From Planctomycetaceae bacterium (GTDB lineage: Bacteria; Planctomycetota; Planctomycetia; Planctomycetales; Planctomycetaceae), in the NCBI GenBank assembly GCA_028284885.1, contig JANQQW010000089.1, positions 1-34,955 on the forward strand: a stretch of DNA of 34,955 nucleotides. Direction: 5' to 3'. The position numbers and the translations under genes are program-made. Positions 1-34,955 of this stretch are shown one piece after another; positions within the stretch are counted from its first letter, which is position 1; each line of letters begins with the position of its first letter. Under the pieces are notes generated by a model, which worked only from the letters and a program-made list of their open reading frames with translations, was not told the origin of the DNA and did no database searches.

Positions 1-1595
1 ACCGAGGCGACGGCGCGTACGGCCTCCAGCCGGACCCGGGGGTCGGCGTCGTCCACGCGGTCGCCGATCAACGCCAGCAGTTTGAGGCTCGCCTCGCGAT
101 CTCCGCCGTTCTCGACCGTCCACTGCCCGACGAGCCGCAGAGCGGACGCACGGACCTCGGGATCGCGTGCCGCGAGGCAGGAACGGAGAAACGCGAGGTT
201 CCGCTCGCCCACGGCGTTTGCCACCCACAGGGCTTCCAGCCGGTGCCGCTCGACGTTCGGGTCCGGTTCGGACGCGTCGTCGAGCCGGTTGAACCACCGC
301 TCCAACTCCGGCAGGACGGCCTCCGCGCCACGTTCCTTCAACACCTGCCGGGCGTGCCGACGGGTCCAGCTCTCGGGGGCCTTCAGGTGGTCGAGCAGCT
401 CGGGAACGGTCGCGTCGACGAGCTTTGGCCGTTCGACCAGCGGCCGGCCCTTCGCCGTGATCCGCCAGATGCGGCCGTGGACCTTGTCGCGGCGGGGGTC
501 GCGGAAGTCGACCTCGCCGTGCTGGATGATGGGGTTGTACCAGTCGGCGACGTAGATCGCCCCGTCCGGCCCCATCTTCACGTCGATCGGCCGGAAGGCG
601 ACGTGCTTCGTCGTGATCACGTCCGGCTGTTGAATCGACCGGTAGCCGCTGCCGTCCTTCACCACCTTGAAGCGGCTGACCCGGTTGCCGCGGAAGTCGT
701 GCGTGATCAGGTCTCCCTGCCAGTCGTCAGGGAGGTGCCGTCCGTCGACGACTTCGAGCCCGCAGTACTTCGGGCTGCCGGGGTTGAGGCCCTGCAGGAT
801 CCGCTTCGCCCCGACGGCCGTGCGGTAGTAGGCTCCGGGGACGATGAAGTTGATTCCCTCGCCGCCGGCGCCGTCGGTGGCGAAGAGCGTCCCCTTGTCC
901 GTCCACGCGTTGCCCCACGGGTTGATGAGGCCGCGGGCGAGGACTTCGAGCCGCATGGTCTGCGGGCGGAACCACCAGATGCCGCCGCCGTTCAGCCGGC
1001 GGACGCCGTGCGGGGTCTCGACGTGGCTGTGGATGTAGATCGACTGGTTGAAGGTGAGGTAGCCGGCGGGCGACCAGCGGAAGGTGTGCAGGATGTGGTG
1101 CGTGTCCTCGGTGCCGAAGCCGGAGAGGACGACCCGCTCGTGGTCCGCCTGGCCGTCGCCGTCGGTGTCCTTCAGGAAGAGGAGCTCCGTGCTGTTGGCG
1201 ACGTACGCCCCGCCGTCGCCCGGCAGCACGCCGGTCGGGATCAGCAGCCCGTCGGCGAAGACGTTCGTCTTGTCCGAGACGCCGTCCCCGTCGACGTCTT
1301 CGAGCACGAGGATCTTGTCGGTCTGCTTCTGCCCCGGCTTGATGTGCGGATAGACCTCGCTGCTGGCGATCCACAACCGCCCGGCCGCGTCGAAGTTCAT
1401 CTGGATCGGCTTCGCGATCGCCGGGTCGGCCGCGAACAGGTTCACCTCGAACCCTTCCGGCAGGTTGAACGACCGCCGCTCGATCTCCGGATCGGGCGGC
1501 GGGATCTCCGTGAGGTTCCGCTGCGCGACGGCCGTCGTCGCGAGCAAGAGCAGCAGGATCGGAACGAGGCCGAAGGGTCGGAGTCGGTCGGTCAT
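1..1595 (-). CDS. PVC-type beta-propeller / HEAT-repeat protein, 3' end outside window
   Basis: The minus frame opens with ATG at 1595 and stays open for 531 codons to the window edge, so the C-terminus is missing. It begins with a signal peptide (MTDRLRPFGL, then a Leu-rich core ending in TTAVAQ). Residues of about 45-350 are a propeller of the membrane-bound dehydrogenase/sorbosone dehydrogenase-like type, with LPEGFEVNLFAADP near the start, calcium-style DVDGDGVSDKT, and VADWYNPIIQHGEVDFRDPR further on. Beyond residue 400 are HEAT-type helices such as AARDPEVRASALRLVGQW and DDADPRVRLEAVRAVAS. In planctomycetes this architecture usually ends in a CxxCH cytochrome c domain, which would lie left of the window. 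The family is thought to be periplasmic and redox-active, but no substrate is known. It diverges from the DUF1579 gene. The family call is firm; the function is inference. Confidence 0.9.
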   Translation of the reverse strand, partial: MTDRLRPFGLVPILLLLLATTAVAQRNLTEIPPPDPEIERRSFNLPEGFEVNLFAADPAIAKPIQMNFDAAGRLWIASSEVYPHIKPGQKQTDKILVLEDVDGDGVSDKTNVFADGLLIPTGVLPGDGGAYVANSTELLFLKDTDGDGQADHERVVLSGFGTEDTHHILHTFRWSPAGYLTFNQSIYIHSHVETPHGVRRLNGGGIWWFRPQTMRLEVLARGLINPWGNAWTDKGTLFATDGAGGEGINFIVPGAYYRTAVGAKRILQGLNPGSPKYCGLEVVDGRHLPDDWQGDLITHDFRGNRVSRFKVVKDGSGYRSIQQPDVITTKHVAFRPIDVKMGPDGAIYVADWYNPIIQHGEVDFRDPRRDKVHGRIWRITAKGRPLVERPKLVDATVPELLDHLKAPESWTRRHARQVLKERGAEAVLPELERWFNRLDDASEPDPNVERHRLEALWVANAVGERNLAFLRSCLAARDPEVRASALRLVGQWTVENGGDREASLKLLALIGDRVDDADPRVRLEAVRAVAS

Positions 1596-1769
1596 GACGG
1601 GGCGAGTTCGAGTCGCGGGGATCGGGGCGCTTCGATGCGATGATAGCCGAGTGCCGGACCGCTGACACCGACGGCCGGTCTTCACGAATTCCTTCGTTGC
1701 CGGACGCGGGCGGAACGTGTTTCATGGACCGGCTCGCCCTACACACACCAACCCTCGAGGAACGTTCCC

Positions 1770-2336
1770 ATGTTGAAGTGCACCCTCTCCGTTCTGTTGC
1801 TCTGCTCGTTCTCCGTCGCCGTTGCCCAGGAGGCACCGCCGGAGCAGGCGGCCGTCGAGAAGGCGTGGATGGCGTTCGGCAAGCCGGGCCAGGAACACCA
1901 GCAACTGCAGCGGCTCGTCGGGAAGTGGTCCACCGTCACGACGACGTTCGGGCCGACCGGGCCGTCGAAGTCCGAAGGCAAGGCGGAGTTCGAGTCGCTG
2001 CACGGCGGTCGGTTCGTCCGCCAGACCTTCGAGGGGGAGATGGAGGGCCAGAAGTTCACCGGCACCGGCGTCAGCGGCTACGACAACGCGAAGAAGAAGT
2101 TCGTCGGCGCGTGGATCGACAGCATGGGCACCGGCATCATCCGCTTCGAGGGGACCTACGACGTGAAGACCAACACGCTCACCGAGACCGGCGTCGGCTC
2201 CGGGCCCTTCGGCGAGATGAAGTGGAAGACGACGACCCAGTACAAGTCGGCCGACGAGTTCCTCTTCACCATGTTCATGCTGCAGGGTGAGAAGGAGATG
2301 AAGATGATGGAGATCGTCTACTCGCGGAAGAAGTAG
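1770..2336 (+). CDS. Secreted DUF1579 family protein
   Basis: This 188-residue protein has an N-terminal signal peptide (MLKCTLSVLLLCSFSVAVAQ). The rest matches the DUF1579 pattern as I know it: an opening HQQLQRLVGKWSTVTTTFGP, a GGRFVRQTFEGEMEGQKF segment, then GYDNAKKKFVGAWIDSMGTGI and a repeating Thr/Gly-rich beta pattern to the end. The family looks like a small beta-barrel or lipocalin-like fold and has no established activity. The start is supported by GAGGAA (1758-1763), 6 bases before ATG. It has its own divergent promoter region with the propeller gene (1596-1769), and a hairpin follows 7 bases after the stop, so it is probably monocistronic. It is likely periplasmic. Confidence 0.8.
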   Translation: MLKCTLSVLLLCSFSVAVAQEAPPEQAAVEKAWMAFGKPGQEHQQLQRLVGKWSTVTTTFGPTGPSKSEGKAEFESLHGGRFVRQTFEGEMEGQKFTGTGVSGYDNAKKKFVGAWIDSMGTGIIRFEGTYDVKTNTLTETGVGSGPFGEMKWKTTTQYKSADEFLFTMFMLQGEKEMKMMEIVYSRKK

Positions 2337-2343
2337 TCGGCAC

Positions 2344-2365
2344 CACCGATCGCCGGAAATCGGTG
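2344..2365 (+). terminator. Hairpin after the DUF1579 gene, possible terminator
   Basis: A perfect 7-bp stem (CACCGAT with ATCGGTG) around an 8-base loop starts 7 bases past the stop codon. There is no T-run after it, so this is only a candidate intrinsic terminator or mRNA 3' end. Confidence 0.3.
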
Positions 2366-2476
2366 CTTGACCACCTGGTCGGTGCACGTTGGAATCGGTG
2401 AAGAGGCGTCGATCTCCGCGGGTGGCGGAGTGTGGCCGTCGGCGACCCCGTGGATGCGGGCCGAACGGAGCCCCCC

Positions 2477-4060
2477 ATGTCCGAACGCATCCCCCGCTCG
2501 CCGCACGCGCTGCTGCTGCCAGCCGCCTTCACCATGCTGGCCGCGAACCTCGTCCTCGTAGGCGCGACCCTCTTCACCGAGGACGACTCCCACCGGGTCG
2601 TCACACCGACGTCGAAGGAAGCCCTCCCCGTCGAAGCCACGAAGGCCGTTTCGACGGTCCAACATGACCGGTCGAGTACCGGTGCAGAAGATCCGACCGA
2701 GCCGCCCGACGGCGCGGCCGCGAGAGTCGATCGTGGACTCGTCGCGCGGGCCCGGACGCCGGGCGAAATCGTTGACTCCGTACTCGCACCGCGAGATCAC
2801 GAGTCGGCCGTCCGCCAAGCGGTCCCCAGGCACCGGCCGCAGCGGACGACGGCCGAACTGCTCGCCACCCTGTCGGACGTCACCACGCTCGACCTGTTCG
2901 ACGCGCCGTACGACCGTGACGAGGAGGACGAGAAACGGCGGTACCGTCGCATGCGGAATCGCATCGTGAACGCTCCCACGCGGCCGCCCGAACTGGCTCT
3001 GCCGCACCCGCTGGACGGACCGCTCTGGCGGGACCAACGCCCGGACTTCGCCGGTCTCCCCGTCCTCGAAGGGGACCACTGCCAGCTGTCCGAGGACGAG
3101 AGCGTCGAGCTGCGACGCGTGGCGACGGAGGTCGGTCGAGAGGCCGCGAACGCCGGACGACTCGCCGCGAGCACGCACCGGCATCAGGCCCCGGGAGCGT
3201 GGTTCCGGGTGCAGGGACTCGTCGAGGCGGCCGAGGACGAGTTCGACCCGTCCGGGCTGCACCAGATTCTGCAGATCGCGCCCCCACAGATCCGTCGCAT
3301 GCTCGTTCGCGAGTTGGCCGAGAACGAGTCGGCCGAGTCGACGAGCGCCCTCGTGCAACGGGCGCTGTTCGACTTCGACTCTGGCATCCGGCACGACGCC
3401 GTCGAGGCGCTCGCTACTCGACCGAAGCCGGACTACACGGCCCTGCTGCTTCGGGCGTTCGAGCACCCTTGGGCCCCGGCCGCCGAGCACGCGGCCGACG
3501 CCCTCGTCACGCTCGGCCGGACCGACGTGGTCGACTCGCTCCGCGAACTCGACGGCCGACCCGACCCGCGAGCCCCGTTCAAGGACGCCTGGGACCGCTG
3601 GTTCGCGTACGAGTTGGTTCGCGTGAACCACTTGCGGAACTGCCTGCTCTGCCACGCCCCCAGCCGCGTGCCGTTCGCGCCGCGGGGGACGTCCCCGTTC
3701 CACGGCACGATCAGCACGACCCGCCCGACGCCGCACAACGTCGATCCCGACCCGAAACTGCCGGAGGGGTTCGTCCCCGACCCGTACGCCCCGCTGCCGC
3801 AGGTGTACTACAGCGGCCGCAACGGCAGCGGGCTGTTCGTGCGGGCGGACGTCACCTACGTCTGGCAGGACTTCTCCGTGGTGATGCAGACCGAGAACCG
3901 GCACGCCAGCTGGCCCGAGCGACAACGCTTCGACTTCTTCGTCCGCAAGAAGCACGTCTCCGAGACCGAAGCCCGAGAGCTCGCGACCCGCTACCCGACC
4001 GCCAACTCCCCCCACCGAAGAGCGCTGCAGTACGCGCTGCGAGCGTTGGGCGGGGCGTAG
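2477..4060 (+). CDS. HEAT-repeat protein with one CxxCH haem-binding motif
   Basis: I take the start at the ATG of MSERIPRSPHALLLPAAF, because it begins directly before a hydrophobic segment (LLLPAAFTMLAANLVLVGATL) that can act as an uncleaved signal anchor; an upstream in-frame start at 2432 adds 15 unremarkable residues. The 527-residue product has a charged linker (residues 30-110) and HEAT-like helical pairs in the middle, for example SGIRHDAVEALATRPKPD and AAEHAADALVTLGR. A NCLLCHAP motif at about residues 389-393 could bind one c-type haem. After it comes a Pro-rich segment with PLPQVYYSGRNGSGLFVRAD and a C-terminus rich in Arg. HEAT plus CxxCH proteins are common and uncharacterised in planctomycetes. 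The protein is probably periplasmic and anchored. The role is unknown. Confidence 0.75.
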   Translation: MSERIPRSPHALLLPAAFTMLAANLVLVGATLFTEDDSHRVVTPTSKEALPVEATKAVSTVQHDRSSTGAEDPTEPPDGAAARVDRGLVARARTPGEIVDSVLAPRDHESAVRQAVPRHRPQRTTAELLATLSDVTTLDLFDAPYDRDEEDEKRRYRRMRNRIVNAPTRPPELALPHPLDGPLWRDQRPDFAGLPVLEGDHCQLSEDESVELRRVATEVGREAANAGRLAASTHRHQAPGAWFRVQGLVEAAEDEFDPSGLHQILQIAPPQIRRMLVRELAENESAESTSALVQRALFDFDSGIRHDAVEALATRPKPDYTALLLRAFEHPWAPAAEHAADALVTLGRTDVVDSLRELDGRPDPRAPFKDAWDRWFAYELVRVNHLRNCLLCHAPSRVPFAPRGTSPFHGTISTTRPTPHNVDPDPKLPEGFVPDPYAPLPQVYYSGRNGSGLFVRADVTYVWQDFSVVMQTENRHASWPERQRFDFFVRKKHVSETEARELATRYPTANSPHRRALQYALRALGGA

Positions 4061-4223
4061 GCGAGCCCCCACCAAGCTCGGAGAACTGGCTCGCCGGTCG
4101 ATGCAGGCTGCCGCACTCCGATGTCGTCAGCGAGGTTCGGCGATCGACGTTGGATCGGAACGCGAACGAGAAGTGACTCGTACACGGAGTGATCGAGCAG
4201 GTAGAAGCCTCCGACTCGTCGTC

Positions 4224-5006
4224 CTACTGGCCGCCCTCGTCCCGCTTCGACCACCACGGCAGGCTCACGCCGCCGTCGATGAGCAGCGTGCTGCCCGTCA
4301 TGTACGAGGCGTCCTCGCTGAGGGTGTAGCAGACGGCCCGGCCGATCTCCTCGGGCGTTCCCAGCCGCCCGAGCGGCAGGTTCTTCGCCCCCTCCTCGAG
4401 TTGCTCCTCGGTGAAGAACTTCCGCTCGCCGGGCGTGTCGATCCAGCCGGGGTGGATCGTGTTCACGCGGATGCGGTGCGGTGCGAGTTCGATGGCGGCC
4501 GTGCGGGCCATGTGGTCGATCGCCGCCTTCGCCATGTTGTAGGCCATCGCGGTCGGCACCGGGATGACCGCGTGCGGCGAGCTGACGATCGTGATCGCCC
4601 CGCCCGTCCCCTGGTCCGACATGATCTGGGCCGCCTTCCGCAGCCCGTAGAACGCGCCCCACATCGAGACGTCGATCGTGCGGCGGAAGCCGTCGAGGTC
4701 CGCCTCCAGCAGTCGTTCGCGGTCGCTGAACGCCGCGTTCGAGACGAAGAGGTCGAGCGACCCGAACGCCTCGACCGTCTCCGCGAAGTTCGCCTCGAGG
4801 GCCTCGCGGTCGGAGACGTCCGCCTTCAGCAGGACCGCCTGACCACCGTGCCGCCGCACCTCCTCGGCGACCTCCTCGGCTCCCGCGGTGTCGCTGCGGT
4901 AGTTGATCCCGACGTTCGCCCCGAGCTTCGCCAGTTCGAGGCAGACCCCGCGCCCGATCCCCTTCGAGGCTCCGGTGACGAGGGCGTTCTTCCCCTGCAA
5001 CTTCAT
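4224..5006 (-). CDS. Short-chain dehydrogenase/reductase (SDR), glucose dehydrogenase-like
   Basis: This is a classical SDR of 260 residues and normal length. Visible motifs are the cofactor loop TGASKGIG (about residues 11-18), the SNAA motif near 90, the catalytic Ser pair in TIVSSPHA near 142, and YNMAK with Tyr and Lys near 156 and 160. Near the C-terminus are HPGWIDTPG and the family-typical GSTLLIDGGVSLPWW. It should oxidise an alcohol or sugar hydroxyl with NAD(P); NYRSD after beta-2 hints at NADP(H), since Arg replaces the acidic residue common in NAD enzymes. ATG at 5006 is chosen over GTG at 5012 because the Shine-Dalgarno GAGGAC would touch the GTG but sits 6 bases before the ATG. 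It is the second gene of an operon with the Gfo/Idh/MocA gene. Confidence 0.9.
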   Translation of the reverse strand: MKLQGKNALVTGASKGIGRGVCLELAKLGANVGINYRSDTAGAEEVAEEVRRHGGQAVLLKADVSDREALEANFAETVEAFGSLDLFVSNAAFSDRERLLEADLDGFRRTIDVSMWGAFYGLRKAAQIMSDQGTGGAITIVSSPHAVIPVPTAMAYNMAKAAIDHMARTAAIELAPHRIRVNTIHPGWIDTPGERKFFTEEQLEEGAKNLPLGRLGTPEEIGRAVCYTLSEDASYMTGSTLLIDGGVSLPWWSKRDEGGQ

Positions 5007-5012
5007 CGACAC

Positions 5013-5018
5013 GTCCTC
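5013..5018 (-). promoter_or_regulatory. Ribosome binding site of the SDR gene, overlapping the upstream stop codon
   Basis: GAGGAC on the minus strand lies 6 bases before the ATG at 5006 and shares bases with the TGA stop (5019-5017) of the oxidoreductase gene. Translation of the two genes is therefore probably coupled. Confidence 0.6.
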
Positions 5019-6135
5019 ATCCCAGTGTGAACTCCGGCAGCTTGACCGTCTCGCCGCCCTTCATCGCCGACTCGTGGGCGCAGAGGCCGACGCAGGTCCA
5101 GTTGGCACTCGTCACTGCGTTCGGCCACGGGTCGCGGACCTCCAGCAGGGCGGAGATCATCTCGTGCACGAGGTGCGGGTGGCTGCCGCCGTGCCCGCCT
5201 CCCTGCACGAACGAGAGGTGCTCTGCGTCGTGAATCTCCTGTGGCAGCGTAAACCGCTGGATCGGCTCCGGCAGCAGGTGGGCGTAGTCCGGCACCTCGA
5301 CCCGCTCGGGAATCTCCGGCTCCGGCTTCTTCGCCGTGTGAAGCACGTGCGGCTCGTTCTCGATCAACGTCCACTCGAAGCTCTTCTTCGTGCCGTACAC
5401 GTCGAAGCTCTCGCGGTACTGCCGGGCCACGTCGTACAGGAACCGCCACAGGTGGGCGACGAGGTCGGAGTCCTTGATCTTCACGTGGGCCGACTGCACG
5501 GCGAACGGGTTCCCGGACTTCTTCGCAATGTCGTCCCGTACGCGACCGCTGCCGAAGCACGAGACCGACTCGGCGAGCCCGTCGACGAGCCCCAGGCACG
5601 GGCTGACGACGTGCGTCGCGTAGTGCATCGGGATCATCTCCTCCCAGTAGCTCGGCCAGCCGTCCATGTCCTGCGGGTGGCTCGCGGCGAGGTGCTGCAG
5701 CTTCCCCAGTTCCCCCTGCGCGTACATCTCCTTGATGAACAGGAACTCGCGGCTGTAGACGACCGTCTCGGCCATCATGTACTTCAGCCCCGTCTCGGCG
5801 ACCTTCTCCACGATCCGGCGGCAGTCCTCGATCGTCGTCGCCATCGGCACGGTGCACATCACGTGCTTCCCGGCGTCGAGCGCCGCGAGCGACATCCACG
5901 CGTGGTCGGGAATCGGGCTGTTGACGTGCACGTAGTCGACGTCCGGATCGGCCAGCACGTCCTCGAACTTCGTGTACCGCTTCTCGACCCCGAACTGGTC
6001 GCCGCACTCGTTGACCTTCGACTCGTCCCGCCGGCAGACCGCGTGTACGGTTGCGTTCGGGTGAGCCTGGTAGATCGGGATGAACTCCGCCCCGAATCCG
6101 AGGCCCACCATCGCCACGTTGAGGTTGTCGCTCAC
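5017..6135 (-). CDS. Gfo/Idh/MocA family oxidoreductase
   Basis: The protein is 372 residues from the GTG at 6135, preceded by AAGGA at a good distance; the open frame continues upstream to 6282 but that part does not resemble the family. An N-terminal Rossmann fold is clear (VAMVGLGFGAEFIP, then VHAVCRRDESKV), followed by DPDVDYVHVNSPIPDHAWM. The C-terminal alpha/beta domain has His-rich GGGHGGSHPHLVHEMISALL near residue 320. Family members are NAD(P)-dependent sugar or inositol dehydrogenases, or related lyases. The usual EKP motif, whose Lys takes part in catalysis in many members, reads CTVP here (residues 94-97), so the chemistry may differ. It heads an operon with the SDR gene and diverges from the Tat amidohydrolase gene. 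Confidence 0.9.
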   Translation of the reverse strand: MSDNLNVAMVGLGFGAEFIPIYQAHPNATVHAVCRRDESKVNECGDQFGVEKRYTKFEDVLADPDVDYVHVNSPIPDHAWMSLAALDAGKHVMCTVPMATTIEDCRRIVEKVAETGLKYMMAETVVYSREFLFIKEMYAQGELGKLQHLAASHPQDMDGWPSYWEEMIPMHYATHVVSPCLGLVDGLAESVSCFGSGRVRDDIAKKSGNPFAVQSAHVKIKDSDLVAHLWRFLYDVARQYRESFDVYGTKKSFEWTLIENEPHVLHTAKKPEPEIPERVEVPDYAHLLPEPIQRFTLPQEIHDAEHLSFVQGGGHGGSHPHLVHEMISALLEVRDPWPNAVTSANWTCVGLCAHESAMKGGETVKLPEFTLG

Positions 6136-6287
6136 GCCGTCGTCCTTCGTGGGAGTGCGTTCGAGTGGTGCGACGCCGATGATACGACGTGCGGAGCGAA
6201 ATGGAATCACGCTCGACGATTGAACTCCCGCGGACACCGCATCAGGCTGAACGCGATGACCGCGACCAGCCCTCGAGGCCACTGCCG

Positions 6288-7232
6288 ATGTCCCACTCGC
6301 TCACGCGTCGCCGTTTCGTCCAGTCTCTCGCCGCCGCCGGAACGGTCGGCGTCGCCGCCTCGGCCCTCGCTGAGGAGGAACCGCCGGCCGTGGAGAAGGG
6401 CGTCATCGACTGCCACTCGCACATCTGGACACCCGACACCAAGGCGTACCCGCTCGCTCCGGGCGTCACCAAACGGGACCTCGTGCCGCCCAGCTTCACC
6501 GACGACGAACTGCTCGAGACGGCTCGGCCGTTCCGCGTGACGCGGGTCGTCCTCATCGCCCACTCCAAGTTCTACCTGTGGGACAACCGCTACCTGACCG
6601 ACGCCGCGGCCGAGCGTCCGAACGTCTTCCGCGTCGTCGGCATGGTCGACGACCGGGCCCCGCACCCCGGAAAGGCGATGCGAGACCTGCTGAAGAAGCG
6701 CGTCACCGGCTTCCGCATCACGTCGTGGATCCACGGCAAGGAGAAGTGGCTGAAGGGCCCCGGCATGGCCGAGATGTGGAGAACGGCCTCCGACACCCGG
6801 CAGGCGATGTGCTGCCTCGCGAACCCCGAGGACCTCCCCGTGATCGACGCGATGTGCCGCCGGTTCCCGGAGACTCCCGTCGTCGTCGATCACTTCGGCC
6901 GCGTCGGCGTCGACGGCGAGATTCGCGACGGCGACGTGAGGAACCTCTGCAAGCTCGCCGAGCACCGGAACGTGCACGTCAAGGTCTCGGCCTTTTACGC
7001 CCTCGGCGAGAAGAGGCCGCCGCACGACGACCTCGTCCCACTCGTCCGCCGCGTCCACGAGGCGTTCGGTCCACAACGCCTGATGTGGGGCAGCGACTCG
7101 CCCTACCAGATCAGCGGTCCGAACACCTACGCCTCGTCGCTGGCGTTCGTCCGCGAGAAGCTCGACTTCCTGAAGCCCGACGACCGCGACTGGCTGATGC
7201 GGAAGACGGCGACGAAGGTCTTCTTCGGCTGA
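6288..7232 (+). CDS. Tat-exported amidohydrolase family 2 (lactonase-like) hydrolase
   Basis: The 314-residue product starts with a twin-arginine signal (TRRRFVQSLAAAG, cleavage likely after SALA). The mature part is a TIM-barrel metallohydrolase of the amidohydrolase 2 group: metal motif DCHSHIW (residues 41-47), strand-end VVVDHFGRVG near 205, and MWGSDSPYQ near 268 with the late Asp. This group includes sugar lactonases (fuconolactonase type) and 2-pyrone-4,6-dicarboxylate lactonase, as well as decarboxylases. The start is placed at MSHSL because the Tat motif follows at once; an upstream in-frame start at 6189 would bury it. With the SDR and Gfo/Idh/MocA genes across the divergent region, lactone hydrolysis after sugar oxidation is a reasonable guess. 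It is probably co-transcribed with the NHL gene 67 bases downstream. Confidence 0.85.
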   Translation: MSHSLTRRRFVQSLAAAGTVGVAASALAEEEPPAVEKGVIDCHSHIWTPDTKAYPLAPGVTKRDLVPPSFTDDELLETARPFRVTRVVLIAHSKFYLWDNRYLTDAAAERPNVFRVVGMVDDRAPHPGKAMRDLLKKRVTGFRITSWIHGKEKWLKGPGMAEMWRTASDTRQAMCCLANPEDLPVIDAMCRRFPETPVVVDHFGRVGVDGEIRDGDVRNLCKLAEHRNVHVKVSAFYALGEKRPPHDDLVPLVRRVHEAFGPQRLMWGSDSPYQISGPNTYASSLAFVREKLDFLKPDDRDWLMRKTATKVFFG

Positions 7233-7299
7233 CGAGGAACCCCGACTCGTCTTCGTGATACGATCCCGACACGCACTTCACCCATAGGACTCGACCACC

Positions 7300-8361
7300 A
7301 TGACGCGCTCCACCCGCCGCCAGTTCCTGAAGACGACCGCGGCCGCCGCCACCGCCTCCGTCGCCGCCCCGATGTTTCTGAACGCCAGCGACAAGGCGGG
7401 CAGCAAGACCCCCGTCGTCGGGCGGGGCGAGTACACCTTCGAGTGCCACCACGGCTGGGGCGAACTCCCCGACGGCCACTCCTACGGCAACGCGTCCCAC
7501 GGCGTCACCGTCGGCGAGGACGGCACCGTCTACATCACCCACCAGGGAACCCCGGGCTCCATCTTCGTCTTCGACGCCGACGGCACGTTCGTACGCTCCA
7601 TGGGCAAGGAGCACTTCCGCGGCAGCGGCAAGGGGCACGGCATCGACCTCCGCAAAGAAGGCAGCGAGGAGTTCCTGTACCTCAGCCCCAGCGACGCCCA
7701 ACTCGCCTTCACCAAGATGACCACCAAGGGAGAGGTCGTCTGGACGCGGGGCAAGAAGGAACTCCACGCCGACAGCGACGTCTACCAGCCGAAGGTCGGC
7801 TACCGGCCGACCAACACCAGCTTCCGCCCCGACGGCGGGTACTACCTCGGCGACGGCTACGGCAGCTCGACCGTCTTCGAGTACGACGCGAACGACAAGT
7901 TCGTCCGCACCCTCGGCGGCCGTGGCGCGAAGGACGGACAGTTCAACACGCCCCACGGCCAGTGGCTCGACGACCGCGACGGCGAGCCGAAGCTCGTCGT
8001 CGCCGACCGGGCCAACAAGCGGCTGCAGTGGTTCGACCTCGACGGCAACCACGTCCGCACCCAGGGCGGCTTCCTGTTCCCGGCCGACATCGACTTGCAG
8101 GGCGACGTGCTCCTCGTCCCGGACCTCCACGCCCGCATCACGCTGCTCGGCCCGAAGAACGAGGTGCTCGCACAACTGGGCGACGACGAGGAGTGGCGGG
8201 CCCAGGCCCTCGCCAACCGCTTCGCCATGCGGGGCAAGCCGGCCAGTTGGAAGCCCGGCCGCTTCGTCCACCCGCACGACGCTTGCTTCACCGCCGACGG
8301 CGACATCCTCTGCGTCGAATGGGTCCGCACCGGCCGCGTCACGATGCTGAAGAAGGTCTGA
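7300..8361 (+). CDS. Tat-exported NHL-repeat beta-propeller protein
   Basis: This 353-residue protein has a Tat signal (MTRSTRRQFLKTTAAAATAS) and then a six-bladed NHL-type propeller. Blades recur as GVTVGEDGTVYITHQGTPG, IFVFDADGTFVRSMG, GGRGAKDGQFNTPHGQW, LVVADRANKRLQWFDLDG and HPHDACFTADGDILCVEW. The pattern GxxDGxFxxPHGxxxD is typical of NHL repeats, also found in peptidyl-alpha-hydroxyglycine lyase-like proteins. His and Asp residues line up at blade tops, so metal or carbohydrate binding is possible. It follows the amidohydrolase by 67 bases on the same strand, so one transcript is likely. Both are exported in folded form, which fits cofactor- or metal-loaded periplasmic enzymes. The ligand or reaction is unknown. 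Confidence 0.85.
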   Translation: MTRSTRRQFLKTTAAAATASVAAPMFLNASDKAGSKTPVVGRGEYTFECHHGWGELPDGHSYGNASHGVTVGEDGTVYITHQGTPGSIFVFDADGTFVRSMGKEHFRGSGKGHGIDLRKEGSEEFLYLSPSDAQLAFTKMTTKGEVVWTRGKKELHADSDVYQPKVGYRPTNTSFRPDGGYYLGDGYGSSTVFEYDANDKFVRTLGGRGAKDGQFNTPHGQWLDDRDGEPKLVVADRANKRLQWFDLDGNHVRTQGGFLFPADIDLQGDVLLVPDLHARITLLGPKNEVLAQLGDDEEWRAQALANRFAMRGKPASWKPGRFVHPHDACFTADGDILCVEWVRTGRVTMLKKV

Positions 8362-8398
8362 CCCGCCGCCGCTCCGCCCCCTCGACTCCCAACACGGT

Positions 8399-8435
8399 CC
8401 CCTCTCCCCCCGGGGGAGAGGGTTAGGGAGAGGGG
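8399..8435. repeat. C/G-rich palindromic repeat element
   Basis: An 11-bp perfect stem (CCCTCTCCCCC at 8400-8410 with GGGGGAGAGGG at 8412-8422) is followed by GTTAGGGAGAGGGG-like sequence. This resembles a dispersed intergenic repeat seen in many bacterial genomes, which translates in one frame as [12 protein letters not shown]. It lies about 40 bases after the NHL gene and may also end its transcript. Copy number cannot be judged from one copy. Confidence 0.55.
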
Positions 8436-8480
8436 CCGCAGTCTGGCGGCTGCCCTGCGAGAGCAACCGAGATCAGCGAG

Positions 8481-8571
8481 TTCCAACCAGCCGCGACCGT
8501 CAGGGAGCGTACTGCACCCTCGCGTCGTTGGGCACGTCGAATCGCTCCCTCACGGTCGCGGCTGGTCGGAA
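8481..8571. repeat. Long inverted repeat (29-base arms) between the NHL gene and asnS
   Basis: Arm 8481-8509 and the reverse complement of 8543-8571 agree at 27 of 29 positions, around a 33-base centre. The core is CCAGCCGCGACCGT in one arm and ACGGTCGCGGCTGG in the other. Transcribed from either strand it would fold into a strong hairpin. I think it is a dispersed planctomycete REP-like or miniature element. Together with the 8399 repeat it fills most of the 363-base gap; the remaining 150 bases before asnS hold its promoter region and nothing else I recognise. Confidence 0.65.
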
Positions 8572-8724
8572 TCACGGTTGGTCGTCGACGGACGCACTTC
8601 ACGTCGGCGAGAACACCCGCAGGCTCGCGGCGTTCCGCGCAGTTGTCCGCCTGCCCTCCGTCGTCGAGAATGTCCGAGAGCGGTCGACGACGACCGCCTT
8701 CCGCCGACGGAGAACGGACTCGCG

Positions 8725-10107
8725 ATGCGTATCAGACGAATCCTCAGTGACGGCCAACCGGGTGAGACGCTGACCGTGAAGGGCTGGGTCCGGACCCGGC
8801 GGGACTCGAAGCAGGGGCTGTCGTTCGTCGAGCTGAACGACGGCAGTTGCATGGGCAACCTGCAGGCCGTGATCCCGGCCGAGACGCCCGGCTACGAGGA
8901 GGCGATCAAGGACGTCTCCACCGGGGCGGCCGTCGCCCTCACCGGCGAACTCGTCGAGTCCCCCGGCACGGGACAGCGGATCGAACTCCGCGTCGGCGAG
9001 TTCGCGGTGATCGGCAAGGCCGACCCGGAGAAGTACGTGCTGCAGAAGAAGCGACACTCGTTCGAGTTCCTTCGCGAGATCGCCCACCTGCGGCCGCGGA
9101 CGAACACGTTCGGGGCCGTCGCCCGCGTGCGGAACGAGATCTGCGCCAGCATCCACCGCTTCTTCCAGAGCCGCGACTTCGTCTACGTGAACACGCCGGT
9201 CATCACGACGAGCGACTGCGAGGGCGCCGGCGAGATGTTCCAGGTGACGACCCTCGACCTCGCCCGCCTCGCCCAACTGCAGACGACGGTCGACTGGTCG
9301 CAGGACTTCTTCGGCAAGCCGGCCTCGCTGACGGTCAGCGGGCAGCTCGAAGCCGAGATCTACGCGACCTCGCTGGGCGACTGCTACACGTTCGGGCCGA
9401 CGTTCCGGGCGGAGAACTCGAACACGACCCGGCACCTCGCCGAGTTCTGGATGGTCGAGCCGGAGATGCCGTTCTACGAGCTCGAGGACAACATGGGCCT
9501 CGCGCAGGAGTTCATCCAGACGATCTGCCGCGACGTGCTGGAGCACTGCCCGGAGGACATGGAGTTCTTCAACAAGCGGATCGACGACACCGTCCGCGCG
9601 ACGCTGGAGAACATCACGTCGAACGACTTCGTCCGCCTCAGTTACACGGAGGCGGTCGAGCTGCTGGAGAAGTCCGGCAAGGAGTGGCAGTTCCCGGTGG
9701 AGTGGGGCAGCGACCTGCAGTCCGAGCACGAACGCTGGCTGACCGAGGAGCACTTCGAGCAGCCGGTGATCCTGTTCGACTACCCACGGACCATCAAGCC
9801 GTTCTACATGCGGGTGAACGAGGACGGGAAGACGGTGCGGGCGATGGACGTGCTGGTCCCCCGCGTCGGCGAGATCATCGGCGGCAGCCAACGCGAGGAA
9901 CGGCTCGACGTGCTGCAGGACCGCATGCGGGAACAGGATCTCGACCCGGCCGAGTACTGGTGGTACTGCGAGCTCCGCGAGTACGGCACCGTCCCCCACA
10001 GCGGCTTCGGCCTGGGCCTCGAACGCGCCGTCCAACTCGTCACCGGCATGCAGAACATCCGCGACGTGATTCCGTTCCCGAGAACGCCGGGGCACGCGGA
10101 GTTTTGA
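8725..10107 (+). CDS. asnS: Asparagine--tRNA ligase
   Basis: This class IIb aminoacyl-tRNA synthetase charges tRNA-Asn with asparagine in the cytoplasm. From ATG 8725 it is 460 residues, close to the 466 of E. coli AsnRS. The N-terminal OB-fold anticodon-binding domain starts at [27 protein letters not shown]. Motif 2 is [22 protein letters not shown] and motif 3 is [30 protein letters not shown] at the C-terminus. The [10 protein letters not shown] ending distinguishes AsnRS from AspRS, which carries an insertion domain. An earlier in-frame start (8578) lies in non-homologous sequence. The neighbour two genes on is an asparagine synthetase. The downstream hairpin at 10108 suggests a single-gene transcript. 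Confidence 0.97.
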
Positions 10108-10133
10108 GAGTCCGGCACGGGCGCTCCGGACTC
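10108..10133 (+). terminator. Hairpin immediately after asnS, possible terminator
   Basis: A perfect 8-bp stem (GAGTCCGG with CCGGACTC) with a 10-base loop begins on the base after the asnS stop codon. It lacks a T-run, so it is a weak intrinsic terminator candidate. Confidence 0.35.
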
Positions 10134-10194
10134 AGGCTCGGGCGAACCGTCGTCCCGTGACTGCGTCCGCCTGTGAACACAGCGCGGAAACGTC

Positions 10195-11451
10195 ATGACT
10201 GACTTTGATCGCTGGTTTCATTCGTCTGCCCGTCCGAACGTTCGCGTACCACTCAAGGAGTTGGTTCTCGAACGCGGGGACGGAGTCCGATGCGAGGGTG
10301 CCGGGACGATCGTGTGTTCTCTGCAGGAATCGACTCTAACAGCTGTCACAAGCTCGAATGCCACGTTTCGATCGGCGTTTCACGGCCTCCTGCGGAAGCC
10401 TGGCAAGCTTCTGCAAGTTGATGACTACTTTAGCTTGGATGGAGTTACACCGTCCGGGATGCAGGTTGAATCAAGGTGGATCAGCGATGAAGACACGACC
10501 TACTTTTCGGACAAGGAGGCAGCAACGTGGAACGCGCGACTCCACGGCATCCAGCTCGGAGACCCAGACCAAGCCGGCCATGCCGACCATCTGCATGCGC
10601 TGGTGTCGGACGTAGCCCGCGTGCAGTGGACCAAGGTGACCAGCTTCACCTCTGACAATCCACACTTCTCAGACTCCCTCTTCAAGCGGGATTGGATGGA
10701 GTTCGAGTTCAACGGACTCACAGTCGTTGCCCGGCAGATCGGAGACGAAGACGCTCTCGTAAGGCTCACCAGCGAGAGCCCACGCCCCGACTTGGCCGAC
10801 CAGCTTCAGGCGCTGACAACCGCCCTCGCCTTTGCGACGGGGCGCCAACCGCAGTGCGTTTTGACCAAGATGAGCGGTTCGAGCGGCAGCCTGTATCGCT
10901 GGAATGCTCTGCGGGACGGCAAACGAAGCTACCACGCATGTCCCACGGACGGGGGCCATGCACCGGACGAGTTTCTTCGAATCCTGAAGTCATCAGCAAC
11001 GTTCTTCGCGACGGAGCTTGGGAAGTCGGTTGCGAACCACCTGTACCAGTCGTGGGACAGCGTGGACAACACCATGTCGCTCCGCACACTGGCCCTCAGC
11101 TCGTCGGTTGAAGGCCTCTTGAAGTTGATGCTTCAGCCGTCTGGGCGATTCAAGGTCGCGACGTGGATGCGGAGAGCTGCAGACGCAGGGTTGTTTGGCC
11201 TGTCAGGCGACGACATCAAGGCTTGGGTCGCTCTGCGTGACGTGGTTGCCCACGGCGGCCTGCTTTGGACAGATGACTGTCTTGAACAGAAGCAGCAAAC
11301 CATCACTCAGTTGGACCGCATGAAGAGTCTGCAGATCAAGATCGTGTTGGAGCTGATCGGAGAACGCGTTCGTGCTTACGATCGTACTGAGCACAGGAGT
11401 GTGGTCTTCGAGCCAGTTGGTGTGGAGCACGTGCGACGTCGCACCTTGTGA
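10195..11451 (+). CDS. Unknown protein with HEPN-like C-terminal domain (ApeA-like architecture?)
   Basis: I do not recognise this 418-residue protein as a whole. Its N-terminal two thirds look beta-rich (GAGTIVCSLQESTLTAV, WMEFEFNGLTVVARQIG). The last 130 residues look all-helical: a helix with LALSSSVEGLLKLML, then ATWMRRAADAGLFGLSGDDIKAW and ALRDVVAHGG, then a long final helix. RDVVAH (Arg348, His353) fits the R-polar-x3-H signature of HEPN ribonuclease domains, and a beta-rich N-terminus plus C-terminal HEPN is the layout of ApeA-type anti-phage proteins. The codons use more A and T at third positions than the genes around it, suggesting acquisition. A short GGAAA precedes the ATG. The HEPN assignment rests on one motif and helix pattern. 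A non-defence role is possible. Confidence 0.5.
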   Translation: MTDFDRWFHSSARPNVRVPLKELVLERGDGVRCEGAGTIVCSLQESTLTAVTSSNATFRSAFHGLLRKPGKLLQVDDYFSLDGVTPSGMQVESRWISDEDTTYFSDKEAATWNARLHGIQLGDPDQAGHADHLHALVSDVARVQWTKVTSFTSDNPHFSDSLFKRDWMEFEFNGLTVVARQIGDEDALVRLTSESPRPDLADQLQALTTALAFATGRQPQCVLTKMSGSSGSLYRWNALRDGKRSYHACPTDGGHAPDEFLRILKSSATFFATELGKSVANHLYQSWDSVDNTMSLRTLALSSSVEGLLKLMLQPSGRFKVATWMRRAADAGLFGLSGDDIKAWVALRDVVAHGGLLWTDDCLEQKQQTITQLDRMKSLQIKIVLELIGERVRAYDRTEHRSVVFEPVGVEHVRRRTL

Positions 11452-11474
11452 AGGGCAGCAGGTCTGGTGAGCGA

Positions 11475-11592
11475 CGGGGTGGCCGGGCGTGGACCGGAGG
11501 GAAGGCCAAGGACGTCGCCACGGAGTTGACGTCGAAACAGCCGAAGACGCGCTCTGGGCCTTCGCGGGAACACTCTCGGCCCGGCCACCCCG
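11475..11592. repeat. Imperfect long inverted repeat between two accessory genes
   Basis: CGGGGTGGCCGGGC (11475-11488) is the exact reverse complement of 11579-11592, and weaker pairing continues inward (GGAAGGCCAAG against CTGGGCCTTCG). The 172-base gap between the HEPN-like and SUKH-like genes is mostly this structure, so it is probably a small repeat element or a transcript end. The right arm ends about 30 bases before the next start codon. Confidence 0.45.
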
Positions 11593-11623
11593 CCGGCTAG
11601 GTGGAGTTCTAGGACGAGTTGAC

Positions 11624-12313
11624 ATGGACCGTGTTCGCCGGTGTCCCTTCCCGATCGATCCTTCAGTCGTTCCGAACGTCGACGGGGCCGGATGGTTGCC
11701 GACGATCGCCGGGCTCTCGGTGGACGAGGTCTTGGCACTCCTCCGTCGCCGGTGGGCGGGTCTTGCCACGCCGTACTCGAAAAGGCCGGCGGAGGAACTG
11801 CTCTCGCGGCCGCTGGTCGGGCTGTCGATCGACGCGGACGGGGATCAGTGGCTCACGTTCGAGGACGAGCCGCAGGCCTCGTTGCACCTGGCTCCACGGC
11901 GGCAGTTGCCCGCACGGATCCGCGAGCAGTTCCCCTTCGAGGCCATCGACGGTCTTGCGGAGTTCGTCGAGAACTTCGGTGGGACGGCCGACTCGCGGCT
12001 ACCGCCGTGCCCGTGGTTCCTGCCAGCCTCGGACGTTCGCGTCGTGTCGGCCGACTGTCCCGACCACGAGTGGGGGAAGGTCGGCGAGTGGGAGGGATCG
12101 CTCACGCTCTACAACACGGCCAGCGGCAACTTCATCGTCGTGCGGCCCGACGGGACGCTCGGCAAGTGGGAACACGACATCGGATGGTACGGCGACGACG
12201 ACCCGTTCGTAACGCTGGGGTGGGACATGGCAACGCTCGTCGACGAGTACGTCGCGTACTTGGCTATGGACGAGGACGAGTGTGAGAGCCTGTCGCCCCC
12301 GTTCCACTACTAG
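11624..12313 (+). CDS. Hypothetical protein, possibly SMI1/KNR4 (SUKH) superfamily
   Basis: From ATG 11624 (MDRVRRCPFPIDPS) the product is 229 residues, without signal peptide or membrane segment, so cytoplasmic. The frame opens earlier, at 11489, but that part lies inside the inverted repeat. The segment LPARIREQFPFEAIDGLAEFVENFGG resembles the LP-x-x-Y-x-x-F-x-x-x-GG region of SUKH proteins. The end, with TASGNFIVVRPDGTLGKW, GWYGDDDPF and a closing helix LVDEYVAYLAMDEDE, also matches their layout. It is acidic and Trp-rich. Many SUKH proteins are immunity proteins against secreted or phage-defence toxins; others are housekeeping. It follows the HEPN-like gene on the same strand, 172 bases away. 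The homology is a by-eye judgement. Confidence 0.55.
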   Translation: MDRVRRCPFPIDPSVVPNVDGAGWLPTIAGLSVDEVLALLRRRWAGLATPYSKRPAEELLSRPLVGLSIDADGDQWLTFEDEPQASLHLAPRRQLPARIREQFPFEAIDGLAEFVENFGGTADSRLPPCPWFLPASDVRVVSADCPDHEWGKVGEWEGSLTLYNTASGNFIVVRPDGTLGKWEHDIGWYGDDDPFVTLGWDMATLVDEYVAYLAMDEDECESLSPPFHY

Positions 12314-12369
12314 GTGGGAAGACCGGCTTCGTCTTCGAACTGAAGTCGTCACCGTAGCCGACTTGCCCG

Positions 12370-14412
12370 TCAGCGTCGGGAGGCCGTTCTCTCCGAGGGT
12401 GGCTCCCAGTTCGGCACGTCCGCCAGGCCGCCGCCGCAGAAGACGTGGTGCCACAGTTGCGTCGAGACGACGCCGACGAGGCCCATGTCCAGGACGAACC
12501 GCCGCATCGACCACTTCGGGGCGCGGGCGATCACGCGGCGGGCCTCGGCGACGCCGGCCGGGTCGAACATGCCGACCGACCGCAGCGACTCCTCCGACAG
12601 CAACTGGTCGATCCACGAAGGCCGGGCGTCGGTCAGGAACGACCGCGCGAAGTTCGCCCGGAACATCGTTTTCTTCCGCCCCGCGATCTCCGGCGGCAGC
12701 ACCCGCTTCGCCAGTTGCCGCAGCAGGTACTTGTCCTCGGTCCCGCGGAGTTTCAGGTCCGGGTCGATCTCTGCGCAGAAGTCGACGACGCGTTCGTCGA
12801 GGAACGGGAACCGCCCCTCGGTCGAGCCGTGCTTCAGGGCCCGGTCCCCCTTCGAGGAGAGCAGCATGCCGGGCAGCATGACCTTGCTGGCCACGTACAA
12901 CGACCGGTTGAGCGGATGCCACCGCCGCATGCGGGTGCTGTCGAACTCCATCTCGGCGAACGGGTCGTAGTCGCCGACCGCCTCCCACATCTCGGGCGTG
13001 TAGAACCAGTTTCGCGAGTGGGCCATCATCTCGTAGGTCGCCTGCTGCACCACGCGCAGCCCGCCGAACGCCCCCAGCGGAATGCGGGTGTCGCCCCGGC
13101 CAACCAGCCGGGCGAAGACGAACTTCCGCAGCTTCGAGAGGACGAAGTCGAACAGCGACCCGCGATGTCGGCCGCTGCCGTCGAGCGGTTTGGGGACCGG
13201 CGGCTGCTCGCGGATCGGCACCTTCGGCCGTCGCCGCCCGGCCCCCGGCACGTACTTCCGCTCCGCCTTGAACCAGACGTACCCGGCGAGTGACTCGTCC
13301 GCCCCCTCGCCGGTCAGCGAGACGACTCGCCCGTTCTCGCGGACCTTCGCGGCCAGTTGGAAGGTGCAGGCGGTCGACGTGTCGAACACCGGGAACTCGG
13401 CCCCGCGGACGACGGCCGGGTAGCCGCTGGCGATGTCCTCGGACGTCATGGCGACGGTTGTCAACGGCGAGCCGACGACCTCGGCCGCCTGTCGGGCCTG
13501 ACTCCGTTCGTCGTTCGGCCCAGAGCCCTCGAGCCCGATCGTGAAGGCCGGGAGCGGCGAGCCGTGCTCCTGCGAGCTGAGGCCGAGGATCGTCGTCGAG
13601 TCGAGCCCGCCGCTGATGTAGCAGCAGAGGGGGGCCTCGCCGCACAGCCGCCGCTTCACCGCGTCGCGAAGCAGTCCCTCGTACTCGTCGACGGCCGTCT
13701 CGACCGAGTCGAACTCCCGTTCCTCGCCGTGGTCCGGATAGTCGAGGTCCCAGTACCTCCGCACGGAGTAGCTGCCGTTCTCCACCTTCAACAGGCAGCC
13801 GGGCGAAAGTTGCTTGACGCCCTGGAAGCAGGTCCGCTCACCGCCGTGGGCGAACATGTTGAAGAAGAAGTCGACGCCCAGCCGGTCGGGCCGTGGGTCG
13901 ATCAGTCCGGAGGCGAGGAGCGACTTGATCTCCGAGCCGAACAGCAGCCAGCCGTCCGCTTCGGCGTAGAACATCGGGGCGATGCCGATGCGGTCGCGGC
14001 CGAGGATCAGCCGTCGTTCCCTCCGATCCCACAACGCCACGCCGAACTGCCCGCGGGCGTTCTCGACGACCCGTTCCCCCTCCTCCTCGTAGAGGTGGAC
14101 CCACGCCTCGGTGTCGCAGTGCGTGCGAAGCGTGTGGCCGTTGGCGAGCAGCCGCTCCCGCAGTTCCGGGTAGTGGTACAGTTCGCCCTCGTAGGCGACC
14201 CACACGTCGTCGGTCTCGTTCGACATCGGCTGCTGGCCGTGGGCGACGTCGACGATGGCGAGCCGGCGGTTGCCGAGCGCGACGCCCGGTTCGACGTGCA
14301 GCCCCTCCTCGTCCGGGCCACGGTGCAGAATGGCGTCCGTCATCGCCCGCAGCCGGGCGACCGGAAACTCCCGCTGACCGGTCAGGTCGACCGCGCCGGC
14401 AATCCCGCACAT
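12370..14412 (-). CDS. asnB: Asparagine synthase (glutamine-hydrolysing)
   Basis: The enzyme makes asparagine from aspartate, ATP and glutamine. Starting at ATG 14412 puts the nucleophile Cys at position 2 (MCGIAGAVDL), which the mature class II amidotransferase needs; an upstream start at 14502 would not. The protein has 680 residues. Glutaminase domain: RGPDEEG (31-37), NRRLAIVD (48-55), Asp100 in HCDTEAW. Synthetase domain: PP-loop SGGLDS (267-272), SLTGEGADESLAGY and RFPFLDERVVDF. It is oddly variant in two places: the usual Y-N-G-E-I-Y-N motif reads YEGELYH (Glu75 at the oxyanion-hole Asn), and R-D-x-x-G-x-K-P reads RDRIGIAP. Such proteins may use ammonia or modify another substrate. It is transcribed towards the accessory island and away from the helicase gene. 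Confidence 0.9.
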   Translation of the reverse strand: MCGIAGAVDLTGQREFPVARLRAMTDAILHRGPDEEGLHVEPGVALGNRRLAIVDVAHGQQPMSNETDDVWVAYEGELYHYPELRERLLANGHTLRTHCDTEAWVHLYEEEGERVVENARGQFGVALWDRRERRLILGRDRIGIAPMFYAEADGWLLFGSEIKSLLASGLIDPRPDRLGVDFFFNMFAHGGERTCFQGVKQLSPGCLLKVENGSYSVRRYWDLDYPDHGEEREFDSVETAVDEYEGLLRDAVKRRLCGEAPLCCYISGGLDSTTILGLSSQEHGSPLPAFTIGLEGSGPNDERSQARQAAEVVGSPLTTVAMTSEDIASGYPAVVRGAEFPVFDTSTACTFQLAAKVRENGRVVSLTGEGADESLAGYVWFKAERKYVPGAGRRRPKVPIREQPPVPKPLDGSGRHRGSLFDFVLSKLRKFVFARLVGRGDTRIPLGAFGGLRVVQQATYEMMAHSRNWFYTPEMWEAVGDYDPFAEMEFDSTRMRRWHPLNRSLYVASKVMLPGMLLSSKGDRALKHGSTEGRFPFLDERVVDFCAEIDPDLKLRGTEDKYLLRQLAKRVLPPEIAGRKKTMFRANFARSFLTDARPSWIDQLLSEESLRSVGMFDPAGVAEARRVIARAPKWSMRRFVLDMGLVGVVSTQLWHHVFCGGGLADVPNWEPPSERTASRR

Positions 14413-14744
14413 GAACGGTGTCCCGAGTTCAACGAGGCGAGCACGAAGTCGTCGCAGACACGCGTTCCGCAGGGCGTTCGACCGACGATGTAGCGGCCGC
14501 ATGTTAGCGGAACACGGGACCGAATCGGAGCCCTCAGCCGTTCACCCCTTGGAAGGTTCGGCCGTTCGGGATACACTTCGGCCTCGCCGGGCCCTGTCCG
14601 GCGGCGGCGAACAACAGAGTTGCGTCTTCTACCCACCGGTCGCGCCGCCCACCTGCTTTCTTCTGCCCATCGCTGTTGTCTGGGTCGAATCCGCACGCGA
14701 GTGCCGCGGACGCCGAGCGTCCGTGCAGACCACGATGAGTTGCC
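14413..14744. other. Divergent intergenic region between asnB and the DEAD-box helicase gene
   Basis: These 332 bases should hold the promoters of both divergent genes. I see a short G/C stem (CGCCGG with CCGGCG near 14590) but no convincing promoter boxes, RNA gene or conserved ORF. Confidence 0.4.
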
Positions 14745-16070
14745 ATGACCGCTGACCAGTTTCCGCTCGACGCCGCGCCCACGGCCGGCTTCGACGCTTT
14801 CGACTTCGACAACTCGATCCAGGCCGGCCTGAAGGCCGCGGGCTTCGAGGAACCACGACCGATCCAGGCCGAGACGATCGCTCCCGCACTCGACGGCCGC
14901 GACGTGCTGGGCCTCGCCCAGACCGGCACCGGCAAGACGGCCGCCTTCGCGCTGCCGGTCCTCGAGTGCCTCCTCGACGACCCGGGCCGCGACGTGCGGG
15001 CGCTGATCCTCGCGCCCACCCGCGAACTCGCCACGCAGATCGCGACCGAGATCCGCACGCTCGCCAAGTACACCAAGCTGAAGGTCGCCACCCTGTACGG
15101 TGGCATCCCCACGCACAAGCACGTCCGGGACCTGAAGCAGCAGAAGCCGCAGATCGTCGTCGGCTGCCCCGGCCGCGTGCTCGACCTGCTGGGCCAGAAC
15201 GCGCTCGACCTGTCGCACGTCGAGACGCTCGTCCTCGACGAGGCGGACCACATGTTCGACATGGGCTTCCTCCCCGACATCCGCCGCATCCTGAAGCAGC
15301 TGCCCCACGACCGGCAGAACCTCCTCTTCTCCGCGACCATGCCCCGCGAGATTCGGACGCTCGCCGACGAGGTGCTGCGTGACCCGCACGTCGTCGAACT
15401 CGCCGGGACCGCCCCGGCGGAGACCGTCGACCACGGCGTCTTCGTCGTCGAGGAGTCGAAGAAGCGGGACCTGCTCGAGCACCTGCTGGGGCAGGAGGAG
15501 TGCACGTCGGCCATCGTCTTCACCCGCACGAAGCACCGGGCCCGCCGCGTGGCGGCCCAACTCCGGAAGGCCGGCCACCGGGCCGCCGACCTGCAGGGCA
15601 ACATGTCGCAGTCGCAACGCGACCGGGCCATGCGAGGCTTCCGCACGGGTCGGCACGAGGTGCTCGTCGCGACCGACATCGCCGCCCGCGGCATCGACGT
15701 CCAGAACGTCTCGCACGTCGTCAACTACGACGTGCCGAACACGCCCGAGGCGTACACGCACCGCATCGGCCGCACGGGCCGTTCGGAGAACTCGGGCATC
15801 GCCCGCACGTTCGTCACGCCGGACAACGCCAGGTGGCTGCAGCAGACCGAACGGATGATCGGCGAGCCGATCCCCCGCTGCGAGGCCGAGGGGTTCGAGA
15901 CGATCACGCTGGAGACGGGGCCGCCGAAGTCGCCGCCGAAGAAGAAGGGCCGTCGACGCCGACCGCCACGTTCCGGAGCGCGCCGCAAGGCGACGAAGGG
16001 TTCGGGCGGCAGCAGCCGAGGCAAACGGCCCCGCCGCTCCAGCCGCCAGAAAGCCGCGGCCAAGAGCTGA
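14745..16070 (+). CDS. DEAD-box ATP-dependent RNA helicase
   Basis: All helicase motifs are present in this 441-residue protein. Residues of about 18-45 hold the Q motif (FDNSIQAGLKAAGFEEPRPIQ). Then come AQTGTGKT (Walker A), PTRELATQI, VLDEADHMFDMGF (DEAD), LFSATM, IVFTRTK, VATDIAARGIDV and HRIGRTGR. The last 60 residues are a very basic Lys/Arg/Ser tail that probably binds RNA without sequence preference. This is the RhlE-like bacterial group. It unwinds short RNA duplexes in ribosome assembly, mRNA decay or cold response. No strong Shine-Dalgarno precedes the ATG. The next gene, a small membrane protein, follows 118 bases downstream. Confidence 0.95.
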   Translation: MTADQFPLDAAPTAGFDAFDFDNSIQAGLKAAGFEEPRPIQAETIAPALDGRDVLGLAQTGTGKTAAFALPVLECLLDDPGRDVRALILAPTRELATQIATEIRTLAKYTKLKVATLYGGIPTHKHVRDLKQQKPQIVVGCPGRVLDLLGQNALDLSHVETLVLDEADHMFDMGFLPDIRRILKQLPHDRQNLLFSATMPREIRTLADEVLRDPHVVELAGTAPAETVDHGVFVVEESKKRDLLEHLLGQEECTSAIVFTRTKHRARRVAAQLRKAGHRAADLQGNMSQSQRDRAMRGFRTGRHEVLVATDIAARGIDVQNVSHVVNYDVPNTPEAYTHRIGRTGRSENSGIARTFVTPDNARWLQQTERMIGEPIPRCEAEGFETITLETGPPKSPPKKKGRRRRPPRSGARRKATKGSGGSSRGKRPRRSSRQKAAAKS

Positions 16071-16188
16071 CCGGGAGACGCCGGGGATTCGGTCGGAGTC
16101 GGCCGCGATTCCCGAGATCTCGCCCGTCCTCGACGACGTTTTCCCCTCCGGGTAGACCGAAGTCCGGTGACCTGAAGAAGGGGACGAG

Positions 16189-16431
16189 ATGGACGTGCCG
16201 ACGCTGACCCGGTTCCTGATGTGGTCGATGATCCTGAACAGCGGTCTCTTCGCGTTCTGGTCGCTGACGATCCTGTTCGCCCCGGACCTCGCCTACCGCC
16301 TGCAGTACCGCTTCTTCCCGCTGGAGCGGAAGACGTGGGACGTGGTGATGTACGCGTTCATGGGGGCGTACAAGCTGCTGATCGTCGTCTTCAACCTGGT
16401 GCCGTACGTCGCCCTGCTGCTCGTCGGCTGA
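16189..16431 (+). CDS. Small membrane protein, DUF6868-like
   Basis: This is an 80-residue protein with two predicted membrane helices, FLMWSMILNSGLFAFWSLTILFA and YKLLIVVFNLVPYVALLLVG. A short loop (YRLQYRFFPLERKTWDVVMY) joins them. The layout and the FNLVPYVAL ending match the DUF6868 family from memory. The function is unknown. It has a good ribosome binding site, with GGGGACGAG just before the ATG. It ends 15 bases from the convergent DUF481 gene. Confidence 0.7.
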   Translation: MDVPTLTRFLMWSMILNSGLFAFWSLTILFAPDLAYRLQYRFFPLERKTWDVVMYAFMGAYKLLIVVFNLVPYVALLLVG

Positions 16432-16446
16432 CGAGGGCGAGCGCGG

Positions 16447-17568
16447 TCAGTTCCGCTTGTAGACGAGCAGCAGCGTCGAGGTGACGTCGGCCCGCTTCCG
16501 ACCCGGGTTCGGGTCCGAGTGGTACTCCATCTGGAGCCCCATCTTCAGGTTCCACGAACGGCTCTCGTCGAGCGGCAGCAGCAGCCCGTTCTGGCTGACC
16601 ACGCGGAACACGCGGAAGTCGTCGATCGTCGGGTTCACGATCGTGTCGCTCTCGAACACGAGCCGGTCGCCGAGCGGGTGCTTCACCTCGAGTTGGCCGA
16701 ACAGGTCGGGCGTGTACTCGTCGCGGTACGGATCGCGGAAGAACTCCATGGTGACGCCGGGGCCGCCGCGGACGGTGATCTCGCGGTCCGGCTCGTCGAC
16801 GAACCGGTAGCCGGGGCCGCCGGAGAACGTGCCTCGGTAGTCGAGGTTCTCGAACTCGTCGTACTGGTTGCGGGAGGTCAGGAAGAAGAACCAGGGCGAG
16901 CAGAACTCGGGCGTGTAGTCGACGTTGGCGTTCACCCACCAGCGGTTCGCGATGAGGGCGTCGTCCGCCGTGCTGACGAAGCCGCCGAACTTGATCGTCT
17001 CGTCGAGTTCGTCCGTCTTCCGGCCGAGTTCGCCGCCGACGTTGAGCGAGTCGGACTCGCTGTTGCCGTCGACGAACGTGCCGCCAAGTTCGATCCGCTT
17101 CGTCAGCTCGTAGGTGCGTCGGAACACGACCCGCGGGTTGACGAGCGGGATCATCGCGGTCTCGAGCGGGTCCTCCTCCTCGACTTCCGGCTCGGCCAGT
17201 TCCGGACGGAGTTCCTCCAGCGGATCCTCGGTCATCCAATCCGGGGCCGGGGCAGGGGCCGGCTCCGCTGTCAGCGCGTCGATCCCCATGGCGGGCGTCC
17301 AAGTGCGTGCCTGGCCGACCAGTTGGACGGACTGAACGGAGCCGATCGGAATCGGAAATTCGAGCCCGTCGGCCACCCGCCACTGGATCACGTCGTCCTG
17401 TGCCGAGCCGAGGTCGCCGTGGAGTCGGTCACCGTTCGTCAGCAGCAACACCGAAGCCGGTTCCGTGGCCACCGGCGTCGCCGCGTCGTCGTCGGCGCGC
17501 AACCCAACGCTCGGGCACGCGAGCGCGCAAAGGCAGACGAGGAGCGACTGAAGAAGGTGACGCGTCAT
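16447..17568 (-). CDS. DUF481 family outer-membrane beta-barrel protein
   Basis: The 373-residue protein has a signal peptide (MTRHLLQSLLVCLCALACPSVGLRA). A first domain (about residues 40-95) has LLLTNGDRLHGDLGSAQDDVIQWRVADG, a small Sm-like or beta-rich domain common before DUF481 in planctomycetes. An acidic Pro/Glu linker follows (100-145), then the DUF481 barrel with alternating strands: KRIELGGTFVDGNSESDSLNVGG, IKFGGFVSTADDALIANRWWVNANVDY, ITVRGGPGVTMEFF, and the end STLLLVYKRN. DUF481 proteins (YdiY type) are salt-induced outer-membrane proteins of unknown precise role. The minus-strand ATG is at 17568, about 220 bases from the divergent ferredoxin gene. Confidence 0.85.
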   Translation of the reverse strand: MTRHLLQSLLVCLCALACPSVGLRADDDAATPVATEPASVLLLTNGDRLHGDLGSAQDDVIQWRVADGLEFPIPIGSVQSVQLVGQARTWTPAMGIDALTAEPAPAPAPDWMTEDPLEELRPELAEPEVEEEDPLETAMIPLVNPRVVFRRTYELTKRIELGGTFVDGNSESDSLNVGGELGRKTDELDETIKFGGFVSTADDALIANRWWVNANVDYTPEFCSPWFFFLTSRNQYDEFENLDYRGTFSGGPGYRFVDEPDREITVRGGPGVTMEFFRDPYRDEYTPDLFGQLEVKHPLGDRLVFESDTIVNPTIDDFRVFRVVSQNGLLLPLDESRSWNLKMGLQMEYHSDPNPGRKRADVTSTLLLVYKRN

Positions 17569-17787
17569 GGGCGAGGGAGTCTACTCGTCGCCTGCCCCCG
17601 CCACAACAGCGGCTTCTGCCGCGGAAGTCGTTCCGATGCCGACGGTTGCGGCGGAACGAGCAGTCCGATTTCAGCCCCGTCGCAATTCTGCCGAACGAGA
17701 GGTTGAGAGTCCGTGGTCCGATCGCCAAAATACGTTCACTGCGGAAACGGTCCGCCTCGTCCCCCAGACGTGTGGGAGAGCCCAAGC

Positions 17788-18174
17788 ATGGCCAAGAAGC
17801 GAAAGAAGCTGCCCAAGGAAGTGGCGGTGATCAACGCCGACAACTGCACGGGGTGCGAGGCCTGCTTGGAGGTCTGCCCGGTCGATTGCATCTACAAGGT
17901 GCCGGGGGAGACGCTGCAGGGGCTGCAGTCGTGGTGCGAGATCGACGTCGAGCGTTGCGTCGGTTGCGAGGTCTGCGTGCACATCCCGCAGAAGAAGTCC
18001 AACCCGTACGAACTCGTCGTCTGCCCGTGGGATGCGATCGAGATGGTCCCCACGGTCCAGGTCGCCCACGAGGTCGCCAACAAAGGCGGCCCGCCCGACT
18101 ACCTCCGCGAGAACTGGGAGCGGGTGGTCGAGCCGGCGATCCGCATGGCCCAGCTGGCCAACGAGCAGAACTGA
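17788..18174 (+). CDS. Ferredoxin with one canonical and one modified 4Fe-4S motif
   Basis: The start ATG 17788 follows GGGAGAG at a proper distance; the open frame reaches 17713 without family similarity. The 128-residue protein has a basic N-terminus and then NCTGCEACLEVCP (Cys20, 23, 26, 30), a canonical cluster motif. The second motif is CVGCEVCVHIP (Cys57, 60, 63) with the last Cys displaced by 16 residues to VVCPWDAIEM (Cys79, followed by Pro). Extra Cys34 and Cys50 lie between. It carries electrons in the cytoplasm. The spacing CxxCxxCx15CP may still make a second 4Fe-4S cluster with a loop inserted. The C-terminal 40 residues are helical. No partner reductase is beside it; a P450 gene lies 4 kb away. 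Confidence 0.85.
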   Translation: MAKKRKKLPKEVAVINADNCTGCEACLEVCPVDCIYKVPGETLQGLQSWCEIDVERCVGCEVCVHIPQKKSNPYELVVCPWDAIEMVPTVQVAHEVANKGGPPDYLRENWERVVEPAIRMAQLANEQN

Positions 18175-18292
18175 CGCCCAGCCGGACGCTCTTCGGCCCG
18201 CTGCCTTCGCCCCGCGAATCCGGGGATTTTCTGCGAACAGGGCAGATCTCCGTACGCCATCGGCACTCGGAATTCGTCTCTAGAGGTACAGC

Positions 18293-18997
18293 GTGCCGAA
18301 CTCGACAACTGTGATGCAGGCGGACCCGATGTCGACCGAAGAGACGGAGCCAGTTCCCGAGCCGCGGGTCTATCTGGTCGAGGACGAGCCGACGGTCAGC
18401 GACTCGATCGAGTTTCTCGTCAACTCGGCCGGTTACGTCGTCGAGCCGTACGACAGTGTCGAGGCGTTTCGGGCCGGGTTCGACCCGGACATGCCCGGCT
18501 GTGCAATTCTCGACCTGCACCTGCCCGACGGTACCGGGTTCGACGTCCTCGAGCTCATCCGCGGGCAGCAGAGCGGAATTCCGGTCATCTTCGTAACCGG
18601 ACGGTCATCGGTGCCGAAGGCGGTCGATGCCATCAAGATGGGGGCCGTCGACTTCTTGGAGAAGCCCGTCGACCACTCGCAACTGCTTCAGAAAACGGAA
18701 GATGCGATCCGGAACGACTTGGCCGCTTGGCGAGAGCGCCAGTGCGTTGCTGGAATTCGCCGTCGGCTGGACTTGTTGTCCGACCGCGAGCGCGAAGTAC
18801 TCGAACTGGTCGTGGTCGGGGGCCGAACGCGGGAAGTCGCCGCGAATCTCGGCATCACCGTGAAGACCGTCGAACGGCATCGGGGCAGCATCATGGACAA
18901 GATGGACGTCCCCAACGTCTCCACGCTCGTCCACGACTACATGCTCGCGAAGTTCGGCGGGAACGGCCAACCGGCTGACGCCGAAGTCGCCGGTTGA
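18293..18997 (+). CDS. Orphan FixJ/NarL-type response regulator
   Basis: This 234-residue two-component regulator has a receiver domain (about 25-140). It has acidic Glu30-Asp31 (YLVEDEP), phospho-acceptor Asp74 (AILDLHLPDGTGF), switch Thr102 (FVTGRSS) and Lys124 (FLEKPVD). A LuxR-type HTH fills about 160-220 (LSDREREVLELVVVGGRTREVAANLGITVKTVERHRGSIMDKM). The FLEKP and VKTVERHRG patterns point to the FixJ subgroup. The start is uncertain: GTG 18293, ATG 18314 and ATG 18329 are all in frame, and the receiver begins 20 residues after the first. No histidine kinase lies nearby, so the signal and target genes are unknown. It sits 118 bases after the ferredoxin gene. Confidence 0.9.
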   Translation: MPNSTTVMQADPMSTEETEPVPEPRVYLVEDEPTVSDSIEFLVNSAGYVVEPYDSVEAFRAGFDPDMPGCAILDLHLPDGTGFDVLELIRGQQSGIPVIFVTGRSSVPKAVDAIKMGAVDFLEKPVDHSQLLQKTEDAIRNDLAAWRERQCVAGIRRRLDLLSDREREVLELVVVGGRTREVAANLGITVKTVERHRGSIMDKMDVPNVSTLVHDYMLAKFGGNGQPADAEVAG

Positions 18998-19129
18998 ACG
19001 GGTCTCGACGCTCCCCTGTCGAGAAGCTGTTTGAACTTCGCCGGTTCTTCATCTGCTCTTGTCACGCGGCTGGTATCAAAGCGTGCGGCCGCTGGTTCCT
19101 CGCCGAACGCCCCCCACGGGTCCGCGCAC

Positions 19130-20074
19130 ATGCCCCTGTTGACCGACGACAGTGTTCCGCCCGCTCCCACCTTGGCTGCACCGTCCACGGAACGCGAACC
19201 ATCGCGGAGCCGGACGATCCGCACCCTGTTCGTGAGCGATGTCCACCTCGGGACGCGTCACGCGAGAGCCGACCTGCTGGCCGACTTCCTCTCGCAGCAC
19301 CAGCCCGAGCAGCTGTACCTCGTCGGCGACTTCATCGACGGCTGGAAGCTGCAACGTCGTTGGCGGTGGGACCTCGCCTGCGGAGCCGTGATCGACCGCA
19401 TCGTCGCGATGGGGGCCTCCTGTACAGACGTATACTACACGCCCGGGAACCACGACGACTTCCTGCGGACCGAGGCCTACCTGCACCGCGCACTGCGACA
19501 CTTCGACTTCCTGCGGGTGCGTGACGAGTTCGTCCACGAACTCGCCGACGGGCGACGGTTCCTCGTCGTGCACGGCGACCAGTTCGACAAGTTCGAGACC
19601 GAGGCCCAGTGGGTCTCCCGGATGGCCGCGGTCGGCTACGACGCCCTCCTCTCCACCAATCGGCTCGTCAGCCGGACCCTCACGGGACGGCAGCACTACG
19701 GCTTCAGCGCGTTCGTGAAGGGCTCGGTGAAGTCGGTCGTCCGCTTCCTCAGCGAGTTCGAGACCCGACTGATGGAGCGAGCCGAGGAGCTCGAGTGCGA
19801 CGGTGCCGTCTGCGGCCACGTGCACACCCCGACGATCAGCCAGCACGACGGCCTGACCTACTGCAACACGGGCGACTGGGTCGAACACTGCTCGGCGCTC
19901 GTCGAGTACGGCGACGGCACGCTCGAGCTCGTGCACTGGAACGAGCAGGGTCGCGTACCGCTCGACGTGCCCTTGGTCAGTCCCTCGCGGTCGTCGCTGC
20001 CGGCGACGCGGGACGACCGTCTCTTTCGTCCGCTCGACGAGATGCGGACCCCGATCGCAGCGGCGCTGAAGTAG
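19130..20074 (+). CDS. LpxH-like calcineurin-type metallophosphoesterase
   Basis: The protein is 314 residues from ATG 19130 (MPLLTDDSVPP), chosen because the fold starts soon after it. The metal-binding motifs of the calcineurin-like group are in order: FVSDVHLG (Asp37, His39), LVGDFIDGWK (Asp67), YTPGNHDDF (Asn107, His108), VVHGDQFD and CGHVHTP. The FIDGW and GNHDDFLR patterns match the UDP-2,3-diacylglucosamine pyrophosphatase (LpxH/LpxI-like, YbbF) group. A membrane-lipid A role is therefore likely but not proven; planctomycetes do encode lipid A genes. A 20-residue low-complexity N-terminal tail rich in Pro/Ser is extra. The C-terminal 30 residues are polar and probably disordered. The upstream regulator ends 131 bases before. 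Confidence 0.85.
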   Translation: MPLLTDDSVPPAPTLAAPSTEREPSRSRTIRTLFVSDVHLGTRHARADLLADFLSQHQPEQLYLVGDFIDGWKLQRRWRWDLACGAVIDRIVAMGASCTDVYYTPGNHDDFLRTEAYLHRALRHFDFLRVRDEFVHELADGRRFLVVHGDQFDKFETEAQWVSRMAAVGYDALLSTNRLVSRTLTGRQHYGFSAFVKGSVKSVVRFLSEFETRLMERAEELECDGAVCGHVHTPTISQHDGLTYCNTGDWVEHCSALVEYGDGTLELVHWNEQGRVPLDVPLVSPSRSSLPATRDDRLFRPLDEMRTPIAAALK

Positions 20075-20207
20075 CCGACGCCGCCGGACGACTCGCCGGT
20101 CGGTTCCCCCGCGGGCCGCGTTCGGTTATCGGTGTCGTCTCGGCCCGCGTGCTTCGACCCGGGCCGGTCACGACGAACGGCCGACTCCGACGACGGGAAG
20201 ACGAGCG

Positions 20208-20867
20208 ATGACGAACAAGGAGCAGCAGCTGCAGCGGGTTCTGGACGAGGGGCTCGTGGCCATCATCCGGGCCCCCTCGGGCGAGCAGCTCGTCGAGGTC
20301 GCCCGCGCCCTGCACGAAGGGGGCATCGGCGTCATCGAGGTGACGTTCACCGTCCCGGACGCCGTGCGAGTGCTCGAACGCGTGCGGGACGCCCTCGGCG
20401 ACGACATCCTGCTCGGTGCCGGCAGCGTGCTCGACGCGGAGACGGCCCGTATCGCCATCCTCAGCGGAGCCGAGTTCGTCGTCTCCCCGGTCACGCGGCG
20501 GGACGTCGTCACCCTCTGCAACCGGTACGGCAAGGTGGTCATGCCGGGTGCGTTCACGCCGACCGAGGTGCTCGACGCCTGGGACGCCGGGGCGGACGTG
20601 GTGAAGGTATTCCCGGCCGAGATCGGCGGGCCGAAGCACCTCAAGGCCCTCGCCGGCCCGCTCCCGCAGGTCCGGTTGCTGCCGACCGGTGGCGTGAACC
20701 TGGACACGATGCAGGACTTCTTCGCCGCCGGCGCGTGTGCGGTCGGCCTGGGAACGGCCCTCGTCGAGAAGGACGCCCTCGCGGCCGGCGACATGGACCG
20801 CATCCGCAAGCAGGCGGCGCGGTTCGTCGCGAAGCGGAAGGAGATCCGCGAGGCCGCCGCAGGCTGA
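20208..20867 (+). CDS. eda: KDPG/KHG aldolase
   Basis: The 219-residue class I aldolase splits 2-keto-3-deoxy-6-phosphogluconate to pyruvate and glyceraldehyde-3-phosphate, the last step of Entner-Doudoroff or hexuronate breakdown. Catalytic Glu44 lies in GVIEVTFTVP and the Schiff-base Lys133 in DVVKVFPAE. Other family marks are LLGAGSVLD (68-76), FVVSPVT, VMPGAFTPTE and LLPTGGVNLD. A good ribosome binding site (GGGAAGACGAG) precedes the ATG. It lies after the phosphoesterase by 133 bases. The stop codon is directly followed, in the same frame, by a purB-like fragment, so a rearrangement joined the two. Confidence 0.95.
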   Translation: MTNKEQQLQRVLDEGLVAIIRAPSGEQLVEVARALHEGGIGVIEVTFTVPDAVRVLERVRDALGDDILLGAGSVLDAETARIAILSGAEFVVSPVTRRDVVTLCNRYGKVVMPGAFTPTEVLDAWDAGADVVKVFPAEIGGPKHLKALAGPLPQVRLLPTGGVNLDTMQDFFAAGACAVGLGTALVEKDALAAGDMDRIRKQAARFVAKRKEIREAAAG

Positions 20868-21119
20868 GACGCCGTCCTCGCAGATCGGTTTGCGACGGTC
20901 GCGCTGGGCGGCTGGGAGGTTGCCCATCACGACCTCGTCCCCCGCCTCCGCGGCGACGCCGCCTTCGCGAACGTCGAGATCCCCGACACGTTCGACGCGA
21001 CCAACTACATCGGCCGCGCCCCGGAACAGGTCGATGCGTTCGTGCACGACGTCGTCACGCCGATCCGCGAACGATACGCGGACGCCCTCGGTGGGGACGC
21101 GGATGAACTTCGGGTGTGA
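20868..21119 (+). pseudogene. purB: 3' remnant of adenylosuccinate lyase
   Basis: An 83-codon open stretch without start codon begins on the base after the eda stop, in the same frame, and ends in TGA at 21117-21119. Its translation reads LADRFATVALGGWEVAHHDL, then VPRLRGDAAFANVEIPDTFD, then ATNYIGRAPEQVDAFVHDVV and a tail ending GGDADELRV. This matches the C-terminal part of eukaryote-like adenylosuccinate lyases, whose ends carry RIQADAYF and FTGRAPQQVQRFLEEEV (human ADSL, from memory). The catalytic domains are missing, so it cannot be active. The high third-position GC and the lack of stops suggest recent truncation. It ends exactly where the inverted-repeat cassette begins. It might instead be an unusual read-through extension of eda. 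Confidence 0.7.
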
Positions 21120-21150
21120 TTGAACCACAGAGGCGCAGAGGTCGCAGAGA
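21120..21150 (+). repeat. Left inverted repeat of the cassette
   Basis: This 31-base arm starts TTGAACCACAGAGGCGC and ends in CGCAGAGA, its last A being the A of the ORF start codon. It contains AGAGG, which serves as the ribosome binding site. Confidence 0.75.
21137..21141 (+). promoter_or_regulatory. Ribosome binding site AGAGG inside the left repeat
   Basis: AGAGG ends 8 bases before the ATG at 21150. It favours that start over the TTG at 21120, whose codons only read through the repeat. Confidence 0.5.
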
Positions 21151-21554
21151 TGTCCAAGGAGTCAGTCAGCGAGATTCTCAGGTTGATTGTCGACGCCGAT
21201 GTCCTTTCAGCAGCGACTTTCGAGGATGTCGATTGTGATGCAGTCCTTGACGAACGCGACTCCGACATCGCGTTCGAGAGCGAGTGGCTCCGAGTTCACC
21301 GCGAAGTCGAGTCAAAGTGGTCCGAGGACCACGAACTTGCGAACGTCATCAGTGAGATCGCCGAGGCGGCATTTCTCGCGACAACCCGTGCCACGCGGCG
21401 ACACGAAATTGCCAGCTACGTTGCCGACGATTTCGTTCTGATTTCCAAGGCCCGGGTGCTGGGGATTCACGACGAGTTCCTCGATTGCATCTGGGAGGCC
21501 TATGCGTCCGGCAACATGTGTTGCCCAACGACCATCAAGCGACGAAGTCCCTGA
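21150..21554 (+). CDS. Unknown 134-residue acidic protein carried by the cassette
   Basis: I do not recognise this protein. It reads MSKESVSEILRLIVDADVLS at the start, is acidic in the middle (FEDVDCDAVLDERDSDIAFE), then has helices ESEWLRVHREVESKWSEDHE and NVISEIAEAAFLATTRATRR, and ends in a short Cys-containing tail (GNMCCPTTIKRRSP). It has no signal peptide or membrane segment. Codon third positions are clearly less GC-rich than in flanking genes, which supports recent arrival. The start is fixed by the repeat-borne ribosome binding site. It could be a regulatory, immunity or element-maintenance protein, but nothing in the sequence decides this. Confidence 0.6.
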   Translation: MSKESVSEILRLIVDADVLSAATFEDVDCDAVLDERDSDIAFESEWLRVHREVESKWSEDHELANVISEIAEAAFLATTRATRRHEIASYVADDFVLISKARVLGIHDEFLDCIWEAYASGNMCCPTTIKRRSP

Positions 21555-21558
21555 GCCG

Positions 21559-21589
21559 TCTCTGCGTCCTCCGCGCCTCTGCGGTTCAA
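21559..21589 (-). repeat. Right inverted repeat of the cassette
   Basis: This is the reverse complement of the left arm with three mismatches. On the minus strand it begins TTGAACCGCAGAGGCGC, and its first bases supply the TGA stop of the P450 gene (21588-21586). Confidence 0.75.
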
Positions 21590-22809
21590 CTCAACCGCAC
21601 CGGCAGCGAACGCACGCCGCGCGTTCCGGGACGTTGCATCCAGTCGAGGTCCGCCCTCGGCTTCGCCAGCGACAGGTTCGGGAACCGCGTGAAGAGCAGT
21701 GCGAGGGCGATCTCGACCTCGGTCTTCGCGAGCTTCATCCCCAGGCAGACGTGGATGCCGCGGCCGAAGGAGACGTGCGGGTTCGGCGTGCGGAAGACGT
21801 CGAACGTCTCTGGGTCGTCGAAGGCGGCCGGGTCGCAATTCGCCGAGGCGAGCAACGGCATCAGGAAGTCGCCGCGGGGGATCGTCACGCCGTCGATCTC
21901 CACGTCCCGCGACGCGTACCGCGGCTTCGTCACCTGGATCGGCGAGAAGTACCGCAGCACCTCGTCGACGGCGAGATCGACCTTCGACCAGTCGCCTCGT
22001 AGCCGGTCGAGTTGCTCCGGGTGCTCGAGCAGCGTGACGATCGCCCCGTCGAGCAGGTGGACCGTCGTCTCGTGGCCGGCGAACAGCAGGAGGAAGGCCA
22101 TCGAGAGGAGTTCCTCGTCGTCGAGCGACTCGCCGTCCTGCTCGACCTCGACGAGGGCCGACAGCAGCCCCGGCCGCGGATTCCGCCGACACTCCTCGAT
22201 CGTCCCCTTCAGGTAGTCGTTCACCTTGAACATCCCGCGGAACGCCCGCCAGAAGCCGAACAGCGACTCGACGTTCGACAGCGGCTCCGCCCACGCGGCG
22301 AACCTCGATCGGTCCTCGGCCGGCAGTCCGAGCATCTCGCAGATGACGGCGAGCGGCAGCGGGCGGGCGAAGTGCCGTGTGACGTCGACCACTCCGCCGT
22401 CCGCCTCGCGTTCGAGCAAGTCCAGCTGCGACTCGACGAGGTCGACGACCGGTTGCCGCATCTCCTCGACGGACGCCCGCACGAACGCCTTCTCCACCAG
22501 CCCCCGCAGCCGGCGGTGGTCCGGTTCGTCCTTCGCCAGCATGTTCTTGAGGAGCACCCGCAGCATCCGCGGCATCCACCACCGCACGCCGGCGTAAGAC
22601 CGCTTCCCCGCGTTCCGCGGATCCTGCACGAATGTCTTGTGGTCCCGCAGCACGCGGTCGACCCACTCGTACGTCGTCGGCATCCACGTCCGCCCGATGA
22701 ACGGCAGCTTCACCCGCACGACCGCCCCCGCCTCCCGCATGCGGCGGAACGTCGGGAACGGGTCGATCTTGAACGCCTTCGAGGAGACGTCGAACTTCTC
22801 CGCGGACAT
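21586..22809 (-). CDS. Cytochrome P450
   Basis: This soluble bacterial P450 of 407 residues has the normal length. The I-helix oxygen-binding motif is AGHETT (244-249), the K-helix ExxR is EVLR (283-286), and the haem loop is FGRGIHVCLG with Cys355 as the axial ligand. N-terminal DPFPTFRRMREAG is typical of soluble class I P450s, so it needs a ferredoxin and reductase for electrons. The substrate is unknown. GGGAGGT lies 7 bases before ATG 22809, fixing the start. The last codons run into the inverted repeat of the cassette, so its original 3' end may have been slightly changed on insertion. A ferredoxin gene at 17788 is a possible but distant partner. It diverges from the WD40 gene. Confidence 0.95.
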   Translation of the reverse strand: MSAEKFDVSSKAFKIDPFPTFRRMREAGAVVRVKLPFIGRTWMPTTYEWVDRVLRDHKTFVQDPRNAGKRSYAGVRWWMPRMLRVLLKNMLAKDEPDHRRLRGLVEKAFVRASVEEMRQPVVDLVESQLDLLEREADGGVVDVTRHFARPLPLAVICEMLGLPAEDRSRFAAWAEPLSNVESLFGFWRAFRGMFKVNDYLKGTIEECRRNPRPGLLSALVEVEQDGESLDDEELLSMAFLLLFAGHETTVHLLDGAIVTLLEHPEQLDRLRGDWSKVDLAVDEVLRYFSPIQVTKPRYASRDVEIDGVTIPRGDFLMPLLASANCDPAAFDDPETFDVFRTPNPHVSFGRGIHVCLGMKLAKTEVEIALALLFTRFPNLSLAKPRADLDWMQRPGTRGVRSLPVRLS

Positions 22810-22816
22810 CGGTCAC

Positions 22817-22823
22817 ACCTCCC
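22817..22823 (-). promoter_or_regulatory. Strong ribosome binding site of the P450 gene
   Basis: GGGAGGT on the minus strand sits 7 bases before ATG 22809. It is one of the strongest Shine-Dalgarno matches in the window. Confidence 0.6.
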
Positions 22824-23012
22824 GTGGAACTCGCGAATCGTAGAGATCGTTTGTCGCGAGCACCAAGAAGGGAAACGGTGCGAACGTCGTCTTGGATCCC
22901 GGAATCCCGCCGCCAGACGCATCGGCGAACGCCTTCCCGTTGACGGTGCCGAGTCGGCCCCGCACACTGAGGCTGCCGCCATTCGAACCGCCTCCCGAGC
23001 GTGGAGTCCGTC

Positions 23013-25760
23013 ATGTCGATTCGTCCCGTTGCCGTGCTTTCTCTGTTCGCCGCCGCGACCCTCGTGCTGACGCCCGTCGCCGCCTCGGCTCAACCGACCG
23101 AACTCGCCGGGCACGACGAGGCGGTCTACTCGGCGGCCTACACGCCGGACGGGAAGTGGATCGTCACCGTGAGCTTCGACGAGACGCTGCGGCTGTGGAA
23201 CGCGAAGACCGGCGAGGCCGTCCGCACGATGACCGGGCACCAAGGTCTCGTCGTCTCGGTCGCCGTCTCGGCGGACGGCAGCCGCATCGCCTCCGGTGGG
23301 CTCGACCGCACGATCAAGCTGTGGGACGTCCCAACGCCCGACCCGACCGGGCAGATCGTCGAGAACGGCAAGCCGCTCGCGGCGGTCGCGGTCTCCAAGG
23401 TCGGCAAGTGGTACGCCTTCGCCGGCGATGACAAGGTCGTCCGCCTCTGGAACGTGGAGACCGGCAAGGTCGAACGAGAGATCACCGGTCACGAGCACCC
23501 GGTTACCGAACTCGCCTTCCGACCCGACGGGCAGCAGCTCGCCAGCGCCGACGCCAGCGGTGTCGTCCGCACCTTCAACCCGGCCGACGGAACCGCACTC
23601 GCCGTCGTCGGGGCTCACGCCGGTCCGGTCACCGGACTCGCCTATGCTCCGAACGGCTCGCTGCTCGTCTCGGCCGGGCAGGACGGCTACGTTCGCCGCT
23701 GGCCCAACCAGTTCCCCGCGGCCCGTCAGGTCGTCGGCCACACCGCCAACGTGACCCGGGTGCGTATCAGCCCGAGCGGCGCCCGTCTCGTCTCCGCCTC
23801 CGACGACAAGACCGTTCGCCTCTGGAACTTCGCCGACGGCAAGCCGCTGAAGACGCTCGACGGTCACGGCAGCCGCGTGACGACGGTCGCCTTCACCTAC
23901 AACTCCGCCCAGGTCGCCACGGGCTGCGACGACAAGATCGCCCGGCTGTTCGACGCGAACAACGGCAACCTCGTGAAGGCCTTCCCGGCCATGCCCGACC
24001 GCGTGACGGCGGTCGCCGTGCACCCCAACAACCAGGAGATCGCGGTCGGCGACGCGAAGGGGAACGTCAAGGTCTTCAAGACGGCCGACGCAACCGAGGT
24101 GCGTGCGCTCGTCGGCCACACCGCCGCCGTTACCGGGCTCGTCTACACGCCGAATCAGTCCCAACTGGTCTCCGCGAGCGCGGACAAGTCGGTCCGCGTC
24201 TGGGCGGCCGCGGACGGCAGCGAGCAGCGGAAACTCGACCTGCCGACGCCGCTCGCCGCACTCGCGGTCTCGGGCGACAGTGCACGGCTCGCCGTCGGCG
24301 GGGACGACAAGGTCGTTCGCACCTTCCAGATCGGCGACGGCAAGCCGCTGCTCGAACTGGCCGGCCACGCGGGCAAGATCACCGACGTCGAGTTCAGCCG
24401 CGACAACCAGCGGATCGTCGCCGCCTCGGACGACGGCATCGCCACCGTCTGGGACCGCAACACGAAGCTGCCGCTGCAGCACTTCCCGTTGCCGAAGGGG
24501 GCCGCGACCGCGAGCTTCCACACCGACCACCGGACCGTCGCGTACGCCGGCGCGGCCAAGGAGATCGAGGTCGCCACGCTCTCCGCCACGTTCGCCCACG
24601 TCGCCGACGAGAAGGGAGTGAACGACCTCGCCGTCTCGTCGAACTCGGCCTACCACCTGACCGCGGGCGAGTCCGGCACGGTGAAGATGTGGAACCTCGG
24701 CAACGGCACGTTGACTCGCGAGTTCGCCGGGCCGACCGCCGCCGTGACGGGCGTCGGGTTCACGCCGAACGCCGCCCAGGTCGCCGCGGGAGCCCGGGAC
24801 AAGTCGCTCTACGTGTGGAACCTCAGCGGACAAATGCAGTACGAGGTGAAGTCGCCGGTCGAGATCGAACGGGTCGCCTTCAGCCCGGACGGCAAGAAGC
24901 TCGTCGCCGTCGGCAGCGACCAGACGATCCGCAGCTACGACCCGGCCCCGCCGAACCCGCAGCCGGAGCAACCGTTGCCGCGGGAGGTCGCGCAGGAACT
25001 CGTCGGCCACGAGAAGTCGATTCGCGCCGCCGTCTTCACCGCCGACAACCGCACGCTGCTGACGGCCGGCGACGACGGCAGCCTGAAGACGTGGGCCGTC
25101 GCCGCGGCAGGGCAGACGGCAAACCTCACCGGGCACGGCGACGCCGTCTACGGGCTCGCCTTCACGCCCGACGGCAACGGGCTCGTCTCGACGTCGAACG
25201 ACAAGACCGTGCGTCTCTGGGACCTCGAGAAGAACCAGATCCGAAGCACGCTCTCGCCGCAGCAGAACGGCACGCACTACGGGACGGCGGTCACCCGCGA
25301 CGGCCGGTTCGCCTTCGCGGCCGGGACCGACAAGACGGTCCGACTGTGGAACCTCTCCACGCAGACGCAGATCCGACGCTTCACCGGCCCGGAGCACCAG
25401 CTGTACGACGTCGCCGTCTCGCCCGACGGCAAGACCGTGGCCGCCGGCGGCATGGGGCTCGGCAGCCAGCGGCCCGTCTACCTGTGGAACGTCGACGCCG
25501 AGAAGCCGACCCGGCTGCTGGAGGGGCACGCCGACGACTGCTACGCCGTCGAGTTCAACGCGGCCGGCAACCGCCTGCTGACGGCCGGCTACTCCGGGCA
25601 GGTCTTCGTGTGGAACGTCGGGAGCGGCAAGCCGGTGTTCGAGACCGACCTCGGTCAGGTCGTCTACTCGGCCACCCTCTCGCCCGACGGAACACGCATC
25701 GCCGTCTCCGCCGCCGACGGCAAGGTCCACCTCGTCGACGTCCCTGCGGCCGCTCGCTGA
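23013..25760 (+). CDS. Secreted protein of about 21 WD40 repeats
   Basis: From ATG 23013 (GTG 23001 is four codons earlier and overlaps the GGAG ribosome binding site) the protein has 915 residues. A signal peptide (MSIRPVAVLSLFAAATLVL, then TPVAASAQ) leads directly into WD40 repeats that fill the whole chain. By eye I count about 21 blades, each ending in LWNAK, LWDV, VWNL or similar, and often starting with GH. That equals three seven-bladed propellers in tandem. There is no kinase, protease or cytochrome domain. WD40 propellers are binding scaffolds, so this is probably a periplasmic platform for a complex or a ligand. Planctomycetes encode many such proteins. The 203-base divergent region with the P450 gene holds both promoters. 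Confidence 0.9.
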   Translation: MSIRPVAVLSLFAAATLVLTPVAASAQPTELAGHDEAVYSAAYTPDGKWIVTVSFDETLRLWNAKTGEAVRTMTGHQGLVVSVAVSADGSRIASGGLDRTIKLWDVPTPDPTGQIVENGKPLAAVAVSKVGKWYAFAGDDKVVRLWNVETGKVEREITGHEHPVTELAFRPDGQQLASADASGVVRTFNPADGTALAVVGAHAGPVTGLAYAPNGSLLVSAGQDGYVRRWPNQFPAARQVVGHTANVTRVRISPSGARLVSASDDKTVRLWNFADGKPLKTLDGHGSRVTTVAFTYNSAQVATGCDDKIARLFDANNGNLVKAFPAMPDRVTAVAVHPNNQEIAVGDAKGNVKVFKTADATEVRALVGHTAAVTGLVYTPNQSQLVSASADKSVRVWAAADGSEQRKLDLPTPLAALAVSGDSARLAVGGDDKVVRTFQIGDGKPLLELAGHAGKITDVEFSRDNQRIVAASDDGIATVWDRNTKLPLQHFPLPKGAATASFHTDHRTVAYAGAAKEIEVATLSATFAHVADEKGVNDLAVSSNSAYHLTAGESGTVKMWNLGNGTLTREFAGPTAAVTGVGFTPNAAQVAAGARDKSLYVWNLSGQMQYEVKSPVEIERVAFSPDGKKLVAVGSDQTIRSYDPAPPNPQPEQPLPREVAQELVGHEKSIRAAVFTADNRTLLTAGDDGSLKTWAVAAAGQTANLTGHGDAVYGLAFTPDGNGLVSTSNDKTVRLWDLEKNQIRSTLSPQQNGTHYGTAVTRDGRFAFAAGTDKTVRLWNLSTQTQIRRFTGPEHQLYDVAVSPDGKTVAAGGMGLGSQRPVYLWNVDAEKPTRLLEGHADDCYAVEFNAAGNRLLTAGYSGQVFVWNVGSGKPVFETDLGQVVYSATLSPDGTRIAVSAADGKVHLVDVPAAAR

Positions 25761-25761
25761 G

Positions 25762-26685
25762 TCACTCGGCCCAGAACCGGTGACCCGTCCGGGCGATGAA
25801 GACGTCCTCGAGCGTCGGCTTGCCCAGCACGATCGACGTCACGCGGTCCGGGAACGCGGCGACGACGTCCCGGAGCAGCTCGTGGCCGTCCTCCCGTTCG
25901 ATCCGGAGCTGCCCGTCGACGACGCTCGGCTCGATCCCGAACCTCTCTCCGATCGCCGCGGCGAGTGCGGTCGTGTCGGGCGTGTCGATCGTCAGGCAGT
26001 CGCCTCCGACGGAGGCACGGAGCTCGTCCGGAGTCCCCTCGGCGACGAGTCGGCCGTGGTCCAAGATGCCGAGCCGGTCGCATCGCTCGGCCTCCTCCAT
26101 CAGATGCGTCGTGACGAGCACCGTGACGCCACGGTCGTCGCGGAGCCGCCGCAGAAGAACCCACAGATCGTGGCGGGCGCCGGGGTCGAGTCCCGTGCTC
26201 GGCTCGTCGAGCAGCAGGAGTTCGGGGTCGTGCAGCAGGCCCTTCGCGATCTCGACGCGACGCTGCAGCCCGCCGGACAGCGACTCCGCCCGGTCTCCCG
26301 TGCGGTCCGCCAGTCCGAGTTGCTCGACGAGTCCGGCGATGCGACCCGCGGCCTCGCGGCCGGCGAGGCCGTACAGGTGGGCCTGGTGCAGCAGGTTCTC
26401 CCGAACGGTGAGCTTCGCGTCGAGGCTCGGCGACTGGAACGTCACGCCGATCCGGCGTCGCACGTCGTGCTGCTCGGCGACGACGTCGTGTCCCAGCACG
26501 TGGACGGCGCCCGACTGGACCGGCAGTAGCGTGGAGAGGATGCGGAACAGCGTCGTCTTGCCGCCGCCGTTCGGGCCCAGCAGGCCGAACACCTCGCCGC
26601 GAGGCACCTCGAATCCGAGGTCGTCGAGAGCGAGCCGGTCGCCGTAGCGGTGGCTCAGCCCGGAAACCGCGATGGCGGCCGTCAC
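25762..26685 (-). CDS. ABC transporter ATP-binding protein
   Basis: This 307-residue ATPase starts at GTG 26685, which overlaps the stop of the subunit IV gene (GTGA), so translation is coupled; the frame is open further upstream only as a shadow of that gene. Motifs: Walker A GPNGGGKTT (37-45; the usual Ala is Gly), signature LSGGLQRRVE, Walker B LLLLDEPSTGLD and switch TTHLMEEAE. After residue 215 is a C-terminal extension of the drug-exporter/CcmA-like type. It energises an ABC-2 permease that is not encoded next to it. Being last in the oxidase operon suggests work linked to oxidase assembly, such as copper or haem handling as in NosF-like systems, but that is inference. Confidence 0.92.
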   Translation of the reverse strand: MTAAIAVSGLSHRYGDRLALDDLGFEVPRGEVFGLLGPNGGGKTTLFRILSTLLPVQSGAVHVLGHDVVAEQHDVRRRIGVTFQSPSLDAKLTVRENLLHQAHLYGLAGREAAGRIAGLVEQLGLADRTGDRAESLSGGLQRRVEIAKGLLHDPELLLLDEPSTGLDPGARHDLWVLLRRLRDDRGVTVLVTTHLMEEAERCDRLGILDHGRLVAEGTPDELRASVGGDCLTIDTPDTTALAAAIGERFGIEPSVVDGQLRIEREDGHELLRDVVAAFPDRVTSIVLGKPTLEDVFIARTGHRFWAE

Positions 26686-27125
26686 TCGTCCGGCGTCTCG
26701 GGGGCGGACTCGTTCTCCCCCTCGGCCTTGCCGTCGTCGTGGGGCTCCTCGCCGTGTGACTCGAGGTGCTCCTCCGCGTGCATCCGGGCGTAGTCGTCGT
26801 TCTGCGGTACGTCGGTCGTGTAGTAGTGCACGCCGACGTCGGGGAGCAGCGCAATCGGCAGCCCGACGGCGAGCACGGTCGTCGGGGCGAGCAGCAGGTA
26901 CTTCCAGTTCCCCTCGAACTTCAGGTGCATGAAGAACGCGAGCACGCAGAAGGCCTTCGCACACGAGACGGCGAAGACGGTCACCACCAGTGATGCGTGG
27001 TTCGGGAACGGGACGATCTCCGTCGTGATCGAGATCAGCGTGAACACGCAGAGTGCCACGAAGATCATCAGGTAGTTGACGTGGTGGGCGTCGTGCCCGT
27101 GGTCGTCGTGTGTGCTGGCGTCCAT
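26682..27125 (-). CDS. ctaF: Cytochrome c oxidase subunit IV
   Basis: The 147-residue protein has a His/Asp-rich start (MDASTHDDHGHDAHHVNY) and three membrane helices: LMIFVALCVFTLISITTEIV, LVVTVFAVSCAKAFCVLAFFMHL and YLLLAPTTVLAVGLPIALLPDV. The AKAFCVLAFFMHLKFE segment is typical of the prokaryotic subunit IV (COX4_pro) family. After the last helix comes a 50-residue acidic tail (ARMHAEEHLESHGEEPHDD and on), longer than usual. It stabilises the oxidase in the cytoplasmic membrane. It lies 49 bases after subunit III and overlaps the ABC ATPase start by 4 bases. Confidence 0.88.
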   Translation of the reverse strand: MDASTHDDHGHDAHHVNYLMIFVALCVFTLISITTEIVPFPNHASLVVTVFAVSCAKAFCVLAFFMHLKFEGNWKYLLLAPTTVLAVGLPIALLPDVGVHYYTTDVPQNDDYARMHAEEHLESHGEEPHDDGKAEGENESAPETPDE

Positions 27126-27174
27126 CTTGGGTCTCGATTCCGGCTGAGTGCTGACCGCTGAAGGCCGACCGCTG

Positions 27175-28377
27175 CTACGCGATGTAGAGCAGCGGGAACA
27201 GGAAGATCCACACGAGATCGACGAAGTGCCAGTACAGGCCGGCGTTCTCGACGTAGGTCGTCCAGCTGCCGTTGAGGGCGATGCACATCGGGAAGGCGAA
27301 CAGGATCATCCCGACGATGACGTGCACGGCGTGGAAGCCCGTCATCAGGAAGTAGCAGCTGGCGAACAGGTTGCCGTACAGCATCGGGTGGGGCGACTGG
27401 ACGGACTCCATCACCTCTGGCGCGTGGTGGGCGTGGACGTGCACGAGGCCGTGGACCGGCACGTCGACGTGCTTCCCCTCCTCGTCGTGGATCGTCACGT
27501 CGTGCCCGGCGGCGGACCAGTCGAAGCCGTTCGGGTTCGACGGCCACTCGACCTCGTCGGCGTGTCCGGTCACGCTCCCGGCCATCGTCTTCGTCTTGCC
27601 CGGACTCCCGTCGATGGGCACCTCGTACTCGTAGCCGACCTCGACGTCGCCCCGGAGGTGCAACAGCTGCTGCCGGAACTTGGCGAAGACGGCGTCGGTG
27701 CCCGCAGCGTCGAGGTCGCGGAAGTTGACCGAAGAGGCGACGTTTCGGAGCGTCTCGTACTCCAGCCGCATCTTCTGGTTGGTCTGGAACGCCTCGTTGT
27801 CCGCCATGTTCTCCTTGGCATAGTCGATGCGGGCCTTCAGGTCGGCCTCGGTCCCGTACTCCGGTCGGTCTTCCTCCTCGACTCCCTCGAGCGCCTTCGC
27901 GGCGGGGACCAGGGCGAGGATCTCGTCGTCCAGCCCCTGCTTCATCTGGAACAGGGCCTTGTCGATGGCCTGCTCCTCGTTCTCGGCGATGTGGCCGGGC
28001 AAGATGTCGTGGGCGAACTTGCCGTAGTACTCGACGCCCTTGACCCCCAAGAACACGCAGGCGAGCGCGAAGGTGGCGAACAGGAACTTCTTCGCCTTGG
28101 CGTACTCCCCGAGGCTCATGGCCTCGTGAGCAACGACGACGAGATAGCTACTCCAAAGCAGCACGAACGTGTTCCCAGCTCCGAACCACACGTTGATGTG
28201 GGTGTCGTGCGGGTCGGTCGGCCAGCCGGGCGACCCGAGGCGGAGCACGATGTACGCCCCGATGAAGGCCGTGAAGAACATGATCTCCGTGCCGAGGAAC
28301 AGCCACATCCCGAGCTTCGTGTTCGGGATCGGGATGCCCATGCGGAGGGGCGGAGTCTGCGGGGCGGCGTGCGACAT
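27175..28377 (-). CDS. ctaE: Cytochrome c oxidase subunit III with a large hydrophilic insertion
   Basis: The start is ATG 28377 ([20 protein letters not shown]); the frame is open further upstream only as a shadow of ctaB. The 400-residue chain is much longer than the usual 190-270. Canonical parts are [21 protein letters not shown] (22-42), [16 protein letters not shown] (71-86), [20 protein letters not shown] (98-117), then [18 protein letters not shown] (343-360) and the C-terminal [19 protein letters not shown]. Between residues of about 120 and 330 is a polar, mostly charged insertion including [20 protein letters not shown] and [15 protein letters not shown]. It would form a soluble domain between helices. 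The operon context is certain; the insertion's job is unknown. Confidence 0.93.
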
Positions 28378-28421
28378 GGGTGGTCGTTCGAGATTCTGAA
28401 CCTGGACTCTAGGGCCCCGAC

Positions 28422-29405
28422 TCACTGCAGCAGGGCGACGTGGTTCCAGACGAGGGTGCCGAGCAGGACCGGCAGGTACAACAGGCTCGAGTAGACGAGT
28501 TGACGGGCAGTGGCGGTCGAACCGAACCGGGCGAACCGCAACGCCGCGGCCGCGTAGGCGAGACCCAGACCGAGGGCGACGACGAAGTAGACGTCCCCGG
28601 CGAGGCCGATCCGGCTGGGCCACAGGCTGACCGGGATCAGCGCGATCGCGTAGACGAAGCCCATCAGGCCGACGACGTCCGCTCGCTCTCCACCGAGCGG
28701 CACCATCTTCATGCCGGCCCGGCCGTACTGCTCGCGGTACAGCCACGCGATGGCGAGGAAGTGCGGGAACTGCCACAGGAACAGCACTGCGAACAACGCG
28801 ACGGCCGCGACGTCGAGCGTGCCCGACGCGGCCGTGTACCCGAGGACCGGAGGCAACGCACCGGGGATCGCCCCGATGGTGGTGCAGAGCCCCGTTCGGG
28901 TCTTCAGCGGCGTGTAGACCGCGACGTACAGCAGCAGCGTGCCGGCCGCGAGCCCGGCCGTGAGCAGGTTGACGGTGACCGCCAGGCAGAGCACGCCGCC
29001 CAGTCCGGTGATCAGCCCGAAGGCGAGCACCTCGGCCGGCGAGAGCCGCCCGGCGGGCAGCGGGCGGTCCGCGGTCCGCGGCATCAGGCGGTCGCGGAAC
29101 CGTTCGATCCACTGGTTGAGTGCACTCGAGGAGGCCGCCACGAGCAGGATGCCGACGAGCGCCTGCGGGAGCGGGCCGGCGAACCACTGGCCGCGCGAGC
29201 CGAGCAGGTAGCCGACGACGACCGTCACGGTCGCCATCACGGCGATCCGTGGTTTCGTCAGCTCGACGTAGTCCGCAAGGCGTCCCCAAGTCGAACTCGT
29301 CGCGTCCGGAAGATCGGCGACGGCCTCTCCCGAGTGGAGACCGGGCCCGGAAGCCGACACGGACGAAGGCCGAGTCACGTCGACGGTCGCGGTTTCGTGA
29401 CTCAT
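28422..29405 (-). CDS. ctaB: Protohaem IX farnesyltransferase (haem O synthase)
   Basis: This 327-residue membrane prenyltransferase adds a farnesyl group to haem B to make haem O. The N-terminal 40 residues are polar and non-conserved. The UbiA-type signature follows: [12 protein letters not shown], then [24 protein letters not shown], in which Glu replaces the first Asp of the usual N-x3-D-x3-D. Second motif region: [27 protein letters not shown]. About nine hydrophobic helices span the chain. ATG 29405 overlaps the ctaA stop by 4 bases (ATGA), so translation is coupled. Downstream ctaE begins 44 bases on. It supplies haem to the oxidase encoded in the same operon. Confidence 0.95.
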
Positions 29406-30385
29406 GCCGTCCCTCCTTCCACCAGCGACGGCAGGCCGGGGGCCGGCACGCGGGCGTGGGACTCGCGAGTGGCGTACGCGAGCCGAGCGACCTTCACGAG
29501 GTACACGACCGTCGTCGACAGCAGCACCATGCCGATGACGGTGTGCGCGGAGGCGACGACGATCTGCGAGGAGGAACGGACGACCGCCACGTAGCCGGTC
29601 GGGGCGAAGCCGAAGCGGAGGACGAAGGCCGCCACGCCGAGTCCGACCTGAGCGTGGACGGCGAGCAGCATCCACAGTCCCGACCGACGCAGCCAACCGC
29701 TGCCCGACACGAGAGCCGTGACACTCGCGGCGACGACCATGCCGTAGGCGATGAGCGCCAGGCCGATGTGCTCGAACAGGGCCGTGCCGAAGTGACGCAG
29801 CAGCCCGCCGAGGAAGTACTGGAGCACGAGGACGACCGGGGTGACCGCGGCGAGCGGGAGCAGCCGTCCGACGTTCGCCTGCTCCGGTCCGTCGCCCGAC
29901 TTCGCCCAGCGACGTTCGGAGACGATCCAGGTCACCGCGAGCAGCGAGAACACGACGGCGGCGAACTGGCCGTGCAGCATGGCCAGCAGTCGCTCGTCCT
30001 CGACGACCCGCAGGCCGCCGAGCAGGCCCTGCGCGACGATGCCGCACAGGATGGCGGTCGCCAGCCAACGGACCTCGGCGCGAGTGTTCGTTCGCCACGC
30101 CACCACGACGAGGGCGATGCCGAACAGTCCGATGACCATGCCGGCCAGACGATGCCCGTGTTCGACGGCCTTGTCGACGCGCCCGGCTCGAAGGTCGGCG
30201 AACCAGTCGTAGAGCAGCATGTTGTGGCCGTCGGAGGTCGGCCAGTCGAGAAAGGCCATGCCCGCCTGCAGCGTGGTGGTCAGGGCGCCGACGGCGATGG
30301 GCAGCAACGCGACGATCGTCGTGGCGACCACCAGACGGTGGGTCCACGGACTCTCGGTGGGACTGTCGGGGGGAGTGTTCTTCAT
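29402..30385 (-). CDS. ctaA: Haem A synthase (COX15/CtaA family)
   Basis: This 327-residue integral membrane monooxygenase converts haem O to haem A. Its first helix is [21 protein letters not shown] followed by [11 protein letters not shown] (family WP-x-x-DG motif). Conserved His residues sit in [37 protein letters not shown] and [13 protein letters not shown], which match the four-His haem-binding helices. It has eight hydrophobic segments. The protein is the first maturation factor after subunit I in the operon and couples to ctaB through an ATGA overlap. The Cys pair of the B. subtilis type is not obvious, so it looks closer to the COX15 type. Confidence 0.93.
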
Positions 30386-30436
30386 CGTTCGGTCACCGCA
30401 CGCGCCGCTGTCACGACGCGTCGGCTCGGGGCTCGT

Positions 30437-32287
30437 TCAGTTGGAGTCGGCAGCGGGTTCGGGGGCGGGTTCGGGCGACTCGTCGGCCGCGGGCAGGACG
30501 TCGGTCTGCATGACGAAGTCGCGGTCCTCGACGAGCGGCGAGGCGTACTCGTACGGGCCACGGTAGCAGACGGGGATCTCCTCGAAGTTCCCGTGTCCCG
30601 GCGGGGAGGGGGCGACCCACTCGAGGCCGTTCGCGTTCCACGGGTTCTTTCCGCACCGCTTGCCGTAGAAGATGCTGATCGCGAAGTTCGCGAGCAGGAT
30701 GAACTGGGCGAAGCCCATCAGGATGGCTCCCCAGGTCATCACCTGGTTCATCGGCAACAGGTGCTCTAGGTAGGGATGCAGGTACGGGTCGGCGTAGCGG
30801 CGGGGCATGCCGGCCACGCCGAGCAGGTGCATCGGGAAGAAGGTGACGTTGAAGCCGACGAACGTCAGCCCGAAGTGCACCTGCTGGGCCGTGTCGTTCA
30901 TCATCCGGCCGAACATCTTCGGGAACCAGAACTGGATTCCCGCGAAGACGCCGAACAAGGTCGCCCCGAACAGCACGTAGTGGAAGTGGGCGACGATGAA
31001 GTAGGTGTCGTGGATGTAGATGTCGACCGGGACGGCCGCCATGAAGATCCCGGAGAGCCCGCCGACGATGAACATCGAGACGAACGCCGTGCAGTTGAGC
31101 AGGACGGCGTTGAACTTCAGCCGGCCGGCCCACATGGTGCCGAGCCAGTTGAACGTCTTCACGGCGGAGGGGAGCGCGATCATGATCGTCGAGACCATGA
31201 ACGTCATGCCGAGCATCGGGTTCATGCCGCTCGTGAACATGTGGTGGCCCCACACGATGAAGCCCAGCCCGGCGATGGCGGCCATCGAGTAGACCATCGG
31301 CTTGTAGCCGAACACCGGCTTGCGGCACATGCAGGCCAGCATGTCGGAGACCATGCCCATCGCCGGCAGCAGCATGATGTACACGGCCGGGTGGCTGTAG
31401 AACCAGAACAGGTGCTGCCACAACAGCGGCTGCCCGCCGCCGACGGTCGGGTCGGCGTTGTTGACGACGAGGCCGGCCGGCACGAAGAACGTGAAGCCGA
31501 ACGACCGCTCGAACAGCAGCATGAAGCCGGCCGCCGTCAGGACCGGGAGGGCGAAGGCCTGCAGGATGGCCGTGATGAACATCGCCCAGATGGTGAGCGG
31601 CATGCGGAACATCGTCATGCCGGGGGCCCGCATGTTGATGATGGTCGTCATGTAGTTGACCGACCCCATCATCGACGAGACGCCGACGAACGTCAGGCCC
31701 AGCAGCCACCACGTGGTCGCCGCGCCGGAACCGGGCGCGGCCGACGCGATGCCGGTCAGCACCGGGTAGTTGGTCCAGCCTCCGGCGGCCCCGGCGTTCA
31801 TGCCGTTCACACCGAGCCCCGGGACCACGCCGAGTGCGACCGCGAAGCAGAAGATGGCCGGCCACATGAACCAGTAGCTGAGCATGTTCAGCGTGGGGAA
31901 CGCCATGTCGTCCGCCCCGATCTGGAGCGGGATGAGGAAGTTCCCGAACGCACCGGCGAGTACCGGGATGATGACCAGGAAGATCATCACCGAGGCGTGC
32001 ATGGTGACCAGCATGGTATAGAACTCGGGCGAGATCTGCCCGCCCTGCTGGCCGAACAGAGACCCGTAGATCGGCATGTTCGTCCACGGGTAGGCGAGCT
32101 GCCAGCGCACGCCCAGAGCGAGCGCCCCGCCGACCATGAGCATGATCAGCGTGGTGACGAGGAACTGGATGCCGATGATCTTGTGGTCCGTGGAGAAGAC
32201 GTACTTCTGCACGAAGCCGATGTCGTGGTGATCGTGGGCGTGGGCGTCGTCGTGCGCGCGCTCGACGGCGGGGTTCGCTGTGCTCAC
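30437..32287 (-). CDS. ctaD: Cytochrome c oxidase subunit I, A2-type
   Basis: The catalytic subunit (616 residues, GTG start 32287 with GAGGAGA upstream) reduces oxygen to water and pumps protons. Metal ligands are visible: His97 in TMHASVM (haem a), CuB ligands His299 with crosslink Tyr303 in YSHPAVYIMLLPAMG, His348-His349 in WGHHMFTSGMNP, and haem a3/a His pair in FIVAHFHYVLFG. In place of the Glu of A1-type enzymes (GHPEV) helix VI has YSHPAV, the signature of the A2 family found in caa3-type oxidases. The N-terminus is His/Asp-rich (HDDAHAHDHHD). The C-terminal 80 residues are polar with Pro/Glu-rich ends. It lies between subunit II and ctaA. Confidence 0.97.
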   Translation of the reverse strand: MSTANPAVERAHDDAHAHDHHDIGFVQKYVFSTDHKIIGIQFLVTTLIMLMVGGALALGVRWQLAYPWTNMPIYGSLFGQQGGQISPEFYTMLVTMHASVMIFLVIIPVLAGAFGNFLIPLQIGADDMAFPTLNMLSYWFMWPAIFCFAVALGVVPGLGVNGMNAGAAGGWTNYPVLTGIASAAPGSGAATTWWLLGLTFVGVSSMMGSVNYMTTIINMRAPGMTMFRMPLTIWAMFITAILQAFALPVLTAAGFMLLFERSFGFTFFVPAGLVVNNADPTVGGGQPLLWQHLFWFYSHPAVYIMLLPAMGMVSDMLACMCRKPVFGYKPMVYSMAAIAGLGFIVWGHHMFTSGMNPMLGMTFMVSTIMIALPSAVKTFNWLGTMWAGRLKFNAVLLNCTAFVSMFIVGGLSGIFMAAVPVDIYIHDTYFIVAHFHYVLFGATLFGVFAGIQFWFPKMFGRMMNDTAQQVHFGLTFVGFNVTFFPMHLLGVAGMPRRYADPYLHPYLEHLLPMNQVMTWGAILMGFAQFILLANFAISIFYGKRCGKNPWNANGLEWVAPSPPGHGNFEEIPVCYRGPYEYASPLVEDRDFVMQTDVLPAADESPEPAPEPAADSN

Positions 32288-32333
32288 GGTCGGGTCTCCT
32301 CGAAGGTTCGCCCCGGGGGGCGTGGAAGTCTCT

Positions 32334-33194
32334 TTACTCGGCGGACGCGGTCTGGAAGCCGTCGTCGAACTGCGACTCGCGGAGCGACTCGAGGAAGGCC
32401 TCGTAGTCCTCGGCCGGCTCGGCGACCACGCGGGCCTTCATCTTGTAGTGGCCCCACCCGCAGAGCTCCGTGCAGGTCCACTCGTACTCGTCCGGTTTCA
32501 GGGCCTGCCACCAGATAGGGATGACGAGGCCGGGGACCGCGTCCTGCTTCACCCGCAGTTCCGGGACGAAGAACGAGTGCTGTACGTCCTCCGTGCGGAG
32601 GTAGATCATCACCGGTTCCTGCGTGGGACTGTGGAGGTCGTTCACGGTGTGCAGGTCGTCCGGCTGGGGGTTCCGCAACCACTCCCGGACCTCGCGCTCG
32701 TTGTGGAACACGCGGTCGGGGGACGGGTAGCGGATCCGCCACTCGAACTGCCGGGCGGTCACCTCGGCGATCGGGCCGCTGAACTCGGCGTGTCCCCCCT
32801 CCTCGCCGGCCGCGACGAGCCCCGACGGGAAGTTCGCCTTGATGCGGTAGTTGGCCCAGACGTCCATCTGGTAGAGGGCGATGAACAGCAGGATGCCGGC
32901 CGGGACGATGGTCCAGATGACCTCGAGCTCGTGGCTGCCGTGCGAGAAGTGGGCCTTCCCCTCGGTGTCCACGGCTCCTCGCCAGAGGACGTAGACGAGC
33001 GCGATCTGCGTGCCGACGAACGTTGCGCCCGTGATGCCGAGGATGAGGTAGAAGAGCCCGTCGATCTGCTGTCCGAGGGGCGTCATCGCGGGGTTACCGT
33101 ACGGGAACCACCAGTTCATCGACGGTGCCGCGAAGCAGAGACCGAGCACTGCGAGCGGGAAGACCGCGAAGAAGAAGACCCAGAAGTACTTCAT
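32334..33194 (-). CDS. ctaC: Cytochrome c oxidase subunit II
   Basis: This 286-residue protein carries the CuA electron-entry site. The ligands are present: His206 (DVQHSFFVPELRV) and Cys241, Glu243, Cys245, His249, Met252 in CTELCGWGHYKM. It has two N-terminal membrane helices (about 45-70 and 92-110, the latter WTIVPAGILLFIALYQMDVW). An additional hydrophobic stretch at 2-22 could be a signal or third helix. Between the second helix and CuA lies an insertion (FHNEREVREWLRNPQPDD). It has no fused cytochrome c domain, unlike many caa3 subunit II proteins. The separate dihaem cytochrome c gene directly upstream probably supplies that function. Next gene is subunit I after 46 bases. Confidence 0.96.
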   Translation of the reverse strand: MKYFWVFFFAVFPLAVLGLCFAAPSMNWWFPYGNPAMTPLGQQIDGLFYLILGITGATFVGTQIALVYVLWRGAVDTEGKAHFSHGSHELEVIWTIVPAGILLFIALYQMDVWANYRIKANFPSGLVAAGEEGGHAEFSGPIAEVTARQFEWRIRYPSPDRVFHNEREVREWLRNPQPDDLHTVNDLHSPTQEPVMIYLRTEDVQHSFFVPELRVKQDAVPGLVIPIWWQALKPDEYEWTCTELCGWGHYKMKARVVAEPAEDYEAFLESLRESQFDDGFQTASAE

Positions 33195-33237
33195 GTCGTC
33201 GAACTCTGGAGACGTCCGTCCGAGGACGGTGGAGGAT

Positions 33238-34773
33238 TCAGGACTCGGTGTCGCCCGCTGCCGTGGGCTTGGCGGCGGTCGCGGCGGCGTCGTTCGGCGC
33301 GGAGGCCGCGGGGGTCTCGTACGGGAGACTCATCACGTAGTTGACGAGGTCCCAGATCTCGGCGTCGGAGATGGCGGCCGCCGGCATGGGCGTCCCCTTG
33401 ATGCCCGCCTTGATGCGACGGAACACGTCGATCGGCCGACGCCCGCCGCGGTACAGCCCGAGGGTGAGGTTGCGGGGCTGGATCTGGTTGCCCCAGTCGT
33501 CGTACAGGCCGGGTTCGGGGTGCGTCTTCGTGGTGCCCTTCACCAGCTGGAAGTCGCGGGTCTGCTGGCCGTCCCCCTTGCCGCCGGGGCCGTGGCAGTT
33601 CACGCACTTCGCCTTGCCGCCGACGTACAGGGCACGACCCCGGGCGACGGACTCCGGCGTCGACTCGACGCGGGGCACGTCCGGGACGATCACCGCCGCC
33701 TCGGCCTGGGCGTCGTTCCACTTCTTGACGAGTTGGTCGTCGACCGACTCCTTGAAGATGGCGGTCCAGCTGTCGAACTCGTCGTCGCTGGCGAGGTACG
33801 CCTCGAACTCCTCGACGAGTGCCTGCTTGCCCTCCTTGTCGGCCGCGTCGTACGCCTCCTGGGAGAAGCTGCCGAGCAGGTTGTCGGCGAGGAACTTCTC
33901 CTGTTCGCCCCGGCAGGCGAGCCAGCGGACGTACTCGACGATCGCGTCCATCTCGTCGTCCTCGAGCAGCAGGAACGACGGCATGTAGGTGCCGGGGATG
34001 CCGTTCCGGACGACCAGGGCGAGGTCGTGCCGGTGGGCCTTGTACGGCGTGCCGGTGGAGGTGAACTTGAAGACGCCGTTGCGGTAGTCGCGAGGACGCG
34101 GGTTGAGGTACCGGGCGGTCGGTCCGTTGCCGTCGCCGGTCACCCCGTGGCAGTGCATGCAGTGCTCGAGGTACAGGTGCTTCCCGTAGACGAGCTTCGC
34201 CCCGGGATCGACGAGGATCTCGGCACCGGCGGCCGGTGGCGACGGAAACGCCTGCTCGAAGACCAGCAGCCCCTTCTCGTGGTCGTAGCCGGCGACCGTC
34301 ATCTCGACCGGTTCTGGAGCGGCGACGGGCTCGCTGACCACTTCGTTGCCCTCCTCGGTGGTCGTCTCCTCTTCGGACTCGGCCGGTGCCGCGGCGGGGG
34401 CCAGCGGTCGGTAGATGGCTCGCGTCCCGGCTGCGATCGTCGGGGCCTCTTCGCCGACGTCGCCCGCGTCCCAGGCGATCGTCACGGCCGACTTCGTGTT
34501 GTAGTCCGGCTCCTCGGGTACCACGACGCGACCGCGGTAGCCGCCGAAGTCGATTGGCAGCCGCTCCCAGACGCGCAACTCGCTCGGCGAGCCGTAGAAG
34601 CGCTCGATCGTCTCCTCGACCTTCGCCCGGGCCTTGCCGCCCGACTTCGTCCCCTTCATCAGCTTGCCGACGTCCTCGCGGACGCGAAACGCGGCGGGTT
34701 CGCTCGAGCCGCAGCCGGCGAACGGCAGCAGACCGAGCAACGGGATCAGCAGGAGTTGAGCTCTTCGGGACAC
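33238..34773 (-). CDS. Dihaem cytochrome c lipoprotein
   Basis: The 511-residue protein starts with GTG 34773 and a lipobox (LLGLLPFAGC, Cys21), so it is probably anchored to a membrane by lipid. A long N-terminal region (30-190) has no clear domain and ends in a Pro/Glu-rich stretch. Cytochrome c domain 1: CMHCH (205-209) with a likely axial Met in YMPSF (264). Cytochrome c domain 2: CVNCH (390-394) with KGTPMPAAAISDAEIWDLVNYV. Between them, GSFSQEAYDAADKEGKQALV and neighbours form a helical linker. It likely passes electrons from the bc1-like or alternative complex to CuA of subunit II, the next gene 43 bases on. The N-terminal domain may bind another partner. Confidence 0.92.
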   Translation of the reverse strand: MSRRAQLLLIPLLGLLPFAGCGSSEPAAFRVREDVGKLMKGTKSGGKARAKVEETIERFYGSPSELRVWERLPIDFGGYRGRVVVPEEPDYNTKSAVTIAWDAGDVGEEAPTIAAGTRAIYRPLAPAAAPAESEEETTTEEGNEVVSEPVAAPEPVEMTVAGYDHEKGLLVFEQAFPSPPAAGAEILVDPGAKLVYGKHLYLEHCMHCHGVTGDGNGPTARYLNPRPRDYRNGVFKFTSTGTPYKAHRHDLALVVRNGIPGTYMPSFLLLEDDEMDAIVEYVRWLACRGEQEKFLADNLLGSFSQEAYDAADKEGKQALVEEFEAYLASDDEFDSWTAIFKESVDDQLVKKWNDAQAEAAVIVPDVPRVESTPESVARGRALYVGGKAKCVNCHGPGGKGDGQQTRDFQLVKGTTKTHPEPGLYDDWGNQIQPRNLTLGLYRGGRRPIDVFRRIKAGIKGTPMPAAAISDAEIWDLVNYVMSLPYETPAASAPNDAAATAAKPTAAGDTES

Positions 34774-34811
34774 GGGACTCTCCGACGTTCGTCGGTCTGC
34801 GAGACGGTGTT

Positions 34812-34955
34812 TCAGGGGCGGCGGGCGAGGACGACCTCGGTCGCGACCGGGACGCGCGAGGCGACGCTCAGGTCGGCCGCGGAGAAGGACAGGTCGCGGG
34901 TGACGGTCGGGGCGTCGATCTCGACCTCGAACGTCTGCTCCCCCCCCTCGTGAAC
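34812..34955 (-). CDS. C-terminal end of an unknown gene, start outside window
   Basis: An open minus frame enters from the right edge and ends with TGA at 34814-34812, 38 bases before the cytochrome c gene. The 47 visible residues (VHEGGEQTFEVEIDAPTVTR, then DLSFSAADLSVASRVPVATE and VVLARRP) look like beta strands of a soluble or periplasmic domain. The family cannot be told from this. Codon use is like the rest of the operon, so it is probably the preceding operon gene. Confidence 0.6.
   Translation of the reverse strand, partial: VHEGGEQTFEVEIDAPTVTRDLSFSAADLSVASRVPVATEVVLARRP

Follow-up and report, generated by a model that had tools for sequence, protein, structure and literature searches.

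HEPN ribonucleases form a major class of immune effectors, but for most systems our knowledge comes from a few well-studied bacteria. ApeA is counted among the HEPN defence systems (PMC10952713), and the title of a 2026 preprint, as cited in PMC13405049, names deoxydinucleotides as its activators. According to Anantharaman and colleagues (PMC3710099), an active HEPN domain carries an R-x4-6-H motif in which the arginine is followed by one of the polar residues N, D and H, and near this motif helix 2 bears a second acidic residue, typically in the form E-x3-[KR]. The same work describes the N-terminal domain ApeA-NTD1 as about 300 residues long, composed mainly of beta strands, abundant and poorly conserved.

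Here we present an analysis of a single HEPN gene located in a 34,955-nucleotide stretch of planctomycetal DNA (contig JANQQW010000089.1), the whole of which is referred to as the window. An earlier note, based on the letters of the window, had proposed it as a candidate HEPN-type defence gene with a layout recalling ApeA and had called for a profile search, a structure prediction and a comparison of GC content at third codon positions (GC3), all of which were carried out.

Results

The gene is a complete, intact open reading frame of 418 codons at positions 10195-11451 of the + strand, 87 bp downstream of asnS, and its neighbours are asnS, an unnamed ORF of 229 amino acids and asnB. The coordinates, strand, length and placement between asnS and asnB reported in the earlier note were exact. 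When compared with the nearest confident genes within the window, the HEPN gene has a GC3 of 0.69, while flanking genes have 0.90, 0.95, 0.91 (asnS), 0.91 (asnB) and 0.93, and the overall GC is 0.605 across the gene versus about 0.67-0.70 around it. Its composition is foreign, in agreement with what had been noticed for the third codon positions. A search for flanking repeats that would point to an insertion of the gene gave no convincing pair, and none of the adjoining genes is a recognisable defence gene.

Just 3' of the gene, at 11472-11595, lies an intergenic element whose ends are inverted over 17 nt, with 94% complementarity and a distance of 90 nt between them. The region of its left arm recurs at seven further sites of this genome (matches with E < 0.001), near some of which an inverted copy of the right arm is present, and so the element looks like a dispersed palindromic repeat. 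The 229-aa ORF (11624-12313) has a GC3 of about 0.81 and no match in Pfam or PADLOC; it was dropped as a candidate partner gene, since no family matched it and a single homologue turned up elsewhere among the 170 genomes of the same bacterial family. Another ORF of the window, of 144 aa at 21120-21554, has a GC3 of 0.69, as low as that of the HEPN gene.

In the alignment of 17 sequences, E306, R348 and H353 are the sole invariant positions among 212 gap-free columns. Arg348 (11236..11238) and His353 (11251..11253) belong to the R-x4-H motif, which reads RDVVAH in the window protein (residues 348-353) and is present in 17/17 sequences, with the arginine followed by N in 15 relatives, by H in one and by D349 in the window protein. 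The acidic Glu306 (11110..11112) stands in an E-x3-K form, EGLLK (306-310), and roughly half of the sequences have K or R in the +4 column of the alignment. E306, R348-D349 and H353 match the set described in PMC3710099, and E306, R348 and H353 are the predicted HEPN active site. The motif had been pointed out before with exactly these residues, and its invariance together with E306 places it beyond chance. Conservation limited to predicted catalytic residues would be expected of a fast-evolving enzyme.

The full-length AF2 model, obtained with nine alignment rows (pLDDT 75, pTM 0.76), has strands at residues 15-237 and helices at 257-388, as the previously suggested division into a beta-rich N-terminal and a helical C-terminal part had it. 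The beta-rich region, residues 13-240 (10231..10914), is a candidate sensor and probably consists of two beta domains, at about 13-122 and 130-237. Likeness of residues 13-122 to a PilZ-type barrel (Z 6.5 over 85-92 residues) was within the background of the tool, and therefore no claim of nucleotide sensing is made. The helical HEPN domain, residues 257-388 (10963..11358), was also modelled alone with 17 rows (pLDDT 84.9, pTM 0.79); in this model R348 ends one helix, which is followed by a loop and then by the long last helix, a placement like that of HEPN helices 3 and 4 described in PMC3710099.

In the structural alignment of the C-terminal domain model, the 24 highest-ranking entries were nearly all HEPN proteins, with Z from 9.4 to 6.9, on a scale where helical bundles can reach middling values by chance. 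The best match was Dfer_2879 (Z 9.4, 2.7 A over 108 residues), and the others included AF0298 (Z 8.6), HepT toxins (8.3-7.7), the sacsin HEPN domain (7.8) and the HEPN domain of Csm6 (7.7). Foldseek gave nothing below E 0.001 for the full model against PDB and viral structures, and nothing significant for the C-terminal domain model alone. Because of the chance level for helical bundles and of the Foldseek outcome, the argument is built on the consistency of the list and on the conserved residues. Together they upheld the original HEPN call, and in the model the domain adopts a four-helix HEPN fold with the motif ending helix 3.

Searches with the window protein in Pfam, NCBIfam and PADLOC gave no match, a direct search of PDB sequences nothing usable, and direct searches of plasmid, phage, viral and genome collections no close homologue. 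One weak homologue (P0002, E 7.6e-14) was found by a whole-genome search of related genomes and a second (P0003) in a sample of the phylum. The profile of these three sequences detected the protein family in 9/170 genomes of the same bacterial family, and a nine-row profile in 11/392 genomes sampled from the phylum, the window's own genome being included in both counts. Profile searches gave 16 relatives from the same phylum. Others were located on Bradyrhizobium, Salmonella and Pseudomonas plasmids, where those on conjugative plasmids adjoin recombinase and IS genes. With 12-25% identity of the relatives to the window protein (17-row alignment), few genomes and plasmid-borne relatives, the family is diverged, patchy and partly mobile. 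None of its 17 members had a credible match in PADLOC; as far as these searches reach, the family is detectable solely via iterated profiles and is missed by Pfam, NCBIfam and PADLOC.

Some relatives differ in length or architecture. P0006 (L011, 592-2091) ends with a DUF2934 domain (E 2.4e-9), and P0002 (L002, 1498-3249) has a C-terminal extension of about 130 residues. One plasmid relative of 337 aa, ahead of an IS3 element, is apparently truncated (L040, 12001-13014), and another is an apparent C-terminal piece of 179 aa on a plasmid with Tn7-like genes (L041, 5090-5629).

The resemblance to ApeA was examined at the level of both domains. For the Pfam model HEPN_Apea (PF18739) the window protein gave no match, the relative L029 passed the gathering threshold (24.8 vs 24.4 bits) and one relative stayed below it; matches of other relatives to HEPN_Apea, HEPN_RiboL-PSP and HEPN_MAE were weak and sub-threshold. 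In a profile-profile comparison, the family matched a profile of eight ApeA-type proteins (seven plasmid-encoded ones designated 'HEPN domain-containing protein' and one with PF18862 found here) over residues 188-392, with a score of 46.4 and E 4.8e-5, while 20 column-shuffled controls scored at most 22.0 and the reversed profile 12.3. This alignment puts E306, R348 and H353 on the conserved E, R and H of ApeA. A comparison restricted to the HEPN part and four ApeA proteins was weak; it was with whole proteins and more ApeA sequences that the match was obtained. The sub-branch of three members, P0007, P0008 and L028, taken alone gave no match to the ApeA profile.

As to the N-terminal part, ApeA_NTD1 (PF18862) did not match the window protein, and one of the 17 members aligned with nearly the whole domain at E 0.017, below the cut-off. 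Given the sub-branch without an ApeA match, this single hit is treated as a lead; given the poor conservation of ApeA-NTD1 (PMC3710099), a diverged version of it in the family is possible. Judged by profiles, the HEPN part is remotely homologous to that of ApeA, and the protein is described as ApeA-like; since it fails to match the model of the ApeA N-terminal domain, it is not classed as ApeA itself. Both observations made earlier, of a likeness to ApeA and of an N-terminal domain without clear match, have therefore held, the former for the HEPN part. Two ApeA-type genes, at L055 271-1668 and L056 283-1707 on Burkholderia and Paenibacillus plasmids, directly adjoin integrase genes.

Among nine neighbourhoods of relatives, inspected over about 5 kb on each side and counted without a formal random control, defence genes adjoin four relatives (L047, L019, L022 and L050). 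The relative of L047 is preceded at 75 bp by a pair of genes, one for a TIR-type Argonaute partner (PADLOC Aga_TIR, E 3.9e-66) and the other for a short Argonaute (E 7e-172), and is followed by a large serine recombinase gene. Short Argonaute is found in 15/294 genomes of the phylum, so accidental adjacency is unlikely. In L019 a long Argonaute (E 2.3e-298) is located upstream of the relative with one unknown gene between them, in L022 hsdM and hsdS of a type I R-M system are divergent from the relative at a distance of 99 bp, and the relative of L050 has a convergent type IV-like nuclease gene 114 bp away. Several relatives have housekeeping genes around them, like the window copy. The proposal of a defence function is supported by the genes beside four relatives and not by those beside the window copy, and defence stays a proposed role.

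The TIR partner, short Argonaute and HEPN relative of L047 lie in one apparent operon (3015-7256), possibly a three-gene Argonaute system. The gene between the long Argonaute and the relative in L019 (6029-7153) encodes a 374-aa protein with no Pfam or PADLOC match.

Discussion

The HEPN fold, the intact and uniquely conserved predicted active site, the remote ApeA homology, the foreign composition and the defence neighbours of relatives are computed results. This foreign-looking gene with a predicted HEPN domain, some of whose relatives reside beside anti-phage genes, probably encodes a switch, related to ApeA, by which the cell shuts itself down when a virus triggers it. We consider it fairly probable that the product is a solitary two-domain anti-phage effector built on the ApeA plan, in which a HEPN RNase is under the control of a beta-rich N-terminal sensor. 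By analogy with ApeA and other HEPN effectors, the N-terminal region would keep the enzyme silent and sense a signal of infection; the C-terminal domain, presumably as a dimer, would act through Glu306, Arg348 and His353 and cut RNA without metal, tRNA being the most likely target, and growth of the cell would stop before the phage multiplies.

The strongest competitor, which we nevertheless regard as unlikely, is a HEPN RNase that serves maintenance of a plasmid or another element in a toxin-like manner, or RNA decay induced by stress, rather than phage defence. Many toxin-antitoxin pairs have a HEPN toxin (PMC3710099), and the relatives on conjugative plasmids, beside IS and recombinase genes, are near toxin-antitoxin genes. 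However, no MNT-type or RnlB-type antitoxin gene was recognised beside any copy examined, the relatives retain the sensor-like N-terminal region and four of them adjoin defence genes, all of which speaks against this alternative.

A separate question is the state of the window copy itself. Compared with every relative it is 36-65 residues short between helices 2 and 3, and its E306-R348 spacing is 42 residues versus 78-107 in all relatives; it has RD where most relatives have RN, and it lacks the conserved C-terminal GY-x-G-x-Y-x-DY stretch of the family. For these reasons the window protein could be altered or decaying. That it is a remnant which kept the fold and lost its activity with the missing helix 2-3 segment seems to us quite improbable, though, as all 418 codons are open, E306, R348 and H353 are retained, and the shortened domain is still confidently modelled as HEPN, near compact HEPN toxins such as HepT. 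With the frame open, the three active-site residues intact and the short domain modelling as HEPN, the balance tips towards an active window copy, whose behaviour may differ from that of its relatives.

A further alternative, that the protein has a housekeeping or regulatory role, carries R-x4-H by chance and is not HEPN at all, would suit the position between asnS and asnB, but it is refuted in practice by the fold and the conservation, and the invariant E/R/H, the HEPN_Apea and ApeA profile matches, the presence in 9/170 genomes and the foreign composition all make it exceedingly improbable.

Returning to the anti-phage effector, it shares its effector fold with the HEPN defence proteins modelled in PADLOC. 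RnlA (RNase LS) has the HEPN fold as well and aligns with residues 244-385 of the full model (Z 6.0), yet no RnlB gene was recognised adjacent to the window copy, its sole downstream ORF having no Pfam match, and a relation between the N-terminal domains of RnlA and the N-terminal part of the window protein was not seen. HepT, one of the best structural matches, is similarly a compact HEPN protein with R-x4-H, but it is a single domain accompanied by an adjacent MntA, whereas the HEPN domain of the window protein is fused to an N-terminal region and no MNT nucleotidyltransferase gene was recognised among the neighbours of its gene, asnS and the 229-aa ORF, the latter without a Pfam match.

The likeness to ApeA is one of plan. 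Both are encoded by a single gene, for a protein of about 420-500 aa with a beta-rich N-terminal part and a C-terminal HEPN domain; profiles bring the HEPN part and the last portion of the N-terminal part into alignment, with matching positions for E, R and H, and both kinds are found beside integrases or on plasmids. They differ in the motif, which is W-x-x-L-R-N-x-x-A-H-G in most of the family and T-R-N-Y-x-T-H in ApeA. Tentatively, and with less confidence than in the effector role, we suggest a family, hitherto unnamed, of HEPN immune effectors that are each encoded by a single gene and occur in planctomycetes and on plasmids of proteobacteria; its N-terminal sensor would have a fold of its own and respond to an infection signal unlike that of ApeA, and in some genomes the effector gene would lie directly behind Argonaute systems. 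Sharing the plan of ApeA, with an N-terminal sensor apparently diverged beyond recognition, the family would offer a natural group of proteins in which to ask what ApeA-type proteins recognise with their beta-rich sensors.
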